DNA from: Tritonibacter scottomollicae
GTDB lineage: Bacteria; Pseudomonadota; Alphaproteobacteria; Rhodobacterales; Rhodobacteraceae
Assembly (NCBI RefSeq): GCF_003003215.1
Contig: NZ_PVUF01000003.1
Location: 1 to 64,000 of the forward strand
DNA length: 64,000 nt
Direction of reading: 5' to 3'
Shown one piece after another: positions 1 to 64,000 of this stretch (within the stretch, counting starts at the first letter, position 1; each line of letters opens with the position of its first letter). A program made the position numbers and the translations under genes. Under the pieces are notes generated by a model. The model did no database searches. It had not been told where the DNA came from and worked only from the letters and a program-made list of their open reading frames with translations.

Positions 1-219
1 GGCAATCGCCTCCTCGCGCGCAACCCCGGCGCCATTGTCGAGCCCCGCCGACAGCGCCGAGACCAGCAGGCGCACGCCGCCCTTGCCCTGGATCAAATCA
101 TCCATCAGCACGTCAAAGGCCTTGCCGTTGTTGTCTTCTTCAAAGCGCATCAGCGCGCCGGTGGTGAAGCGCAGTTTATGGGTGGTCTTTCCCTGCTTCA
201 GTGTTGCTGCAGCAATCAT
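1..219 (-). CDS. GTA gp10-like phage tail assembly protein (partial)
   Basis: The visible 73 N-terminal residues begin MIAAATLKQGK and contain a LMRFEED segment. This resembles the small GTA gp10-type proteins that follow the tail tube gene in siphophages and gene transfer agents and are thought to act as tail assembly chaperones. The reading frame is open to the window edge, so the C-terminus is missing. The ATG lies 3 bases after the stop of the tail tube gene, which indicates translation as part of the late operon. The family call rests on position and resemblance. Confidence 0.7.
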   Translation of the reverse strand, partial: MIAAATLKQGKTTHKLRFTTGALMRFEEDNNGKAFDVLMDDLIQGKGGVRLLVSALSAGLDNGAGVAREEAIA

Positions 220-222
220 CGA

Positions 223-666
223 TTACACCCCCTTGGTCCAGCTGATGAGCCCGGTGGGGCGCAGTTTGAGATCCGTCATCAGATCTCCCTCATGGTCGAC
301 CGAGGGCACCGAGGGGTTCACGAAGGCCTTGTAGGCAAAGACATCCCCCGAGGTGGCCTGACCCTCCATCATTGGCAGCTTCACCCGGAAGAACACCGGC
401 TTGCCGGAGGCCTTGTAGCCGGCGGCCAACTCGTAAAGCGCGGCGGAATAAAAGCAGCTGAGCGTCAGCTCGCTGGTATCCGTGAGGCCCACGCCCCATT
501 CGCGCGACCGACCGGGGCTGTCGAGCGAGGTGCGATCCCGGTATTCCGGGTTCTCCTCGGGGATCCCCACCGTCTTGCAGCCCTTGATGACGACAAACGT
601 CGCCTCTTCTCCATCCGGAGACCATTCAATGTCCGCCAGATCGCCTGCGATGACATTCTCTGCCAT
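223..666 (-). CDS. Phage major tail tube protein
   Basis: A 147-residue protein starting MAENVIAGD. Its size, its beta-rich composition and its place between the tail-completion gene and the gp10-like gene fit the major tail tube protein of HK97/GTA-type siphophages (RcGTA g9 position), which polymerises into the tail tube. An in-frame ATG five codons upstream (681) is possible, but the AAAGGA ribosome site lies 7 bases before the ATG at 666, so the shorter start is preferred. Assignment is by synteny and general resemblance; no catalytic motif is expected. Confidence 0.75.
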   Translation of the reverse strand: MAENVIAGDLADIEWSPDGEEATFVVIKGCKTVGIPEENPEYRDRTSLDSPGRSREWGVGLTDTSELTLSCFYSAALYELAAGYKASGKPVFFRVKLPMMEGQATSGDVFAYKAFVNPSVPSVDHEGDLMTDLKLRPTGLISWTKGV

Positions 667-713
667 GGCTCGTCCTTTCATATTGTTTGGGAAGTGCCGG
701 TTGCCCGGCCAAA

Positions 714-1076
714 TCAGGCGCGGTAGCGCACCTGCACATCCAGCATTTGCAGCCGGATCACATCGCCGCCGGTCTCCTGTGTGGAATCCCGCCGGGAGAG
801 TTCTTTGATGCGGATCACTGATCCGCCGCGATAGTCGGTGAGCGTGGTGGAGACCAAAGGCGCAAGCTCGATCAGCTCATCTGCATCATCTGAATAGAGA
901 TTGACCTGCACCCGCGCCGTCTCCACGTTCGAGCGTCCCTTCAGGGAATAATCGGTCAGGTTGGAGATCCGTTGCAGTGTGATACGCGGGAACCCCTCGG
1001 CGTCATCAAACCCGCCCCAGACAACCGCCGGCGTGAATGATAAGAGCACGGCACAGAGATCCGTCTCCAAGCTCAT
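714..1076 (-). CDS. DUF3168 tail completion protein
   Basis: A 120-residue protein (MSLETDLCAVLL...) with the DUF3168 pattern: a short N-terminal helix, a GGFDDAEGFPRITL strand and a beta-rich remainder ending in LDVQVRYRA. In GTAs and HK97-like phages the DUF3168 (g8-type) protein joins or caps the tail at its head end. The start overlaps the stop of the preceding HK97 gp10-like gene by four bases (ATGA), so the two are translationally coupled. The 47 bases to the tail tube gene contain no gene. Confidence 0.8.
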   Translation of the reverse strand: MSLETDLCAVLLSFTPAVVWGGFDDAEGFPRITLQRISNLTDYSLKGRSNVETARVQVNLYSDDADELIELAPLVSTTLTDYRGGSVIRIKELSRRDSTQETGGDVIRLQMLDVQVRYRA

Positions 1077-1552
1077 TTTGCCACCCTCGCCGCCTTGCGC
1101 CGCGCGCGTTCCAGCGACTTCTCGATCTCATTCCAGACCTCACGCCGCAGCGTTGCCAGCATTACCGTTGTCCCGACATCCCAGGCAGGCCGCAGAAACG
1201 GACGCGCGGGCATCGCACCGGTCGACCGCCCCGTGGAGGACTGGACACGCGGCCCGGTGCCGAACTCATAAAGATGGGCATGCGGCGCATCCTCCCCATT
1301 CGGCTGCACCGGCCCCACATAAAGCACCACCTTGCTGCGCCCGGTATCACCGCGCGCCTCTTTGCGCTGACGGGCAGTCAGCTTGCTGGTCACGGCGACG
1401 GTAAACGGAGACACACCGCTCGCCAGGTCCGCCACGGGTTTCAGGCTTTTCTTCATCGCGCGGCGCATCACGCCCTTTGCCGTGCCGCGCGCCATATCCG
1501 CCAGCGCGCGCTCAATATCGCCCGCGCCTTCGATCTTCATCTTCACCGCCAT
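1073..1552 (-). CDS. HK97 gp10-like head-tail protein
   Basis: A 159-residue basic protein (MAVKMKIEGAGDIERALADMA...) with the architecture of the HK97 gp10 family: an N-terminal G-x-x-E/D-I-xx-AL segment, a central FEFGT-like stretch (here YEFGTGPR), and a PARPFLRPAWD motif near residue 120. These proteins act in tail or neck assembly. It lies between the head closure and DUF3168 genes, as in related siphophages, and has a four-base overlap with the next gene. Confidence 0.85.
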   Translation of the reverse strand: MAVKMKIEGAGDIERALADMARGTAKGVMRRAMKKSLKPVADLASGVSPFTVAVTSKLTARQRKEARGDTGRSKVVLYVGPVQPNGEDAPHAHLYEFGTGPRVQSSTGRSTGAMPARPFLRPAWDVGTTVMLATLRREVWNEIEKSLERARRKAARVAK

Positions 1553-1559
1553 GTCGCCC

Positions 1560-1883
1560 TCACTGACTTTTCAGGGCGGTGATCTCGACCCACCGCCGCC
1601 GGCCGATTTCCTTCGTCCCGGTGATTTCCCAATCCGCCCCATTGATCCGCAGAAAGTGCTCGGACGTGATCGCCGCAGCGCGCGCGGAATAGCGCAGCAC
1701 AAAGCGGGCATCGGCCTTCTGCTCCACCGCCCCTGCCCGCCAGCGCTCACCGTCTGAAAGCGGCTCATAGCTGGCCGGAACCGTCAGCAATTCGACCTCG
1801 CCCGTGTTCCGCTTGTTGCCGGTGGCCGTGGTCTCAGTCTGCCGCGCAAGCACGGTCACCACGCGATCCAGACGCCTGCCCAT
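1560..1883 (-). CDS. Phage head closure (head-tail joining) protein
   Basis: A 107-residue protein starting MGRRLDRVVTVLARQTE, with a C-terminal GADWEITGTKEIGRRRWVEITA segment typical of SPP1 gp16/HK97-type head-tail adaptor proteins (Phage_H_T_join family). It is expected to seal the connector after packaging. An upstream in-frame ATG at 1898 exists, but the AGGTGGAG site sits directly before the ATG at 1883, which overlaps the TGA of the upstream connector gene. The shorter start is therefore preferred. Confidence 0.8.
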   Translation of the reverse strand: MGRRLDRVVTVLARQTETTATGNKRNTGEVELLTVPASYEPLSDGERWRAGAVEQKADARFVLRYSARAAAITSEHFLRINGADWEITGTKEIGRRRWVEITALKSQ

Positions 1884-2458
1884 CACTCCACCTCGCAAGG
1901 ACGCCGATAGCGTGCCTGCTTCATCAACAGCCGCACCCCAAACGAGAGCTGCGGCGGCTGCTCGCCATCCACGGCGATACCCGCCTCAAACCACTCCTTT
2001 GCCAGGAGAAAGACCGCCTGCCGCAAACGGGCCAGCGTGGGCACATCCGCGCCGCCCACCGTCGCCTGCACCCGCAGAAGATCACCGCGCACCGAGCGAC
2101 CGGCCCAACTGCCGCCCAACACAAGCTGCGGCTCATCATGGGCCTGCTGCACCCATGCACCCGCCAATGGTTGATCGAGCCACCCCCCAATCCCGTCGCT
2201 GATTGCGAGGCCCGTCAGGTACGCGACCGGCAGCACCGGAAACCACCACCGGACCCAAGCACCACGGGTCACGATGAACTCGACAGAGCGCGGCGTCAGC
2301 GGGCGACCGGTGGCGGTGGCGACAACAGATTCCGCCGTTTCCAGAACAAGGCTCAAGGCGGCATCGTCATCCAGATCTTCAGCAGCGATATGAACCGACC
2401 GTTTGAAGTCCTCCAGGGTCACGCCCGCCGGGATTTGCCCCTCTTCGATCACCCGCAT
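1883..2458 (-). CDS. gp6-like head-tail connector protein
   Basis: A 191-residue protein (MRVIEEGQIPAGVTLEDFKRSV...). The N-terminal part, with VTLEDFK, DDDAALSLVLETAESVV and a following PRSVEF turn, matches the helical gp6-like connector (Phage_connect_1 / phiE125 gp8 type) that attaches under the portal. The C-terminal part has PTLARLRQAVFLLAKEWFEAG. It lies just downstream of the capsid gene and an accessory coiled-coil gene, as expected for an adaptor. Confidence 0.8.
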   Translation of the reverse strand: MRVIEEGQIPAGVTLEDFKRSVHIAAEDLDDDAALSLVLETAESVVATATGRPLTPRSVEFIVTRGAWVRWWFPVLPVAYLTGLAISDGIGGWLDQPLAGAWVQQAHDEPQLVLGGSWAGRSVRGDLLRVQATVGGADVPTLARLRQAVFLLAKEWFEAGIAVDGEQPPQLSFGVRLLMKQARYRRPCEVE

Positions 2459-2470
2459 AGTTCGCGCTCC

Positions 2471-2872
2471 TTACGTTTTTGCGCCCTGTTTTGGCGGAGT
2501 GCCTGCGCCTTCCTTCGGCAACGCGCTTGCGGGCTTTTCCGTCTTTTTCTCCAGTGCGGGTGGCGTGTTTTCAGCTTCTGCAGCCAGCGCCGCTTCCCGC
2601 GCCGCAAGCGCCTCTTCGCGCGCCTTCAGGTCGGCGTCGCGCGCATCCAGCTCGCCCCCCTTGGTTTCGAGTTCTGCACGCGCATCGGCGATCATCTGTT
2701 CGGCAGCGGTGGTGTCCACGCTCAGCGCTTCGACGGTCTTGGAGGCGTCCGGGTCATAGGGTTTGCACACGCCCTGCGGCCATTTTGCGATGGTTGCGGC
2801 ATCAAATCCGGCAACGTCGCCTTTGACGTAGCGGCCATGAGTTTTCAGAAATTCAACGATGAGTTTTGCCAT
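2471..2872 (-). CDS. Coiled-coil phage head-associated protein, unknown role
   Basis: A 133-residue protein. The N-terminus (MAKLIVEFLKTHGRYVKGDVAGFD) looks like the small beta domain found in several phage head-associated proteins. Residues 55-100 form an alanine/glutamate-rich predicted coiled coil (DARDADLKAREEALAAREA), and the C-terminus is a Pro/Lys/Ala-rich tail. The gene lies between capsid and connector. A minor capsid, decoration or scaffold-related role is plausible but inferred only from position. The gap of 71 bases to the capsid gene holds no gene. Confidence 0.65.
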   Translation of the reverse strand: MAKLIVEFLKTHGRYVKGDVAGFDAATIAKWPQGVCKPYDPDASKTVEALSVDTTAAEQMIADARAELETKGGELDARDADLKAREEALAAREAALAAEAENTPPALEKKTEKPASALPKEGAGTPPKQGAKT

Positions 2873-2943
2873 ATCAGCAGTCCTTGTCAGAGTGGGGTAA
2901 GACCCCGGCGCGCGCCGCCGGGATCAGGAGTTCAATGAAGGGA

Positions 2944-4257
2944 TCAGAGCGACCAGGCGACGCCGTTCAGGCCGGCGATGGCCTCATCATGCGCAGGCGC
3001 CATGTCGTGCTCCGCGATCGCGCGCATCAGGGTCAGATCACGCTGGAACGCGTGGACCTCGTTGCCAGACTGATCCGTGAAGGACGCCTGCGTGCTGGTT
3101 TCGAAGGTGATGTCCATGGTGTCGCCGATCATGATCTCGGCGAAGTCAGCAAAATAGACCTCGGTCTCATTCCCACCCGCGCCCAAGTTATCGGGGATCT
3201 GGGACGTTTTCCGGATGGGGGCACCATGCAGCACCCCGCTATCGTCAATGGACGGGAACACCTTGAAGCCGTTGGCCCACCGCAGGCTGGCCAGGAAGTT
3301 CTTGGCCGACCCTCGCATGATCCAGCCCGGCGTGGTCATCGCCACATTGGCGTCCTCAACTTTGCTGACGATGCGGCGGATTGCCTGTTCGACCACAGCC
3401 GGGTCAGTGCCCGCAACCGCATCTTGCCAATGCTCCGCCAGCGCCCAGCTCCGCAGCCCCTTCGGGGTGTTGCCACTGCCGTCGAAACGCAGGAAAGCCA
3501 GATCGTTCTTCAGGGCCATTTCTTTGAGAATATCATCGCGAACGGTCTGGGCGATGGAGGCGCTGGAATGGCGCAACAGAGAATTGCCCAGCGGCACCAA
3601 TGTGGTCAGCTTCTTGAACTTCTCTTCAACCTTGTCAAAGGTCGGCTCACTTTCAACGATTCCGGCATTTTCTGCACCGTAGGCTGCAGAGGAAGAGGTG
3701 GCCTGACGGGCATTCCGTAGTTCGCCTGCCGGCATGTCGTGGACGCGCGCACCCGAAGCGCGCACTGTGATACGCGGACGCAAAAGCGCAATCATCTGCT
3801 GCGCCTGTGGGCGTGGCAGGGTCACGCCACCGGCGCTCTCGGTAGCACCGGAGAGCGCCGCTGAAATTGCGCTGTGACCATCCCGCTCCAGCCGCGCCAC
3901 CGCGCGGTCCCGATCCCCTTTGCAGTTGATCAGCGCATGCGCCATGAATCCAACCTCAATCCCTTCGTACTCCGGGTCTTTCGGCATTGCCGGCGCGGCC
4001 TGTGGTGCGGCAGAGCCGGTGGTGTCGAGTTCGGATGTGGCGGTGGCCGCCTTGGCGCGCTCAACCGCTTCGGCCCGCGTCACCTTGACCTGCAGCGCCT
4101 TGAACTCGCCCTCAGCGGTCTCGAAGGCCGCAACCGCCGCCTCCAGCGCACCGGCCTCCGCGTCGTCCTGCGCCTCCAGGTCTTCAATCGCCTTGGCCTT
4201 GTCACCCATGGCGTCCGCCGCAGCCTTCAGCATGCGGCGCAGATCGTTGATGTCCAT
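2944..4257 (-). CDS. HK97-fold major capsid protein
   Basis: A 437-residue phage major capsid protein. Residues 1 to about 80 are a helical, Glu/Ala-rich delta domain, which in HK97 acts as the internal scaffold removed by the head protease. The C-terminal part carries the capsid pattern, including GGVTLPRPQAQQMIALLR, AYGAENAGIVES, TLVPLGNSLLRHS and FADFAEIMIGDTMDI. The gene directly follows the S49 protease gene, consistent with cleavage during head maturation. Confidence 0.93.
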   Translation of the reverse strand: MDINDLRRMLKAAADAMGDKAKAIEDLEAQDDAEAGALEAAVAAFETAEGEFKALQVKVTRAEAVERAKAATATSELDTTGSAAPQAAPAMPKDPEYEGIEVGFMAHALINCKGDRDRAVARLERDGHSAISAALSGATESAGGVTLPRPQAQQMIALLRPRITVRASGARVHDMPAGELRNARQATSSSAAYGAENAGIVESEPTFDKVEEKFKKLTTLVPLGNSLLRHSSASIAQTVRDDILKEMALKNDLAFLRFDGSGNTPKGLRSWALAEHWQDAVAGTDPAVVEQAIRRIVSKVEDANVAMTTPGWIMRGSAKNFLASLRWANGFKVFPSIDDSGVLHGAPIRKTSQIPDNLGAGGNETEVYFADFAEIMIGDTMDITFETSTQASFTDQSGNEVHAFQRDLTLMRAIAEHDMAPAHDEAIAGLNGVAWSL

Positions 4258-4358
4258 GTCGTGTCTCCTTTTTCACATGGAAAGGCTGCACTCGCGCAGC
4301 CCAATTGGCCCCGCCGCAAATGCGCGAGGTGTTCCCAGACCAAACCGGTCAGAGAGTG

Positions 4359-5282
4359 TCAGAGAGAGGCCTGCGCCCGTGCCGTGGCGGCGCGGGCCAA
4401 ATAGGCGCGCGACGAAGCCGATTTCTTCGGTGCGTAGAGACCAGAAAGGCGCGCCATGAAGTCCGGCAGCGTTTCAATCTGGTCGACCAGACCACGCGCA
4501 ACGGCATCGCTGTTCCAGAAGACATCGCCCCCTTGTTTGATGTCGTCGCTGCGGCTCATTCGCCCCGGCAGATCCTCGGCAGCAATCCCGCGGCCCTGCG
4601 CCACGGCGGCAAGGAACTCCGCTTCCATTTCATTCAGACGCACCATTGCGGTGGCCTGCCCCGCGTCAGAAGAGAGATCCGGGCGCTTGGCGCCTGCGTG
4701 CTCCGAGGTCAGGATATAGAGCTGATTCCCCGCCTCACCTGGTTGCACCGGCTGATAGGACGTCAGCATGGTCCCGACAGATCCAACCCAGCTGCCGGGG
4801 GTGGCGCTGATTTCGGTGCATTGGCTTGCCAGCCAATAGCCCGCCGACGCAGCCAGCGGATGCACCAGGGCATGCACCGGCTTTGCAGCCACACAGGACC
4901 GGATCGCCTCGACCGCCGCCTGCACGCCGAGGACAGACCCGCCGGGGGTGTCGAAGATCATCACCGCCGCGCGCACCTCATCGCTCGCCGCCAGTGTCGT
5001 CATGGTCTCGGCGACACCGTGATAATTGGACCAACCGAGGAACCGCTCCAGAATGCCGGAGTTCGGCGTCAAAGCGCCGCGCACCGGGACATAAGCCACG
5101 CCGCGATGCACCGCGTATCTTTGGCCGCGTTCGATGGACACGCCGACATCGGCCAACGCCTGGAGGTCCGTTGAGGCGTCCGGGGCCTCGGTTGGGATCT
5201 GCTGGTTCAACAGGCCCAACCCCGAGTCATGAATTGACAGATCCGCGCCGTGGAACAACGCGCCGATAGTGGCTCCGCTCAT
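4359..5282 (-). CDS. S49 (SppA/ClpP-like) head maturation protease
   Basis: A 307-residue S49-family serine peptidase. The nucleophile is Ser146 in HPLAASAGYWLA; an upstream DTPGGSV motif lies near 111-117, and GSVGTM with the candidate catalytic Lys199 (EHAGAKRPD) follows. Located between portal and capsid genes, it is the expected prohead protease that trims the capsid N-terminal delta domain. The start overlaps the portal stop (ATGA). RcGTA instead uses a U35-type protease, which helps separate this phage from the gene transfer agent. Confidence 0.9.
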   Translation of the reverse strand: MSGATIGALFHGADLSIHDSGLGLLNQQIPTEAPDASTDLQALADVGVSIERGQRYAVHRGVAYVPVRGALTPNSGILERFLGWSNYHGVAETMTTLAASDEVRAAVMIFDTPGGSVLGVQAAVEAIRSCVAAKPVHALVHPLAASAGYWLASQCTEISATPGSWVGSVGTMLTSYQPVQPGEAGNQLYILTSEHAGAKRPDLSSDAGQATAMVRLNEMEAEFLAAVAQGRGIAAEDLPGRMSRSDDIKQGGDVFWNSDAVARGLVDQIETLPDFMARLSGLYAPKKSASSRAYLARAATARAQASL

Positions 5283-6565
5283 TCGTCTTTCCCCTTCTTT
5301 GGTTGGGTGTCATCGCGCGTCATGTTCGGCGCGGGGTTCAGCGTTTCGCCGCCCTCTACCGGCTCAAGGCCAATCTTCTTGCGCCCTTCATTGGGCGTCA
5401 TGAACGGCCCGCCGATAGCCTTGTTCATGGCCTCGTTGCGCTCTTTGATGGTCGGCTGCAGGAGTGCGTCGAAGTCATGGCGCAGGAAGAACTCCGCCTC
5501 GCGTTCGCTGCGGGTCAGCACCGCCATCGCCATGGTCTGCTCTGCCAAGCCGGACCAGTGGAACAGGCAATCAGTGAGGTAGTCGATGGCCTGCTGCTCG
5601 CCGTTGGCCTTCACGCCAAATTCCAGCATCTGCAGCTTGGACGGCGGCATGCGGTAAATCGCGGCCAGCTGCTCCCGGTCGAACTTGCGGCTCGACAGCA
5701 GCTCCTGATCCGCCGCTGTCAGATCGAGGCTCTTGATGTCATCATCCGGCCCCAGCACGGGAACACCGTCAGAGTTTGGATTGCTCAGATGCTCCTTCAG
5801 GCGGCGCGCATTACGTCTGCGATCCTCATCACTCTCATAAGAATCGCCCATCTTCATATAAGCCTTGGCATGCGCCCCCGAGAGTGACCGCGCCGCAGAC
5901 TCCTGACCGGCGAAGGCCAGCCCCACCGTTTCCGCCGCCACCTGCAAAGGCGACCGACCCGTCCATCCATCCAGCGCCATATAGCGCAGATGCACCATCG
6001 ACCGGCTGGCAACCCGGCGCGCCACACCGGCCCCATCGGTGAAGTCATAGAAGCGATCCCGACCGGCTTTCAGCGGGGTGCATCCATCCTGATCTACCAG
6101 CTCGATCAGCTCCAGCTCGCCACCGCCATCACGCGGACCGAAGGCAAAACCGTTGCCGCGCAGCGCCCAGGCATAGACCAGCGCAAAGCGCATGACCTTT
6201 GCAGGCACCCCCGGCGAAGCCTCCACGTTCAACAGGTAGTTGGCCGGATGATCGCGCACCCGGACCTCCTGCCCGTCCGCGTTACGCTGCCACAGCTTCA
6301 GTGGCACTTTCGACAGATCGCCGGCGATATTGTTGCAGCAAGCAAAGACAGTGCCGTGCTGCTCGCCGCGCTGTGGCGTCACGCGCGGCAGCTTGGTGGA
6401 GAGTTTCGAACCCCCACCCCAGCCGATTTCGGTCATCCATGGCTGCGGGTTGGCGGTGCCAGAGGTCTCCACCTCCGCCGCCGAAGCCATCACCGGCGGC
6501 TCGACCCGCGCCCGCGCCGGCACCGACGCCCCGGCGCGGCTGATCTCCAAGCCCAGCAACTTCAT
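5279..6565 (-). CDS. HK97-family phage portal protein
   Basis: A 428-residue portal protein. Recognisable features are the VFACCNNIAGDLSKVPLKLW segment near residue 75, MVHLRYMALDGWTGRSPL in the middle, and the YRMPPSKLQMLE stretch typical of HK97 portals near residue 310. It forms the dodecameric DNA channel at one capsid vertex and docks the terminase. It overlaps the terminase large subunit gene and the protease gene by four bases each. The C-terminal tail (TQPKKGKDE) is lysine-rich. Confidence 0.93.
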   Translation of the reverse strand: MKLLGLEISRAGASVPARARVEPPVMASAAEVETSGTANPQPWMTEIGWGGGSKLSTKLPRVTPQRGEQHGTVFACCNNIAGDLSKVPLKLWQRNADGQEVRVRDHPANYLLNVEASPGVPAKVMRFALVYAWALRGNGFAFGPRDGGGELELIELVDQDGCTPLKAGRDRFYDFTDGAGVARRVASRSMVHLRYMALDGWTGRSPLQVAAETVGLAFAGQESAARSLSGAHAKAYMKMGDSYESDEDRRRNARRLKEHLSNPNSDGVPVLGPDDDIKSLDLTAADQELLSSRKFDREQLAAIYRMPPSKLQMLEFGVKANGEQQAIDYLTDCLFHWSGLAEQTMAMAVLTRSEREAEFFLRHDFDALLQPTIKERNEAMNKAIGGPFMTPNEGRKKIGLEPVEGGETLNPAPNMTRDDTQPKKGKDE

Positions 6566-8229
6566 ACCACTTCGACCTCGCGTGCTTTGCGTTTCTCTTC
6601 TCCGACCTCGGCGCGCCCCAGCGCCATGATCGCCGCCACCGCCGCATCAATGCGCCCGGTGGATTTCTTCTTGTTCGGTTTCACGTTTTCGGCGGCGTCC
6701 TCATCGCGGTGGACATTGCCCACCTGCCAACCCAGCACGGGATTGCCGCCGTGCCGGATCTTGTTCTGCGCCACCTTTTCCTCGAACCTCTTCATCGGGT
6801 TCGACATCGAGGCGTAGCCCTGCCGATGCTCGACCATCGGGAACCGCCGCTTGTCCAGCTTGTCCGCCAGGTACTTCATGCCCCAGGGATCATAGGCGAC
6901 TTCCTGCAGGTCGAACTTCTTCCTGATCCACTCCAGACGGTTGGCGATCTGATCCTCATCAATCGTGCCGCCCTTGTGTATCTCCAGCCAGCCCTGATCC
7001 CGCCAGCCGACATATTCCCGCTTTTCCGTCTGCGCCCGCTGGATGAAGCCTTTCGGCCCCTCCGGCAGGAACGTGTAAGTGATCAGATAGATCAGCCCAT
7101 CCACCGGCACCGCGACCACGATGGCCGTGGTGTCGATCTTGTTCGACAGATCCAGCCCCACCCAGGCCTTGCGCCCGAAGAGCATCGCCGGGTCAAACGG
7201 CGCCGAGGCCATGCCATGATCCCAGACATCCGGCGCGATCCACGACTGCGCCCCCTCGGTCCAGAGGTTCAGGTGGAAGCGCCGAAAGTTCGGCATCTTG
7301 CCTGCAATCGCCAGCGCCGAGCGCAGCGTGGCCTGCATGGCCTCCTGCTTCTTACTGATGCCAAGGTTGGGGTTTCCCATCGCCCAGGCAATGGGATCGC
7401 TGGGGTCACAATCCGCCGGCGGCTCCGCGACAAAGCCAAAGAACGCATCATCCTCGACCTTGCCGCCCAACACGCTTTCAGCGTAGCCGCGGATCTCACC
7501 GCAGAGCGAGTTGCGATCCTGCCCCGCCGTGGTGATCACCCAGTCAATCGGCTGGTCCCGCGCGATCATGCTTTCCACGATGGTGTCGGCCAGTTCGCGG
7601 TCGGTCCAGCGGTGCATTTCATCACGGGCCAGGAATGACGGGTTGATCCCGTCCGAGCTATCGCCGTCACGGCTCAGGCAGGCGATGGAGCCATCCGTGC
7701 GCGGCGTCTCAATCGAGGTGCGCCAGACCTTCATCATCTGCCCCAGAAACGGCGAGCGCTTGATCATACGCTTCATTTCCTTGAACAGCAGCCCCGCCTG
7801 ATCCTTGGTGGTGGCGGCGCAATATCCCTGCGGCGCGGCCTCGCCGTCAAAGAGCTGCGTGAACAGCATCGGCACGCCGGTGTCGGTGGTCTTGCCGTTT
7901 TTCTTGCCCACCTGGTGATAGGTGGACCGGAACCGCCGCAGCCCGGTCTCGCGTTGCTTCCAGCCAAAGACAGACCCGTGCCGGAATTCCTGCCATGGCT
8001 CCAACTTCAGCGGTTGGCCACCCATCGGGCCCGTCGTGTGCTGCAGCATCCCCGCCCAGCGTATGATCCGGCTTGCCGCCTCACAGTCAAAGTACAGCCC
8101 GCGATCCGCGCCGGTTTCCAGATCCATCAGGTGCCGCTCGCAGGCCATCCGCACCAGATCGCCCGCGATGATGTCTCCCTCTACAACCCCGGTCGCATAG
8201 CGCGAGACCGGGTGATCAATCGGTTCCAT
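6562..8229 (-). CDS. terL: Terminase large subunit (YmfN/HK97-type)
   Basis: A 555-residue packaging ATPase/nuclease. A deviant Walker A, VGKKNGKTT, lies at about 108-115 and a Walker B-like FLARDEMH at about 200-210. The C-terminal nuclease half opens with WVGLDLSNKIDTTAIV, the usual first acidic metal-binding strand. It pumps phage DNA into the prohead through the portal. Its start overlaps the end of the small subunit gene by 14 bases. Confidence 0.94.
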   Translation of the reverse strand: MEPIDHPVSRYATGVVEGDIIAGDLVRMACERHLMDLETGADRGLYFDCEAASRIIRWAGMLQHTTGPMGGQPLKLEPWQEFRHGSVFGWKQRETGLRRFRSTYHQVGKKNGKTTDTGVPMLFTQLFDGEAAPQGYCAATTKDQAGLLFKEMKRMIKRSPFLGQMMKVWRTSIETPRTDGSIACLSRDGDSSDGINPSFLARDEMHRWTDRELADTIVESMIARDQPIDWVITTAGQDRNSLCGEIRGYAESVLGGKVEDDAFFGFVAEPPADCDPSDPIAWAMGNPNLGISKKQEAMQATLRSALAIAGKMPNFRRFHLNLWTEGAQSWIAPDVWDHGMASAPFDPAMLFGRKAWVGLDLSNKIDTTAIVVAVPVDGLIYLITYTFLPEGPKGFIQRAQTEKREYVGWRDQGWLEIHKGGTIDEDQIANRLEWIRKKFDLQEVAYDPWGMKYLADKLDKRRFPMVEHRQGYASMSNPMKRFEEKVAQNKIRHGGNPVLGWQVGNVHRDEDAAENVKPNKKKSTGRIDAAVAAIMALGRAEVGEEKRKAREVEVV

Positions 8230-8653
8230 TGAGCATCTTCATAGCATCGTCAAAGAGATCGCCTTGGCCCTCTCCCGACAGCCGCAACGCATCAACCGGC
8301 GATAAGCCAAACAGTGCCGAGTCCCGCCGCATGCCCGCCATCGCTTCCTGCTGGATGCCCCAAGCCGCCCTCTTTTTCTGCTGAACCCCGTTCCGGGTCT
8401 TGGTTTCATAGTACAAGCCCTCCAAAGCGAGGCAGGCCGACGCCGCCACGAAATTGGCGACACAGGTGCAATAGCTTGCAAACTGATAGGCATAGAGCGC
8501 ATCGAGCCGATCCTTTCGAACCAGTTCGGGTGCAAGCGCATCCCAAACTTTCCGGGCCTCACCCTCCAGAAACTCCGGCGCGTCAGGGACAGGCTTCTGG
8601 ATGTCGTCTTTCATGGGAACGACGTTTTGCAGGTTCGGTTTCTTCCCTTTCAT
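8216..8653 (-). CDS. terS: Terminase small subunit (P27 family)
   Basis: A 145-residue P27-type small terminase (MKGKKPNLQNVVPM...). Family features are the AP-EFLEGEARKVWDALAPELV helix, the YAYQFASYCTCVANFVAA segment, and a C-terminal GGTRHSALFGL-type region (here RRDSALFGLSPVDALRL) followed by an acidic tail. It recognises the packaging start on phage DNA and loads TerL. A strong GGAGG ribosome site lies 7 bases before the ATG. The 115-base gap to the HNH gene could hold the packaging site, though none is identifiable by eye. Confidence 0.9.
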   Translation of the reverse strand: MKGKKPNLQNVVPMKDDIQKPVPDAPEFLEGEARKVWDALAPELVRKDRLDALYAYQFASYCTCVANFVAASACLALEGLYYETKTRNGVQQKKRAAWGIQQEAMAGMRRDSALFGLSPVDALRLSGEGQGDLFDDAMKMLNGTD

Positions 8654-8768
8654 CCCGCTTCCTCCATGGTTGATTAGTGGGCTTTTTTCCTCAATTTCGC
8701 GCGCACAAAAACAAAGGTATCCCCGCCGGTTTGGGGCATATCCCGCTCAGTTTTGAGATACCCCCCGG

Positions 8769-9149
8769 TCACCCGTGGAACACCTCGCGCGCAGTCTTGC
8801 GGCTGTGGCAGCGGTGACAAAGCGCCTGCCAGTTCGAGCTATCCCAGAACAGTTTCCGGTCACCCTTGTGCGGCGTGATGTGGTCGACATCCGTTGCCGC
8901 CTCGATCACTCCAAGCTCTCCGCAGTCCACGCAGAGCGGATGGTGGCGCAGGAAAGCTAAGCGCGCCGCTTTCCATTTGGGATCGGCATAGAGTATCCGC
9001 GCCATGACCGCCGCCTCGGAGGTCTGCGCCTTGGCCCGCCGCGCCTTCAGCTTGTCTTGCCGCGCCGCTTCATGCCGTTCGCAATGCGATAGCCCAGGCA
9101 CAGCGAAGTCCTCACAGCCCGACGCTACACAAATCTTCAATCGCGCCAT
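8769..9149 (-). CDS. HNH endonuclease next to terminase
   Basis: A 126-residue HNH nuclease starting MARLKICVASGC. Two Cys-containing N-terminal turns (CVASGCEDF and SHCERHEA) are followed by the core: CVDCG, DVDHITPHKGD with the catalytic His, NWQALCHRCHSRKT. HNH proteins next to TerS in HK97-like cos phages are needed for specific cleavage during packaging, and that role is inferred here. A longer start at 9221 is possible but lacks homology-like sequence, so the ATG at 9149 is preferred. Confidence 0.85.
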   Translation of the reverse strand: MARLKICVASGCEDFAVPGLSHCERHEAARQDKLKARRAKAQTSEAAVMARILYADPKWKAARLAFLRHHPLCVDCGELGVIEAATDVDHITPHKGDRKLFWDSSNWQALCHRCHSRKTAREVFHG

Positions 9150-9230
9150 GAGGCATCCATTCGTCAAAGTGCAAGGGGTACGCACGTGAGATGCGTGATC
9201 GAAATCAACATCCATCAGCAATTGTTTATT

Positions 9231-9264
9231 GCAAAACGATAAGAATCAGTGCAAATGCGATAAG
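9231..9264. promoter_or_regulatory. Direct repeat pair upstream of DUF2975/HTH genes
   Basis: Two imperfect direct repeats, GCAAAACGATAAG (9231-9243) and GCAAATGCGATAAG (9251-9264), start exactly 20 bases apart, about 30 bases before the DUF2975 gene. The spacing of two helical turns suggests a binding site for a dimeric regulator, possibly the HTH protein encoded by the second gene. No convincing -35/-10 pair was identified. Confidence 0.4.
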
Positions 9265-9293
9265 CACACAACAGCAACTCTATGAGGTTTCAC

Positions 9294-9827
9294 ATGAGCG
9301 AAAATCGCTTGTCCCGCTTATCTTGGTGGCTACACCTACTCGCCACGCTCTTTGTCATCGGCATCGTCACCAGCGTCGTGGTGGTTGGCTTTCTGTTTGC
9401 GACCGATCCCAACGCCGTCGAGCTTACCGACTTCCAGGTGCCTGCAGAGAACATCGTGGTCGGCCCCATGTTTTGGTTGGGCTTTGCCATCAGCCTTATT
9501 CCGACTGGCTTTGCCATCTGGGCAATCCTGCTGCTGCGCAGGTTGTTCCGCTGTTATATGGCGCGCGAAGTTCTGACAGCTCACTGCGCCACGTTGATCA
9601 AGAAGAGCGGCCTTGCGTTGCTGATCATGGCAATACTGCGCATCGTGCTCCAACCTGTTGTCACGGCTTTGATGAGCTGGTCGGCCCCTGCGGGAGAACG
9701 TATGCTCTCGCTCGGTATTGGGACGCAGGACATCAACTTCTTCTTTGTTGCCGGCCTATTGGTGGTTATTGGTTGGGCCATGAATGAGGCGGCAGGTGCC
9801 GCGACAGAAAACAAAGCGTTCGTGTAA
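9294..9827 (+). CDS. DUF2975 membrane protein (prophage accessory gene)
   Basis: A 177-residue integral membrane protein with four probable transmembrane helices (about residues 12-35, 62-85, 105-128 and 148-168). This matches DUF2975 proteins, which are usually encoded beside a small YozG-type HTH regulator, as here. The chosen ATG has GAGG six bases upstream. The stop overlaps the ATG of the next gene (TAATG), so the two are coupled. The pair runs opposite to the phage late genes and looks like an accessory (moron) insertion. The molecular function of DUF2975 is not known to me. Confidence 0.8.
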   Translation: MSENRLSRLSWWLHLLATLFVIGIVTSVVVVGFLFATDPNAVELTDFQVPAENIVVGPMFWLGFAISLIPTGFAIWAILLLRRLFRCYMAREVLTAHCATLIKKSGLALLIMAILRIVLQPVVTALMSWSAPAGERMLSLGIGTQDINFFFVAGLLVVIGWAMNEAAGAATENKAFV

Positions 9828-10051
9828 TGGAAGTCGTTGTCAGGTTGGATGTCGTGATGGCACAGCGCAAGGTGAGAGGTCGTGACCTTGCCAAAGAGAT
9901 CGGCATTACCGAACAAAACCTGAGCCTGCTTAAATCAGGTCGCGTAAAAGGTATTCGCTTTGATACACTTGCCAAACTATGCGCCGCACTAGACTGCCAG
10001 CCCGGTGATTTGCTTGAGGTTGTCGACACCACCGAGGCGCAACCGACCTAA
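9827..10051 (+). CDS. Small Cro/CI-type HTH regulator (YozG-like)
   Basis: A 74-residue single-domain HTH_3 protein: helix-turn-helix at about residues 20-45 (LAKEIGITEQNLSLLKSG), then the IRFDTLAKLCAALDCQPGDLLE extension typical of YozG/YgzD-like regulators. These small regulators are commonly paired with a DUF2975 membrane protein. The gene starts inside the stop of that membrane gene, so both are made from one transcript. It likely autoregulates the pair through the direct repeats at 9231-9264 (inference). Confidence 0.88.
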   Translation: MEVVVRLDVVMAQRKVRGRDLAKEIGITEQNLSLLKSGRVKGIRFDTLAKLCAALDCQPGDLLEVVDTTEAQPT

Positions 10052-10080
10052 GCGACATCATGGAAGACATCGCAAACGAA

Positions 10081-10115
10081 GTGCGCCCGGAGCAGGATCT
10101 CTGCACCGGGCGCAC
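10081..10115 (+). terminator. Hairpin after DUF2975/HTH pair
   Basis: Perfect 10-bp inverted repeat GTGCGCCCGG (10081-10090) and CCGGGCGCAC (10106-10115), about 30 bases past the HTH gene stop and before the convergent phage gene. It has no clear U-run, so it may act bidirectionally or only as a transcript-end stem. Confidence 0.6.
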
Positions 10116-10154
10116 GTTGGGTGACTGCAATATGTCAATTGGGCTAGGATTTCG

Positions 10155-10811
10155 TCAAGCGGTTTTCTTCCATGGCGCGCTTGGAGGCATCACGTTCGTT
10201 ACCACATGAGAGGTTAAGTGACTGATCTGAAGCGCTGATTTTATTTCCAAAAGGGCTGACCACCATTGCAGATATCCACGCCGCATCGATGCGATCTCGC
10301 GCGCAGTTGGACGGATTTCAATTGGAGAGTAGAGCACCGGCTCCATCGCGATACTGCCATTGCGCTTGCGGCGGGCTTGATGGGGCCATCCCACTGAACC
10401 GAGTTCCAACGCATCTGATGTCCGTGCCCGCGTGCCATGCCGGTTGGTCGCGGTTGCCCTGGGGCGCACCTGCAACTCGCTCCTCCATTCAGGAGCCCGA
10501 CCAGAGCGCGCCAGCTCCGCAATCCAGATCGCCATACGCCGGCCACCGCAACTCTCCGGCAAGACAGCCAAGGTGCTGGCCACGATATCCGCATCATGAT
10601 GCGCCGAGGATGTGCCGCCACCCTGAACCCGACACCCCAGCCGCGCCTGCTCCATCAAGATGTACTCCATCCCGACACCGGGCTTTGCCCCGGTTTCGCG
10701 CTCGATCTCATCAAAGTCTATGCCGACCTTCTCGCGTTGAAACGCCCACTCGATGATGTCCAACACTGAAACAGATCGTTTGGTCGCGATCCCATGGGCA
10801 CCGCTGCGCAT
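10155..10811 (-). CDS. Conserved hypothetical prophage protein
   Basis: A 218-residue protein beginning MRSGAHGIATKRSVSVLDII. It has a VLDIIEWAFQREKVGIDFDEI segment, GMEYILMEQARLGCRV, and a SSAHHDADIVASTLAVLPESCGGRRMAIWIAELARSG block. This type is recurrent in alphaproteobacterial prophages, but I know of no assigned function. It is the last gene of the leftward early block and starts 8 bases after the stop of the preceding gene. The basic C-terminus and position before the late genes make a regulatory or DNA-binding role possible; this is inference. Confidence 0.65.
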   Translation of the reverse strand: MRSGAHGIATKRSVSVLDIIEWAFQREKVGIDFDEIERETGAKPGVGMEYILMEQARLGCRVQGGGTSSAHHDADIVASTLAVLPESCGGRRMAIWIAELARSGRAPEWRSELQVRPRATATNRHGTRARTSDALELGSVGWPHQARRKRNGSIAMEPVLYSPIEIRPTAREIASMRRGYLQWWSALLEIKSALQISHLTSHVVTNVMPPSAPWKKTA

Positions 10812-10819
10812 CGTAACCG

Positions 10820-11404
10820 TCAAACCGCACCTGCCTCTGCGACCAGTGCCGCAATCCGCTGGCATTTGTCCTGCGCCTGACGCCGTGCCTTGCGGAATTT
10901 CCAATCCGCATCCGACAACGTCCCACCCCGCGCGATCTGCTCATCCTGGCGGACAATCTGGCGGCGGGCATCCTCGGCCTTGGACCGGATCTGGTTCAAA
11001 TCATACTCTCTGGGCCACACCCTCGACCGGCGCAGATAGCCCAGAAGCTCGGGCGCCCAGCCCTCGGCAAGCGCCGCCTGCCCCAACCGATGCGCAAACA
11101 CCGCCCGAAACAGCGGCGACGCATCATCCGGCGGTGGCTGGATCGCTGCCGCCCATTGCAGGATCTTCGCCGCAATCGGGAACTGATCCTGTCCCTTGCC
11201 ACCCGGCATGCTGGCCACCTGCTCCGCCAGCGCCGAGAGGTTCAGATCATTCATATACGCCAGCTTGCCGCAGAGATCCGTGATCATCACATCAAACTGC
11301 GCCACCGTCAGTTTGCTGGGCTTGGCCAGCCCCAGCCGCACCAGCGGCTCGATCAACAACTGCCGGACCCGCGCCGCGCCTGCCGCCTGTTCCTTCGCAT
11401 CCAT
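10820..11404 (-). CDS. Phage early-region protein, unknown function
   Basis: A 194-residue mostly helical protein (MDAKEQAAGAARVRQLLIEPLVRLGL...). The second half is strongly charged, with a YDLNQIRSKAEDARRQIVRQDEQIA helix. It lies in the leftward early operon, downstream of a replication-type gene and a repeat cluster at 11516-11585. By position it may belong to the replication module (for example a helicase-loader-like accessory), but no motif proves this. Confidence 0.65.
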   Translation of the reverse strand: MDAKEQAAGAARVRQLLIEPLVRLGLAKPSKLTVAQFDVMITDLCGKLAYMNDLNLSALAEQVASMPGGKGQDQFPIAAKILQWAAAIQPPPDDASPLFRAVFAHRLGQAALAEGWAPELLGYLRRSRVWPREYDLNQIRSKAEDARRQIVRQDEQIARGGTLSDADWKFRKARRQAQDKCQRIAALVAEAGAV

Positions 11405-11467
11405 CTCTGCACCTCTTTTCTCAGCAAATCCGAGTTATCCACAGCCACCGAACCCGAACGGTCCCGC

Positions 11468-11585
11468 GACTGTCCTTCTGTTTTGTTATTTCTCTGTCTC
11501 TGTCCCTGTCGTGCAGGACAGTCTGAGACTGTCCGAGACTGTCTTGAACTGTCCGCCGGACAGTCTTGGACACTGTCGGACAGTT
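11468..11585. repeat. [G/A]ACTGTC iteron-like inverted and direct repeats
   Basis: Heptamer [G/A]ACTGTC or its complement occurs repeatedly: GACTGTCC at 11468-11475; GGACAGTC-tga-GACTGTCC at 11516-11534 (perfect 8-bp arms); GACTGTC at 11537; AACTGTCC at 11547; GGACAGTC at 11558; GGACAGTT at 11578-11585. Copies at 11527, 11537 and 11547 are exactly 10 bases apart. The cluster fills the gap between two early genes and could be a phage replication origin or a regulatory array. Confidence 0.6.
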
Positions 11586-12222
11586 ATCGGACGGAGCCGG
11601 AGCGCGCCTGGCCGAGGTCGAACATATGCGTCGACCAGGACCGCATGGCGCGCTCGATCCAGCTGGCGTTGCGGTATTCGCAGCCCTCCTGGACCAGCCA
11701 TTCGTCCATCCAGCGAATGGCGGCGTCATTCTTCGCCAGCTCGGCGTGATAGCCGGCCACCGTCATGCGCAAACGCTGCAACCGCTTGGCCGCATTGGCC
11801 GCTTCATGCTTGGCGCGGTTGTCTTCCTTGCGTGACAGCGCCTCGGTCAGCGACCGGAGCACCATCGGATGCATCAGCCGCACCTCGCCGCCCTCGCAAA
11901 TGCAGGGCGTCCACTTGTGCAGCGGGCCGTAGTCCAGCTTGCACAGAGATCGGAAGTGCCCCGGATCCACCAGCAACAGCTTGGCCAGCGTCTCCAGATC
12001 CTGCGGCACCGTGCCGACCGGCGTCTGGTCATAGGCGATATTGATCAGATCGAAGTAGAGCGCCCGGCACTCCGGCGTGCCCTTCAGCCGCATATCCGAG
12101 TTCAACCAGCGCCGCCGCTCCCACGCCATGAAATAGTGACTATCAAGCCGGTCCTCGATCCCCAGAGGATATTCCGGCAGCTCCTCGGTGGAGACCGGCT
12201 GCAGTCCAACCGCGCCCAGCAT
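11584..12222 (-). CDS. Putative phage replication (DUF1376-like) protein
   Basis: A 212-residue protein (MLGAVGLQPVSTEELPEYPL...). The segment MRLKGTPECRALYFDLINIAYDQTPVGTVPQDLETLAKLL resembles the winged-helix N-terminal domain of DUF1376/replisome-organiser-type phage proteins, and RKEDNRAKHEAANAAKRLQRLR is a basic helix. It lies in the early operon and overlaps the upstream gene (ATGA). Downstream, an alternative frame continues to about 11421 with a repetitive TVSKTVRRTVQDS...HDRDRDREITK tail like those ending some replication proteins. A frameshift is therefore possible. Confidence 0.6.
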   Translation of the reverse strand: MLGAVGLQPVSTEELPEYPLGIEDRLDSHYFMAWERRRWLNSDMRLKGTPECRALYFDLINIAYDQTPVGTVPQDLETLAKLLLVDPGHFRSLCKLDYGPLHKWTPCICEGGEVRLMHPMVLRSLTEALSRKEDNRAKHEAANAAKRLQRLRMTVAGYHAELAKNDAAIRWMDEWLVQEGCEYRNASWIERAMRSWSTHMFDLGQARSGSVR

Positions 12223-12488
12223 CAGGCTGCCTCACCAAACAGAGACGACAGCTCATCATCGATTGCATCGATCAGCTGCGGGCCGTTGTCGACCGCATGG
12301 CTGCGCGCCATCTTGCGATAGCGTCCGGACCAACCGCGATAGCGGCAGATCTGGGAACAGGTCTGCCGCGATGCGCCAGTAAACGAGGCCATATCCGCCA
12401 AGGTGCATTCCCCGGCCCTGTCCTCGATCAGCCACCAGATCTGATAGGCGATCCGCTCGATACGCGGTGAAGTGATCTGTGCCATCAT
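12222..12488 (-). CDS. Small helical prophage protein, possible HTH
   Basis: An 88-residue protein starting MMAQITSPRIERIAYQIWWLIEDR. The segment CTLADMASFTGASRQTCSQICRYRGW looks like a helix-turn-helix, followed by a basic WSGRYRKMARS stretch and an acidic C-terminus. The ATG overlaps the TGA of the upstream gene (ATGATG arrangement) and is preceded by GAGGGCAGC. It overlaps the next gene by four bases. An early-operon DNA-binding role is likely but not proven. Confidence 0.65.
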   Translation of the reverse strand: MMAQITSPRIERIAYQIWWLIEDRAGECTLADMASFTGASRQTCSQICRYRGWSGRYRKMARSHAVDNGPQLIDAIDDELSSLFGEAA

Positions 12489-12808
12489 GCTGCCCTCGCC
12501 AATTTGTCTTGGAAGAACGCCGCCGCGCCGGGATCCGTCAGGATCATCAGCAAGGCGGTATGGCTGGCGGGCGCGGTTACAGCACCCCACCAGTTCAGCG
12601 CGGTCTGGAACGACACATCGCAGAACAGCGCCACCTCGCGCGGGCTGTGGAACCGCGCGTGGAAGTAAGCCGACCAAAGGTCAGGCGCGCTGATCTTCAG
12701 TGCATATGGATCCAACTGATTTGACCAAGACGCTTGGTCAGCTGACGTGCCAGGCTGGTCGCATGGCACATCATTGTTCACGATCAGAGTTAAACGCGGG
12801 CGGCTCAT
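12485..12808 (-). CDS. Conserved prophage early protein, unknown
   Basis: A 107-residue protein (MSRPRLTLIVNNDVPCDQPG...). The C-terminal half SPREVALFCDVSFQTALNWWGAVTAPASHTALLMIL reads like a DNA-binding fold, with the FCDVSFQTALNWW helix-turn-helix resembling phage helper regulators. It is the second gene of the leftward early operon, overlapping both neighbours by four bases (ATGA). Its function is not known to me. Confidence 0.65.
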   Translation of the reverse strand: MSRPRLTLIVNNDVPCDQPGTSADQASWSNQLDPYALKISAPDLWSAYFHARFHSPREVALFCDVSFQTALNWWGAVTAPASHTALLMILTDPGAAAFFQDKLARAA

Positions 12809-13011
12809 GCGGCTGCCTTTTCATTCGGTGGCGGATTGTCAGCCATGTATTTTCGCAACCTCTCAGCAACGGAGAGCGTGCAGCTTTTTCCATCCTTCAG
12901 GCGGCGATAGAGCCGACTGTTTCCAACCGCGCGACTTGTGACAGTGGCTGGCGCTACGCGCCTTTCAGCCGCGTAGCGCTCGATTTCAGAAATAAGCTGA
13001 GCATTCATCAT
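12805..13011 (-). CDS. Cro-like small regulator of the lytic operon
   Basis: A 68-residue basic protein (MMNAQLISEIERYAAERRVAPATVTSRAVGN...). The first part can form a helix-turn-helix, with SRAVGNSRLYRRLKDG as probable recognition region and a helical C-terminus. It is the first gene transcribed leftwards from the switch region, back-to-back with the CI repressor gene. This is the classic cro position, and the cro role is inferred from that. Two start codons lie in tandem (13011 and 13008). The leader is short, as the likely -10 box is about 15 bases upstream. Confidence 0.7.
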   Translation of the reverse strand: MMNAQLISEIERYAAERRVAPATVTSRAVGNSRLYRRLKDGKSCTLSVAERLRKYMADNPPPNEKAAA

Positions 13012-13022
13012 GCGACCATATA

Positions 13023-13037
13023 GGGACTATAATCCCC
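13023..13037. promoter_or_regulatory. CI operator 1
   Basis: GGGACTATAATCCCC, a near-palindrome with GGGA/TCCC arms. On the minus strand it holds a possible -10 box (TATAGT, complement of 13026-13031). With TTGTCC (complement of 13048-13053) 16 bases upstream, this gives a plausible leftward promoter for the cro-like gene. Confidence 0.75.
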
Positions 13038-13046
13038 ACACATCAA

Positions 13047-13061
13047 GGGACAATCATCTCC
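13047..13061. promoter_or_regulatory. CI operator 2
   Basis: GGGACAATCATCTCC, second copy of the 15-bp GGGAC-N5-TCTCC/ATCCCC element, 24 bases from copy 1. It overlaps the proposed -35 box of the leftward promoter, so bound repressor would block the cro-like operon. Confidence 0.7.
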
Positions 13062-13079
13062 TATCGGTAAAAGAATTGC

Positions 13080-13094
13080 GGGACTATTGTCTCC
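13080..13094. promoter_or_regulatory. CI operator 3 at the repressor gene start
   Basis: GGGACTATTGTCTCC, third copy, ending 2 bases before the proposed CI start at 13097. It contains TATTGT, a possible -10 box for a leaderless CI transcript, and no good -35 box is seen. Binding here would give negative autoregulation. The leaderless reading is inference. Confidence 0.65.
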
Positions 13095-13096
13095 AT

Positions 13097-13726
13097 ATGC
13101 CTTTATCATTCAGAGAAGCGCTCAATGGAGCCATGTCAGCATCTGGGCTTTCGATGCGAAAACTGGCTGAGAAGGCTGGCGTTTCGTATGAGCAGCTGAA
13201 GAAGATCAACCAAGGCAAAACCCAAAGCACCAACGCAGAAGATGCGCTCCGCATAGCTGCCGCGCTTGGCATATCGCTTGAGAGCTTTATGGCAGGAGAA
13301 TTCGAAGGAACACCAACCATCGCCATTGCAGGCAAGGTAGGCGCCGGTGCCTCCGTCCCTGTATTTGATGCATACGCAAAGGGCGACGGACCACAGGTAG
13401 CTTGCCCGCCAGGGCTTTCACCTAGCGGAGTTGTGGCCGTTGAGGTCGAAGGTGATAGTATGGAACCTGTATATTCGGCAGGTGACCTACTTTTCTACTC
13501 GCGAAATGGGCACGATAGCGTGCCTAGCGATGTCATCGGACACAGATGCGTGTGTGAAGACGAAGAAGGCATGGGTTGGGTAAAGCAGGTGAAAGCCGGA
13601 GATGAGCCCGGTCTTTTCCACCTGATCAGTTTGAACCCAGGCGCGAACAACATTTGGAATACTCGACTAAAATGGGCCGCTCGTGTCCGCCTACATTGGC
13701 CTTCGGACCTCGCAAAGCGGCTGTGA
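13097..13726 (+). CDS. CI-type phage repressor (HTH + S24 peptidase)
   Basis: A 209-residue LexA/CI-like repressor. The HTH_3 domain spans about residues 15-65 (MRKLAEKAGVSYEQLKKINQG). A probable autocleavage Ala-Gly lies at 78-79 (IAIAGKVG). The S24 domain has the nucleophile Ser121 in VEGDSMEP and a catalytic Lys at 163 or 166 (WVKQVK). RecA-stimulated self-cleavage would induce the prophage (family knowledge). The frame opens at 13010, but the ATG at 13097 matches the usual HTH start. Five matching operator-like sites flank the gene. Confidence 0.93.
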   Translation: MPLSFREALNGAMSASGLSMRKLAEKAGVSYEQLKKINQGKTQSTNAEDALRIAAALGISLESFMAGEFEGTPTIAIAGKVGAGASVPVFDAYAKGDGPQVACPPGLSPSGVVAVEVEGDSMEPVYSAGDLLFYSRNGHDSVPSDVIGHRCVCEDEEGMGWVKQVKAGDEPGLFHLISLNPGANNIWNTRLKWAARVRLHWPSDLAKRL

Positions 13727-13802
13727 ACGCCCCCTAACCAAATTCTCGTAGTGACCGAATCTCTCTTCGGGCAATCGGAGGACGTTCGCCCTGCGCATCG
13801 AC

Positions 13803-13818
13803 GGGGATATTTTTCCCC
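13803..13818. promoter_or_regulatory. CI operator 4 (downstream of repressor gene)
   Basis: GGGGATATTTTTCCCC, a 16-bp near-palindrome with the same GGGGA/TCCCC arms as the switch-region operators. It lies 16 bases before the next copy and upstream of the promoter for the rightward xis-int operon. Confidence 0.65.
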
Positions 13819-13827
13819 ACTACACCA

Positions 13828-13857
13828 TTGACAGGGACTATTATCCCCTACTATCAA
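13828..13857 (+). promoter_or_regulatory. CI-controlled promoter and operator 5 for the rightward operon
   Basis: A consensus -35 box TTGACA (13828-13833) and a possible -10 TATCAA (13852-13857, 18-base spacer) enclose GGGACTATTATCCCC (13834-13848), a copy of the CI operator. A GGAGG ribosome site follows before the ATG at 13884. Repressor bound between the two boxes would shut off the operon leading to xis and int. Confidence 0.7.
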
Positions 13858-13883
13858 TCTCCCATCAACCGATGGAGGATTGA

Positions 13884-14165
13884 ATGCAAGACAGACTTGA
13901 AGCCGTGCTGCGTGACGCTCAGCAAATCGCTGGCTCTCCCGAGGATCATCTCGACACCCCGCACCTATTCACTACGGCATGGGCCACGCTAAAAGCCGCG
14001 CGCGGTCAGGGCTTTGATCCTGCCCGCCTGCGCGCTGCACACCTGATCGAGCGCCCAGCACCGACACCTGAACCAACCGAACAGGTCTTGGAGCGCGTCG
14101 GCCACAAGGTGCGCCGCGTCATGGCGGACCGCCAGATCAGCCCGCACGGCCCCCATGCGGCGTAA
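13884..14165 (+). CDS. Small prophage protein, first gene of rightward operon
   Basis: A 93-residue, mostly helical protein (MQDRLEAVLRDAQQIAGSPEDHLD...) with LFTTAWATLKAARGQGFDPARL in the centre and a basic ERVGHKVRRVMADRQ stretch near the C-terminus. I do not recognise a family. It has a strong GGAGG site and a CI-controlled promoter immediately upstream, so it is probably a real early lytic gene. It leads an operon toward xis and int. Confidence 0.65.
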   Translation: MQDRLEAVLRDAQQIAGSPEDHLDTPHLFTTAWATLKAARGQGFDPARLRAAHLIERPAPTPEPTEQVLERVGHKVRRVMADRQISPHGPHAA

Positions 14166-14182
14166 GGCGAGGCGCACCCGCA

Positions 14183-14707
14183 ATGACAAACCCTATCTCT
14201 CAAGGTTCCGCACCCATGGCGGACGGCCCCCGCGGGCGCCGCCCTTGCTCGAATAACGAACACCCGCGCCGCGCTGGAGGATTGCGCGCCGATGGGGTTC
14301 CCGAGGTTTCGCACCCGTCTTGCGGTGCGGATCAGGCGCGGGCGGCTCAATCCTCCAAATTGCCCACCGCCCGCGCATCATCTGCCGAGATCAACACCCT
14401 GGCGCTCTACGCCGCGACAGAGACCCTCAGGGCGACACCGATGCATCAGAGATCGGCGCAGTTTGCAGATCTCGGCGGATGCATCACCGCGCCAGCTTCG
14501 GACGCATGGGTCTATGATGAGGCGCTCTGGCTGGTCGATCTGATGGGCATTCTATGCGCCGGCACATCCCGCCAAAACGCGCTGAGCAACTGGATCAAGA
14601 CCGCCTCGGCGCGCGTACCCCGCCGCGCCAGCGATGGCCGCCCGGATTGCCCCTACGACGGCCAATTGCCCGCGCCGAATTTCGTGCAAAGTGGCTTCAA
14701 TGTCTAA
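14183..14707 (+). CDS. Hypothetical prophage protein (weak)
   Basis: A 174-codon open frame. The first 60 codons are rich in Arg, Pro, Gly and Ala and look poorly conserved. The region from about residue 65 (SSAEINTLALYAATETLRATP) to residue 160, with DEALWLVDLMGIL and NALSNWIKTASARV, looks more protein-like. Translation may therefore begin further in. It lies between the first gene of the rightward operon and a methyltransferase remnant. No family recognised. Confidence 0.4.
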   Translation: MTNPISQGSAPMADGPRGRRPCSNNEHPRRAGGLRADGVPEVSHPSCGADQARAAQSSKLPTARASSAEINTLALYAATETLRATPMHQRSAQFADLGGCITAPASDAWVYDEALWLVDLMGILCAGTSRQNALSNWIKTASARVPRRASDGRPDCPYDGQLPAPNFVQSGFNV

Positions 14708-14762
14708 CGCACTGATCGCCTGCGAAACCAGCGGCATCATGCGCCGCCTCGTTGCCGCCTAA
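14700..14762 (+). pseudogene. N-terminal remnant of a phage DNA methyltransferase
   Basis: A 20-codon frame reading MSNALIACETSGIMRRLVAA then a stop. The IACETSGIMRR segment matches the first strand and SAM-binding turn of phage-type DNA methylases, which typically begin with xVLIACExSGxVRxAF. Nothing resembling the rest of such an enzyme follows before the xis gene. It is best read as the truncated start of a lost methyltransferase gene. Short length limits confidence. Confidence 0.5.
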
Positions 14763-14824
14763 GGCGGCGCGCAGTTCGGAAGCAATGGCCGCCCAAAGCA
14801 AGGTCCTGAATCGAGAGAAATTTC

Positions 14825-15076
14825 ATGCCATTTCAGCAGCTTTTCGTAAAGGAAGCGGACATAGCCAAAATGCTGGGCCATGACGTCAAGTGGCTACGCT
14901 CAAACAGTGAAACACTCGAACGTCAGTACGGCTTTCCCAAGATCGATCCTGCAATAGGCATGCGCCACCGTGAGGCGGTTGAGGAATGGGCGCGAGAACG
15001 CAACGCTAGATCTGCTAAAGCGCGCTCCCGGCGGTTGACGGAAACCAACCATACGGAGAACCACGATGCGTTTTAG
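14825..15076 (+). CDS. Excisionase-like small DNA-binding protein
   Basis: An 83-residue protein (MPFQQLFVKEADIAKMLGHDVKWLRSN...). The N-terminal half is a winged-helix/AlpA-like HTH: FVKEADIAKMLG, then KWLRSNSETLERQYGFP. A basic C-terminal tail with ERNARSAKARSRR follows. Small HTH proteins of this type directly before a tyrosine integrase usually direct excision or regulate int. It overlaps the integrase gene by 11 bases, in a different frame. Confidence 0.75.
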   Translation: MPFQQLFVKEADIAKMLGHDVKWLRSNSETLERQYGFPKIDPAIGMRHREAVEEWARERNARSAKARSRRLTETNHTENHDAF

Positions 15077-16298
15077 AGACTCGCTCTGGGATGACAGCGA
15101 ACCGGCCTATGCGCCGTTCCTGAAGTACCTGAAAGACCGGAACAGCTACCTATGGCGCCCAAGCAAGAAGTATCTCGAAGCTGGATACAGCATCAAAACA
15201 TATAAGCTCGGCGGATCAAAAGGCGACGGGCTTGATCTGGAGCGCGCCGCTCACTGCCGCGCCCTCACTCGCGAGATGCTTGAATGGTTTGACGGCGAAG
15301 CTATAGGCCGGAAGGCAGGTACATGGGGGTGGCTGATTGGCCGCTACCTGTCAGACGAGTTCAGCTCCTTCCATGACGTCTTGCCCCAAACGCAGGAAAA
15401 GTATCGGCAGATGCTGGGATACATCGAGCAAGCAATTGGCAATGTGCTGATCGAGGAGACTGACTTTGAGCGGATTATGAGGTGGAAGAAAGCCATGCAC
15501 GACAAGGGCCGCTCCACCCACTACGTCAAGAAATGGTTCACCCACTGGCGCTTAATCGTCTCCCACGGGATCAAGGTCGGTGTAGATCATTGCGCCAAGG
15601 TGAAAGCGATCCGCGAGGAGGTGCGCATCCAGAATCCCGCCCGTCGATCACGTTATGCCACCCGCGAGCAAATCGAGGCCATCGTGGCCGAGGCCGACCG
15701 CATGGGCCGCCCCCACCTCGCCCTTGCCATATTGATGCGGTTCGAGTTTATCCTGCGCGGTGTCGACGTGCACGGGCAATGGGTCAAGGACGATACCCGG
15801 CAGGGCGGCGTTCGCGACGGCGGGCAGATTTGGGTCGACGGTGTGACGTGGGATATGTTCGATCAGCACGTCACCTCGTTCACCAAGGTTATCAGCAAGA
15901 CCCGCAAGAGCTTGACCGAACCTTACACCTTCAGCCTGAAGTACACCCCCGAGATCCGGCAGCGCCTGCTTTTGATCCCGACAGATCAGCGCACCGGCCC
16001 AGTAATCACCATGGCAAACGGCAAGCCACCCAAGAATGGTGTCCTGTCCCGCGGCTTCAAGGAGGCCCTGCGCGCTGTGAACAAGGCACGTGCCAAAGCT
16101 GAACTAGACCCCTTCCCTGATGATCTACAGATCCGTGACACCCGGTCTGGCGGCATCACCGAAGCGAAGTCTCTAGTGGACCCCACTACCCTCCAGCACG
16201 CGGCCCAGCACACTCAAGGCACCACCACCGCGATCTACACCCGTGACCGGTCTGGAGCCGCAAACAACGTGATTCAGGTCCGGGCCAAAAGAGGGTAA
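15066..16298 (+). CDS. int: Tyrosine-type phage integrase
   Basis: A 410-residue tyrosine recombinase that inserts and, with Xis, excises the prophage. Catalytic residues in the C-terminal domain are Arg231 (FILRGVD), Arg360 (RDTRSGG), His382 (AQHTQGTT) and nucleophile Tyr391 (TAIYTRD). The usual box II His of HxxR is Arg here (RDTR), a variant seen in some phage integrases. The central SAM-like core-binding domain lies at about 95-200. The gene is next to tRNA-Leu(UAA), its probable attachment target, with three direct repeats between. Confidence 0.94.
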   Translation: MRFRDSLWDDSEPAYAPFLKYLKDRNSYLWRPSKKYLEAGYSIKTYKLGGSKGDGLDLERAAHCRALTREMLEWFDGEAIGRKAGTWGWLIGRYLSDEFSSFHDVLPQTQEKYRQMLGYIEQAIGNVLIEETDFERIMRWKKAMHDKGRSTHYVKKWFTHWRLIVSHGIKVGVDHCAKVKAIREEVRIQNPARRSRYATREQIEAIVAEADRMGRPHLALAILMRFEFILRGVDVHGQWVKDDTRQGGVRDGGQIWVDGVTWDMFDQHVTSFTKVISKTRKSLTEPYTFSLKYTPEIRQRLLLIPTDQRTGPVITMANGKPPKNGVLSRGFKEALRAVNKARAKAELDPFPDDLQIRDTRSGGITEAKSLVDPTTLQHAAQHTQGTTTAIYTRDRSGAANNVIQVRAKRG

Positions 16299-16305
16299 GA
16301 ACAGA

Positions 16306-16338
16306 ACGAGTAACAACACGAGTAACAGACGAGTAACA
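16306..16338. repeat. Three ACGAGTAACA direct repeats (likely att arm sites)
   Basis: Perfect 10-bp copies ACGAGTAACA at 16306-16315, 16318-16327 and 16329-16338, spaced 12 and 11 bases, in the 91 bases between int and tRNA-Leu. Direct repeats close to one helical turn apart, beside the attachment site, are typical arm-type sites for the integrase N-terminal domain or for Xis (inference). Confidence 0.7.
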
Positions 16339-16389
16339 ACGGCTTTTCAAGGCAGATCGTTAAGTGGGAAAAATATATTATTTTCAGAT

Positions 16390-16473
16390 TGGTACGGGCG
16401 GCGGGACTCGAACCCGCACGGCTAAAGCCTGGGGATTTTAAGTCCCCTGTGTCTACCATTCCACCACGCCCGC
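16390..16473 (-). tRNA. tRNA-Leu (anticodon UAA), prophage attachment target
   Basis: Read on the minus strand, the gene starts GCGGGCGTGG, has the D-arm GGTAGACAC, anticodon stem-loop GGGACTTAAAATCCC with anticodon TAA, a long variable arm typical of class II tRNA-Leu, the T-loop GGTTCGAGTCC, and ends CGCCCGTA-CCA with encoded CCA. The acceptor stem pairs with one G-U pair. The 3' end faces the integrase gene, so phage DNA most likely joins within this 3' part. The other copy of the core site would lie outside the window. Confidence 0.93.
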
Positions 16474-16571
16474 GCGGCTGGACCTCAGCGTCAAGCTCTA
16501 CCCGCGCGGGCGGCTGTGTTCAACAGGATTTTCAGAGGCTTGCGGTTTCATTTCTCACACCGCAGACGTCG

Positions 16572-17141
16572 CTACAACTCGATCTCATCCGCTTCCAGAG
16601 GCGCACCGGGGCCAAGCAGGTGGCGTTCGGACAGCCAAGGATTCAGCCGCAGAGCCTCCTGCAGGGTACTACGCGCCTCGTCCGGTCGCGCGAGGCCCAG
16701 CAACGACAAGGCACGTCCGCTCATCGCCGCCACATGGCGCGGCGACAGTGCCAAGGCGCGATCCAGATCTTCAAGCGCAGCGGCGAAGTCCCGGCGCAGA
16801 TAGTGCACGAAGGCGCGCTGATTGTAGCCCTCCGCATAGTCGGGGCAGTAGTCAATCAGCCGGTCGAAATCGGACATCGCGCCGAGGAAATCAAAGGCCG
16901 AGCGCCGGGTCATGCCGCGATCCAGGATCTCCTGCGCCTGAGCGTCCGGCGCATCCGCCCAGAAGGTCCAGAGCTGATTGGCGATGCGCTTTGCCTCGCG
17001 CTCGCTGTCGGCGGCTTGCACCTGCTCCAGCACCTCATCGATCCGCGCCGCGTGATCCGGCGCGCTAGGACACTCTGCCCAACTGCCCCCGGCAAGAACT
17101 GACAGGGACACGACGGCGGGGATCACGACACGAAGCAACAT
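16572..17141 (-). CDS. Secreted tetratricopeptide-repeat protein
   Basis: A 189-residue protein with a signal peptide (MLLRVVIPAVVSLSVLAGGSWA, cleavage after WA). The mature part carries TPR units at about 75-175, including AMSDFDRLIDYCPDYAEGYNQRAFVHYL, AALEDLDRALALSPRHVAAMSGRALSLLG and EARSTLQEALRLNPW. A periplasmic scaffold role is likely; partners are unknown. It is the first chromosomal gene beyond the tRNA attachment site and is transcribed alone. Confidence 0.85.
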   Translation of the reverse strand: MLLRVVIPAVVSLSVLAGGSWAECPSAPDHAARIDEVLEQVQAADSEREAKRIANQLWTFWADAPDAQAQEILDRGMTRRSAFDFLGAMSDFDRLIDYCPDYAEGYNQRAFVHYLRRDFAAALEDLDRALALSPRHVAAMSGRALSLLGLARPDEARSTLQEALRLNPWLSERHLLGPGAPLEADEIEL

Positions 17142-17180
17142 ACCCGATATGGTGCGCCAAATTCCGCTGCGGACAAGTTA

Positions 17181-17210
17181 CAATCGCGTGTGCTGGCGCA
17201 TACGCGATTG
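17181..17210 (-). terminator. Hairpin after putR
   Basis: Perfect 9-bp inverted repeat CAATCGCGT (17181-17189) and ACGCGATTG (17202-17210), ten bases past the putR stop on the minus strand. It has no strong T-run, so it may end transcripts in combination with other factors. Confidence 0.45.
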
Positions 17211-17219
17211 TCCTCGCGC

Positions 17220-17696
17220 CTAGATCGGCCCCAGCCCCCCGTCGTCCTTCACCGTCTGCATCGACATGTAAGTGGAGGTCGAGGACACATGCGGCAGCGA
17301 GGAAATCCGCTCGCCCAACACCGCGCGGAAATCCGACATCGAGCGGCAGCGCACCTTCAGGAGGTAGTCGAAATGCGATGCCAGCATATGAACTTCCTCG
17401 ATCTCGGCCACCTGTACGACGGCGGCGTTGAATGCCGCCAAGGCCGCCTCGCGGGTGTCGGTCAGCTTCACCTCGACAAAGGCGATGTGATCGAGCCCCA
17501 GCCGGATCGGGTCGATCATCGCGCGATAGCCCTGAATGATACCCTCCGCCTCCAGCCGCTTCAGGCGGGCCTGGGTGGGCGACTTCGACAGACCGATTGC
17601 ACGCGCTAGATCGGAAATGGAGCTGCGGCCGTTGTGGCTCAGCTCACGTAGAATCGATTGATCAAACCGGTCGAGACCGGGGAAGCGCGATTGCAT
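17220..17696 (-). CDS. putR: Lrp/AsnC-family regulator of proline catabolism (PutR)
   Basis: A 158-residue Lrp-type regulator: an N-terminal HTH (about 9-55, FDQSILRELSHNGRSSISDLARAIGLSKSPTQARLKRLE read in parts) and a C-terminal RAM effector domain with LGLDHIAFVEVKL and HMLASHFDYLLKVR. It is divergent from putA across 112 bases, the arrangement in which PutR senses proline and activates putA in Rhodobacter and Agrobacterium. The ATG at 17696 is preferred over a TTG one codon upstream. Confidence 0.9.
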   Translation of the reverse strand: MQSRFPGLDRFDQSILRELSHNGRSSISDLARAIGLSKSPTQARLKRLEAEGIIQGYRAMIDPIRLGLDHIAFVEVKLTDTREAALAAFNAAVVQVAEIEEVHMLASHFDYLLKVRCRSMSDFRAVLGERISSLPHVSSTSTYMSMQTVKDDGGLGPI

Positions 17697-17808
17697 CAAA
17701 AAGCCTCCGCAAATAAACGCGTTTGATCCGCATTATCGACACAAACGGGAGAAATGACCAGTATGAACGCGATACAAGGGTCAAAATCTCTGAGATTGGG
17801 GAAAAGAC

Positions 17809-20800
17809 ATGACATCTACCATCTTGTTGCGCGACCGGATCGATGCCGGCACCTATGCAGATCAGGCCCGCATGCGCGATGCGCTGGTGGCCCAGGCCGC
17901 GCTGTCCGAGGCCGATCGCTCTGCCATCTGTGCCTCCGCCACCCAGCTGGTGACGGACATCCGCGGCCATTCCTCGCCCGGGCTGATGGAGGTCTTCCTG
18001 GCCGAATATGGCCTGTCGACCGACGAAGGCATTGCCCTGATGTGCCTGGCTGAGGCGCTGCTGCGGGTGCCGGATGCGGATACCATCGACGCCCTCATCG
18101 AAGACAAGATCGCGCCCTCCGACTGGGGCAAGCACATGGGCAAATCGACCTCCTCGCTGGTCAATGCCTCCACCTGGGCCCTGATGCTGACCGGTCGCGT
18201 GCTGGACGAGAAAAAAAGCCCCGTCGGCGCCCTGCGCGGTGCCATCAAACGTCTGGGTGAGCCGGTGATCCGCACCGCCGTGGGCCGCGCCATGAAGGAA
18301 ATGGGCCGCCAGTTCGTGCTGGGTGAGACCATCGAAAGCGCCATGAAACGCGCCTCCAACATGGAAGCCAAGGGCTACACCTATTCCTACGACATGCTGG
18401 GTGAGGCCGCGCGCACCGAGGCGGATGCCTCGCGCTATCACCTTGCCTATTCCCGCGCCATCTCGGCCATTGCCAGCGCCTGCACCAGCAGCGACATCCG
18501 CGAAAACCCCGGCATTTCGGTGAAACTCTCGGCCCTGCACCCGCGCTACGAGATCGCCAAGGAAGCCTCGGTCAAGCAACAACTGGTGCCGCGCCTCAAG
18601 GCCCTGGCGCTGCTGGCCAAGGCGGCAAAAATGGGTCTCAACATCGACGCCGAAGAGGCCGACCGCCTGTCGATCTCGCTCGAGGTGATCGAGGAGGTGA
18701 TCTCCGATCCCGCGCTCCATGGCTGGGACGGCTTTGGCGTTGTGGTGCAGGCCTATGGTCCGCGCGCCGGGCTGGCCATCGACGCCCTCTACGAGATGGC
18801 GGAAAAATACGACCGCCGCTTCATGGTGCGTCTGGTGAAGGGCGCCTATTGGGACACCGAGATCAAGCGCGCGCAGGTCGAGGGCATGGATGGTTTTCCG
18901 GTCTTCACCTCCAAGGCGCTCACGGATGTGTCCTACATCGCCAACGCGCGCAAACTCCTGTCCCGCACGGACCGGATCTATCCGCAGTTCGCCACCCACA
19001 ACGCCCATACCGTCGCCGCGATCCTGCACATGGCAGAGGACGGTCAGGCCTATGAATTCCAGCGCTTGCACGGCATGGGTGAAACCCTGCACCAGAAGGT
19101 GATGGACAAGAACAACACCCGCTGCCGCATCTATGCACCGGTTGGGGCGCACCGCGACCTGCTGGCCTATCTGGTGCGGCGTCTGCTGGAAAACGGCGCC
19201 AACTCTTCCTTCGTGAACCAGATCGTCGATGAGGATGTGCCACCGCAAGAGGTCGCCGCCGATCCCTTCCTGCAAGTGGACGACCTGAGCACCGACATCC
19301 CCACCGGCCCGAACCTGTTCCAGCCGGAGCGTATCAACTCCAAGGGGTTTGACCTGCGCCATGCGCCCACCCTTTCGGCCATCGACGAGGCCCGCGCGCC
19401 CTTCCGCAGCGCCACATGGGACGCAGTGCCGTTGATCGCGGGCGAGGCCATGCCGGAGACCCGTGTGGCCGTCACCAACCCCAGCGATCTGAGCGAGATC
19501 GGCTCCGTGGCGCAATCCAGCGCCGAGGATGTGGAGCTGGCCCTGGCCTCCGCCTCCACCTGGGACGCCCCGGCAGAGGTGCGCGCCGCCGCACTCAACA
19601 AAGCCGCTGACCTCTATGAGGCCAACTATGGCGAGCTGTTCGCCTTGCTCGCGCGCGAGGCTGGCAAGACGCAGATGGACGCGGTGGCAGAGCTGCGCGA
19701 GGCGGTGGACTTCCTGCGCTACTACGCCGCCCGCATCCCCGATGCCGCTCCTGCGGGCATCTTCACCTGCATTTCGCCGTGGAACTTCCCGTTGGCGATC
19801 TTCACCGGTCAAGTGTCGGCCGCACTGGCGACCGGCAACGCGGTACTGGCCAAACCCGCCGATCAGACCCCGCTGGTGGCCTTCCGCGCAGTCGAGCTGA
19901 TGCATGAGGCAGGCGTCCCGCGCGAAGTGCTGCAATTCCTGCCCGGACGTGGCTCCAAGGTCGGCGCGGCGATCACCGGCGATGCGCGTGTGGGCGGCGT
20001 CGCCTTCACCGGTTCCACCGCCACCGCCATGCGCATCCGCGCGGCGATGGCCGACAATTGCGCCCCCGGCACGCCGCTAATTGCGGAAACCGGCGGCTTG
20101 AACGCGATGATCGTGGACTCGACTGCCCTGCCCGAACAGGCCGTGCAGGCGGTGATCGAAAGCGCGTTTCAGTCGGCAGGCCAACGCTGCTCCGCCCTGC
20201 GCTGCCTCTACCTGCAGGAAGACGTGGCCGAGGGCGTGCTGACCATGCTCAAGGGCGCGATGGAAGTGCTGGATCTCGGCGATCCCTGGGATCTGTCCAT
20301 CGACAGCGGCCCGGTGATCGACGAAGGCTCCCGCGCCAAGATCCTCGCCCATATCGACCAGGCCCGCAGCGAAGGTCGGGTGCTGAAGGAGATGCAGGCG
20401 CCGCAGGGTGGCACATTCGTCGGTCCGACGCTGATCAAGATCGACGGCATCAGCGACCTGCAGGAGGAGATCTTTGGCCCGGTGCTGCATGTGGCGACCT
20501 TCAAGTCGCGCCAGCTGGACGATGTGATCGACGCCATCAATGCCACCGGCTACGGGCTGACCTTCGGTCTGCAGACCCGTATCGACGACCGGGTGCAGCA
20601 TGTTTGCGACCGCATCCACGCGGGCAACATCTATGTGAACCGCAACCAGATCGGCGCCATCGTCGGCAGCCAGCCGTTTGGCGGCGAAGGTCTGTCGGGC
20701 ACCGGTCCCAAGGCGGGCGGCCCCCACTACCTCGCGCGCTTCTGCGCCCCGGACCGCCAGCTGAGCACCGAGGCATGGGACGGCACCATGGCGGAACTCC

Positions 20801-21216
20801 CCGGCGAGACCGGCGAGGCCCGCGCGCCTGTCACCACGTCCCTGCCCGGCCCCACCGGTGAATCCAACCGTCTGACAGTCTCCGCCCGCGCGCCGCTGTT
20901 GTGCATGGGCCCCGGCAAAGCCGCCGCTGCAGAGCAGGCCAAGCAGGTTATCGCACTTGGCGGCACCGCGCTGGAGGCGGACGACATGGTGGATCTGCAT
21001 CGCCTGCAACATCTCGGCGGCATCGCCGGTGTGCTGTGGTGGGGCGATGAGGCAACGGGCCGCGAGATCGAGCAGGCCCTGTCCAAGCGCGACGGCCCGA
21101 TCCTGCCACTGATCCCGGGCACCCCGGATCGCGCCCGCGTGCTGGCCGAACGCCACGTCTGCGTCGACACCACTGCGGCCGGGGGCAATGCCGCACTCCT
21201 CGGCGGCAACGCCTGA
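17809..21216 (+). CDS. putA: Bifunctional proline dehydrogenase / P5C dehydrogenase
   Basis: A 1,135-residue PutA. The FAD-dependent proline dehydrogenase barrel covers about residues 140-450, with RLVKGAYWDTEI at 342. The NAD-dependent glutamate-semialdehyde dehydrogenase covers about 500-970, with ISPWNFPLAIFTGQ at 653, AETGGLNAM and the catalytic Cys near 790 (GQRCSALRC). A C-terminal domain of about 150 residues follows. It oxidises proline to glutamate with intermediate channelling. It lacks the N-terminal ribbon-helix-helix domain of E. coli PutA, consistent with control by the divergent putR. A GGGGAAAAG site precedes the ATG. Confidence 0.96.
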   Translation: MTSTILLRDRIDAGTYADQARMRDALVAQAALSEADRSAICASATQLVTDIRGHSSPGLMEVFLAEYGLSTDEGIALMCLAEALLRVPDADTIDALIEDKIAPSDWGKHMGKSTSSLVNASTWALMLTGRVLDEKKSPVGALRGAIKRLGEPVIRTAVGRAMKEMGRQFVLGETIESAMKRASNMEAKGYTYSYDMLGEAARTEADASRYHLAYSRAISAIASACTSSDIRENPGISVKLSALHPRYEIAKEASVKQQLVPRLKALALLAKAAKMGLNIDAEEADRLSISLEVIEEVISDPALHGWDGFGVVVQAYGPRAGLAIDALYEMAEKYDRRFMVRLVKGAYWDTEIKRAQVEGMDGFPVFTSKALTDVSYIANARKLLSRTDRIYPQFATHNAHTVAAILHMAEDGQAYEFQRLHGMGETLHQKVMDKNNTRCRIYAPVGAHRDLLAYLVRRLLENGANSSFVNQIVDEDVPPQEVAADPFLQVDDLSTDIPTGPNLFQPERINSKGFDLRHAPTLSAIDEARAPFRSATWDAVPLIAGEAMPETRVAVTNPSDLSEIGSVAQSSAEDVELALASASTWDAPAEVRAAALNKAADLYEANYGELFALLAREAGKTQMDAVAELREAVDFLRYYAARIPDAAPAGIFTCISPWNFPLAIFTGQVSAALATGNAVLAKPADQTPLVAFRAVELMHEAGVPREVLQFLPGRGSKVGAAITGDARVGGVAFTGSTATAMRIRAAMADNCAPGTPLIAETGGLNAMIVDSTALPEQAVQAVIESAFQSAGQRCSALRCLYLQEDVAEGVLTMLKGAMEVLDLGDPWDLSIDSGPVIDEGSRAKILAHIDQARSEGRVLKEMQAPQGGTFVGPTLIKIDGISDLQEEIFGPVLHVATFKSRQLDDVIDAINATGYGLTFGLQTRIDDRVQHVCDRIHAGNIYVNRNQIGAIVGSQPFGGEGLSGTGPKAGGPHYLARFCAPDRQLSTEAWDGTMAELPGETGEARAPVTTSLPGPTGESNRLTVSARAPLLCMGPGKAAAAEQAKQVIALGGTALEADDMVDLHRLQHLGGIAGVLWWGDEATGREIEQALSKRDGPILPLIPGTPDRARVLAERHVCVDTTAAGGNAALLGGNA

Positions 21217-21243
21217 CACGCGACATCTGACGCGATCAACACC

Positions 21244-21287
21244 AACGCGCCGCTCCGTGTCCTTCCGAGACGGGGCGGCGTTTCTTT
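21244..21287 (+). terminator. Terminator after putA
   Basis: Imperfect hairpin AACGCGCCGCTCCGT with GACGGGGCGGCGTT, followed by TTTCTTT, 27 bases past the putA stop. Confidence 0.6.
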
Positions 21288-21340
21288 GAATTGCTCTTTC
21301 AAGAGAGGGTTTGCGCTGCGCTTCGCGCATCGCGGGGGGC

Positions 21341-21432
21341 GGGGGCCGCGCCTTTGGCGCGGCCCCCGCCCGGCCCAACGCATGTGTGGGTGGCTTTGCC
21401 GCCTGCCCATGGGGCGGGAGCGCCCCAGGCCA
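21341..21432. repeat. Dispersed palindromic repeat, family A, copy 1
   Basis: GGGGGCCGCGCC-TTT-GGCGCGGCCCCC (perfect 12-bp stem, 21341-21367) overlaps by one base the block CGCCCGGCCCAAC (21367-21379) and continues to GGGCGGGAGCG (21412-21422). Both single-strand blocks recur at 48125-48180, showing a dispersed intergenic element. It lies upstream of the rhomboid gene. Confidence 0.65.
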
Positions 21433-21506
21433 AAAATCACTCAAGCCCGGTGGCAAATCGCGCCAATGGCCTTGACCTCGGCCCGGCCACGGCCCAGCGT
21501 CTGCGC

Positions 21507-22277
21507 ATGTTTCCACTGCGCGATCACAACCCATCCGGCCGCACGCCCTATGTCGTTTATCTTCTGATGGCGGCCAACATCCTTGGGTATCTGTGGTACT
21601 CCACCAGTTTTTCGACAGATCGCAGCCTCGCGCTCTTTTACAGCGCCTTTGCCACGGTCCCGCGAGAGATCATGATGGGAGAGGCCCCGCTGACGCTGGT
21701 GACGTCAATGTTCATCCACGGTGGCATCCTGCATCTGGCAGGCAATATGCTGTTCCTGTGGATCTTCGGCGACAATATGGAGGACGAGATGGGCCACCTG
21801 CCCTTCCTTCTGTTCTACCTGCTGTCTGGTGTCGGCGCGACACTGGCCCATGTGGTGTCGGCCCCGCAGTCACTGGTGCCGCTGGTGGGAGCCTCCGGTG
21901 CCATCGCCGGTGTCATGGGCGGCTACCTCTTGATGTTTCCGAAGGCGCGGGTGGATATCCTGATCATCCTGATCATTTTCTTCCGCATCATTCCCGTGCC
22001 CGCCTTCATCATGCTGGGTCTCTGGCTTGGCATGCAGTTCCTCGGTGGCCTCAACGCCGATCCCAATCTTGGCGGCGTCGCATATTGGGCCCATGCGGGG
22101 GGCTTCTTCATCGGGCTGGCGCTGACTGTGCCGCTCTGGATCAAGCGAGGCGGTCCAAGGTTCTGGACCCGCACAGACGGTCAGCCGCCGCACCCGGAAA
22201 CGACCTACAGCACCAGCCGCATTCCACGCATCCCGCGCCACACCCCAGCCCGCCGTCCCGGCCCCTGGGGCAAGTGA
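21507..22277 (+). CDS. Rhomboid-family intramembrane serine protease
   Basis: A 256-residue membrane protein with about six transmembrane segments. The catalytic dyad is Ser130 in VGASGAIAG and His196 in YWAHAGGFFIG. The HGGILHLAGNM motif (71-81) supplies the oxyanion-site His76 and Asn80. It cleaves transmembrane substrates within the bilayer; natural substrates are unknown. The open frame extends upstream to 21291 through repeat DNA, so the ATG at 21507, which begins MFPLRDHNPSGRTPYV, is the real start. The Pro/Arg-rich C-terminal tail is cytoplasmic. Confidence 0.93.
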   Translation: MFPLRDHNPSGRTPYVVYLLMAANILGYLWYSTSFSTDRSLALFYSAFATVPREIMMGEAPLTLVTSMFIHGGILHLAGNMLFLWIFGDNMEDEMGHLPFLLFYLLSGVGATLAHVVSAPQSLVPLVGASGAIAGVMGGYLLMFPKARVDILIILIIFFRIIPVPAFIMLGLWLGMQFLGGLNADPNLGGVAYWAHAGGFFIGLALTVPLWIKRGGPRFWTRTDGQPPHPETTYSTSRIPRIPRHTPARRPGPWGK

Positions 22278-22288
22278 AGGAGACGGAT

Positions 22289-22666
22289 ATGGAAACCCGC
22301 CACGCCACCTGCCATTGCGGGGCCGTTGAAATCAGCGCCGACTTCCCGGACGGGCTGAGCTCCGCCAGCCGGTGTGATTGTTCCTTCTGCCTGCGCCGCG
22401 GCGCCCCTGCGGTGACCGCCCTCATGCAGAGCCTCAAGGTGCTGCGCGGGAGCGAGGCGCTCAGCTGCTACACATGGGGCAGCCACACCGCAAAGCACTA
22501 TTTCTGCAAGATCTGCGGCATCTATGTCTATCACCAACGGCGCTCTGACCCGGCGCAATGCGGCGTCAACCTCGGCTGTATCGAGGGCGGCAACCCGCGT
22601 ACCCATGCCGACAGCTTTGGCGACATTCCCTGGACCGACGGCGTCAACCACCCGGCCGACCGCTAG
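22289..22666 (+). CDS. GFA/CENP-V-type zinc-binding protein
   Basis: A 125-residue GFA-domain protein. Zinc-binding cysteines are in CHCGAV (N-terminus), RCDCSFCLRRG and YFCKICGIYVYH. Family members include the so-called glutathione-dependent formaldehyde-activating enzymes, but the substrate of this type is uncertain. It starts 11 bases after the rhomboid gene with an AAGGAG site, so they are probably co-transcribed. Confidence 0.9.
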   Translation: METRHATCHCGAVEISADFPDGLSSASRCDCSFCLRRGAPAVTALMQSLKVLRGSEALSCYTWGSHTAKHYFCKICGIYVYHQRRSDPAQCGVNLGCIEGGNPRTHADSFGDIPWTDGVNHPADR

Positions 22667-22836
22667 GCTCAGGTTCCGAGCGCCCCCATCCATCCATGCC
22701 CACTGAATGATGCCGCCCGAACACTTGCGTCAGATGGCGACCACAGCCCGCTTTTATGCTACCTTAGCTGACAAGCCGTAGAAACGCAGAGGCAGACATA
22801 CGTCAGGACGCCCGTTCACTTCAGGGAGGCCTCGCC

Positions 22837-23133
22837 ATGATCATGCGCATTTTTCAAGTTATCACCCATCCGGGGAAGGAAGGCGAGTTTGCCGAATTCT
22901 TTCACCGCACCGCGATCCCTATGATGAAAGCCACCAAGGGCGTCATCTCGGTGTTCCCCGGAGCCGCACGCAACGACAGTCCGCGGGACTTCAGCCTTGT
23001 CATGGTCTGGGAGAGCCTCGATGCGCTCAAGGACTTTGTCGGCGAGGATTACGACAGCCCGCATATCGACCCGGCCGAGGCAGATCTCGTCCAGTTCAGA
23101 TCGATCAAACATTACGAGTTTATCGAAGCCTGA
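22837..23133 (+). CDS. ABM-domain (antibiotic biosynthesis monooxygenase-like) protein
   Basis: A 98-residue single-domain dimeric alpha/beta-barrel-type protein: MIMRIFQVITHPGKEGEFAEF at the start, GVISVFPGAARND, FSLVMVWESLDALKDFVGE and a C-terminal HYEFIEA strand. ABM-fold proteins include cofactor-free oxygenases and haem-binding enzymes; no substrate can be read from the sequence. The GGGAGG site precedes the ATG. Transcribed alone, it converges on suhB. Confidence 0.8.
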   Translation: MIMRIFQVITHPGKEGEFAEFFHRTAIPMMKATKGVISVFPGAARNDSPRDFSLVMVWESLDALKDFVGEDYDSPHIDPAEADLVQFRSIKHYEFIEA

Positions 23134-23183
23134 GCCGGATCTGAGGCAAATGGCCCGGTCGCCATGATCGTCCGAAACAAAAA

Positions 23184-23214
23184 ACACCCCGAGGCAGGAG
23201 CGCCGCCGGGGTGT
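23184..23214 (-). terminator. Terminator after suhB
   Basis: Inverted repeat ACACCCCG (23184-23191) and CGGGGTGT (23207-23214). On the minus strand it is followed by TTTTGTTTC-like T-rich sequence, fitting a Rho-independent terminator for suhB. It may also stop the convergent ABM gene. Confidence 0.7.
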
Positions 23215-23284
23215 CAGATCAGATTATTTGGACGGCACGGCACCGGGGTCTCCCCCGAAACCGATGTGCACGTCCCGGGCTCGA

Positions 23285-24070
23285 TCAGCCCCGGATAACC
23301 TTGGCAAAATTCTCAAAGATAGGCTCGTTGGAGCAGATCACATTCCCGCTCTCGATGATGGAGGCCTCGGGGTCGAGCCCTTCGCACAGACCGCCTGCTT
23401 CCTTGACGATAATGATCCCTGCGGCAACGTCCCAGGCGTTCAGGCGACGTTCCCAGTAGCCCTCATACCGTCCGGCAGCCACATAGGCCATGTCGAGGGC
23501 GGCAGCCCCCCAGCGACGCACACCGGCACAGGCCGGCATCAAACGCGCCAGATCTTTCAGGGTTTCCGGCAGGTCGGCACGACCAGCGAACGGCAACCCG
23601 GTGGCAAAGATCGACTCGATCATGCGGTGACGTGCAGAGACACGCATGCGGGTTTCGTTCATCCAGGCGCCTGCGCCCTTTTCGGCAAAGAACATCTCGT
23701 CCTTGGCCGCGTCATAAACCACGCCCGCAACGATCTTGCCCTTGTGTTCCAACGCAATGGACACCGCCCAATGAGGCAGACCGTGCAGGAAGTTGGTGGT
23801 GCCGTCCAGCGGATCGACGATCCAGCGACGGGTCGGATCCTCGCCGGGTTCTTCGCCGCCTTCTTCGGCCAACCAGCCATAGGTCGGGCGCGCGCCCATC
23901 AGCTCATCTTTCAGGATCTTCTCGGCGGCGATATCGGCGCGGCTCACGAAATCCCCGGCCCCTTTGGTAGAGACCTGCAGGTTTTCGACTTCGCGGAAAT
24001 CTTTCACCAGGGAGCGGCCTGCCTTGCGAGCGGCCTTGATCATCACGTTGAGATTTGCGCTACCAATCAT
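23285..24070 (-). CDS. suhB: Inositol-1-monophosphatase family protein (SuhB)
   Basis: A 261-residue Mg-dependent phosphatase. The family signature WIVDPLDGTTNFLHG (about 83-97), the upstream EEGGEEPG acidic site (about 69) and the C-terminal LNAWDVAAG motif with its metal-ligand Asp are all present. It hydrolyses inositol monophosphate-like substrates; SuhB in other bacteria also acts with ribosomal RNA transcription complexes. It is transcribed alone, with a terminator downstream. Confidence 0.94.
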   Translation of the reverse strand: MIGSANLNVMIKAARKAGRSLVKDFREVENLQVSTKGAGDFVSRADIAAEKILKDELMGARPTYGWLAEEGGEEPGEDPTRRWIVDPLDGTTNFLHGLPHWAVSIALEHKGKIVAGVVYDAAKDEMFFAEKGAGAWMNETRMRVSARHRMIESIFATGLPFAGRADLPETLKDLARLMPACAGVRRWGAAALDMAYVAAGRYEGYWERRLNAWDVAAGIIIVKEAGGLCEGLDPEASIIESGNVICSNEPIFENFAKVIRG

Positions 24071-24287
24071 TGTACGAGCTGTCCTTGCGGGGGGAGATGT
24101 CGGTCAAAGGGTGGCCATACACGCCTCGCGCCCGCTTGCCAAGGGCGAAACCTGCCCCCATCGGGATCTGTCGACCTCGTGGTAAACTGAGAGGGGGTTG
24201 TCGCCCTCAACTGAACTGACTAGTTCAGTTCATGCAAACAGGATGCAGCCCACCTGCCCCATTCATCTCGATAGGAGGACACCCCAC

Positions 24288-25310
24288 ATGACCGAGCAGA
24301 TGCAACGTATCGTACTCGCCAGCCGCCCCAATGGCGCGCCCACCCCTGAGAACTTTCGCCTTGAGAGCCTGGACATCCCGACACCGGGCAAGGGCGAAGT
24401 TCTTGTAAAAGCGGAGTATATGTCCCTCGACCCCTATATGCGCGGGCGGATGGACGATGCAAAATCCTATGCGGCCCCTGTCGCGGTCGGCGCGCAAATG
24501 GAAGGCGGCGCGGTGGGCGAAGTGCTGATCTCGAACCATCCCGATCTGACGCCAGGAGACAAGGTCCTGGGCATGTTCGGCTGGGCGTCACATGCGGCTG
24601 TGCCCGGTGATGAGCTGCAAAAACTCGACGCTTCCCTGACGCCGACCTCGCTGGCCCTGGGTGCCCTGGGCATGCCGGGGTTTACCGGGTGGCATGGCTT
24701 GAACGTCCATGGCCGCCCCAAGGCGGGCGAGACATTGGTGGTGGCAGCGGCCACCGGCCCTGTCGGCTCCATGGTGGGACAGCTGGCCAAGGCCGCCGGG
24801 TTGCGCGTCGTCGGCATTGCGGGGGGCGGCGAGAAATGCGCCCTGGCGACCAAGACGTTCGGCTTTGATGCCTGCCTTGACCACCGCGCCTATGACACGG
24901 CGCAGGAGCTGCAGGCGGCCCTCACCGAGATCTGCCCGGACGGAATTGATATCTACTTTGAAAATGTCGGCGGTAAAGTGTTGGAAGCGGTCCTGCCCCT
25001 GATGAACCGCTTTGGCCGCATCCCGCTGTGCGGCATGATCGCCTGGTATGATGGCGCTGCGGACACGAAACTCAGCGGGCCTGGGATCTGGCGCACGGTG
25101 CTGGTGAAGCATCTGTCGATCAACGGCTTCATTATCGCCAATCACTTTGACCAATACCCCGCCTTCCTGCAGGAGGTCGGCCCGATGGTGGCCTCCGGTC
25201 AGGTGAAATTTATGGAAGACGTGGCTGAGGGGCTGGAGAATGCCCCTACTGCCTTCATGTCAATGCTGAAGGGCGGCAACACCGGCAAGCAGGTGGTCAA
25301 ACTCGCCTGA
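24288..25310 (+). CDS. NADPH-dependent MDR-family reductase (CurA-like)
   Basis: A 340-residue medium-chain dehydrogenase/reductase of the leukotriene B4 12-hydroxydehydrogenase/CurA group. Recognisable are YMSLDPYMRGRMDD near the N-terminus, GMPGFTGWHGL at about 125, the VVAAATGPVGSMVGQLAK Rossmann motif, YFENVGGKVLEAVL and GRIPLCGMI. It lacks zinc-ligand motifs and reduces alpha,beta-unsaturated ketones with NADPH (family knowledge). The AGGAGG site at 24273-24278 fixes the ATG at 24288. Confidence 0.92.
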   Translation: MTEQMQRIVLASRPNGAPTPENFRLESLDIPTPGKGEVLVKAEYMSLDPYMRGRMDDAKSYAAPVAVGAQMEGGAVGEVLISNHPDLTPGDKVLGMFGWASHAAVPGDELQKLDASLTPTSLALGALGMPGFTGWHGLNVHGRPKAGETLVVAAATGPVGSMVGQLAKAAGLRVVGIAGGGEKCALATKTFGFDACLDHRAYDTAQELQAALTEICPDGIDIYFENVGGKVLEAVLPLMNRFGRIPLCGMIAWYDGAADTKLSGPGIWRTVLVKHLSINGFIIANHFDQYPAFLQEVGPMVASGQVKFMEDVAEGLENAPTAFMSMLKGGNTGKQVVKLA

Positions 25311-25385
25311 TCCCGGACTGCGGGTCTGTCGTCCGATGCCGACCACCCCGCCCTGAGCGGCTTCCGATCCTGACGGATCGGACCC

Positions 25386-25417
25386 GCGCATGCCGGGCCT
25401 GTCGGCCCGGCATGCGC
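25386..25417. terminator. Perfect 14-bp hairpin between convergent genes
   Basis: GCGCATGCCGGGCC (25386-25399), loop TGTC, then GGCCCGGCATGCGC (25404-25417). It lies between the ends of the convergent reductase and metR genes, so it probably ends both transcripts. There is no T-run. Confidence 0.7.
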
Positions 25418-25439
25418 ATCGCGCCGCAACGCGCGCCGA

Positions 25440-26345
25440 TCATTGCGTCTGAAGCTTGCGCGCCTCGACACGCGCCAGACGGATCAGCTCCTGCATGTAG
25501 GGCTTTGCCTCATCCTCTGTTCGGATAGCGGCATAAAGACGACGTGTGATCCCCGCCTCGGTCAGGGGGCGTGTGACGTAATCGGAGGAATATTTCACCT
25601 CGCGCACTACCCAGTCCGGCAACACCGACACCCCGCGGTTTGACGCGACCAGCAGCAGGATCACTGCCGTCAGCTCGACCTTGCGGATACCTGCAGGCTC
25701 CACCCCCGCCGGGATCAAAAGCTGACTGAAAATGTCCAGCCGGGTGCGCTCCACCGGGTAGGTGATCAGTGTCTGGCCAAGAAAATCCTCGGCCTCCACA
25801 AAAGGCTTCTTCGCCAGCGGATGCTGCGCCGAGGCGACAAAGACCGGGCTATAGTCGAACAGTTCGATGAAGGTGACGCCCGGCATTTCCTCGGGATCGG
25901 AGGAGACCACCAGGTCTACCTCCTCACGCTTCAAGGCCGGCATCGCCTCGAACGCCAGACCGGGCCGGATGTCCACATCCACATCGCCCCAGCTCTTGCG
26001 GAAGGACTCCAGTACCGGGAACAGCCACTCAAAACAGGCGTGGCATTCGATGGCGATATGCAACCGCCCGGCCTCACCTTCGCGCAGGGCCGCAAATTCC
26101 GCCTGTGCCGCCTCGATTTGCGGCAGGATCTGCTCTGCCAGCCGCAACAGGCGCATGCCGGCCGCTGACAGTTTCATCGGCTTGGAGCGTCGCTGGAACA
26201 GCTCCACCCCGGTTTGCTCCTCCAGACCCTTGATCTGGTGGCTCAGCGCGCTCTGGGTGATGTTCAGCTGATCGGCCGCACGCGCCATGCCGCCCGCCTC
26301 GTGGATCGCCTTGATCGTGCGAAGGTGACGGAATTCGATATGCAT
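25440..26345 (-). CDS. metR: LysR-type regulator of methionine biosynthesis (MetR)
   Basis: A 301-residue LysR regulator: N-terminal winged HTH (FRHLRTIKAIHEAGGMARAADQL then ITQSALSHQIKGLE) and a C-terminal effector domain, with the MetR-like IECHACFEWLFPVLESFR at about 95-112. It is divergent from metF with a TGAA-N5-TTCA element between them. In other bacteria MetR uses homocysteine as coactivator for met genes. The ATG at 26345 starts MHIEFRHLRT; an upstream in-frame start at 26393 would overlap the operator. Confidence 0.9.
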   Translation of the reverse strand: MHIEFRHLRTIKAIHEAGGMARAADQLNITQSALSHQIKGLEEQTGVELFQRRSKPMKLSAAGMRLLRLAEQILPQIEAAQAEFAALREGEAGRLHIAIECHACFEWLFPVLESFRKSWGDVDVDIRPGLAFEAMPALKREEVDLVVSSDPEEMPGVTFIELFDYSPVFVASAQHPLAKKPFVEAEDFLGQTLITYPVERTRLDIFSQLLIPAGVEPAGIRKVELTAVILLLVASNRGVSVLPDWVVREVKYSSDYVTRPLTEAGITRRLYAAIRTEDEAKPYMQELIRLARVEARKLQTQ

Positions 26346-26379
26346 CCTGTGGTTCACCTCATGTTGTTCTTGAGAAATA

Positions 26380-26392
26380 TGAATTTGCTTCA
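26380..26392. promoter_or_regulatory. MetR-type binding site
   Basis: TGAATTTGCTTCA fits the MetR consensus TGAANNNNNTTCA exactly. It lies 35 bases upstream of the metR start and about 115 bases upstream of metF, suitable for control of both divergent genes. Confidence 0.7.
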
Positions 26393-26506
26393 CTCTTAGC
26401 TCTCGTGTGACAAGGGGTCAAACGACTTGCGACGCTTACCAGCCGCAATGCGACACCCCGTGCGCAGAACGCCCATTTTCGGCCCCACCGGCCCCCCGAG
26501 GAGACA

Positions 26507-27382
26507 GTGACAGTGACCACGCCCGAGATTTCCTTTGAATTCTTCCCGCCCAAGAACCTGGAGGCCTCCTTCCGGCTCTGGGACACGGTTCAATCGCTGG
26601 CACCGCTGGCACCGCGGTTTGTCTCCGTCACCTATGGCGCGGGCGGCACCACCCGTGAACTCACCCGCGACGCGGTGACCACGCTGCACAAAAACTCCGG
26701 CCTAAAGGTTGCCGCGCATTTGACCTGCGTGTCCGCGACCCGTCAGGAAACGCTTGATATTGCAGACCAATATGCCGAGGCAGGGATCACCGACATCGTC
26801 GCCCTGCGTGGCGACCCGCCGAAGGAACAGGGCCGTTTCACGCCCACTAAGGATGGGTTTGGCTCCTCTGTTGAACTGATCGAGGCATTGGCTGCGAAGG
26901 GAAAATTCAACCTGCGCGTCGGCGCCTACCCGGAAAGCCACCCGGAGGCCGCCAGCCAGCAGGCCAACGTGGAGTGGCTGAAGCGCAAGCTTGATGCAGG
27001 CGCGGATGAGGCGCTGACCCAGTTCTTCTTTGAGCCCGAGAGCTTCTTTCGCTTTCGCGATGCCTGCGCCAAGGCGGGTCTCGACACGGATCGCATCACG
27101 CCGGGCATCCTGCCTATTGAGAACTGGAAAGGCGTGCGCCGCTTTGCCGAAGCTTGTGGCACCACGATCCCGGCCTGGCTCGACGAGGCGTTTGAGAAGG
27201 CCACACGCGATGATCGCTGTGACCTCCTGGCGACCGCACTGTGCAGCGAGCTTTGCACCGAGTTGCTGGAGGGCGGCGTCAAGAAGCTGCATTTCTACAC
27301 GCTCAACCGTCCCGAACTGACCCGCGATGTCTGCCACGCGCTTGGCGTGACCTCGAAGGTGCGCCTCGAGAACGTTGCGTAA
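26507..27382 (+). CDS. metF: 5,10-Methylenetetrahydrofolate reductase
   Basis: A 291-residue FAD-dependent MTHFR barrel that makes 5-methyltetrahydrofolate for methionine synthesis. Signature segments are ISFEFFPPKN near the N-terminus with the catalytic Glu, FVSVTYGAGG, HLTCVS, DIVALRGDPP, GAYPESHPEA and TQFFFE. The proposed GTG start has GAGG 6 bases upstream; a second GTG lies two codons later. It is divergent from metR, its likely activator. Confidence 0.95.
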   Translation: MTVTTPEISFEFFPPKNLEASFRLWDTVQSLAPLAPRFVSVTYGAGGTTRELTRDAVTTLHKNSGLKVAAHLTCVSATRQETLDIADQYAEAGITDIVALRGDPPKEQGRFTPTKDGFGSSVELIEALAAKGKFNLRVGAYPESHPEAASQQANVEWLKRKLDAGADEALTQFFFEPESFFRFRDACAKAGLDTDRITPGILPIENWKGVRRFAEACGTTIPAWLDEAFEKATRDDRCDLLATALCSELCTELLEGGVKKLHFYTLNRPELTRDVCHALGVTSKVRLENVA

Positions 27383-27440
27383 GACTTGTTGGCGCCCCGG
27401 CGTCCTCCTAGCCTGCGCGCAACGCTGACAGGAGGACGCC

Positions 27441-27923
27441 ATGGCGGTTGCAACATCCCCAAATGATCTGATGCCGATGGCCGAGATCGCTACGATCTCT
27501 GGCCTCGACTTCATGACCGGCATCCTCGAGGGCCGCCTGCCCGGCCCGCCCATCGGCGAGACCATGGGCTATCACTTAACCAGCGTGACCGCGGGTCGCG
27601 TGGTGTTTCGCGGCACGCCCGAATTCAACGTCACCAACCCGATGGGCACGGTGCACGGGGGCTGGTACGGCACCTTGCTGGACAGCGCCATGGCCTGTGC
27701 GGTGATGACCCGGGTGCCGAAGGGCTCGGTCTACACAACGCTGGAATACAAGATCAACATCCTGCGTCCGATCCCGCTGGGCATGACCGTGGACTGCTGG
27801 GGCGAGATCGACCACGTCGGCCGCTCCACCGGGATCGCCCACGGCGAGATCCGGGGCGTGGAGGATGACAAGCTTTATGCCACCGGATCGACCACCTGCA
27901 TCGTGATGAAGCTCGCGCCATAA
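27441..27923 (+). CDS. PaaI-type hotdog thioesterase
   Basis: A 160-residue hotdog-fold protein. The PaaI motif is clear in NPMGTVHGGWYGTLLDSAMACAV (about 63-85), with the expected HGG before the central helix, and in TLEYKINILRPIP. Such enzymes hydrolyse acyl-CoA thioesters; here the substrate is unknown. It follows metF by 58 bases with its own AGGAGG site, so it may share the metF transcript. Confidence 0.9.
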   Translation: MAVATSPNDLMPMAEIATISGLDFMTGILEGRLPGPPIGETMGYHLTSVTAGRVVFRGTPEFNVTNPMGTVHGGWYGTLLDSAMACAVMTRVPKGSVYTTLEYKINILRPIPLGMTVDCWGEIDHVGRSTGIAHGEIRGVEDDKLYATGSTTCIVMKLAP

Positions 27924-28041
27924 CGCGCTGAGGGCCGACACTTTTCCGGCTCGTGCGGATTGGTGGCACCGGAATACCGCAGGCTGAGAATTGAATGATG
28001 GCCCTGGAAAAACCATATCCCTCACAATGCAGGGAGGGATG

Positions 28042-28698
28042 ATGGAAAACTTGGGCCAGGACGCCGCCAGGATTGTGATCGAACCGGGCCTGAGGGCGGA
28101 ACATCGCGCCAGCGCCGCGCGCGGCTACTGGCAGGCTTTTTCCCGCAAGCTCCGCTATCCGCTGGGTCCACAGGAAAAGGCCGTGGCCTTTTTCGAACAG
28201 GTGATCGCGCCCGATCACGCCATCAGTGCGATCTCATCCAACGGCAGGTTTCTCGGCGTGGCCGGGTTCAAATCCCCGCACGGCAGCTTCATCGGCGGCA
28301 CGTTCTCGGATCTCGCGGAGGTCTATGGCACGTTCGGCGCGGCTTGGCGTGCAATGCTGGTCAGCTCCCTGGAGCGCGAATGCGAGCCGGGAACCCTTCT
28401 GATGGACGGGATTTTCGTCGATCCTGAGGCCCGCGGCCTTGGCGTCGGAACCGCGCTATTGCAGGCGATTGTGGATCACGCTGAAACATCCGGGCTGGAG
28501 CGGGTCCGGCTGGACGTGATTGACACCAACACACGCGCCCGCGCGCTGTACGAGCGCGAAGGGTTCGTCGCCCAGAATGTCCAGTCACTTGGCATCTTCG
28601 CTCCGGTCTTTGGATTTTCCAGCGCAACGGAAATGACCAGAACGCTAAGTGATCATCCCGGCACGCAAGATGCGGTCAATGCGGCGTTCGACGCATGA
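28042..28698 (+). CDS. GNAT-family N-acetyltransferase
   Basis: A 218-residue GNAT enzyme. The acetyl-CoA-binding motif A is GIFVDPEARGLGVGTALLQA (about 127-146), followed by VRLDVIDTNTRARALYEREGF (motif B). The acceptor is unknown. Tandem ATGs occur at 28039 and 28042 after AGGGAGGG; the second gives better spacing. The 3' end overlaps the convergent DUF2235 gene by 23 bases. Confidence 0.85.
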   Translation: MENLGQDAARIVIEPGLRAEHRASAARGYWQAFSRKLRYPLGPQEKAVAFFEQVIAPDHAISAISSNGRFLGVAGFKSPHGSFIGGTFSDLAEVYGTFGAAWRAMLVSSLERECEPGTLLMDGIFVDPEARGLGVGTALLQAIVDHAETSGLERVRLDVIDTNTRARALYEREGFVAQNVQSLGIFAPVFGFSSATEMTRTLSDHPGTQDAVNAAFDA

Positions 28699-29761
28699 AC
28701 AAACTCAGCCAATTTGCTGATTTCTGGTCTTTTCCGGCGGCATGGACACTGGGGTGAATTTTCTCGCTCCGGTCCAATCCAACCTTCCGGTGGCGGCGCA
28801 TGAGAAAGATCTTCCCCCACCCCGACCAGGTTCCAACGGAGGGCGCGTCCGGGTCGACCGGAAACCGCATCCGCCAGTCGCGCGGCAAGGGCAATCCACA
28901 CATTTCAGCCCGTTCCAGCATCCACACCAGAGAGATGTTGGCCAGCGGGCGCGCGTCTTCAAACCCGCCCAGTTGACCGCCCACATCCCCATGCGCCCCG
29001 CGGAACCAGACCTGCTCCAACTGCCCCTCGTAGTCGGGCGATGTCTCCCACAAGACCGGCGCGTAGACCTCGCGCGTCTCGTCAAGCGCCAGTGCCTGAA
29101 ACCCGGCTTTCACATGTTGGCTGAGTTTGTGATCGTGAAAGGCATGATGCACCTGTGACCATCGCCAAATCAGCGGCAACCTGAGGCCCAGCGCCTTGAC
29201 CGTGTCCCAGGCTCCGACCATCTCCACCTCGACCGAGGGGTGGCAATAGGCGCTGCGGAATGCCTGCCGCACATCACTGCCGCTGGCCAGTTGATAATGG
29301 CGATAGGCGGTGCGGATGTGGCGCACGGTGGCATGTTCACTGGTCACAAGCCCAACCGCCCCCAGCATCCCCGCCAGTGATCGCGCCGCATAAGCGCCGC
29401 GCGAATACCCCAGAAGGTAGATCCTGTCGCCCGGACGATAGCGCGACGCGAGATAGCCGTAGGCGCGGCGGATCTTGCGATTGATGCCGCGCCCGATCAT
29501 GACATCGACAGTCTTGTTCCATGCGGTCCACTGCACGCCAGCCTCATAGTAGACCGACACCTGGGGGCCCATCTCCTTGCACAGGCGATAGGCCATGCCC
29601 GCGTGGGTTTCATGACCTGGCTCCAACGTCGACATGGTGCCGTCCAGGATGATCACATGACATTGCGGTCCGCGTGTGACGGTTTCCGAGGATTGCGCGG
29701 ACAGCAGCCTTGGCCGCCCGAACAATCCCAGAACTGATTTACTCAGCCGCTTGAGAAACAT
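28676..29761 (-). CDS. DUF2235-family alpha/beta hydrolase
   Basis: A 361-residue DUF2235 protein. The nucleophile elbow is GYSRGAYAAR with the Ser near residue 120. The N-terminal VIILDGTMSTLEPG matches the family start, and FRGAHGDVGGQ carries a conserved Gly-Ala-His-x-Asp segment. DUF2235 includes type VI phospholipase effectors (Tle1), but no secretion genes lie nearby, so a cytoplasmic esterase is as likely. It overlaps the CoxL gene start-to-stop by 23 bases and the GNAT gene tail-to-tail by 23 bases. Confidence 0.85.
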   Translation of the reverse strand: MFLKRLSKSVLGLFGRPRLLSAQSSETVTRGPQCHVIILDGTMSTLEPGHETHAGMAYRLCKEMGPQVSVYYEAGVQWTAWNKTVDVMIGRGINRKIRRAYGYLASRYRPGDRIYLLGYSRGAYAARSLAGMLGAVGLVTSEHATVRHIRTAYRHYQLASGSDVRQAFRSAYCHPSVEVEMVGAWDTVKALGLRLPLIWRWSQVHHAFHDHKLSQHVKAGFQALALDETREVYAPVLWETSPDYEGQLEQVWFRGAHGDVGGQLGGFEDARPLANISLVWMLERAEMCGLPLPRDWRMRFPVDPDAPSVGTWSGWGKIFLMRRHRKVGLDRSEKIHPSVHAAGKDQKSANWLSLFMRRTPH

Positions 29762-32048
29762 CCGTGATCAACTCCCATAGTTTGACCGGCGTGAACGGCA
29801 TGTCCACCTGCCGGATGCCCTGATCCCAGAGCGCGTTCTGCACCGCGTTCGCCACCGCCGCCAGCGCACCGACAGTGCCAGCCTCGCCGCAGCCCTTCAT
29901 GCCCATCGGGTTCTGGGTCGAGGGCACCGGTTCAGACGTGAAGCCGACCCAGGGCATATCTTCCGCGCGGGGCATGGCGTAGTCCATGAAGGTTGCCGTG
30001 AGCAATTGGCCGTCGGCGTCATAGACCACATGTTCAAGCATCGCCTGCCCAAGCCCCTGCGCGACACCACCGTGAACCTGACCTTCGGCGAGCATCGGGT
30101 TGATCAGATTACCAAAGTCATCGACCACCGTATAGCGGTCCACGCGCGATTGTCCGGTATCACGGTCGATCACGACCTCCGCGAGATGCGCACCATTGGG
30201 AAAGGAGCGCCCGGGCAGAGACGCCTCCGCCTGATGGCGCAGCAGGTCAACACGCCCCTTTTCGCGTGCCAGATCAGCCGTTTCCAGCACCGTTGGCGTC
30301 AGGTTTGATCCGGGCGCGCGGAAAGTCTCACCATCAAATTCCACGGCCTCCTCATCGACCCCCATTTCCTCCGCAAGAAAGGGGGTAAAGGCGGCAACCA
30401 TCTTGTCGACCGTTGCCAGTGTGGCATTGGCCTGTGTGGTGACAGACCGCGATCCCCCGGTGCCGCCGCCTTTGGCAATGCGATCACTGTCGCCCTGAAT
30501 AACTTCGATCTCACTGACGGGGATGCCGGTCTGGTCCGCAAGGAACTTGGCAAAGACAGTCTCGTGCCCTTGTCCGTTGCTTTGCGTGCCCACGTAGATG
30601 TTCACCCGTCCGTCCTCCAGAAATTCGACGTCTGCGGTCTCTGAAGGATCACCCAAAATACTTTCGATATAGTAACAAAGGCCCGCGCCCCGGTAACGCC
30701 CCTCTGCCGCATCCCGCGCGCGCCGCGCCGCGAACCCGGCCAGATCCGCCTCTTTCACCAGCCGGTCCAGCACCAGATTGAAGTCGCCCACGTCATAGGT
30801 TTCATCGGTGACGGATTTGTAAGGGAACTTTTGCGGGGCGATGAAATTCTTGCGCCGCAGCTCCATCGGATCGACGCCCAGCTCGCGCGCCGCGCGGTCC
30901 ATTACCCGCTCCAGCACATAGATCGCCTCGGGCCGGCCCGCGCCGCGATAGGCGTCGACCTGCGTGGTATTGGTATAGATGCCGTCCACCTCCAGCCAGG
31001 CGGTCTGGATGTCGTAAACCCCGGCCAGAACACGGGAAAACAGCTGCGTCTGAATCGGTTGGCCGAAGTGGGAATTGTAGGCACCAAGGTTGCACTGCGT
31101 ATGCACCCGGTAGGCGGTGATCTTCAGATCCGCGTCAAAGGCCAGCTCCGCCAGCGAGGTCAGATCACGGCCGCCATTGTCGCTCAGCATCGCTTCGGTG
31201 CGGTCCGACATCCAGCCCACCGGGCGCTCCAGCAGCCGGGTCGCATGGGCCACGGCGAAATACTCCGGATAGGGCATCGCCTTCATGCCAAAGCCGCCCC
31301 CCACATCAGGTGTCACCACATGCACGGCGTCTTCGGCCAGGTGCAGCTTCTTGACCAATTGCTCCTTCATGCCCCAGACGCCCTGCCCGCCGAAGTGGAA
31401 ATGCAACCGCCCGTCCGCCCAGCTGGCATGACAGCCGCGCGGCTCCATCGAATTCACGATGATCCGGTTGTCCGCCACCTGCAGGCTCACCCGATGTGCG
31501 GCATCGGCAAAGGCGGCGTCCGTTGCGTCCTTGTCGCCCAGCCCCCAGTTGAAGGCCCGATTGTCCGGTGCTTCGGGGTGGATCTGAGGGCCGCCTGACG
31601 CGAGGTCCATTTTCACGTCGAGATCGTCATAGTCGAATTCGATCAATTCAGCCGCGTCGCGAGCCTGCTCTATGGTCTCGGCAATGACCACGGCGACAGG
31701 CTCTCCGACATATCGCACACGGCGTCCGGCCAGCACCGGGCGTTCCGGGGCCGCCCCTTTGCTGCCATCGATGTTCTTGACCAACGCCCCGTCCAGACTG
31801 GCCTCGATCCCGGCTTCGACCAGGTCCGCCTGCGTGATCACCAGATGGACACCATCGGCCTCGCGCGCGTCATCTACGTTGAGCGTGGTGATCTCGCCAT
31901 GCGCCACCGGGCTGCGGAACACGAACGCCCGCAGCGCCCCCTGCGGCATGGTATCCTCGATATAGCGTCCCTGCCCGGTCAACAGGCGCTGATCCTCAAC
32001 CCGCGCGAGCGGCTGGCTTTTCCCGAATTTCTCGACGCGTTGGTTCAT
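29739..32048 (-). CDS. Form II CoxL-like molybdopterin-binding hydroxylase subunit
   Basis: A 769-residue large subunit of the xanthine dehydrogenase/CO dehydrogenase family, which binds the Mo-pyranopterin cofactor. The active-site loop AYRGAGR at about 366-372 defines form II (form I CO dehydrogenases have AYRCSFR). Other family marks are GGFGMKAMPYPE, TQSNGQGHETVFA and NPMGMKGCGEAG. No FeS small subunit or FAD subunit is adjacent, so partners must be elsewhere. The start at 32048 has GAGGA upstream. The substrate is unknown; form II enzymes often do not oxidise CO. Confidence 0.9.
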   Translation of the reverse strand: MNQRVEKFGKSQPLARVEDQRLLTGQGRYIEDTMPQGALRAFVFRSPVAHGEITTLNVDDAREADGVHLVITQADLVEAGIEASLDGALVKNIDGSKGAAPERPVLAGRRVRYVGEPVAVVIAETIEQARDAAELIEFDYDDLDVKMDLASGGPQIHPEAPDNRAFNWGLGDKDATDAAFADAAHRVSLQVADNRIIVNSMEPRGCHASWADGRLHFHFGGQGVWGMKEQLVKKLHLAEDAVHVVTPDVGGGFGMKAMPYPEYFAVAHATRLLERPVGWMSDRTEAMLSDNGGRDLTSLAELAFDADLKITAYRVHTQCNLGAYNSHFGQPIQTQLFSRVLAGVYDIQTAWLEVDGIYTNTTQVDAYRGAGRPEAIYVLERVMDRAARELGVDPMELRRKNFIAPQKFPYKSVTDETYDVGDFNLVLDRLVKEADLAGFAARRARDAAEGRYRGAGLCYYIESILGDPSETADVEFLEDGRVNIYVGTQSNGQGHETVFAKFLADQTGIPVSEIEVIQGDSDRIAKGGGTGGSRSVTTQANATLATVDKMVAAFTPFLAEEMGVDEEAVEFDGETFRAPGSNLTPTVLETADLAREKGRVDLLRHQAEASLPGRSFPNGAHLAEVVIDRDTGQSRVDRYTVVDDFGNLINPMLAEGQVHGGVAQGLGQAMLEHVVYDADGQLLTATFMDYAMPRAEDMPWVGFTSEPVPSTQNPMGMKGCGEAGTVGALAAVANAVQNALWDQGIRQVDMPFTPVKLWELITDVSQAAE

Positions 32049-32582
32049 GAGACTGCTTCCTCTGTGCCTGCGATCTGCTGTCGCGGAGCCTAATGCGCTT
32101 GCCGCGCTTGTCCAGTGATAGCGCTGAACAGGTGAAGGAATTTCGTCAAAGGGCGAAGAACCGCTGCCCCGTCCGGCTGCCATAGGCTCCGATCATACAC
32201 GCCCCGGTCGTCAAGGCGTGGAGGTCGGTGGCAATTCCCCCACCTACGAGCCCTTCCAGATCAAAGGAAAACCCGACCTCGTGTGCCCGGCCAGGTTCGC
32301 GGGATGCGCGTCAGACCTGACCGGGCACTAAGGCCGGGTTCTTGATGGGTTCAGGCCGCAGTTTGGGGGGGTGTGGGTGGGGTGGGCTGCGGCCCTTGCT
32401 CATCTTTATTTCAAATAAGACTTAATAGCCGGTTATCAGACCGCCCCTCTTGGCCCTCTCCTGTCGATTTTTTCCGGATCGGTTCGACACTTTCCCTTTG
32501 CACCCGCATTCGCTATTGGAGGTTTCAACGCGGGCCAGTCCCGCTACATGAGATCAAAGACGTGACGGACGGGGCATCAGAC
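32049..32582. other. 534-base divergent gap with structured-RNA-like repeats
   Basis: No gene is seen between the divergent coxL-like and valS genes. Two adjacent structures stand out. The first is a three-way-junction-like arrangement closed by GAGGTCGG (32221-32228) and CCGACCTC (32273-32280), containing GTGGCAATTCCCCCAC and a TTCC/GGAA stem. The second is a long stem, GTGCCCGGcCAGGT (32283-32296) with ACCTGaCCGGGCAC (32315-32328). The region may hold a small RNA or leader; no known riboswitch family matches. Confidence 0.45.
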
Positions 32583-35500
32583 ATGGCAATGGAAAAGACC
32601 TTCAACGCAGCAGAGGCGGAAAGCCGTCTCTTCGACGCCTGGGAAAAGGCCGGCTGCTTTACCGCAGGCGCCAACGCAAAGCCCGGCGCCTCCACCTATT
32701 GCATCATGATCCCGCCCCCGAACGTCACCGGCGTTCTGCACATGGGCCATGCGTTCAATAACACACTGCAGGACATCCTGATCCGCTGGAAACGCATGCA
32801 GGGGTTCGACACGCTCTGGCAGCCTGGCACCGACCACGCTGGCATTGCGACGCAGATGGTGGTGGAGCGTGAGCTGGCGGCAACCCAGCAGCCCTCCCGC
32901 GCCGAGATGGGTCGCGAGAAATTCCTGGAGAAAGTCTGGGAATGGAAAGAGACCTCTGGCGGCACCATCATCAATCAGCTCAAACGCCTCGGTGCGTCCT
33001 GCGATTTTGACCGCACCGCCTTCACCATGGCGGGCGCTGCCGGTGATACCCGCACCGGGCATGAGAACTCGCCGAACTTCCATGACGCGGTGATCAAGGT
33101 CTTTGTCGAGATGTACAACAAGGGCCTCATCTACCGTGGCAAGCGGCTGGTGAACTGGGATCCGCATTTCGAGACCGCGATCTCCGACCTTGAGGTGGAA
33201 AACATCGAAGTCGCCGGCCACATGTGGCACTTCAAGTACCCGCTCGCGGGCGGCGCGACCTATACCTACGTCGAGAAGGACGAAGACGGCAACGTCACCC
33301 TCGAGGAAGAGCGCGACTACATCTCCATCGCAACCACCCGGCCCGAGACCATGCTCGGCGACGGCGCGGTTGCCGTGCACCCCTCGGACGAGCGCTACGC
33401 GCCTATCGTTGGTAAGCTGGTGGAGATCCCGGTCGGTCCCAAGGAACACCGCCGCCTGATCCCGATCATCACTGATGAATACCCGGACAAGGAGTTTGGC
33501 TCGGGTGCTGTGAAGATCACCGGCGCGCATGACTTCAACGACTATCAGGTCGCCAAGCGTGGCGGCATCCCGATGTATCGCCTGATGGACATGAAAGGCG
33601 CAATGCGCACCGACGGCGCACCCTATGCCGAAGATGCGGCAAAGGCCCAAGATCACGCCAAGGGCGCCGCCTTCACCGAAAACGACGTCGACGCCATCAA
33701 CCTGGTGCCCGATCACCTGCGCGGCCTTGACCGGTTCGAGGCGCGCAAACTCGTGGTGCAGGAAATCACCGACGAAGGTCTCGCCGTCATGCAGACCGTC
33801 AGTCGCACGGTGAAGGACGCCGACGGCAACGAGAGCGAGGTCACCGAGACCCTGCCCATGGTCGAGAACAAGCCGATCATGCAGCCCTTTGGCGACCGTT
33901 CCAAGGTGGTGATCGAGCCTATGCTGACCGACCAGTGGTTCGTGGATGCGGAAAAGGTCGTCGGCCCGGCGCTCGACGCGGTGCGCAATGGCGACGTGAA
34001 AATCCTGCCGGAATCCGGCGAGAAGACCTATTTCCACTGGCTGGAAAACATCGAACCCTGGTGCATCTCGCGTCAGCTCTGGTGGGGCCACCAGATCCCC
34101 GTCTGGTACATCCCCGGCGAGGATGACTGGTACCCGATCTGTGCTGCTACCGAAGCCGAAGCGCTGGAAAAGGCCCGCCTGCAATCCGCCGAGGGCACCG
34201 AATTCCGCATTGTTGCGGACCAGCACGAGGCCGCCGATATTCTTGCCGAGCAGCGCAAGCTGATGGATGTGCGCACCGAGGGCACCATCCAGAGCTTTGC
34301 CGGCCCGATGCAGGTGCCGATGTGGCGCGAACCGGATGTGCTTGATACCTGGTTCTCTTCCGGTCTTTGGCCGATCGGCACGCTGGGCTGGCCGGAATGG
34401 ACCGAGGAGACCTCGAAGTATTTCCCGACCTCCACGCTGATCACCGGTCAGGACATCCTGTTTTTCTGGGTCGCCCGGATGATGATGATGCAACTTGCCG
34501 TTCTGGACGAAAACCTGCCCGTGCAGGACCGCATCCCCTTCGACACCGTCTACCTGCATGGCCTCGTGCGCGACGCCAAGGGCAAGAAGATGTCGAAATC
34601 CACCGGCAACGTCATCGACCCGCTGGAGATCATCAAAGAATACGGCGCCGACGCCATGCGCTTCACCAATGCGGCGATGGCCTCGCTGGGCGGCGTGCTG
34701 AAGCTGGACATGAAACGGATCGAGGGCTATCGCAACTTCGTTACCAAGATCTGGCAGGCGTGCTCTTATGGCGAGAGCCAGATTGACGCCTTCTCGGTCA
34801 CCCGCGACGCAACGCCGCCCAAGGCCACCCTGCCCCTCAACCGCTGGATCATCGGCGAGATCGCCAAATTGCGCGAAGAGGTCGATGCGGGCTTTGAAAG
34901 CTTCCGCTTCAATGACGCGGCCAATGCGCTTTACTCCACTTTCTGGAACACCTTCTGCGACCGTTATCTGGAATTCACCAAACCGGTGTTCCAGGGCGAG
35001 GACGCAGCGGCCAAGGAAGAGACCCGCGCCACCTTTGCCTGGGCCATTGACCAGGCATTGATCCTGATGCACCCGATCATGCCCTTCGTGACCGAAGAGC
35101 TGTGGAACGTCACCGAGGGTCGCGGCACCAAGACAGGTGAGGCGTCGAAGATGCTCGCTCACGCGACCTGGCCAACCTATACGGCGGCCGATCTGGTGGA
35201 TGCAGAGGCCGAAGCGGAAATGAACTGGGTCATCGCGGTGATTGGCAATGTCCGCTCCGCCCGCGCCCAGCTCAACGTGCCCTCGGGCTCCATCGTGCCG
35301 ATGCTGGTGACAGAAATGGACGCCACCAGTCAGGGGTTCTGGGACCGCAACGGGGCGCTCATCATGAACAAGGCGCGTATCGAAAGCCTGACCCGGACCG
35401 AAACGCTGCCCAAGGGCTGCATCTCGATCCCGGTTCCGGGCGCTTCCTTCGCGCTGCCGCTGGCCGACATCATCGATGTGGCCGCCGAAAAGGCGCGTCA

Positions 35501-35684
35501 GGAAAAGAACCTCGGCAAGCTGGCCAAGGAGCTGGGTGGCCTGCGCGGTCGGCTGAACAATCCCAAGTTCGCCGCCTCCGCCCCCGATGAGGTGGTGGCC
35601 GAAGCGCGCGAAAACCTCGCCATGCGCGAGGAAGAGGAACAGAAGGTCAAAGAGGCGCTGGCGCGTCTTGCAGAGATCGGCTGA
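32583..35684 (+). CDS. valS: Valyl-tRNA synthetase
   Basis: A 1,033-residue class I synthetase that charges tRNA-Val and edits misactivated threonine. The HIGH-type motif is [10 protein letters not shown] with His53 to His56, and KMSKS is at 669-673. An editing (CP1) domain lies between, with [12 protein letters not shown]-terminal coiled coil near 965-1033 with [17 protein letters not shown] is typical of ValS. The start MAMEK at 32583 is preferred; an earlier in-frame ATG region upstream lacks family sequence. Confidence 0.97.
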
Positions 35685-35704
35685 CCTATCGCAAAAACTG
35701 AATG

Positions 35705-35738
35705 AAAAACGCCCGAGGTCATGCTTGGGCGTTTTTTG
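35705..35738 (+). terminator. Rho-independent terminator after valS
   Basis: Perfect 10-bp stem AAAAACGCCC (35705-35714) and GGGCGTTTTT (35727-35736) followed by T-run, 20 bases past the valS stop. Confidence 0.9.
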
Positions 35739-35900
35739 TTGCAACAGAGCAGCTTGACGGATGCGCATACAGGGGCTTTCCCCGTGAAATTATCAACAAT
35801 CGCCTATAGGTGGTGATTGCCAAAGCCTGTGATCTGGTACAGCTTGGACTACGAAATGACAGAGGCCGGTCACCGGTCCGCAGAAGGGTGAGGGAACTAC

Positions 35901-36194
35901 ATGACCAAGGGGTATTGGGTTGCGCATGTCGATATTGACGACATGGAGCGCTACAAGGAGTATGTTGCAGCCAACGCAATTCCCTTTGCCGATTACGGCG
36001 CGCGCTTTCTGGTCCGTGGTGGCCCGAAGGAGGTGCGCGAAGGTCAGATGCGGTCCCGCACTGTGGTGATCGAGTTCAAGGATTTCGCAACGGCCAAGGC
36101 CTGCTATGATAGTGTCGCGTATCAGGATGCGAAATCCCTGCGCGATCCGGTATCAACCGGGGATATGGAAATCATCGAAGGCTACAACGGTTGA
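35901..36194 (+). CDS. DUF1330-family small protein
   Basis: A 97-residue DUF1330 protein with the ferredoxin-like fold: MTKGYWVAHVDIDDMERYKEYV, a RFLVRGGPKEVRE turn and MEIIEGYNG at the C-terminus. Function of the family is unknown. It is followed after 22 bases by two TerB-like genes, with which it may form an operon. Confidence 0.88.
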   Translation: MTKGYWVAHVDIDDMERYKEYVAANAIPFADYGARFLVRGGPKEVREGQMRSRTVVIEFKDFATAKACYDSVAYQDAKSLRDPVSTGDMEIIEGYNG

Positions 36195-36216
36195 GCCCGC
36201 GGGAGAGGATTTTTTC

Positions 36217-36687
36217 ATGCTGAAGAAGCTGTTTCAGGCCTTCCGCCCCTCGCAGAGCCAAAGCCTGCCGGACCCGGATGCAGAACTCGCCCTCGGGGCG
36301 CTTCTGGTGCGCATCGCCCAGTCAGATCGGGCCTATGTGCTGGAAGAAATCAGCCTGATCGACCGCATTCTTGCCCGGCTTTATGAGCATAACGCGATCG
36401 AGGCGGCCAAAGTGCGCGCCACCTGCGAGAAATTGCACGCCGCCGCTCCGGAGACCGACACATTTGGTCGCCTGATCCGTGAAACTACCGGGCTGGAAGA
36501 GCGCCTCGCCGCACTCGATGCGCTGTGGGAAGTGGTGCTGGCGGACCGCCGCGAACACGAGGGCGAGGTCCAGATCGTGCAGGACGCCTGCAAGGCCATG
36601 GGGCTTTCCGTGATGGACAACAAACGCGCACGCGACAAGGCACGCGCAAAACTGGCGACAGAACCGACAGACCGGGAGGACGTGTGA
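36217..36687 (+). CDS. TerB-family protein 1
   Basis: A 156-residue helical TerB/TerD-region-like protein (about residues 25-140). Features are ALGALLVRIAQSDRAYVLEEISLIDRIL and LDALWEVVLADRREHEGEVQIV, the paired acidic helices of the family, a fold linked to metal-ion binding. It is coupled to the next TerB gene by a TGATG overlap and starts after a GGGAGAGG site. It shares fold and length with its neighbour but is clearly diverged, so the two are old duplicates. Confidence 0.85.
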   Translation: MLKKLFQAFRPSQSQSLPDPDAELALGALLVRIAQSDRAYVLEEISLIDRILARLYEHNAIEAAKVRATCEKLHAAAPETDTFGRLIRETTGLEERLAALDALWEVVLADRREHEGEVQIVQDACKAMGLSVMDNKRARDKARAKLATEPTDREDV

Positions 36688-37127
36688 TGTTCAAGGAATT
36701 TCTGGACAAATTGCTGGCCCCGGCCCCCGCGATCCTGCCGGATGAAGAGGCTCGTCTGGCGCTGACGGCGCTACTCGTGCGTCTGGCGCGCTCGGATAAT
36801 GTCTATTCGGATGTTGAGCGGGATCGCATCGACCGCATCCTGCGCACCCGCTTCGCGCTGGATACCGGTGCCACGCAAATCCTGCGCGAACAGGGCGAGG
36901 GCCTGGAGGCCGCAGCCCCGGACACCGTGCGCTTCACCCGCGCGATCAAGGAGGCCGTGCCCTATGAGGACCGGACCGGCGTGGTCGAAGCCCTCTGGCA
37001 AGTCGCACTGGCGGACGGCAAACGAGACGATGGCGAAGACGCGCTGATCCGGCTGGCGGCCAACCTTCTGGGTGTGAACGACGTCGACAGCGCCATGGCG
37101 CGCAAACGGGCAGAGGCCCGCGCATGA
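36687..37127 (+). CDS. TerB-family protein 2
   Basis: A 146-residue paralogue of the preceding gene: ALTALLVRLARSDNVYSDVERDRIDRIL and VEALWQVALADGKRDDGEDALIRL. It overlaps both neighbours by a few bases (TGATG upstream, ATGA downstream), so the TerB1-TerB2-PhnD-like genes are translationally coupled. No tellurite resistance core genes are near. Confidence 0.85.
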   Translation: MFKEFLDKLLAPAPAILPDEEARLALTALLVRLARSDNVYSDVERDRIDRILRTRFALDTGATQILREQGEGLEAAAPDTVRFTRAIKEAVPYEDRTGVVEALWQVALADGKRDDGEDALIRLAANLLGVNDVDSAMARKRAEARA

Positions 37128-37894
37128 TTGCTCTGTTGCCGATGTATGACCGCCCCGAGACAAAGGCGGCCAATGATGCCTTCTGGCAGGCGATCCGTGC
37201 CGCCCTTGGCCGTGGTCCAGACCATCTGACCCGTGATATGGATCTCTGGCAGGCCTGGCGTTCGCCGGAGCTGCTGCTGGCCCAGACCTGCGGCCTGCCC
37301 TATCGCGCGCGCCTCTATGGTGATGTGGAGCTCGTCGGCACCCCGGATTACGGCCTGCCCGGCTGTCCCGAGGGCCACTACAACAGCGTCCTTGTTGCGC
37401 GCGCCGATCAAAGCGGCATCCGCCTGTCCAAATTCGGCGGCAGCCGGTTTGCCTATAATGACCCGCTGTCGCAATCCGGCTGGGCCGCAGCCATGATGCG
37501 GATGCGCTCCGAGGATATCCTGCCCGGCGAGCTGCTGGAAACCGGCAGCCATCGCGCCTCTGCCGAGGCGGTCGCAACCGGCAAGGCCGATTTCGCCTGC
37601 ATTGATGCGCTCACCTTTCAGATGCTGCAGAGCTACGAGCCTGACCTCATCGCGCAATTGTGTGAACTCGAACGCACGGAGCCCACCCCGGCGCTGCCCT
37701 TCATCACTGCATTGAGCGAGGACGCCGCCGCGATTCTGGCCGCCATGCAAGCCGCGCTGGAGACCCTGGACACGGGCCATCGCGAGACGCTGCAACTGAA
37801 GAAAATCATGGCCATGACGCCCAGCGACTATCTCGCCATTCCCACCCCGCCCGGGCCGACCTTGCTGATGGACCGTCTGGCGCGCGCACGCTGA
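37124..37894 (+). CDS. PhnD-like periplasmic-binding-fold protein without signal peptide
   Basis: A 256-residue type 2 periplasmic-binding-fold protein of the PhnD (phosphate/phosphonate binding) group: LLAQTCGLPYRARL, GHYNSVLVARADQSGIRLS, GSRFAYNDPLSQSGWAAAM and ASAEAVATGKADFACIDALTFQML. It has no N-terminal signal sequence, so it is predicted to be cytoplasmic, and no permease or ATPase gene of a PhnC/E system is adjacent. A sensing or ligand-scavenging role with TerB proteins is possible. Confidence 0.8.
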   Translation: MIALLPMYDRPETKAANDAFWQAIRAALGRGPDHLTRDMDLWQAWRSPELLLAQTCGLPYRARLYGDVELVGTPDYGLPGCPEGHYNSVLVARADQSGIRLSKFGGSRFAYNDPLSQSGWAAAMMRMRSEDILPGELLETGSHRASAEAVATGKADFACIDALTFQMLQSYEPDLIAQLCELERTEPTPALPFITALSEDAAAILAAMQAALETLDTGHRETLQLKKIMAMTPSDYLAIPTPPGPTLLMDRLARAR

Positions 37895-38089
37895 AGCTGC
37901 CCTGCAACACCGCCCGGACCTGCGCACACAGTCCCCGTTTCCGGAGCATTTTCAGGAGCATTGCCCCTTCTGGCAGTTTCCGCAGCGGAATTGGCGTTTT
38001 GACGGGCGTGTTTGCCCCATTGCGCATTGCATTCGCCCAAAAAGTTGGTCCAATAGGGTCACCTTGCACAATAGCCGGACGAGATCACA

Positions 38090-38869
38090 TTGACCGACGA
38101 CACCCCTGTACTCGAAATCCGCGGATTGCATAAATCCTACGGCGACTTGGAAGTCATCAAAGGGGTGGATATCACCGCCAAAAGAGGCGATGTGGTGTCT
38201 CTGATCGGCTCTTCAGGCTCCGGAAAATCCACACTGCTGCGCTGCTGCAACCTTCTGGAAGACAGCCAGCAGGGCGATATTATGTTCAAGAGCGAGCCCA
38301 TCAGCTGGCGTGGCGCGGGCCTGTCCCGTCAGCCTGCCGATGCCAAGCAGGTGCTGCGCATCCGCACCAACCTTTCGATGGTTTTCCAGCAGTTCAACCT
38401 GTGGTCTCACATGACCATTCTCCAGAACGTCATGGAAGCACCGCTGACAGTGCTGAAACGCGACCGCGACGAGGTGGAGACCTCCGCCCGCAAATACCTC
38501 GACCAGGTCGGCATCGGCGACAAATGCGACGCCTTTCCGGCGCAGCTTTCAGGCGGCCAGCAACAGCGCGCCGCCATCGCCCGCGCGCTCTGCATGGAGC
38601 CCGAGGCGCTGTTGTTCGACGAACCCACCTCCGCCCTCGATCCTGAACTGGAGCAGGAGGTGGTCAAGGTCATCAAGGATCTCGCCAGCGAAGGCCGTAC
38701 CATGCTGATCGTGACCCACGATATGCGCTTGGCCGCCGATGTCTCCGATCACATCGTGTTCCTGCACAAGGGGCTGATCGAGGAAGAAGGCTGCCCGGAC
38801 GAAATCTTCGGAAACACTCGCAGTGAACGGCTGCGGGCGTTCCTGTCGTCGACGCGACAGGACCAATAA
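38090..38869 (+). CDS. Polar amino acid-type ABC transporter ATPase
   Basis: A 259-residue ATP-binding subunit of the HisP/GlnQ group. Walker A is GSSGSGKST, the Q-loop follows FQQFNLW, the signature is LSGGQQQR, Walker B is LLFDEPTSALD and the H-switch is VTHD. The start codon is TTG (38090), preceded by GGACGAG. It is the first gene of a four-gene uptake system with binding protein and two permeases, likely for a basic amino acid or polyamine-derived substrate. Confidence 0.95.
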   Translation: MTDDTPVLEIRGLHKSYGDLEVIKGVDITAKRGDVVSLIGSSGSGKSTLLRCCNLLEDSQQGDIMFKSEPISWRGAGLSRQPADAKQVLRIRTNLSMVFQQFNLWSHMTILQNVMEAPLTVLKRDRDEVETSARKYLDQVGIGDKCDAFPAQLSGGQQQRAAIARALCMEPEALLFDEPTSALDPELEQEVVKVIKDLASEGRTMLIVTHDMRLAADVSDHIVFLHKGLIEEEGCPDEIFGNTRSERLRAFLSSTRQDQ

Positions 38870-38906
38870 CCAAAAACCAGACCAACACAATAACGGGAGT
38901 AACACC

Positions 38907-39614
38907 ATGAAATCTCTGCTTCTCGGCTCTGCCGCGCTGGCTCTCTCCGCAACATTTGCCCTGGCCGATACCGTTCGCCTCGGCACCGAGGGCGCCTACC
39001 CTCCCTACAACTTCATCAATGATGCTGGCGAAGTTGACGGGTTCGAGCGCGAGCTGGGTGACGAGCTGTGCAAGCGCGCTGAGCTGACCTGCGAGTGGGT
39101 CACCAACGACTGGGATTCGATCATTCCTAACCTGCTGTCCGGCAACTATGATGCCATCATCGCGGGCATGTCGATCACCGACGAGCGCAAGGAAGTTGTT
39201 GCCTTCACCGAAGGCTACACCCAGCCATCGCCCTCCGCCTATGCAGCGCTGTCCGAAGGTGTCGACGTGACCTCCAGCGTCGTTGCTGCTCAGGCTGGCA
39301 CCATCCAGGCCGCGCATGTCGCCGAATCCGGCGCAACCCTGGTGGAATTCCCGACCCCCGATGAAACCATCGCGGCGGTGAACTCCGGCGAGACGGACGT
39401 GGTCATGGCCGACAAGGACTTCCTGGCGCCGATCGTCGAATCCAGTGATCTGGTGTTCCTCGGCGACGTCTACCTCGGCGGCGGTATCGGCATGGCCTTC
39501 CGTCAGTCCGACGACGAGATGCGTGGTAAATTCAACGCCGCGATCGCCTCCATGAAAGAAGACGGTTCCCTGAACGACATGCTCGAAAAATGGGAAATCG
39601 AAGGTCAGTTCTGA
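38907..39614 (+). CDS. Periplasmic substrate-binding protein of the ABC system
   Basis: A 235-residue family 3 binding protein (HisJ/ArgT-type). A signal peptide (MKSLLLGSAALALSATFALA) precedes mature sequence LGTEGAYPPYNFINDAGEVDGF. A family SBP segment IIAGMSITDERKEVVAFTEGY is present, with candidate ligand Asp and Arg. It delivers the ligand to the permease pair encoded downstream. An intercistronic hairpin follows, which can favour its higher expression. Confidence 0.93.
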   Translation: MKSLLLGSAALALSATFALADTVRLGTEGAYPPYNFINDAGEVDGFERELGDELCKRAELTCEWVTNDWDSIIPNLLSGNYDAIIAGMSITDERKEVVAFTEGYTQPSPSAYAALSEGVDVTSSVVAAQAGTIQAAHVAESGATLVEFPTPDETIAAVNSGETDVVMADKDFLAPIVESSDLVFLGDVYLGGGIGMAFRQSDDEMRGKFNAAIASMKEDGSLNDMLEKWEIEGQF

Positions 39615-39638
39615 TCCGCTGACCCCAGACTGAAACAC

Positions 39639-39664
39639 GGAAGGGGGGCATTGGCCCCCTTTCC
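39639..39664 (+). terminator. Intercistronic stem after the binding-protein gene
   Basis: GGAAGGGGGGC with GCCCCCTTTCC forms a short-loop stem between the binding-protein gene and the first permease. Such stems often stabilise the upstream message and reduce readthrough. Confidence 0.6.
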
Positions 39665-39690
39665 ACTTTTCCCCGCGCACCCTGCTGCGC

Positions 39691-40632
39691 TTGCGTGCGA
39701 TCCCGCGCCAGAAAACGAGGCCCGCCATTTTTTCCTATTGCTCCGATCCGGCCATCCTGGAGGGTTTCCAATGGCTGAGCTGTTATCTGACCACCGGCAA
39801 GCACATGGGCTTTTACCTGTCTTTCGGGACCGTGTTGCTGCTTCTGGCGATCACTGCGCCACTGGCGCTGGCCTTCGGGTTCTTTGGCGCCAGCGCCGCG
39901 CGCTCGCGCATTGCCCCCCTGGCCATATTCGGCAAAGGCTACATCGCCATCGTGCGCGGTGTGCCCGATATCGCCTTCTTCCTGTTTTTCGTCATTGCGC
40001 TCGATCAGGGCATCGAATGGCTGCGTCACAAGGTGAAATGCTCTGACTGGGATGAACCGATCCGACAGGGCAATGATTTTGTGGTCTGCCAGATCGCAAA
40101 GATGCCGCTGAACGATTCCCCCCAATGGGTGCATGAGGCCTATGGCTTCAGCCTCGCGGTCCTGACTTTTGCCATCGTCTTTGGCGCCTTCGCCGCGAAT
40201 GTCCTGTTTGGTGCGATGCGTGCGGTCCCCCGGGCCCAGATCGAAACCGCCGAGGCCTACGGCATGTCACCGCGCCAGTCGTTCTGGCGGGTGCTGGTGC
40301 CGCAGATGTGGGTCTATGCCCTGCCCGGCCTGTCGAACCTGTGGATGGTGCTGATCAAGGCCACGCCGCTTCTGTTCCTGCTGGGTGTCGAAGACATCGT
40401 TTACTGGGCGCGCGAACTCGGCGGATCCAAGACCGAACGGTTCACCGACTTCCCCCATGGCGACTGGCGCATGTGGTATTTCCTGGCGCTGCTGATCTTC
40501 TACCTCGCCTTCACCAAGGTCTCTGAACTTGTGCTGGCACGGATCTCGCGCCGCCTGTCCAAAGGTCAGGCCACGCTGGCCGGAGAGGCACAGCGCAAGG
40601 AACCCGGCACGGCTGCGGAGGCCACGACATGA
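39691..40632 (+). CDS. Polar amino acid ABC permease 1 (HisQ-type)
   Basis: A 313-residue permease with about five transmembrane helices. The BPD-transport signature is AVPRAQIETAEAYGMSPRQSFWRVLVPQMW (EAA loop, near 185). The start is uncertain: TTG at 39691 gives the length shown, while an ATT at 39727, preceded by ACGAGG, would start at IFSYCSDP; no ATG lies ahead of the conserved region. The insertion with cysteine between membrane segments (CSDWDEP, about 115) is characteristic for this subgroup. Confidence 0.9.
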   Translation: MRAIPRQKTRPAIFSYCSDPAILEGFQWLSCYLTTGKHMGFYLSFGTVLLLLAITAPLALAFGFFGASAARSRIAPLAIFGKGYIAIVRGVPDIAFFLFFVIALDQGIEWLRHKVKCSDWDEPIRQGNDFVVCQIAKMPLNDSPQWVHEAYGFSLAVLTFAIVFGAFAANVLFGAMRAVPRAQIETAEAYGMSPRQSFWRVLVPQMWVYALPGLSNLWMVLIKATPLLFLLGVEDIVYWARELGGSKTERFTDFPHGDWRMWYFLALLIFYLAFTKVSELVLARISRRLSKGQATLAGEAQRKEPGTAAEATT

Positions 40633-41435
40633 GCTGCTTTGAGACGCTACAAGCCTATGCCTTTCGGTCGCTCGGTTATGGCGAACGCCTGCTGCCGCGC
40701 AGCGACTTCACCCTATGTGAACAATTCGTGCTGATCGGCTCCGGACTGATCTGGAACGTCTACTTCGGCGTGATCGCGATCGTCACCGGGTTCTTCTTTG
40801 CCAACGCGCTTGCGATGGCAAAGAACTCGCCGCGGCGCTGGCTGCGCAGCCCCGCCAACGGGTTCATCTTCGTGTTCCGCGGCTCGCCGCTGTTCATCCA
40901 GTTCTTCTTTGCCTACTTCCTGTTCCTGTCACTCAAGAGCGTGTCGCCGATCTTTGACCCGCTCTCTGCGGCGTGGCTCGGGGCGTTGATCGTACTGTTT
41001 CTCAACACCTCCGCCTATTCGGCAGAGATCTTCTACGGTGCGCTGCGCTCGATCCCCAAGGGCGATATCGAGGCCGCGGATGCCTATGGGCTGTCCGGCT
41101 GGCACCGCTTTCGCCGGGTGATCTGGCCCACCATGATGCGGCTCGCCTGGCCCGCCTACACGAATGAGGCCATCTTCCTCTTTCACGCCACCACGCTGGT
41201 GTATTTTTCGGGCTTTCCCGCCTGGCGGCAAAAAGGCGACGCGCTCTATTACGCGAACTATTTCGCGGACAAGACGTTCAACCCCTTTGTCCCCTACCCG
41301 ATTCTCGCCTTCTACTTCATCCTGCTGACGCTGGTGATCATCGCCGTCTTCGGGGCGATCAACACCCGGCTGAACCGGCATCTCCCGCAAGAGCGGCGCA
41401 CCAAAGTCCGCTTCAAGCCACAGATGATCCGCTGA
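40629..41435 (+). CDS. Polar amino acid ABC permease 2 (HisM-type)
   Basis: A 268-residue inner-membrane permease with about five helices. The EAA-loop GALRSIPKGDIEAADAYGLSGWHRFRRVIWP is present, and a FVFRGSPLFIQFFF segment near residue 80 is typical of HisM/HisQ partners. It overlaps the first permease gene by four bases (ATGA) and ends the transporter operon with a strong terminator 31 bases on. Confidence 0.93.
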   Translation: MSCFETLQAYAFRSLGYGERLLPRSDFTLCEQFVLIGSGLIWNVYFGVIAIVTGFFFANALAMAKNSPRRWLRSPANGFIFVFRGSPLFIQFFFAYFLFLSLKSVSPIFDPLSAAWLGALIVLFLNTSAYSAEIFYGALRSIPKGDIEAADAYGLSGWHRFRRVIWPTMMRLAWPAYTNEAIFLFHATTLVYFSGFPAWRQKGDALYYANYFADKTFNPFVPYPILAFYFILLTLVIIAVFGAINTRLNRHLPQERRTKVRFKPQMIR

Positions 41436-41466
41436 ACCACATCCGGGCTGACACTGCTCCTGTGCG

Positions 41467-41492
41467 ACAAAGGCTCCTTCGGGAGCCTTTGT
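41467..41492 (+). terminator. Terminator of the ABC transporter operon
   Basis: Perfect 11-bp stem ACAAAGGCTCC and GGAGCCTTTGT with a TTCG tetraloop, then TGTTTTG. This separates the transporter from the glutamine-synthetase-like cluster. Confidence 0.85.
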
Positions 41493-41648
41493 TGTTTTGT
41501 GGCCGCGGCCTCGCTCCCGGGCTTGCGACCCGGAAATGTCGCAAAAGAATACGGCACCTTCTGCCTTGAGGAATTTTTTTGATCAAATTTGCTTGCCAGC
41601 TTCGATTGGTCACGCCAATGTAGGGGCAACAAGACAAGGAGCACGCGC

Positions 41649-42968
41649 ATGGACTTCTCTGCGCTCAGAACAATTCGTATCGCCGCCTGTGACCTCAACG
41701 GGCAAATGCGCGGCAAACGCCTCCCCGTCGGCATGGCCGACAAGCTGGGTGAAGGCTCCGCCCGCATGCCGTTTTCGGTTCTCAATGTCGACATCTGGGG
41801 CCGTGACATCGAAGACAGCCCGCTGGTGTTTGAAACCGGCGACGCCGATGGCATTCTGCTGCCCACCAAACGCGGCGCCGTGCCGATGCCCTGGCTCGCC
41901 ACCCCCTCGGCGCTGGTGCCGATGAAGATGGTGCATGAAGATGGCCGCCCGTTCTTCGGCGACCCGCGTCAGGTGCTGGCTCATGTGCTCGACCGCTATA
42001 CCGAGAAGGGCTGGACCGTCGCCGCCGCCACCGAGCTGGAGTTCATCCTGATCGACGACGCAGGCAGCCAGCCGCTGCCGCCCATTGATCCGCTGACCGG
42101 TCGCGCTCTGGACCAGCAATCGGTGCTGTCGATTGCCGAGCTGGACGCCTATGACGACTTCTTTACCGATCTCTATGATGGTGCCGAGGCCATGGGCATC
42201 CCAGCCCAAGATGCAATTTCCGAGGCCGGTCTGGGTCAGTTCGAGATCAACCTGACCCATCAGGACGCCATGCGCGCCGCCGATGATACATGGCTCTTTA
42301 AGGCGCTGGTCAAAGGGGTTGCACGCAAGCACGGCTTTGCCGCCACCTTCATGGCGAAACCGTATGCCGAGGAAGCCGGCAACGGCATGCATGTGCATTT
42401 CTCCGTCTGCGACACCGATGGCACCAACATCTTTGACAATGGCGGCCCCGAGGGCACGCCCGCCTTGCATGCGGCGGTGGCAGGCTGCATCAACGCCATG
42501 CGCGACAGCACGCTGGTCTTCGCCCCGCATGGCAACTCCTATGAACGGCTGGTGCCCGGCGCCCATGCGCCCACCTCCGCCGCCTGGGCCTATGAAAACC
42601 GCACCGCCGCGATCCGCATTCCCGGCGGCAGCCACAAGGCCCGCCGGATCGAACACCGGGTCTCGGGCGGCGACATCAACCCTTATCTGATGCTCGCCAC
42701 CGTCCTTGGCGCGGCGCTCATCGGCATGGAGGACGGGTCCACGCCCCCGCCCCCCTCAGAGGGCAATATCTACGAGATCGAAGGCCTGCCGCAGCTTGCT
42801 GGCAGCTGGGCCGAGGCCATCGACCTGTTCGAGAACAGCCCCCTCATCGCACGCATCCTGCCGCCGATGGCCATCCGCAATCTGGTGATGACAAAACGCC
42901 AGGAGCTTGCGGGCTTTGCAGAGAAGCCGGCAGAGGGCCATTGGCTCTCGTGGCTCGAAGCCGTATGA
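41649..42968 (+). CDS. Glutamine synthetase-family ligase 1 (PuuA-like)
   Basis: A 439-residue GS-fold protein. The catalytic domain contains AATELEFILID (first Glu metal ligands), EAGLGQFEINL, NGMHVHFSV (the ATP-side HxH motif region) and IRIPGGSHKARRIEHRVSGGDINPYL. It belongs to the group that glutamylates amines such as putrescine. A ribosome site GGAGC precedes the ATG at 41649. It leads the catabolic block with the GATase, second ligase and oxidase. Confidence 0.88.
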   Translation: MDFSALRTIRIAACDLNGQMRGKRLPVGMADKLGEGSARMPFSVLNVDIWGRDIEDSPLVFETGDADGILLPTKRGAVPMPWLATPSALVPMKMVHEDGRPFFGDPRQVLAHVLDRYTEKGWTVAAATELEFILIDDAGSQPLPPIDPLTGRALDQQSVLSIAELDAYDDFFTDLYDGAEAMGIPAQDAISEAGLGQFEINLTHQDAMRAADDTWLFKALVKGVARKHGFAATFMAKPYAEEAGNGMHVHFSVCDTDGTNIFDNGGPEGTPALHAAVAGCINAMRDSTLVFAPHGNSYERLVPGAHAPTSAAWAYENRTAAIRIPGGSHKARRIEHRVSGGDINPYLMLATVLGAALIGMEDGSTPPPPSEGNIYEIEGLPQLAGSWAEAIDLFENSPLIARILPPMAIRNLVMTKRQELAGFAEKPAEGHWLSWLEAV

Positions 42969-43024
42969 CCGCGGAGAATGGGTTCGATGTGCGAACCTCC
43001 AGTTTTGATCATATTTGGTGACTT

Positions 43025-43708
43025 ATGAAGATCGGCATCCTGCAAACCGGCCACGCCCCCGAAGAGCTGAAACCCGCCTCCGGCAATTATGACGAAATGT
43101 TCCGCGCGCTGCTTGCGGGGCATGGGTTCAGCTTCGAGACCTATCCGGTGCTTGACGGGATCTTCCCGGATACGGCCGAGGCCGCCGACGGCTGGCTGAT
43201 CACCGGCTCCAAATTCGGCGCCTATGAGGACCACGACTGGATCCCGCCGCTGGAGGATCTGATCCGCCAGATCCACGCCCGCAAGATGCCGCTGGTCGGC
43301 ATCTGCTTTGGCCATCAGATCATCGCGCAGGCCCTTGGCGGCAAAGTGGTGAAATACGATGGCGGCTGGAGCGTTGGCCATACCGAATACCGCCTGCACG
43401 GCGCGCCGGTGCAGCTGAATGCCTGGCATCAGGATCAGGTGGTGGACAAACCCGCAGAGGCCCGCGTGATCGGCCAGAGTGATTTCTGCGCCAATGCCTT
43501 TCTGGCCTATGGCGATCACATCTGGACCGCGCAGCCGCACCCCGAATTTCAGAATGCCTTTGTCGATGGTCTGTTGCGGACCCGCGGCAAGGGCGTGGTC
43601 CCCGACGCTCAGCTTCAGGCCGCGTCAGAGACCCTCGACCGCGCCACCGACTCAACGCAAATAGCCAATGAGATTGCCGACTTCTTCAAGAAAGTGAGGA
43701 CCCGATGA
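43025..43708 (+). CDS. Class I glutamine amidotransferase (hydrolase-type)
   Basis: A 227-residue type 1 amidotransferase-like protein. The nucleophile Cys is in PLVGICFGHQIIAQALGG, and the catalytic His-x-Glu is in AQPHPEFQ. No synthetase domain is attached, so it is probably a hydrolase of gamma-glutamyl compounds (PuuD role) rather than an ammonia donor; this is inferred from the cluster. It overlaps the next gene by four bases (ATGA). Confidence 0.85.
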   Translation: MKIGILQTGHAPEELKPASGNYDEMFRALLAGHGFSFETYPVLDGIFPDTAEAADGWLITGSKFGAYEDHDWIPPLEDLIRQIHARKMPLVGICFGHQIIAQALGGKVVKYDGGWSVGHTEYRLHGAPVQLNAWHQDQVVDKPAEARVIGQSDFCANAFLAYGDHIWTAQPHPEFQNAFVDGLLRTRGKGVVPDAQLQAASETLDRATDSTQIANEIADFFKKVRTR

Positions 43709-45072
43709 CGAGCCCGACGCGCTGGCAGGAAAATCTGCCCGAAGCCGCAAAGACCTATCTGGAGGGCCGTCGTCTCGACGAGGTTGAATGCGTTATCTCG
43801 GACCTTCCCGGCATCGCCCGAGGCAAGGCGGTGCCAGCGTCGAAATTTGCCAAGCAGGATTATTTCCACCTGCCCGACAGCATCTTCTACCAGACCATCA
43901 CCGGCGACTGGGCTGATGCGGCGGATGAGGATGGCTGGATCGAAAAGGACATGACGCTGAAGCCGGACATGTCCACAGCCACTGCCGCCCCCTGGACCGG
44001 CGACTGGACCCTGCAGGTGATCCATGATGCCTACGACCGCGAAGACAAGCCGGTGCCCTTCAGCCCGCGCAACGTGCTGAAACGTGTCGTCGACCTCTAT
44101 CACGCGCAGGGTTGGAAACCTGTGGTTGCGCCGGAGATGGAGTTCTTTCTGGTGGCCCGCAACGTCGACCCTGCCCGCGACATCGAACCGATGATGGGCC
44201 GCTCTGGTCGCCCCGCTGCCGCCCGTCAGGCCTATTCCATGACGGCGGTGGATGAATTCGGCCCGGTGATCGACGACATCTATGACTTTGCCGAGGCGCA
44301 GGGCTTCGAGATCGACGGCATCACCCAGGAAGGCGGCGCCGGTCAGCTGGAAATCAACCTGCGCCATGGCGACCCGGTGAAGCTGGCGGATGAGGTGTTC
44401 TACTTCAAGCGGCTGATCCGCGAGGCGGCGCTGCGCCACGATTGTTTTGCCACCTTCATGGCCAAGCCGATCGCAGATGAGCCGGGTTCGGCGATGCACA
44501 TCCACCACTCGATCATCGACATGGAAAGCGGCGAGAATATCTTCTCCGGCCCACAGGGTGGCGAGACGGATGCCTTCTATCATTTCATCGCCGGTCTGCA
44601 GACCTATCTGCCCGCAGGTCTCGCGGTGATGGCGCCCTATGTGAACTCCTATCGCCGTTATGTGAAGGACCACGCCGCGCCGATCAACCTGGAATGGGCG
44701 CGCGACAACCGCACCACCGGCATCCGCATCCCGCTGTCGGGACCGGCGGCGCGTCGGGTGGAAAACCGCATCGCAGGGATGGACTGCAACCCCTACCTTG
44801 GCATCGCGGTGTCGCTGGCCTGCGGCTATCTCGGATTGATGGAAGAGCGCCGCCCCACACGCCAGTTCAAGGGCGATGCCTATGAGGGCGATGGCGACAT
44901 TCCCCAGGTGATGGGCCAGGCGCTGGATCTCTTTGACGAGGCCAAGGCGCTGCACGAGGTGCTCGGCCCAGACTTTGCCCGCGTTTACAGCTGTGTGAAA
45001 CGGGCGGAATACGAGGAGTTCCTGCAGGTGATCTCGCCGTGGGAGCGCGAGCATCTGCTGCTGAACGTCTGA
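43705..45072 (+). CDS. Glutamine synthetase-family ligase 2
   Basis: A 455-residue second GS-like enzyme. Key segments are PEMEFFLVARN, ITQEGGAGQLEINLRHGDP, GSAMHIHHSIIDM and IRIPLSGPAARRVENRIAGMDCNPYL. It is only moderately like the first ligase, so the two may glutamylate different amines. It is coupled to the amidotransferase by an ATGA overlap. Probably acts in gamma-glutamylated polyamine catabolism. Confidence 0.88.
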   Translation: MTSPTRWQENLPEAAKTYLEGRRLDEVECVISDLPGIARGKAVPASKFAKQDYFHLPDSIFYQTITGDWADAADEDGWIEKDMTLKPDMSTATAAPWTGDWTLQVIHDAYDREDKPVPFSPRNVLKRVVDLYHAQGWKPVVAPEMEFFLVARNVDPARDIEPMMGRSGRPAAARQAYSMTAVDEFGPVIDDIYDFAEAQGFEIDGITQEGGAGQLEINLRHGDPVKLADEVFYFKRLIREAALRHDCFATFMAKPIADEPGSAMHIHHSIIDMESGENIFSGPQGGETDAFYHFIAGLQTYLPAGLAVMAPYVNSYRRYVKDHAAPINLEWARDNRTTGIRIPLSGPAARRVENRIAGMDCNPYLGIAVSLACGYLGLMEERRPTRQFKGDAYEGDGDIPQVMGQALDLFDEAKALHEVLGPDFARVYSCVKRAEYEEFLQVISPWEREHLLLNV

Positions 45073-45079
45073 TCCTTTA

Positions 45080-45107
45080 GCGCCACGCCCCGTCCTGGGC
45101 GTGGCGC
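45080..45107. terminator. Hairpin between ligase 2 and oxidase genes
   Basis: GCGCCACGCCC (45080-45090), loop of six, GGGCGTGGCGC (45097-45107): perfect 11-bp stem starting 8 bases after the ligase stop. No T-run follows, so it may be a pause, attenuator or message-stabilising stem. Confidence 0.6.
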
Positions 45108-45186
45108 ATTGGATATTTATGAGAAGTTGAAAGACCAGCCCCCTGCGTTTGAACCTCAGGGGTGGCAGACCCATGAGGCCGACCCG

Positions 45187-46497
45187 ATGGCGCTGAACCT
45201 GTTGCACGCAAATGACCGCCCCGGCAAATATCCCGAAAGCTGGTATGCCGCCACCGCGACGCCGGGGGTGCATTATCCGTCGCTGTCGGGGGGCGTACGG
45301 GCGGATGTCTGCATTGTGGGCGCGGGCTACACCGGCCTGTCGGCCGCGCTGCATCTGGCCGAAGCGGGCCGCAAGGTGGTGCTACTGGATGCGCAGCGGG
45401 TGGGCTTTGGCGCCTCCGGGCGCAATGGTGGCCAGCTGGGCTCCGGCCAGCGTCAGGACCAGGAGGTGCTGGAGCGCATGGTGGGACGCGAGGATGCCGC
45501 CAAGCTCTGGACCCTGGGCGAAGAGGCCAAGGACCTGGTCAAGGGGTTGATCGCCAAGCATGATATTGACTGTCATCTGAAACCCGGCGTGGCCTGGACC
45601 GCCGACAGCGCCCGCGAGGTGCGGCATCTGCATGACTATGGCCGTCACCTGCAGGACGCTTATGGTTACGATCAGATCGAGATCCTCGATCAGGAGGCAT
45701 GCCACGCCATGTGCCCCTCGCCGGCCTATGTTGGCGGCGTGCTGGATCACGGCGCCGGGCACCTGCATCCGCTGAACTACGCGCTTGGTCTGGCGCGCGC
45801 TGCCGCTGCAGCCGGGGTGCAGATCTATGAGCGCAGCGAGGTCTTTGCCATCGAGGATGGCCCGCAGGTGGAGGTCCGCACCGGCGAGGGCACGGTGCGC
45901 GCCGACCATCTGATACTGGCCTGCAACGGCTATCTCGGCGGGCTGAACGATCAGGTTGCTGCGCGGGTCATGCCGATCAACAATTTTGTCGCCGCCACTG
46001 AACCGCTGGGCGATGACGCCGGCCGGGTGCTGGCCCGCGACGTGGCGGTGGCCGACAGCAAGTTCGTGGTCAACTACTTCCGGCTCAGCCATGACAAGCG
46101 GCTTCTGTTCGGCGGTGGCGAGAGCTATGGCTATCGCTTTCCCAGCGATGTCGCCGCCAAGGTGCGCCAGCCGATGACGGAGATTTTTCCGCATCTGCGC
46201 GACGTGAAGATCGACTACGCCTGGGGCGGCACGCTGGCTATCACCATGAAACGCCTGCCCTATCTGGCGCGGGTCTCGCCGCGCATCCTGTCGGCCTCGG
46301 GTTATTCTGGCCATGGCGTCGGCACCGCTACCCATGCGGGCCGTCTGATGGCCGAAGCCATCGCCGGCCAAAGCGACGGGTTCAACACCATGGCGCGCAT
46401 TCCCACCGCCCCTTTCCCGGGTGGGCCCAAGATGCGCACGCCGCTGCTGGCGCTGGCGATGACCTGGTTTTCCCTGCGTGATCGGCTCGGCCTCTGA
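45187..46497 (+). CDS. puuB: Gamma-glutamylputrescine oxidase-like FAD enzyme
   Basis: A 436-residue DAO-type flavoenzyme. The FAD motif is VCIVGAGYTGLSAALHLAEAGRKVVLLD (read in parts), the GFGASGRNGGQLGSGQ segment is the PuuB-type FAD loop, and the C-terminal SGYSGHGVGTATHAGRLMAEAI completes the fold. It would oxidise gamma-glutamylated amines to aldehydes with H2O2. GAGG precedes the ATG at 45187; a TTG at 45109 would add 26 residues. The aldehyde dehydrogenase (PuuC) is not in the cluster. Confidence 0.88.
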   Translation: MALNLLHANDRPGKYPESWYAATATPGVHYPSLSGGVRADVCIVGAGYTGLSAALHLAEAGRKVVLLDAQRVGFGASGRNGGQLGSGQRQDQEVLERMVGREDAAKLWTLGEEAKDLVKGLIAKHDIDCHLKPGVAWTADSAREVRHLHDYGRHLQDAYGYDQIEILDQEACHAMCPSPAYVGGVLDHGAGHLHPLNYALGLARAAAAAGVQIYERSEVFAIEDGPQVEVRTGEGTVRADHLILACNGYLGGLNDQVAARVMPINNFVAATEPLGDDAGRVLARDVAVADSKFVVNYFRLSHDKRLLFGGGESYGYRFPSDVAAKVRQPMTEIFPHLRDVKIDYAWGGTLAITMKRLPYLARVSPRILSASGYSGHGVGTATHAGRLMAEAIAGQSDGFNTMARIPTAPFPGGPKMRTPLLALAMTWFSLRDRLGL

Positions 46498-46500
46498 TCT

Positions 46501-46551
46501 CGGCCGGGGGCGCTGCCCCCGGACCCCCGAGGTATTTTTGTAAAGATGAAG
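46501..46551. repeat. Dispersed repeat family B, copy 1
   Basis: The sequence contains GGGGGCGCTGCCCCC (46506-46520), then CCCCCGAGGTATTTTTG and AAAGATGAAG. The same order of elements recurs on the opposite strand at 56511-56562. It lies in the 288-base gap after puuB, which has no gene. Confidence 0.7.
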
Positions 46552-46785
46552 ACGGGTCACGCCCCCATTCACCTGAAATGAAGCAGAGCTGAAGACAGCG
46601 AATCTCCGGTGCTGCCGCCGCGCGCCACATCGCTCCTTTGGACAAGTTTCGGGCGCGACATCCCTGCCCCAAGGCAACAATTTCGTGAAATTTCTACCCC
46701 GCAAGTGCCTGAGCACAGGGGAATCCTTGGCATCTCGACGTCATTGTTTTATATTTCTGAAAAGGCAAATTCAGGATTTTGAAAT

Positions 46786-48024
46786 ATGAGCCAGGCCCCC
46801 AATTCCCAGGTCCAGAACGTCCAAGTTCCGAATGTGCATCAGGGTGAACCCATCCCCGAGGCGGCGCGCGAGGCGATCGAGGCCTTGATGCAATCGGGCG
46901 ACCTGTTTCGCTACACCGCACCAGAGGATGCACCGGTGTCCTTGCTGGAGACGGAGTTTGCCGCGCTTCTGGGCAGCAAATATGCGCTGGCGGTCTCGTC
47001 CTGTTCCGCGGCGCTGTTCCTGTCGCTGAAGGCGCTGGATCTGCCCCGTGATGCCCGTGTGTTGATCCCCGGCTTTACCTTTGCCGCGGTGCCCTCCTCG
47101 GTGGTGCATGCGGACTGCGTGCCGGTGCTCTGCGAGGTGGGTGAGAACTACCGCATCAACATGGACGACTTTGCCGCGAAGCTGGATCAGGACATCTCTG
47201 CCGTGATCATTTCGCACATGCGCGGGCATACCTCCGACATGGATGCGATCATGGCGTTGTGCGACGCGCGTGACATCCCCGTGGTGGAGGATGCGGCCCA
47301 TTCGCTGGGCACCACCTGGCACGGGCGCAACATCGGCACTATCGGCCATGTCGGCTGTTTCTCCTTCCAGTCCTACAAGATGCTGAACGCTGGCGAAGGT
47401 GGCATTCTGGTGACCGATGACGCCGATCTCGTGGCCCGCGCGGTAATCATGTCCGGCGCCTATGAACACAACTGGCAGAAACACAAACCGGCGCGTGGCG
47501 ACAATGGCACCGCGCTGGCCGAGGCCTTCGGGCGCTGGCAGAACCTGCTGCCGCTGTATAACCTGCGCATGAGCAACCTCTCTGCAGTGGTGATCCGCCC
47601 GCAGATCCCTGAGCTTGCCCGCCGCGTTGCCGATGGGCTGAAGAACCACGATTATGTGGCCGCGAAGCTGAACGCCCATGCCAATTTCCACGTACCCGCA
47701 CCGCTGGCGCCCGAACGTCGCGCGCCGGATTCGATCCAGTTCAATCTGGTCGGCATGACTGATACGCAGATCGCAGATTTTGCGCAGGCTACGGCGGACA
47801 AGGGGATGAAGGTGCAGATCTTTGGTCGTTCCACCGACAACGCCCGGGCGTTCTGGAACTGGCAATTCCTCAAGGATCTGCCGGAGCTGCCGGAAACCCG
47901 CGCCATGCTGATGCAGGCCTGCGATGTGCGCCTGCCGGTGCGTCTGACACAGGCAGAACTGGATGTGATCGCGGATATCTTGCTGACCTCGGTCGAGGAG
48001 ATCATGGCACGCGAAGCCGCCTGA
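46786..48024 (+). CDS. DegT/DnrJ/EryC1/StrS-type PLP aminotransferase
   Basis: A 412-residue PLP enzyme. The Schiff-base lysine is Lys198 in FSFQSYKMLNAGEGG, with SCSAALFLSLKAL near 73 and the PLP Asp in VVEDAAHSLG. Members transfer amino groups onto keto-sugars or related substrates. There are no sugar nucleotide genes beside it, so the substrate is unknown. It is transcribed alone and has a palindrome after the stop. The N-terminus is Asn/Gln/Val-rich. Confidence 0.9.
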   Translation: MSQAPNSQVQNVQVPNVHQGEPIPEAAREAIEALMQSGDLFRYTAPEDAPVSLLETEFAALLGSKYALAVSSCSAALFLSLKALDLPRDARVLIPGFTFAAVPSSVVHADCVPVLCEVGENYRINMDDFAAKLDQDISAVIISHMRGHTSDMDAIMALCDARDIPVVEDAAHSLGTTWHGRNIGTIGHVGCFSFQSYKMLNAGEGGILVTDDADLVARAVIMSGAYEHNWQKHKPARGDNGTALAEAFGRWQNLLPLYNLRMSNLSAVVIRPQIPELARRVADGLKNHDYVAAKLNAHANFHVPAPLAPERRAPDSIQFNLVGMTDTQIADFAQATADKGMKVQIFGRSTDNARAFWNWQFLKDLPELPETRAMLMQACDVRLPVRLTQAELDVIADILLTSVEEIMAREAA

Positions 48025-48050
48025 TCGACGGGGCAACACGCTGACTTTGT

Positions 48051-48076
48051 GAAGGGCGCGTCCGGACGCGCCCTTC
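48051..48076 (+). terminator. Terminator after the DegT aminotransferase gene
   Basis: Perfect 13-bp palindrome GAAGGGCGCGTCC and GGACGCGCCCTTC, followed by TTCAT, about 27 bases past the stop. Confidence 0.75.
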
Positions 48077-48118
48077 TTCATGTCCACCATCTCCCGCGCC
48101 CATCGCCGCCGCGCGTCA

Positions 48119-48267
48119 GCGCGGCGCCCGGCCCAACTGGCGGTACTGCATCTTTGATGCGGTGCCGCTGGGCGGGAGCGCTCCCGCGCGTCGCGCCTGA
48201 CATCAAAGATGTCAGGCCGCCCATTGGGCCTTGCAGCGCGCCTGCGGCGCGCTGCAAGGGGGACCGG
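48119..48267. repeat. Dispersed palindromic repeat, family A, copy 2
   Basis: CGCCCGGCCCAAC (48125-48137) and GGGCGGGAGCG (48170-48180) match the copy at 21.37-21.42 kb. Around them are CTGACATCAAAGATGTCAG and TTGCAGCGCGCC-TGC-GGCGCGCTGCAA, perfect stems that make the block almost fully self-complementary. Confidence 0.6.
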
Positions 48268-48282
48268 TCGCAAGCATTGCGC

Positions 48283-48309
48283 AAAAAAGCCCCGGCAAAC
48301 CGGGGCTTT
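48283..48309 (-). terminator. Rho-independent terminator of phaR
   Basis: AAAGCCCCGG (48286-48295), loop of four, CCGGGGCTTT (48300-48309), with a T-run on the minus strand. It lies about 30 bases beyond the phaR stop. Confidence 0.85.
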
Positions 48310-48338
48310 CTACAGCTTCAGCTAAGAAACAGGCGCCC

Positions 48339-48890
48339 TCAGCTCAGTTTTGAGAGTTTTTCCTGCAGCTCCGCGAGCTGGCGCTTGATGGTGTTCAAAT
48401 CGTCTTCGCTCTCACCGCTGTCATTATCCTCGCCGCCGCCAGTCCAGCCGCCACTCATTCCGCCGGTCATCGCCTTCAAGAACGCCTCCTGCTGGGTTTT
48501 CATGGCCTCGAAGCCGGGCATCTGCGCCATCGGATTGATCGCCGTCATATTCTCCATCATCTTCGACTGGCTGTCGCGCAGCATATCGAAAGACGCCTGC
48601 AGAAACTGCGGCATCACACCGCCTCCGGGCACCATATAGCTGCGCACCAGATCGTTGAGCACATTCACCGGCAACACGTTTTCGCCGCGGCTCTCATGCT
48701 CGGCAATGATCTGCAACAGATACTGGCGGGTGAGGTCATCCCCCGTTTTCAGGTCAAGGATCTGCACCTCGCGCCCGTCCCGGATAAAACCTGCGACATC
48801 TTCCAGCGTCACGTAATCGCTGGTCTCGGTATTGTAGAGCCTGCGGCTGGCATAGCGTTTAATGAGCAGAGGCTTATCCTGTTCCGCCAT
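48339..48890 (-). CDS. phaR: Polyhydroxyalkanoate synthesis repressor PhaR
   Basis: A 183-residue PhaR. The N-terminal PHB/PHA-accumulation regulator domain (IKRYASRRLYNTETSDYVTLEDVAGFIRDGREVQILDLKTGDDLT read in parts) binds DNA and PHB. A Met/Gln-rich middle (FLQASFDMLRDSQSKMMENM) and an acidic, coiled-coil C-terminus follow. It represses phaP and itself until PHB granules sequester it. GGGGAGAAGAGA precedes the ATG at 48890; an upstream in-frame start at 48944 has no such site. Confidence 0.94.
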   Translation of the reverse strand: MAEQDKPLLIKRYASRRLYNTETSDYVTLEDVAGFIRDGREVQILDLKTGDDLTRQYLLQIIAEHESRGENVLPVNVLNDLVRSYMVPGGGVMPQFLQASFDMLRDSQSKMMENMTAINPMAQMPGFEAMKTQQEAFLKAMTGGMSGGWTGGGEDNDSGESEDDLNTIKRQLAELQEKLSKLS

Positions 48891-49337
48891 TCTCTTCTCC
48901 CCGGGAAATGTGCGCGTTGCAAAAACCCTAGGCGAGGCTGTCATAAAAAGAAAGCACTGAAAGCAAAAGGAGATGCTGCTGAGAACACCCCTCTTTCACC
49001 GTTGGAGGCGGATCAAGTGCAACGCACTCTTGAGAGGACACAGAGTCTCTGTGAATGCCGCTGTTGTCTCACTTTGAAGGTCCGCACCCCGTCCCCTCGC
49101 TCACCGAAGGCCACCATCATCAAAAGCGAAGATCCGTCGGACCGGTCCCGATGCACAGCTTTCGAGGGGGCCAGCCACACCGCGTGCCTCGTCGGCCCCG
49201 GAAGTGCCCCTTGCGCCCAACACTGATTGCCAGGCTCTCAGACACAAAAAAGGGCAGGCGCGCGGCCTGCCCTTTTCTTCGGGGTCCCGTTGGTTGGGAG
49301 GAGAGCTGAACGGGGCCCCGAACGTTCTCGCTGGCGA
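48891..49337. other. 447-base gap between phaR and phaP
   Basis: No gene is supported. The sequence has no open frame with protein-like composition. The only recognised element is the phaP terminator at 49248-49276 near its right end. Confidence 0.6.
49248..49276 (-). terminator. Rho-independent terminator of phaP
   Basis: Perfect 12-bp stem AAAAGGGCAGGC and GCCTGCCCTTTT, with a TTTTTTGTGTC run on the minus strand, about 60 bases past the phaP stop. Confidence 0.85.
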
Positions 49338-49784
49338 TTATTTCGCGGCAGCGGCTTTCTTGGCAGCGGTGGAGACCTCTTCAGTGGCCTTCTTCACAGC
49401 AGCAGATGCCTCTTCAGACATGTCCTTGCCAGCCGACATCATCAGCTCGACGGTGTCCATCTGAACCTTTTTGGCAACTTCGGCGAAGGCTGCCATGTTC
49501 TCGGCTGCAACTTCAGCGGAGGAAGATGCAAAATCGGTTGCCGATTTGGCGTAGTCGGCCGGATCGGCTTTCGCCTTGGAGATATCGCTCATCTTCGCCA
49601 GAGTGTCTTTGGTCCACTTGCTGGAGATCTCGGCGTTTTTCTCGGCCGCGTCCAGCGCAACGGAGGAGAGCTTCTCGTTCAGAGCGGCAGTGTTCTTGAA
49701 GAAGTCTTCCATCGCGGAGGTGTCAACCGGGAAGGAAGCCATCATGTCTTTCATCATCGCGGAAAAATCTTGGGTCTTAGCCAT
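49338..49784 (-). CDS. phaP: Phasin (PHB granule-associated protein)
   Basis: A 148-residue helical phasin (MAKTQDFSAMMKDMMASFPVDTSAMEDFFKN...). Amphipathic Ala-rich helices run through residues 30-135, and the C-terminus is KKAAAAK. Phasins coat PHB granules. The start at 49784 is placed 9 bases after AAAGGA; an alternative ATG at 49793 overlaps that site. A PhaR-type site lies upstream. It is divergent from no gene but sits between phaR and phaC, on the same strand. Confidence 0.92.
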   Translation of the reverse strand: MAKTQDFSAMMKDMMASFPVDTSAMEDFFKNTAALNEKLSSVALDAAEKNAEISSKWTKDTLAKMSDISKAKADPADYAKSATDFASSSAEVAAENMAAFAEVAKKVQMDTVELMMSAGKDMSEEASAAVKKATEEVSTAAKKAAAAK

Positions 49785-50098
49785 GGTACTCATTCCTTTG
49801 TTACGATCCTTCGGAACGCGTCCGATCAGGAGGGTCCTAGCGGGAACCGCCCCGCTGTTGAGATCAATATGCATGCCGCAGTGCAGCATTTCAAGCAAAA
49901 TTTGCTGCGTTGCAGAAATTTCATCTTAGTTTTACGTTAGAGATGCGCATTGAGGCACATGTCTCCAGCCCATCCGTAGCGCGCGCCCTCGGTATCCTGC
50001 GGCGCAGGCCTCTATAGACATGCCAGAGAGAGAGCGACGTCAGGCAATCAGCCTTTCGACCACCTCGGCCCAGCAGATGTGCTGTACATTCCGCCCCC
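49785..50098. other. 314-base phaP promoter region
   Basis: No gene is seen between phaP and phaC. The gap is comparatively A+T-rich near 49890-49930 and contains a CTGC-N3-GCAG element and TGC/GCA repeats expected for PhaR control. Confidence 0.6.
49905..49915. promoter_or_regulatory. PhaR-type operator upstream of phaP
   Basis: CTGCGTTGCAG fits the Paracoccus PhaR consensus CTGC-N3-4-GCAG. A near copy (CTGCACTGCGG on the minus strand) lies about 25 bases away. Located 121 bases before the phaP ATG, it suits repression of phaP by PhaR. Confidence 0.65.
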
Positions 50099-51916
50099 TC
50101 AGGACCTTGCTTTGGCGCGCACATATTGGCCCGGTGCGGCGTCCAACGCCGGATAGGACGCATGCGCCCCCGGCACCCGGGCGGGGACCTGCTTACCGGA
50201 TCGCGTCTTCAGCCAGCTGCCCCAGCGCGGCCACCAGGACCCTTCGGTAAAGCGCGCGCCCGCCATCCATTCGTCCGCGTCCGCTTTCAGGTCGTCGTTG
50301 ACATAATGGCCGTATTTGTTGCGGCTGACCGGGTTCACGATCCCAGCGATATGACCCGACTGGCTGACAACAAAGGTCTTGGAGCGCGATCCCATCTGCT
50401 GCACGCCGCGATAGCATTGCTTCCAGGCGGCAATGTGGTCGGTCTCGCAGGTGATCGACATCAACGGCACATCCACGTCGCGAAGGTGCAGCGTCTCGCC
50501 AAACAGCTCAAACCCGCCCTCCGCGAACTGGTTGCCCTGACACAGCCCGCGCAGGTACTGCACCGCCATCCGGCCCGGCAGATTGGCCCCGTCCCCGTTC
50601 CAGTAGAGCAGATCGAAGGCAGGAGGGGTTTCGCCCATCATGTAGCTGCGGATCGCCGGGCCGTAGACCAGATCATTGGCCCGCAGATAAGAGAAGGTCC
50701 GCGCCATGATGTAATGTGGCATGATCCCGTCGTCACCGATCTCCTCCTCGATCGCATCGACAAAGTCGTTCTGAAGGAAGGGGGTAAAATCCCCCTGATC
50801 GGAAAAATCCGTCAGCGCGGTAAAGAAAGTCGCGGATTTCACCGATTTGTCACCGCGCTTCTTCATCAGGGACAGGGTCAGGCTCAGCGTCGTGCCGGCA
50901 ATGCAATAGCCCACCGCATTGACCTGTTTCGTGCCGCAGATCTCCTTGACCACCTGGATCGCCTTCAGGAACCCGTCCTCGACGTAGTCCTCCATGCCGA
51001 TATCCGCATAATCCTCATTCGGATTGACCCAGGAGACGACAAACAGGCTATAACCCTGATCGGTAATCCACTTGATCAGGCTGTTCTTTTCCTTGAGGTC
51101 GAGGATGTAGAACTTGTTGATCCAAGGCGGAAACAGCACGATCGGCGTCTCATGCACGGTCTCTGTCGTCGGCCGATAGTGAATGAGCTCCATCATCCGA
51201 TTGCGGAACACCACGTCGCCGGGGCTGGTGGCGATATTGCGACCGATTTCAAAGGCCGTGTCATCTGCCAGCCGCACGATCAGCTCGCCATCGTTGGCCT
51301 CCAGATCCGCAACCAGGTTCTCCAGCCCGTCAATCAGCGACTGGCCGTCCGTCTCCAGTGCCTTTTCCAGCGCATCCGGGTTCGTCGCGAGGAAATTCGT
51401 CGGCGCCATCATATTGATGATCTGATCAGAAAAATAGCTCAACCGCTGCCGGTCCACCCGGTCCAGATCCTCGACCTCCTCGACGGCGGTGCGGATCGTC
51501 TCGGCATTGGTCAGATACTGATCGCGCACAAATCTGAAATAGGGATTGTTCTCCCACATCGGATTGGCAAAGCGGCGATCTGCCGGACGGGGCGCATCAG
51601 CCTCTTCGGGTGCGCCTTTCAGGGCGCCAGCCATGGCTTTCTGTGCTTCGGCAAAATTCTCGACCGACTTGCCCCAAAACTGCACCTGCTGTTCCAGCAG
51701 TCGAGAGGGGTTTTGTGCCATCGCGGCCCAATAGGACGATGCTGCACGTGCGAAGAGCTCTTGATTCGGAGCGTCCAATCCGGGGTTATGGGTCTTCTTA
51801 TGCGCCATTACCTCTATCAGGCGCTTGGACAGCTGCTCCACGCGTTCAAGATTTTCCTTAAGCTGGTCAATCTGTTCCGCGGAGGTTGCTTCAATAGCCT
51901 TGTCGGTTGTTGTCAT
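50099..51916 (-). CDS. phaC: Class I poly(3-hydroxyalkanoate) synthase
   Basis: A 605-residue PHA synthase. The lipase-like box is VGYCIAGTT with catalytic Cys338; conserved downstream elements are YLRGLCQGNQF, TCETDHIAAWKQCYRGVQQMGS (Asp and Trp) and SQSGHIAGIVNP (catalytic His). It polymerises 3-hydroxyacyl-CoA at the granule surface. The N-terminal region of about 100 residues is helical, as in class I enzymes. It is divergent from phaZ with a short gap of 148 bases. Confidence 0.96.
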   Translation of the reverse strand: MTTTDKAIEATSAEQIDQLKENLERVEQLSKRLIEVMAHKKTHNPGLDAPNQELFARAASSYWAAMAQNPSRLLEQQVQFWGKSVENFAEAQKAMAGALKGAPEEADAPRPADRRFANPMWENNPYFRFVRDQYLTNAETIRTAVEEVEDLDRVDRQRLSYFSDQIINMMAPTNFLATNPDALEKALETDGQSLIDGLENLVADLEANDGELIVRLADDTAFEIGRNIATSPGDVVFRNRMMELIHYRPTTETVHETPIVLFPPWINKFYILDLKEKNSLIKWITDQGYSLFVVSWVNPNEDYADIGMEDYVEDGFLKAIQVVKEICGTKQVNAVGYCIAGTTLSLTLSLMKKRGDKSVKSATFFTALTDFSDQGDFTPFLQNDFVDAIEEEIGDDGIMPHYIMARTFSYLRANDLVYGPAIRSYMMGETPPAFDLLYWNGDGANLPGRMAVQYLRGLCQGNQFAEGGFELFGETLHLRDVDVPLMSITCETDHIAAWKQCYRGVQQMGSRSKTFVVSQSGHIAGIVNPVSRNKYGHYVNDDLKADADEWMAGARFTEGSWWPRWGSWLKTRSGKQVPARVPGAHASYPALDAAPGQYVRAKARS

Positions 51917-52064
51917 CTTAAGGAAACCCTCTTAATCTTTCTGCTGTGCAGAATACTTGCCCTGCCATTCTACGGCAAAGCGACCCAAGGTCCGAATCCG
52001 CCGGAATGATCCGGCACACTCGGGCTCAAACCGCGGCACGAAAAGCACCGCCAAGGAGACGCGT

Positions 52065-53342
52065 ATGCGCTACATGATGTCCTACGACCTGATGGAGACG
52101 GTTCGGAACACGAACCAGTGGCTGGGCGCGACGGCGCAGTCCATGGCCTCCTATCCGGCCTTCGCCGCCCTGCCCAACCCGATGCTGAGCTGGCTGGCTG
52201 GTTGGGGCGAGGTCACCGAACGCAGTTTCAAACGCATGGTGGCCAAACCCGACTGGGGTATCCATGTCACCACGCTGAACGATGGCAAGGATCACCTGGT
52301 CGAGGTCGACACGGTTGTTGAAAAGCCGTTTGGCGACCTGATCCACTTCCGGGTCACTGACCGCCCCGAACAACCCCGCAAGGTTCTGGTTGTTGCGCCG
52401 ATGTCCGGCCATTATGCCACCCTCCTGCGCTCCACGGTCAAAAGCCTCATTGAAAACTGCGAAGTTTATGTGACCGACTGGCACAACGCCCGCGACATTC
52501 CGGTCTCCGCCGGCAAGTTCGACGTGGAAGATTACACCCTCTACCTCGTTGATTTCATGCGCGAGCTTGGCCCTGACACCCATGTGGTTGCGGTCTGCCA
52601 ACCTGCCCCCCTGACGCTGGCGGCCACCGCCTATCTCGCCGAGATGGAGCCCAAGGCCCAGCCCACGTCGCTGACCCTGATCGGTGGCCCGGTGGACCCG
52701 GACGCGACTCCGACAGATGTAACAGATTTTGGTCATCGCGTCACCATGGGCCAGCTTGAACAGACCATGATCCAGCGCGTCGGTTTCAAATACAAGGGCG
52801 TGGGCCGCGCGGTCTATCCCGGCCTGTTGCAGCTGTCGTCTTTCATGTCGATGAATATGGACCGCCACTCAAAGGCCTTCTCCGAGCAGATCATGCGGGT
52901 CAGCCAAGGCGACGCCACGGACCACGATGCCCACAACCGGTTTTACGACGAATATCTCGCGGTCATGGACATGCCGGCCGAGTTCTACCTCTCCACCGTC
53001 GAGCGGGTTTTCAAGAACCGCGAAATCGCCAAGAACGAATTTGTGGTGGATGGTCATAAGGTCGATATCGGCAAGATCACCGATGTGGCGGTCAAAACCG
53101 TCGAAGGCGCAAAGGACGACATCTCCGCGCCTGGCCAATGCATCGCTGCGCTGGATCTCTGCACCGGCCTGCCTGACAGCAAAAAGGCCAGCCATGTCGA
53201 GCCTGACGCTGGCCACTACGGCATTTTTGCGGGCCGTTCCTGGCGCAACAACATCCGCCCGCTGGTGATTGAATTCATGGACGCAAATGCCCGCAAACCT
53301 GCGCGCAAGGCGGCCGCCAAACCCGCCCAGGCTGCACAATAA
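52065..53342 (+). CDS. phaZ: Intracellular PHB depolymerase
   Basis: A 425-residue intracellular PHB depolymerase. The first part (YDLMETVRNTNQWLG) and the middle (MSGHYATLLRSTVKSLIENCEVYVTDWHNARDIP read in parts) match the family, with VAVCQPAPLTLAATAYLAEM as the nucleophile elbow, which carries a Cys in the Ser position. HYGIFAGRSWRNNIRP provides the catalytic His. It mobilises stored PHB. The start has AAGGAG 9 bases upstream; it is divergent from phaC. The C-terminus is Ala/Lys-rich. Confidence 0.95.
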   Translation: MRYMMSYDLMETVRNTNQWLGATAQSMASYPAFAALPNPMLSWLAGWGEVTERSFKRMVAKPDWGIHVTTLNDGKDHLVEVDTVVEKPFGDLIHFRVTDRPEQPRKVLVVAPMSGHYATLLRSTVKSLIENCEVYVTDWHNARDIPVSAGKFDVEDYTLYLVDFMRELGPDTHVVAVCQPAPLTLAATAYLAEMEPKAQPTSLTLIGGPVDPDATPTDVTDFGHRVTMGQLEQTMIQRVGFKYKGVGRAVYPGLLQLSSFMSMNMDRHSKAFSEQIMRVSQGDATDHDAHNRFYDEYLAVMDMPAEFYLSTVERVFKNREIAKNEFVVDGHKVDIGKITDVAVKTVEGAKDDISAPGQCIAALDLCTGLPDSKKASHVEPDAGHYGIFAGRSWRNNIRPLVIEFMDANARKPARKAAAKPAQAAQ

Positions 53343-53356
53343 GCCGGAGATCCGTG

Positions 53357-53935
53357 ATGTCAGCGCCCCTTCGCTTTGCCTGCGCCTGCGGCAGCCTCTG
53401 CGGCCATGTCGAGCCGACGTCGGTCAAACAGGGCACACGTATCCTCTGCCACTGCGCGGACTGCCGCGCGGTGGAGCTGTATCATGGCTGTACGGACCCC
53501 AAGGGCACCGGCGTCGACCTGCTGCAACTCAACCCTGACATGGTGACCATCGACAAGGGTGCAGAGCATCTGCGGCTGCTGAAACTGTCCCCCAAGGGTC
53601 TTTTGCGTTGGTATGCGGGCTGCTGCGGCACGCCACTGTTCAACAGCCTCGGCAAACCAAAGCTGCCGTTCATCGCGGTGCGATCTGCCCTTTTTGATGA
53701 CCCCGACCAGCTCGGCAAGGTGATCGCGCAGGCCTTCATCCCGCAGCCAGGCAAACCGCCCAAACACGAAGGCGCGGCACGTATGACCATGAAACTTGCC
53801 AGTCGCATGATCTCGGCCTGGGCCTCCGGTCGCTGGCGGCAGACGCCGCTGTTTGACATCGACAGCGGCGCACCGAAGGCGGAGCCGCTGATCCTGACCA
53901 AATCCGAACGGCGCGCCCTCACCGCAGGGGAATAG
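53357..53935 (+). CDS. DUF6151/GFA-like zinc-binding protein
   Basis: A 192-residue protein with a GFA-like N-terminal zinc-site arrangement: FACACGSLCGHVEP, ILCHCADCRAVEL and WYAGCCGTPLFN. It lacks other recognised catalytic motifs and matches DUF6151-type proteins. It starts 14 bases after phaZ, so it is probably co-transcribed with it. The function is unknown. Confidence 0.8.
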   Translation: MSAPLRFACACGSLCGHVEPTSVKQGTRILCHCADCRAVELYHGCTDPKGTGVDLLQLNPDMVTIDKGAEHLRLLKLSPKGLLRWYAGCCGTPLFNSLGKPKLPFIAVRSALFDDPDQLGKVIAQAFIPQPGKPPKHEGAARMTMKLASRMISAWASGRWRQTPLFDIDSGAPKAEPLILTKSERRALTAGE

Positions 53936-54168
53936 CTTCGCGACCCTGCCTTGCCTGTGCTCGGCAAGGGGTGGCAAGGGCTGCAACGCCTCCCCCAACC
54001 TAGACTGCCCCCACATCATTAAATCGTCGCTGCGCGCGCATAATCAGCTGGCGGTGTCGTTGGGGGCGCCTTCCCGTTTGACCAAAGGCCCGCGAGACCT
54101 GACCCGCTCGGCAGGTAGGCTGCCCACAGGTGAGCCGCCGCCCGTGTGTCACCGCATCATGCGCGAAA

Positions 54169-55047
54169 TCAGGCGCTCGCCCGCAGCGCTGGCGTCAGCT
54201 GCAAAATCTCTTCTGGCACGGGCTCTATCACTTGCGAGGCCACAGGAGACGGCTGGAAATTACGGCGCGACCGTCGGCTGACCCAAAGCGGTTCATGTTC
54301 CGACGGGGCAGCGCTCTCACGCGCAGCTCCGTCTCCAACGATCCAGCTGTGCAGGATCGCAGAGATACGATCTGGCTGTTCCATCAACGGAAGATGCCCG
54401 GCATCCTCGATCATTTCCATCCGGGTGTTCTTCATCAATTCGGCGGTGAACATCTGCCGCTTCACCGGAATGATCTGGTCATGCACCCCGCAGATCACCA
54501 GCCCGGGCTGCTCTGCCCGCATCAACGTCGCTTGCTGGTCGTTCCGTCGTTGCAACATCCGGCTCTGCGCAACAAAGATGTCGGGTCCAAGGTCTTCCGC
54601 CATATCGGCGATCTGCCCCATGATCTGACTGCGCAGCGGGCTCGGTGCCAGACTGGCCGCGGGAAAGACATCCTGCATCACCGCCCGCAACCGCCCGGAC
54701 CGTGCACGGATGATCCAGGGTTCCCGTTCGGCCGCCTTGGCCGGGGTTTCCGACAACGGGCTTGATGCGATCAACCCGATCCCGGCAATACGATCCGGCG
54801 CAACCTCAAGCATCGACATCGCGATAGACCCGCCCAGTCCGGCGCCAATAACGGTAAATTTCGCAGGCAGATGAGCCAGCAGAGAGGCGGCCACATCCTC
54901 GACCCGCTCCGCGCTCAGCACCGGTGCGACGGTGACCGGCACGTATCGTGAAAGCAATCGGATCTGCGGCTCCCAGATCCGACCATCACTCATGAATCCC
55001 GGCACCACCACCACAGGGTGCCCCGACAGCTCCGCTGGTTCATTCAT
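54169..55047 (-). CDS. Alpha/beta-hydrolase with altered nucleophile elbow
   Basis: A 292-residue alpha/beta-hydrolase-fold protein. The acid (GVHDQIIPVKR) and His (EDAGHLPLMEQPD) of the catalytic triad are present, but the elbow reads VIGAGLGGSIAMSML, with Gly where the nucleophilic Ser of GxSxG normally lies. Unless the nearby Ser takes over, it is probably not a standard esterase. The C-terminal 50 residues beyond the fold are basic and Pro/Ser-rich. Transcribed alone. Confidence 0.8.
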   Translation of the reverse strand: MNEPAELSGHPVVVVPGFMSDGRIWEPQIRLLSRYVPVTVAPVLSAERVEDVAASLLAHLPAKFTVIGAGLGGSIAMSMLEVAPDRIAGIGLIASSPLSETPAKAAEREPWIIRARSGRLRAVMQDVFPAASLAPSPLRSQIMGQIADMAEDLGPDIFVAQSRMLQRRNDQQATLMRAEQPGLVICGVHDQIIPVKRQMFTAELMKNTRMEMIEDAGHLPLMEQPDRISAILHSWIVGDGAARESAAPSEHEPLWVSRRSRRNFQPSPVASQVIEPVPEEILQLTPALRASA

Positions 55048-55169
55048 CTGTATCTGCCCGTTTTCCTGCGCGCCTATAAGTGGCGCTTGGGTTCACTACA
55101 TGTCCCAAAGTGCGGGGCAGCAAGGACTTTTTTACTTTGCGTAAAATTGGTTAAGAATGTGTGACTTCC

Positions 55170-55595
55170 TCAATACCCGTTCCAGCGAAACGCCCCATCC
55201 GGTGCCAGCGGCGAATACGGATTATGCGCAATCTCCCAGATGTGCCCATCCGGCGCGCGAAAATACCCGATTGTGCCGCCCCAGAACACCGCCCCTGCCT
55301 CGCGCAGGATTTCGGCCCCCGCGTCCCGCGCACGCGCCATCAACGGGGCCACCTCGCCTTCGGTGCGCACATTGCAGCTCAACGTCATCGCCCCGGTGCC
55401 GAGCGCCTCCACCGGCAGGTTCATATCCTCTGCCAGCTTGTCCAGTGGGTATAATCCAATGGTTTGCGAGATCAGATCAAATGCGATCACCCCATCGGGG
55501 CTCTCCGCCCGCGTCCATCCCAGCGCCTCGTAAAACCGTGCCGATGCCTCCACATCCGGCACCCCCAACGTGATCAGGCTCACTCTCTGGTCCAT
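55170..55595 (-). CDS. VOC-family (glyoxalase-like) protein
   Basis: A 141-residue VOC-fold protein with paired beta-alpha-beta-beta-beta modules: MDQRVSLITLGVPDVEASARFYEALGWTRA and AFDLISQTIGLYPL, then FRAPDGHIWEIAHNPYSPL. The fold binds a metal at two His/Glu sites. The substrate is unknown. Monocistronic on the minus strand. Confidence 0.88.
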   Translation of the reverse strand: MDQRVSLITLGVPDVEASARFYEALGWTRAESPDGVIAFDLISQTIGLYPLDKLAEDMNLPVEALGTGAMTLSCNVRTEGEVAPLMARARDAGAEILREAGAVFWGGTIGYFRAPDGHIWEIAHNPYSPLAPDGAFRWNGY

Positions 55596-55694
55596 CTCAA
55601 AATCCTCACCATAAAGATAACACCCCCAAAGAGGGGTATTGTCAGAGCTTACACAATGGGGAACAAAATGTGAACACCCATCAACGGACTTGCG

Positions 55695-56441
55695 TCACCC
55701 CCGCGCGCACACCTCTGCGACAGCCTCCGCAATCAACCGCAGACAGGCCTCGTCCGAGAACCGGTGATCGGCGCCTTTCACCAGTTCCAGCCGCATATCC
55801 TCACAGGTTGCATGCTCCAACAGCCGCAGCGCGGTCGCGGTCGATACCGCAGAGTCGTCGGTGCCCTGCAGGCAGCGCACCGGGAAGGGCAACGCCAGCG
55901 CATCGCGCAGCACCAACCGCGTGCGGCCATCCTCGATCATCCGTTTGGTGACCACATAGGGCTCCATGTAGTCACTCGGCAATTCGACCCGCCCGCGCGT
56001 GTTCAGCTCGTCCTTTTGCACATCGGTGAAATTCGCCCAATAGCCATCTTCGGTGAAATCCGGCGCGGCGGCGATGGTCACCATGCCTTTGATGCGCCCA
56101 GACCGCGCCTTGGCCAGCAACAGCGCCTGCCACCCCCCCATGGACGACCCCACCGGCACGATCTCACCCTGTGTCAGCTGATCCACAGCCGCCAGCGTGT
56201 CCTCATGCCAGTCACCGATGCACCCGTCCTCAAACCTGCCGGAACTCTCGCCATGCCCCGAGTAGTCAAAGCGCAAAAACGCCTGCCCGCGCGCCTTGGC
56301 CCAGTCTTCCAGAAACAGCGCCTTGGTGCCCTCCATGTCGGACTTCAAACCACCGAGGAACACCACGCAGGGCCCCTGCCCGTCGGTCTTGTGATAGGCA
56401 ATGCGTCGCCCTTGGGCGGTTTCCAGATATTGCGGCGCCAT
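55695..56441 (-). CDS. Alpha/beta-hydrolase (palmitoyl-thioesterase-like)
   Basis: A 248-residue serine hydrolase. The oxyanion segment is VVFLGGLKSDMEGTKA, the nucleophile Ser lies in PVGSSMGGWQALLL, the acid in LQGTDDSAVS, and the His in GADHRFSD. Similar to the ABHD10/palmitoyl-protein thioesterase-type group. GGGAGA precedes the ATG at 56441; a second ATG at 56465 is possible. Ends 99 bases before the VOC gene. Confidence 0.88.
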   Translation of the reverse strand: MAPQYLETAQGRRIAYHKTDGQGPCVVFLGGLKSDMEGTKALFLEDWAKARGQAFLRFDYSGHGESSGRFEDGCIGDWHEDTLAAVDQLTQGEIVPVGSSMGGWQALLLAKARSGRIKGMVTIAAAPDFTEDGYWANFTDVQKDELNTRGRVELPSDYMEPYVVTKRMIEDGRTRLVLRDALALPFPVRCLQGTDDSAVSTATALRLLEHATCEDMRLELVKGADHRFSDEACLRLIAEAVAEVCARG

Positions 56442-56510
56442 CGGCTGTCTCCCAAAATTCTTCATGCGTCCTCACATGCCATGGGTGGTGAGATTCGCCA
56501 AATCCGCCCC

Positions 56511-56562
56511 CTTCATCTTTTTCAAAACACCTCGGGGAGCGCGAGGGGCAGCGCCCCTCGCT
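56511..56562. repeat. Dispersed repeat family B, copy 2 (inverted)
   Basis: On the minus strand this reads GAGGGGCGCTGCCCCTC, then CCCCGAGGTGTTTTG and AAAAAGATGAAG. It matches the element at 46501-46551 in order and spacing. It lies between the alpha/beta-hydrolase and thrS genes. Confidence 0.7.
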
Positions 56563-56688
56563 CACAGCACCCGCCTTTTTGCACCCGCTACCTTGACCTC
56601 ACCGCCCCCCTCCGCCAAACAGCTCTCACACATATAACCCGCAACCGGGCGTTCAGTGGGCGCCAAACCGACGAGGAGAGCCAAGATA

Positions 56689-58635
56689 ATGGCCCAAGTC
56701 TCCCTTACATTCCCCGATGGCAACGCACGGTCCTATGACGCAGGCATCACCCCTGCTGAGGTCGCCGCCGACATCTCCACCTCGCTTGCCAAAAAGGCCA
56801 TCTCCGCCACCGTGGACGGTCAGCACTGGGATCTCCAGTGGCCGATCACTGCCGACGCCGCGATCGCCCTTCACACCATGAAGGACGAGGCGCAGGCCAA
56901 CGAGCTCATCCGCCACGACCTCGCCCATATCATGGCGCGCGCCGTGCAGGAGATCTGGCCCGACACCAAGGTCACCATCGGCCCGGTGATCGAGAACGGC
57001 TGGTATTACGATTTCGACCGGAAGGAGCCCTTCACTCCCGAAGATCTCGGCACCATCGAAAAGAAGATGAAAGAGATCATCAACAAGCGCGAGCCGGTGA
57101 CCACCGAGGTCTGGGACCGCGCAAAGGCGGTGCAGTATTATACCGACAACAACGAGCCCTATAAGGTCGAGCTGATCGACGCCATTCCCGGCGACGAGCC
57201 GCTGCGCATGTACTGGCACGGCGACTGGCAGGACCTCTGCCGGGGTCCGCACCTGCAGCACACCGGCCAGGTGCCGGGCGATGCGTTCAAGCTGATGTCG
57301 ATCGCGGGCGCCTATTGGCGCGGCGACAGCGACCGCGCCATGCTGCAGCGCATCTACGGCGTCGCCTTCACCGGCAAGGAGAAGCTCAAGGCCCATCTGA
57401 CCATGCTGGAAGAGGCCGCCAAGCGCGACCACCGCAAGCTGGGCCGCGAGATGAACCTGTTCCACATGCAGGAAGAGGCCCCGGGTCAGATCTTCTGGCA
57501 CCCCAACGGCTGGAAAATCTACACCACCCTGCAGGACTACATGCGCCGGATGCAGGACCGCGACGGCTATGTCGAGGTCAACACCCCGCAGGTGGTCGAC
57601 CGCAAGCTCTGGGAGGCCTCGGGCCACTGGGACAAATACCAGGAAAACATGTTCATCGTTGAGGTCGACGAGGACCACGCCCGTGAAAAGGCGGTGAACG
57701 CGCTGAAGCCAATGAACTGCCCCTGCCACGTTCAGGTCTTCAACCAGGGTCTGAAATCCTACCGCGACCTGCCCCTGCGCATGGCGGAGTTCGGCTCCTG
57801 CGCGCGCTATGAACCCTCGGGCGCGCTGCATGGCATCATGCGGGTGCGCGGCTTTACCCAGGACGATGGCCATATCTTCTGCGCCGAGGATCAGATCGAA
57901 TCCGAGACCGCAAAATTCATCGCCTTCCTGTCAAAGGTCTATGCCGATCTCGGCTTTCACGACTGGACCATCAAACTGTCGACCCGCCCCGAAAAGCGCA
58001 TCGGCAGCGACGAGAGCTGGGATCTGGTGGAAAAGGCGCTGGGGGATGCCTGCAAGGCCGCCGGCTACGAGTATGAGCTGCTGGAAGGCGAAGGCGCCTT
58101 TTATGGCCCGAAGCTGGAATTCACCCTGACCGACGCCATCGGGCGCAACTGGCAATGCGGCACCCTGCAGGTGGACCCCAACCTGCCGGAACGTCTGGAT
58201 GCGAATTTCATCGGTCAAGACGGCAGCAAGCACCGCCCCTTCATGCTGCACCGCGCCACATTGGGCTCGTTTGAGCGTTTCATCGGCATCCTGATCGAGG
58301 AACACGCCGGCAAGCTGCCCTTCTGGCTGGCGCCGCGTCAGGTGGTGGTGGCCTCCATCACCTCCGAGGCGGATGACTATGTCAACGAGGTGGTCGAAAC
58401 CCTGCGCGCCGCCGGTGTGCGGGCCGAGGCTGACATCCGCAACGAGAAGATCAACTACAAGGTCCGCGAACACTCCGTGGGCAAGGTGCCGGTCATTCTC
58501 GCCGTCGGCCACCGCGAGGTCGAGGAGCGCAGCGTTTCGGTGCGGCGTCTGGGCGAAAAGCAGACCAAGGTGGAAAGCCTGGCAAATGTTACAGAAGAGC
58601 TGTCGCGCGCCGCGACGCCGCCGGATCTTCTGTAA
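56689..58635 (+). CDS. thrS: Threonyl-tRNA synthetase
   Basis: A 648-residue class II synthetase that charges tRNA-Thr. A TGS domain (about 1-60), the N2 editing domain with HDLAHIMA (about 80-84, metal-site His), the catalytic core with [10 protein letters not shown] (zinc Cys), [25 protein letters not shown] and [17 protein letters not shown], and the anticodon-binding C-terminus are all present. The start at 56689 is preferred over 56656 because the family begins [11 protein letters not shown]-like. GAGGAG precedes it. A terminator follows. Confidence 0.97.
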
Positions 58636-58659
58636 TAATTCCCCTCTGAAACTGAAACG

Positions 58660-58687
58660 AACGGCCCCCACTTGGGGGCCGTTTTGT
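58660..58687 (+). terminator. Rho-independent terminator of thrS
   Basis: Perfect 10-bp stem AACGGCCCCC (58660-58669), loop ACTT, GGGGGCCGTT (58674-58683), then TTG. It lies 24 bases after the stop, so the buf operon is transcribed separately. Confidence 0.88.
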
Positions 58688-58855
58688 TACAACAGGCCGA
58701 AATATCGCAAAAACAGCGGCTTGCGGGCAACGCCTCTCTGACATTGACTGACGCGGACGTGAGGCACGGCCGCGTGAGTTTATTTTCGCAACCCTCCCCG
58801 GTTAAGGTAGCCCTGTCACCAAAGACGACGCTCATCACTTCAGGAGGACACGCGT

Positions 58856-59161
58856 ATGTCGACCACCAAGAAAACCCTCGCCGTTGCTGGCGCCGTTGCC
58901 GCAGCTCTGACCGCCGTCACCACCACCCACGCCTCGGCGCAGGCCAAGGAAAAATGCTACGGCGTTTCCCTCGCAGGCCAGAACGACTGCGCCGCCGGTC
59001 CCGGCACCACCTGCGCCGGCACCTCCACCGTGGACTACCAGGGCAACGCCTGGACCCTGGTGGACAAGGGCACCTGCACCGAGATGGACCTGCCGGCAAT
59101 GGCCGATGGCACCGACCGCTCCGGCGCGCTGGAGCCGCTGGAACGCGACCTGCCAGCCTAA
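58856..59161 (+). CDS. bufA: Bufferin precursor (DUF2282, RiPP peptide)
   Basis: A 101-residue DUF2282 precursor. A signal peptide of about 28 residues (alanine/threonine-rich, ending ASA) is followed by the core starting [13 protein letters not shown]. Four conserved cysteines, C34, C45, C53 and C74, fit bufferins. In characterised systems the MNIO enzyme converts some of them to thiooxazoles and the peptide chelates copper. The EGKEKC motif is only partly kept (AKEKC). GGAGG lies 10 bases before the ATG. The C-terminus [10 protein letters not shown] is typical. Confidence 0.93.
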
Positions 59162-59295
59162 GGCCCAACGCCCGGACATCACGTCCGACGCATACAACGG
59201 GCGCGCACAACTCGGCGCGCCCGTCTCTCCCGGCCAAGGCCCGCCGGCTCTCCTGTTCTCCGCCTGATTCAGCCTGATCCAGAAAGAGATGCGCC

Positions 59296-60168
59296 ATGCT
59301 CACCCGCCCCGACCGCTCCCCGCGCCCAGACGCGCTGCCACATGCGCCCGGCGTCGGCTACAAGCCCCAGCATTTCCAGCATATTCTGGAGGATGCCGGA
59401 TCGGTCGAATGGCTGGAAATCCACGCCGAGAACTACATGGGCGATGGCGGCCGCCCGCTGGCGCAGCTGCGCCATCTGTCGCAACGCTTCGCCATTTCAG
59501 TGCATGGCGTCGGCCTGTCGATCGGCGGCGCAAGCCCGCTGGATCCAGATCACCTCGCCCGTCTCAAGCACCTCACGGATTGGCTGAATCCCGCGAGCTT
59601 TTCCGAACATCTCGCGTGGTCCACCCACGACAGCCATTTCTACAACGACCTGCTGCCGCTGCCTTATACCAACGCTACGCTGGCCCGTGTCTGCGATCAC
59701 ATCGATCAGGTGCAGGGCCTGCTGGGTCGCCAGATGCTGCTGGAAAACCCCTCCAGCTACCTCGCCTTTGCCGAGAGCACTTGGGAGGAACCCGCCTTTC
59801 TGCACGAGATTGCCAAACGCACTGGCTGCGGATTGCTGCTGGACGTCAACAACGTCTTTGTTTCCGCCACCAACCTCGGCTATCGCCCGCAGGACTACAT
59901 CGACGCCTACCCGCTTGATCTGGTAGGAGAAATCCATCTTGGCGGCCATGACGAGGACGAGGATGACCACGGCTCCCCGCTCTTGATCGACAGCCACGGC
60001 GCCGCGGTGGTGGACCCGGTCTGGGCGCTGCTGGACTACACGCTGGCCCGCTCCGGCCCCAAACCGACGCTGGTGGAATGGGACACCGATGTGCCCGACT
60101 GGGTGGTACTGGAGGCCGAGGCCGCCCGCGCCGCCGCTGCGCTGAACGCCGTAAAAATGGCCGCCTGA
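59296..60168 (+). CDS. bufB: MNIO (DUF692) bufferin-modifying oxidase
   Basis: A 290-residue DUF692-family multinuclear non-haem iron oxidase. Candidate iron-site residues lie in EIHAENY (41-47), SVHGVG (His70), FSEHLAW (His105), LLENPSSY (Glu150, Asn151), LLDVNN (Asp183), EIHLGGH (His214, His218) and VEWDTD (Glu261, Asp263). It modifies cysteines of the bufA peptide. It is followed by bufC with a TGATG overlap. 134 bases separate it from bufA; no gene is seen there. Confidence 0.94.
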
Positions 60169-60914
60169 TGTCGCGCGAGGATCAATTCACCCGCGCCATT
60201 CTGGACGCACGCCTGCCGGTGCCCGAGGGGCTGCTGGATGGCGCCGATCAGCCCGCTGGGCGGCGCTTCAGCGTCTATCGCAACAATGTCGCCGTCTCCC
60301 TGACCGAAGCACTGCATCAGGGCTTCCCCGTCATCACAAAGCTGCTGGGGCCGGAAAATATGGACGGGCTGGCCGCCCTCTATCTGCGCGCCCAGCCGCC
60401 GACCTCGCCCCTGATGATGCAGTATGGTGAGGGCTTTCCCGACTTTCTAGAAGGCCTCGAACAGCTCTCTCACCTCGGCTATCTCGGCGATGTGGCGCGG
60501 CTGGAACTGGCCCTGCGCCGCAGCTATCACGCCGCCGATGCACCGCCCCTCGACACGCTGCACCTCGGCACTTTGCCGCCCGACGAACTCATGGCCAGCC
60601 GACTCAGCTTCGCGCCCGCGATGGCCGTGCTGCGCTCGCCCTGGCCGATCCACGCCATCTGGGCCTATAATACCCATCCCGACGCGCCCAAGCCCGTTGC
60701 CCGCGCCGAGGATGTGCTGATTACCCGACCCGAATTCGACCCCATTCCGCAGCCTTTGCCCCCGGGCGGTGCGGACTGGATTGCCAGGCTTCAGGCAGGC
60801 GAGACCCTCGGCAGCGCGACCGAGGCCGTCACAAGTGATTTTCCCGATTTTGACCTCAGCGCCCCGCTGGCGCTCCTGATCGAGGGCTTGGCCCTCACCG
60901 ACCTCTCGCAATAG
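60168..60914 (+). CDS. bufC: BufC, DUF2063 partner protein
   Basis: A 248-residue DUF2063 protein. N-terminal region: FTRAILDARLPVPEGLL, then RRFSVYRNNVAVSLTEALHQGFPVITKLLG, an FxVYRNN motif that defines the family, and LGDVARLELALRRSYHA. In buf/hvf operons it is needed with BufB for peptide modification, probably delivering the precursor. The ATG overlaps the bufB stop, and the gene is followed after 8 bases by bufD. Confidence 0.92.
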   Translation: MSREDQFTRAILDARLPVPEGLLDGADQPAGRRFSVYRNNVAVSLTEALHQGFPVITKLLGPENMDGLAALYLRAQPPTSPLMMQYGEGFPDFLEGLEQLSHLGYLGDVARLELALRRSYHAADAPPLDTLHLGTLPPDELMASRLSFAPAMAVLRSPWPIHAIWAYNTHPDAPKPVARAEDVLITRPEFDPIPQPLPPGGADWIARLQAGETLGSATEAVTSDFPDFDLSAPLALLIEGLALTDLSQ

Positions 60915-60922
60915 GACTTCAT

Positions 60923-61486
60923 ATGAACGCCCTGATTTCTCTGCATAACGCCGCATTCGACCTGATCGAGCGCGCGGGCAATTGGCTGATGCCGCTGTTC
61001 GCCCGCTTCACCTTTGCCGCCGTGCTGCTGATCTACTACTGGAACTCCGGCCTGACCAAACTGGGCGATGGCCTCTTCGGCGTTGTCTCGCCCTCGATCG
61101 GCGCCTACAGCCAGATTTTCCCGAAACAGCTGGAGGCCGCGGGCTATGACGTCTCGCAGCTTGGCGTCTTCCACTGGGCCGTCGTCATGGCGGGCACCTA
61201 CGCCGAATTCATCCTGCCGCTGCTGATCGTCATCGGCTTTGCCACCCGTCTCGCTTCGCTGGGCATGATCGGCTTTGTGGTGATGCAATCGCTCACGGAC
61301 GTCTACGGCCACGGCGCCACCGATGCCAAGACGCTTGGCGCCTGGTTCGACCGCGCCTCCGACAGCACCATCATGGACCAGCGCCTGCTCTGGGTCTTTG
61401 TCCTGCTGGTGCTGGTGGTCAAGGGCGCCGGCGCGCTCTCGGTGGACGCCCTGCTGCGGCGGCGCCAGGACGATGCCAGCGCCTGA
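60923..61486 (+). CDS. bufD: BufD, DoxX-family membrane protein
   Basis: A 187-residue DoxX protein with four transmembrane segments (about 25-45, 85-105, 110-130 and 150-170). The segment LFARFTFAAVLLIYYWNSGLTKLGDG and FHWAVVMAGTYAEFILPLLIVIGFATRL are family-typical. DoxX proteins are usual fourth members of bufferin operons; their role there is not established. It ends before a strong terminator, which closes the operon. Confidence 0.88.
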   Translation: MNALISLHNAAFDLIERAGNWLMPLFARFTFAAVLLIYYWNSGLTKLGDGLFGVVSPSIGAYSQIFPKQLEAAGYDVSQLGVFHWAVVMAGTYAEFILPLLIVIGFATRLASLGMIGFVVMQSLTDVYGHGATDAKTLGAWFDRASDSTIMDQRLLWVFVLLVLVVKGAGALSVDALLRRRQDDASA

Positions 61487-61511
61487 GCCATCACCGTTCC
61501 CCCGTAAAATC

Positions 61512-61546
61512 ACGGCGCGCGAGGATCATGCCTCGCGCGCCGTTTT
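61512..61546 (+). terminator. Rho-independent terminator of the buf operon
   Basis: Perfect 13-bp stem ACGGCGCGCGAGG (61512-61524), loop ATCATG, CCTCGCGCGCCGT (61531-61543), then TTT. It lies 25 bases past bufD and also ends the convergent ArsC/Spx gene side. Confidence 0.85.
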
Positions 61547-61567
61547 CACTCAATCAAGCGCGTAGCT

Positions 61568-61885
61568 TCAGGCCACCCCAAGCACCGATTTTACATCCGC
61601 GGTCCAGCCGAGATAAAGCTGATCGCCCGTCTCGATCAGCGGTCGTTTCATCAGGCTTGGATGCTCTTTGACCAGCTCCAGCGGCGGGCGCGTCCGCTCG
61701 TCTTCACTCAAACTTCGCCATGTGGTTGAACGTGTGTTGAGGAATTTATCCGGAAATTGAGCATATGCCCGCTCAATAACCACCTCTGGAACACCGTCTT
61801 TCCGCACATCGACAAACACCGCATCCGGCAATGATTTCAGCGCCTTGCGGCACGTATCACATGTCTTCAACCCATATAGCTTCAC
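61568..61885 (-). CDS. ArsC/Spx-family thiol protein
   Basis: A 105-residue protein of the ArsC/Spx thioredoxin-like superfamily. The redox site is LKTCDTCRK (CxxC), with FVDVRKDGVP, FLNTRSTTWRSL and HPSLMKRPLIETGDQLYLGW. Members are arsenate reductases or Spx/YffB-type proteins; the double Cys favours the YffB-like group. A GTG start at 61885 with AGGGGA upstream is chosen because the family begins xKLYG; an ATG at 61903 is possible. Convergent with the buf operon. Confidence 0.85.
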   Translation of the reverse strand: MKLYGLKTCDTCRKALKSLPDAVFVDVRKDGVPEVVIERAYAQFPDKFLNTRSTTWRSLSEDERTRPPLELVKEHPSLMKRPLIETGDQLYLGWTADVKSVLGVA

Positions 61886-62059
61886 GACTGCTTCCCCTTG
61901 CATATGAAAGTTTCACACAATTTATGGTAGAGCCCCACCGATTTTCTTTGATTTTTCGAAACTGCGTGCCACACTCAAACTGGCTCTTTTGAATTAAAGG
62001 GCTTCGGTTATCGTGTTCCGGACACCATCCATCGGCTCCGGCACGCGTGGACGAAAGGT

Positions 62060-62079
62060 ACTTTGAGCATGCTCAAAGT
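62060..62079. repeat. 20-bp perfect palindrome upstream of cspA
   Basis: ACTTTGAGCATGCTCAAAGT is a perfect palindrome 29 bases upstream of the cold shock gene. It can form a hairpin in the leader or be a site for a dimeric protein. Confidence 0.6.
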
Positions 62080-62108
62080 GAAGTGCAAGTAAGAAGGAGA
62101 CACGGGAC

Positions 62109-62315
62109 ATGCCAACTGGCACCGTGAAATGGTTCAACACCACCAAGGGCTATGGTTTTATTGAACCCGAAGAGGGCGGCAAGGACGTGTTTGTCCATAT
62201 TTCCGCCGTCGAACGCTCTGGCCTGACCGGCCTGGCTGACAACCAAAAAGTGGGATATGAGCTGAGCGAAGGCCGAGATGGCCGCGAAATGGCCGGCGAT
62301 ATTCGCCTGCTCTGA
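62109..62315 (+). CDS. Cold shock protein (CspA family)
   Basis: A 68-residue CSD protein: RNP1-type KGYGFIEPE and RNP2-type VFVHISAVERS, with WFN near residue 9. It binds single-stranded RNA/DNA and acts as an RNA chaperone. AAGGAG lies 9 bases upstream. A structured leader (long gap of 205 bases with a palindrome) is expected for thermosensitive control. A GC-rich hairpin follows the gene. Confidence 0.95.
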   Translation: MPTGTVKWFNTTKGYGFIEPEEGGKDVFVHISAVERSGLTGLADNQKVGYELSEGRDGREMAGDIRLL

Positions 62316-62335
62316 GCCCTTCCCCCAAAATCACC

Positions 62336-62373
62336 GCTGCGCCCGAACTGCTTGTGTGTGGCTTGGGCGCAGC
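62336..62373. terminator. Hairpin after the cold shock gene
   Basis: GCTGCGCCC (62336-62344) and GGGCGCAGC (62365-62373): perfect 9-bp stem 21 bases past the stop. No strong T-run. It may also serve the convergent folA gene. Confidence 0.55.
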
Positions 62374-62414
62374 CGCGACTCTTTCAAAAATCAAAATACC
62401 ATCAGTGCTGATCG

Positions 62415-62897
62415 TCAGACAGGGTTCCGCAGGTACTCTGTCAGCACACAGGCTGGCGCGTCATCTCTGAGCGGAATTTTTGCCGCCACCCGCCAGGCCG
62501 TCTCGTCAAAGGTCGGGAAATAGGCATCAGCCTCGGCGATGTCCAGATCAACCTCGGTGATCATCAAACGGTCCGCCATCTCCAGCATCCCCTTGTAGAT
62601 CCCGGCACCACCGATCCCATAGATCCGAGCATAGCCCTCACTCCGCGCCAACGCTACCGCCTCCGCGATCGAGGAGACCACGGTCTCTGCCGCGTCTGGG
62701 TTCGACGATACGACAATATTCAGACGATTTTTCAACGGCTTGAACGGCAGAGAGTCCCAGGTATTGCGGCCCATGACAATGGCCCCGCCAGAGGTCTCAC
62801 GCTGAAACGCCTTCAGGTCCTCCGGCGCATGCCAGGGAATGTCGTTGTCCTTGCCGATGGCGCCATTGCGGGCCCGCGCGACGATGAGTGTGATCAT
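62415..62897 (-). CDS. folA: Dihydrofolate reductase
   Basis: A 160-residue FolA that regenerates tetrahydrofolate using NADPH. The signature is LIVARARNGAIGKDNDIPWHAPEDLKAF (with Asp/Trp near 20-27), IVMGRNTWDSL, and IYGIGGAGIYKGML (NADPH loop). It lies 27 bases downstream of thyA, so the two form an operon: thymidylate synthase makes dihydrofolate, which FolA recycles. Confidence 0.96.
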   Translation of the reverse strand: MITLIVARARNGAIGKDNDIPWHAPEDLKAFQRETSGGAIVMGRNTWDSLPFKPLKNRLNIVVSSNPDAAETVVSSIAEAVALARSEGYARIYGIGGAGIYKGMLEMADRLMITEVDLDIAEADAYFPTFDETAWRVAAKIPLRDDAPACVLTEYLRNPV

Positions 62898-62924
62898 GGG
62901 AAAGCCTGTCCTTGCCCCCAGCGG

Positions 62925-63758
62925 TCAAACCGCAACGGGCGCCTTGATGGTGGGATCCGGGTCATAGCCGACGACCTCGAAATCCTCGTATTTGAAGTCA
63001 AAGATCGACGTCACGTTCCGCGCGATCCGCAGCTTCGGCAGCACCTTGGGCTGGCGCGACAGCTGCAATTGCACCTGCTCCATGTGGTTCGAGTAAATAT
63101 GCGCGTCCCCCATCGTATGCACGAAGGTGCCGGCCTCATATCCGGTCACATGGGCCAGCATCTGCAACAACAGCGCGTAGGATGCGATATTGAACGGCAC
63201 ACCAAGGAACATGTCCGCCGAGCGTTGGTACAGCTGCAGATGCAGCTTGCCGCCCAGCACCCGCACTTGCCACAGAGTATGACAGGGCGGCAGCGCCATC
63301 TCCGGCACGTCACCCGGGTTCCAGGCGCTGACAATCAGGCGGCGACTGTCGGGGCTGGTCTCGATCATCTTCACCAGTTCCGCAATCTGATCGACAGTGC
63401 CCGCGCGATAAAGCGGCTCATCCCCCAGCGTGCCCTCGGCCAGATCCAGCCGCGGAAATCTGCGCCACTGGTGACCATAGACGGGACCTAGGTCGCCGTT
63501 CTCATCCGCCCATTCGTTCCAGATTGAGACACCATTATCCTTTAGATACTTGATATTGGTATCGCCGGACAGGAACCAAAGCAGCTCATGGATGATCGAG
63601 CGCAGATGCAGCTTTTTCGTGGTCACCAGCGGAAACCCATCCGCCAGATCGTAGCGCTGCTGCATCCCGAAACAGGACAGCGTGCCGGTGCCGGTGCGGT
63701 CACTGGTTTCCACCCCGTGGTCGAGGATATGCTGCAAGGCATCGTGGTACTGCTGCAT
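62925..63758 (-). CDS. thyA: Thymidylate synthase
   Basis: A 277-residue ThyA that methylates dUMP to dTMP. Features are [24 protein letters not shown], the folate-site WNEWAD, active-site Cys in [11 protein letters not shown], and [16 protein letters not shown]. The start at 63758 is set by AGGAGG 9 bases upstream. Slightly longer than E. coli ThyA (264), due to an insert around residues 100-113 ([14 protein letters not shown]). It is co-transcribed with folA. Confidence 0.97.
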
Positions 63759-63905
63759 GGGAAAACCTCCTGATTGCCGGTCGGTGATAGCGCGCCAAAC
63801 CCCGAGATCCAAGCGCTTTGCTCTGCCCCTCTCGACATTCCCGCCACCGAGCTTAGGTTGACCTGCGACGCCGAATTGTTTCGGTAACTGAAAAAGGACA
63901 TTCCA

Positions 63906-64000
63906 ATGCCGCTCAAGTATCTGCACACGATGGTCCGCGTGAAGGATCTGGACAAATCCATGGCGTTCTATGCGCTTCTGGGCCTGCAAGAGATCCGCCG
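63906..64000 (+). CDS. gloA: Lactoylglutathione lyase-like protein (partial)
   Basis: Only 31 N-terminal residues are in the window: [21 protein letters not shown] and [11 protein letters not shown]. This matches the first beta-alpha segment of glyoxalase I ([16 protein letters not shown]), with metal-ligand His at residue 7. AAAGGA precedes the ATG. It is divergent from thyA. The catalytic remainder is outside the window, so the call depends on the N-terminus alone. Confidence 0.8.

Follow-up and report, generated by a model that had tools for sequence, protein, structure and literature searches.

Bufferins are a recently recognised, widespread class of copper-handling peptides, and the control described for them, in the literature excerpts used here, is the SigF/NrsF switch. 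Among the closest known systems is the Buf1 operon of Caulobacter vibrioides (CC3254-3257, gig-type), whose genes, in the excerpt of PMC3511200, follow the order DUF2282, DUF692, DUF2063, DoxX; its precursor has four Cys, and both sigF-nrsF and a GTAACC-N16-CGAA promoter adjoin it. As excerpted, PMC3511200 and PMC8224329 describe the Caulobacter buf genes as SigF-dependent and copper-induced, and PMC12452194 reports that Buf1 carries modifications on its two central Cys alone, the first and last forming a disulphide. Fontiphorin/oxazolin and the Buf2 captophorins likewise combine an MNIO enzyme with a PME1 partner and are thiooxazole peptides with a signal peptide, but they belong to other precursor families; the EGKCG repeat of fontiphorin/oxazolin is, in the excerpts of PMC12452194 and PMC13097082, that of another precursor group.

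The window (the whole 64,000-nucleotide stretch analysed) shares with C. vibrioides the gene order and the four precursor Cys, whereas it has neither sigF-nrsF nor the SigF-type promoter, presenting a double palindrome instead, and its BufA bears a conserved tail ending RDLPA. Our literature searches returned nothing pairing DUF2282 with Ruegeria, nor Phaeobacter with copper and DUF692; items on DUF2282, copper and promoters included none about roseobacters by title, and in a search on bufferins and genus names none of the matches listed contained the word bufferins.

The operon and its precursor peptide

The ORF list and Pfam place a complete operon of four co-directional genes, bufA, bufB, bufC and doxX, at 58,856-61,486; the locus belongs to the known Buf1 type of bufferin operon, and the bufferin layout that a sequence-only reading had recognised here agrees with coordinates, Pfam and NCBIfam. 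The MNIO maturase gene bufB (59,296-60,168, + strand) matches Pfam MbnB_TglH_ChrH (E 7.2e-104) and PDB 3BWW (E 8.1e-44), and its 373.6 bits against the NCBIfam MNIO_BufB equivalog (cut-off 310) assign it to the BufB type found in Buf1 systems. The ATG of bufC (60,168-60,914, + strand) overlaps the bufB stop; its product is a DUF2063 partner of PME type 1 (Pfam E 1.3e-24), with no significant match among PDB sequences (best E 0.33) and a structure model (pLDDT 93.5) that matches in fold the partner chain A of TglHI (8hci/8hi7) and 3dee. The membrane protein gene doxX (bufD; 60,923-61,486, + strand) is assigned by Pfam DoxX (E 3.8e-6). NCBIfam gave BufA, BufC and DoxX matches solely to models of other groups, all below cut-off (for BufA only BufA2, 20.2 bits against 60), and an Rfam scan of 58,600-61,600 at gathering thresholds gave no match. 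The genome itself (4.68 Mb, 72 contigs) encodes one DUF2282 and one MNIO protein.

The operon is common in this major marine bacterial group and not rare within Rhodobacteraceae, since 140 of 198 genomes (one per genus) carry DUF2282. Omitting one locus whose contig starts inside bufA, leaving no start (L250), we compared 138 loci plus the window; among these 139, bufB occurs in 138, bufC in 136 and doxX in 133, and 133 have bufABCD, doxX included, on one strand, far beyond chance.

The precursor gene bufA (58,856-59,161, + strand) encodes 101 aa with a DUF2282 domain (Pfam E 1.9e-24) and Cys at 34, 45, 53 and 74, as the sequence-only reading had it; four Cys are present in 134/139 loci. By eye the N-terminus shows KK, a hydrophobic stretch and A-S-A before Q29, and residues 1-28 are likely a signal peptide with an AxA site; a helix at residues 3-22 appears in a structure model too poor for use (pLDDT 53.5). 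BufA has no significant match among PDB sequences and no EGKCG repeats. All four Cys had been taken as modification sites, but published Buf1, in the excerpt of PMC12452194, modifies the central pair, and the expectation is corrected to two: by analogy with that report, C45 (codon 58,988-58,990) and C53 (codon 59,012-59,014) are expected to become thiooxazoles, and C34 and C74 a disulphide. Nor is AKEKC in place of EGKEKC a distinguishing mark: xEKC occurs in 130/139 loci, GKEKC in 6 and AKEKC in 38, which makes AKEKC the commonest variant among the Rhodobacteraceae loci and rules it out as a distinct clade. The C-terminal tail after C74 (59,078-59,158, + strand) is conserved, with L79, P80, R88, G90, L92, L95, R97, D98 and P100 invariant in 40/40 sequences of alignment A1 (the window and 39 loci picked from a set of 80; alignment A2 took 29 from the same set), and RD[LIVMF]P is present in 126/139 Rhodobacteraceae loci versus 2/28 loci of other families.

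Upstream, outside the operon, lies a threonyl-tRNA synthetase gene, thrS (56,689-58,635, + strand; named from sequence, and listed as an ORF with an earlier GTG start at 56,656), which falls inside the fetched upstream stretch in 101/139 loci, leaving 38 without a nearby thrS. Terminator-like hairpins follow thrS (58,660-58,683, + strand, 10-bp stem, z -3.9) and doxX (61,512-61,543, + strand, 13-bp stem, z -4.6). Their U-tracts are short (GTTTTGTT and GTTTTC), so the strong hairpins stand but calling these 'perfect terminators' was a slight overstatement; a terminator scan missed both on the + strand, picking up the one after thrS on the - strand only. Beyond the doxX hairpin, an ArsC/Spx-family thiol protein gene (61,568-61,903, - strand; Pfam ArsC 5.1e-13) had been taken as a hint of another metal. 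A gene of this kind lies downstream on the opposite strand in 92/139 loci, which is conserved convergent synteny and no sign of a different metal; convergent and past a hairpin, it is ruled out as part of the system. Within the operon, the bufA-bufB spacer holds a hairpin with a 10-bp perfect stem (59,197-59,224, + strand; spacer z -2.7). Among the 106 loci (of 138) whose spacer is 40 nt or longer, start codons being chosen mechanically, 63 have a perfect stem of at least 8 bp there (shuffles: mean 2.0, maximum 4).

The double palindrome upstream of bufA

The unusual part of the locus, missed by the sequence-only reading, is a conserved promoter element that is rare elsewhere in the genomes of its relatives. 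It is a 29-bp double palindrome, TGACG-N4-CGTGA-N2-CACG-N4-CGTGA, at 58,749-58,777 (+ strand), a putative operator scoring 41.2 with a PWM trained on 80 loci whose taxa overlap those of the 139; apart from its own reverse, it is the sole site above 8 in the window. A -10-like hexamer, TAAGGT (58,803-58,808, + strand), follows at offset 25. In the 91 of 97 palindrome loci with PWM >15, TANNNT lies at offset 24 in 14 and at offset 25 in 38, while no offset exceeded 7 in shuffles.

The palindrome occurs in 97 of 123 NrsF-free loci (no NrsF within the fetched stretch), 26 being without it, versus 0 of 16 NrsF-linked loci (Fisher 4e-10, kinship ignored). The PWM threshold was 5.6, and one sequence of a reversed-upstream control exceeded it, at 14.8. 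A count by pattern, allowing at most 4/17 mismatches, gave 87/99 for loci with thrS and no NrsF, 11/24 with neither, 1/14 with NrsF and no thrS, and 0/2 with both, the same pattern occurring in 5/1000 simulated sequences. At a score of 7.5, one locus counted among the 97 (L224) is probably a false positive.

Palindrome and adjacent sigF-nrsF exclude each other

The 16 NrsF-linked loci (e.g. L204, L214 and L337) have the operon and the host family in common with the window but differ in the adjoining NrsF gene and the absence of the double palindrome. NrsF lies upstream in 14 and downstream in 2 (L285, L335), and an ECF sigma gene adjoins buf in the three that were looked at (L204, L214, L337). 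A strict SigF-type promoter, GTAACn-N16-CGAA, is found in 10/16 of these loci, leaving 6/16 without, versus 0/97 palindrome loci, window included. A SigF-like site picked out by eye in the window, GTAGCC-N16-CGCT, is not present in relatives and was ruled out.

In two of these loci, L214 and L337, buf stands at the same site beside thrS, in the order thrS, divergent sigF-nrsF, buf, with a SigF-type promoter and no palindrome; in a quick BufB tree (16/142 inner branches starred) both fall among palindrome loci. The exclusion is by locus rather than by genome, since the palindrome also occurs in some genomes with NrsF at another place: G355 (PWM 23.4) and, where the NrsF matches are weak, G318 (a doubtful palindrome, PWM 7.5) and G329 (PWM 25.5, NrsF match below cut-off).

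The linked ECF sigma and NrsF anti-sigma genes that mark a SigF/NrsF regulon are absent at the window. A profile search that detects NrsF in Caulobacter found none in the window's own genome, and none of its 12 sigma region 4 matches (9 over cut-off) adjoins buf. The sequence-only reading was right that a linked sigma/anti-sigma pair is lacking, and its suggestion that the trigger may therefore differ is upheld.

Proposed control and competing explanations

We consider it probable that this is a Buf1 operon with central-Cys chemistry and copper chelation, run by an unlinked palindrome-binding regulator in place of SigF/NrsF. In the cytoplasm, BufB as a multi-iron MNIO enzyme and BufC as the partner holding the peptide would turn C45 and C53 of BufA into 5-thiooxazoles; BufA would then be exported by Sec, the C34-C74 disulphide would form, and the peptide would chelate excess periplasmic copper, binding and protection being presumed by analogy. 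DoxX may assist in some undefined manner, and the bufA-bufB hairpin may favour precursor over enzyme. SigF/NrsF would not drive the operon in the window or in most of the other Rhodobacteraceae loci examined; control would lie with an unlinked protein, probably activating, that binds DNA at the double palindrome, directly upstream of the -35/-10 region. More tentatively, and with somewhat less than even confidence, we suggest that in roseobacters the ECF switch gave way to an unlinked, dedicated metal sensor of undescribed kind, which reads the 29-bp double palindrome and has next to no further targets, and that at least two lineages switched back via sigF-nrsF at the same site, losing the palindrome. 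Such a natural swap of switches at a fixed place makes the regulator directly findable with the 29-bp site as bait. No recurrent regulator gene near buf showed up when upstream stretches were inspected by eye, without family search, in 16 loci: 8 thrS-linked ones with a wide gap, and 8 of the 9 palindrome loci that have no thrS nearby.

A doubtful alternative is that the palindrome serves a broad stress or redox regulator with buf as one of many targets, the trigger being general stress and not metal. The distribution of sites argues against this. At 0-1 mismatch the own genome has a single 29-mer match, at buf, and across 198 genomes a search at no more than 1 mismatch gave 59 places, 53 of them at buf (reversed control 0), where 52 precede the DUF2282 domain by 153-194 nt and 1 lies between bufA and bufB. 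Weaker sites would, however, escape an exact pattern search, and buf may not be the sole target, as one of the six sites outside buf (five loci, L369-L373) is a second full promoter copy: in genome G397 (L370) it scores 31.8, has TANNNT at offset 24 and stands before a gene whose product is a YHS-domain (seleno)protein (NCBIfam NF041384). Against this, a YHS paralogue (34% identical) on the megaplasmid of Ruegeria sp. TM1040 has no palindrome site (best PWM -12.9). L370 alone among the five loci has the full architecture, and the others were rejected as targets: two overlapping sites are a coding repeat (L373), one site lies inside a LysR-like gene (L371), one precedes a YkuD-type gene but has no TANNNT match (L369), and one scores 14.4 and does not have the full architecture (L372). 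Single palindromes number 27 in the own genome against 12 with the reversed pattern; a simple coding score puts 21 of the 27 within predicted genes, 1 is at buf, and of the 5 others none clearly precedes a regulator gene.

Repression is unlikely to about the same degree: here a repressor sitting over the -35 region would keep a constitutive promoter shut until metal opened it. The palindrome directly adjoins the position expected for the -35 region, a site of palindromic form suits a dimeric repressor, and an extra inverted repeat with a perfect stem of at least 5 bp lies near the predicted start in 50/97 loci (shuffles 23.3 ± 4.1, maximum 35). A scan of 58,000-62,500 for a sigma-70-type site, weak in this bacterial group, nevertheless found none, as an activator-dependent promoter predicts.

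That the peptide acts on a metal other than copper, or in oxidative stress instead, is rather improbable. The excerpts of PMC3511200 and PMC8224329 describe responses of related operons to gold, silver, chromate and cadmium, and one locus without thrS (L340) adjoins, by eye, msrA/msrB-like genes; yet the Caulobacter Buf1 relative, like other thiooxazole peptides, is reported in the excerpts of PMC12452194 and PMC13097082 to bind copper and to show a copper phenotype.

That the palindrome belongs to thrS, as its 3' end, its terminator or a phylogenetic leftover unrelated to buf, is very improbable, for although thrS is the upstream neighbour in 88/97 palindrome loci, its position before bufA varies little (10-90% range -126 to -106) and its distance from the thrS end widely (10-90% range 93 to 517), and the palindrome is absent from both loci that have sigF-nrsF next to buf with thrS alongside. 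It travels with buf and not with thrS, because it is also found, with PWM >13 and at -94 to -143 from bufA, in 8 of the 38 loci without a nearby thrS.

Operon, protein families and neighbourhood

The four-gene buf operon that the sequence-only reading had placed at 58856-61486 (+ strand) is found at the same positions among the window ORFs, and the families it named are borne out by Pfam matches: DUF2282 for the precursor BufA, MbnB_TglH_ChrH for the maturase BufB, DUF2063 for its partner BufC, and DoxX. BufB scores over the curated NCBIfam cut-off for bufferin maturase and matches 3BWW in the PDB (E 8.1e-44), with the MNIO of 8HCI and MbnB structures as weaker matches; the BufC model (pLDDT 93.5) matches in fold chain A of 8hci/8hi7 (TglHI) and 3DEE. 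Hairpins lie on both flanks of the operon. By analogy within the family, as described in PMC12452194 and PMC13097082, it would sequester periplasmic copper by means of thiooxazoles. The Tritonibacter scottomollicae genome (GCF_003003215.1) has one DUF2282 gene and one MNIO gene, and a profile search found no gene in it for NrsF, the anti-sigma factor of the sigF-nrsF switch.

This is the bufferin operon that had been proposed, of a known kind and common in its family: DUF2282 occurs in 140 of 198 Rhodobacteraceae genomes (one per genus). NrsF occurs in 29 of these (28 over cut-off), 23 of which, counted by hand, also have DUF2282; among 190 alphaproteobacterial genomes the numbers are 65 for DUF2282, 38 for NrsF and 25 for both. 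A scan of genome contigs yielded at least 543 BufA relatives among 590 stretches, of which the best 80 were kept. The surroundings of 139 other family places plus the window, minus one dropped locus, gave 139 scored loci, with bufB at 138, bufC at 136 and doxX at 133. Upstream lies thrS (101 loci) and downstream, on the opposite strand, an ArsC/Spx-like gene (92), both together at 88; all these gene counts are lower bounds, as some contigs end early. Because the neighbours recur across the family loci, the thrS-buf-arsC-like block is judged old and probably vertically inherited.

A double palindrome upstream of bufA

A 29-bp element at 58749-58777, a putative operator, was first spotted by eye and then used to seed an iterative motif fit (29.8 bits over 32 columns). 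The consensus, TnACG-N4-CGTGA-N2-CACn-N5-CGTGA, consists of a pair of palindromes at a distance of 15 bp. Among 21 genomes (our own, 12 congeners and 8 others of the class), all 10 places with at most one mismatch are upstream of a bufA; two mismatches add two further bufA places, the rest, reverse readings aside, being away from bufA, and congener G012 has no buf site within this limit. Across the 198 genomes, 59 distinct places in 56 genomes match with at most one mismatch, and the reversed-pattern control gave no match. Fifty-two sit 153-194 nt 5' of the DUF2282 domain, six are elsewhere than buf, and one is between bufA and bufB, just before bufB (G263:C9:6219-6247; about 3020-3048 in the fetched locus L277). 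Only one of 58 DUF2282-free genomes (G312) has a match. The G263 copy, 3' of bufA, may give the enzyme genes a promoter of their own.

At 52/91 loci the 29-mer has a TANNNT downstream of it, at offset 24 or 25 (shuffles, at most 7 at any one offset); the window copy reads TAAGGT and spans 58803-58808. With transcription predicted to start near 58815, the second palindrome would fall around -44, a usual position for an activator. Fifty of 97 loci have an inverted repeat close to the predicted start, vs 23.3 ± 4.1 in shuffles; in the window (58809-58855) it is weak (z 0.6). In many relatives the repeat at the predicted start has the form [GA]TCGC-N5-GCGA[TC] or similar, and would be a hairpin of the 5' mRNA or a further operator. 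The bufA-bufB spacer contains a perfect stem of at least 8 bp in 63/106 loci (shuffles, mean 2.0, maximum 4), 10 bp long in the window.

Two other copies of the element may be mentioned. (i) At 2775-3354 of locus L370 (genome G397), a second full palindrome promoter (PWM score 31.8, TANNNT at offset 24) precedes a YHS-domain (seleno)protein gene whose product has a signal-like N-terminus; a convergent TetR/AefR-like regulator gene adjoins it. (ii) T. mobilis plasmid p2 (1.19 Mb; L375) carries a thrS-buf-arsC-like-csp block with a palindrome scoring 41.4; a plasmid-labelled record is an unusual home for thrS.

Palindrome and sigF-nrsF as probable alternative switches

In Caulobacter, two papers report that the corresponding genes are SigF-dependent (PMC3511200) and copper-induced, and that a sigF mutant is copper-sensitive (PMC8224329). 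We called palindromes in the 300 bp upstream of bufA at a PWM threshold of 5.6, the 99th percentile of 1000 simulated sequences; of reversed upstream sequences, 95% score below -1.3, although the top one, at 14.8, exceeds the threshold. The palindrome is present at 88/99 loci with thrS and without NrsF, at 9/24 with neither nearby, at 0/14 with NrsF and without thrS, and at 0/2 with both, that is, at 97/123 NrsF-free vs 0/16 NrsF-linked loci (Fisher 4e-10, uncorrected for kinship). Mapped on the BufB tree, palindrome presence or absence takes 17 changes, vs 35.2 with shuffled labels. The SigF consensus is given in PMC3511200 as GTAACC-N16-CGAA; GTAACn-N16-CGAA occurs at 10/16 NrsF-linked, 0/97 palindrome and 1/26 other loci. 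That single match (L237), and L212 with a looser one, are thrS-linked loci without palindrome whose genomes (G375, G335) have NrsF elsewhere. There are counter-examples: G355 has NrsF elsewhere and a palindrome; G318 and G329 show weak NrsF matches together with a palindrome call (PWM 7.5 and 25.5); and G283 and G330 have NrsF elsewhere and neither palindrome nor SigF-type promoter.

At loci L214 and L337 the gene order is thrS, divergent sigF-nrsF, then buf; at L214 both sigma and NrsF were confirmed by Pfam, at L337 NrsF by a profile built here and the sigma gene by eye. Both are nested within palindrome groups of the BufB tree (branch support 85 and 83, short of star level), which suggests that two lineages gained sigF-nrsF and lost the palindrome. 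Another BufB branch (14 rows) holds 11 of the 16 NrsF-linked loci, none with thrS nearby, and may represent a separately inherited copy. Searches of the open-access literature found no earlier description of a promoter swap in roseobacter buf operons, and as far as they can tell it is new. With it, the question of the signal sensor in roseobacters becomes a simple pull-down.

The BufA precursor

The window BufA has Cys at residues 34, 45, 53 and 74. In Buf1, according to PMC12452194, the modified residues are the central Cys and a disulphide joins the outer two; the paper also reports preliminary support for the signal peptide as part of the recognition sequence. Before the first domain Cys, xEKC is found at 130/139 loci, as AKEKC at 38 and GKEKC at 6. 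An alignment of 40 sequences (the window plus 39 of the best 80 loci) keeps L79, P80, R88, G90, L92, L95, R97, D98 and P100 in all, downstream of the last Cys. The tail motif RD[LIVMF]P occurs at 126/139 family loci (10/16 of those NrsF-linked) vs 2/28 loci of other families (L132, L141), most of which have short tails; the long tail is thus typical of Rhodobacteraceae, not exclusive to them, and may help peptide recognition by BufBC. Two variants were seen: the DUF2282 gene at L341 (G330) encodes only two Cys, with no bufBCD match within the fetched stretch, and at L229 and L284 (G208, G300) two tandem DUF2282 precursor genes precede one bufB.
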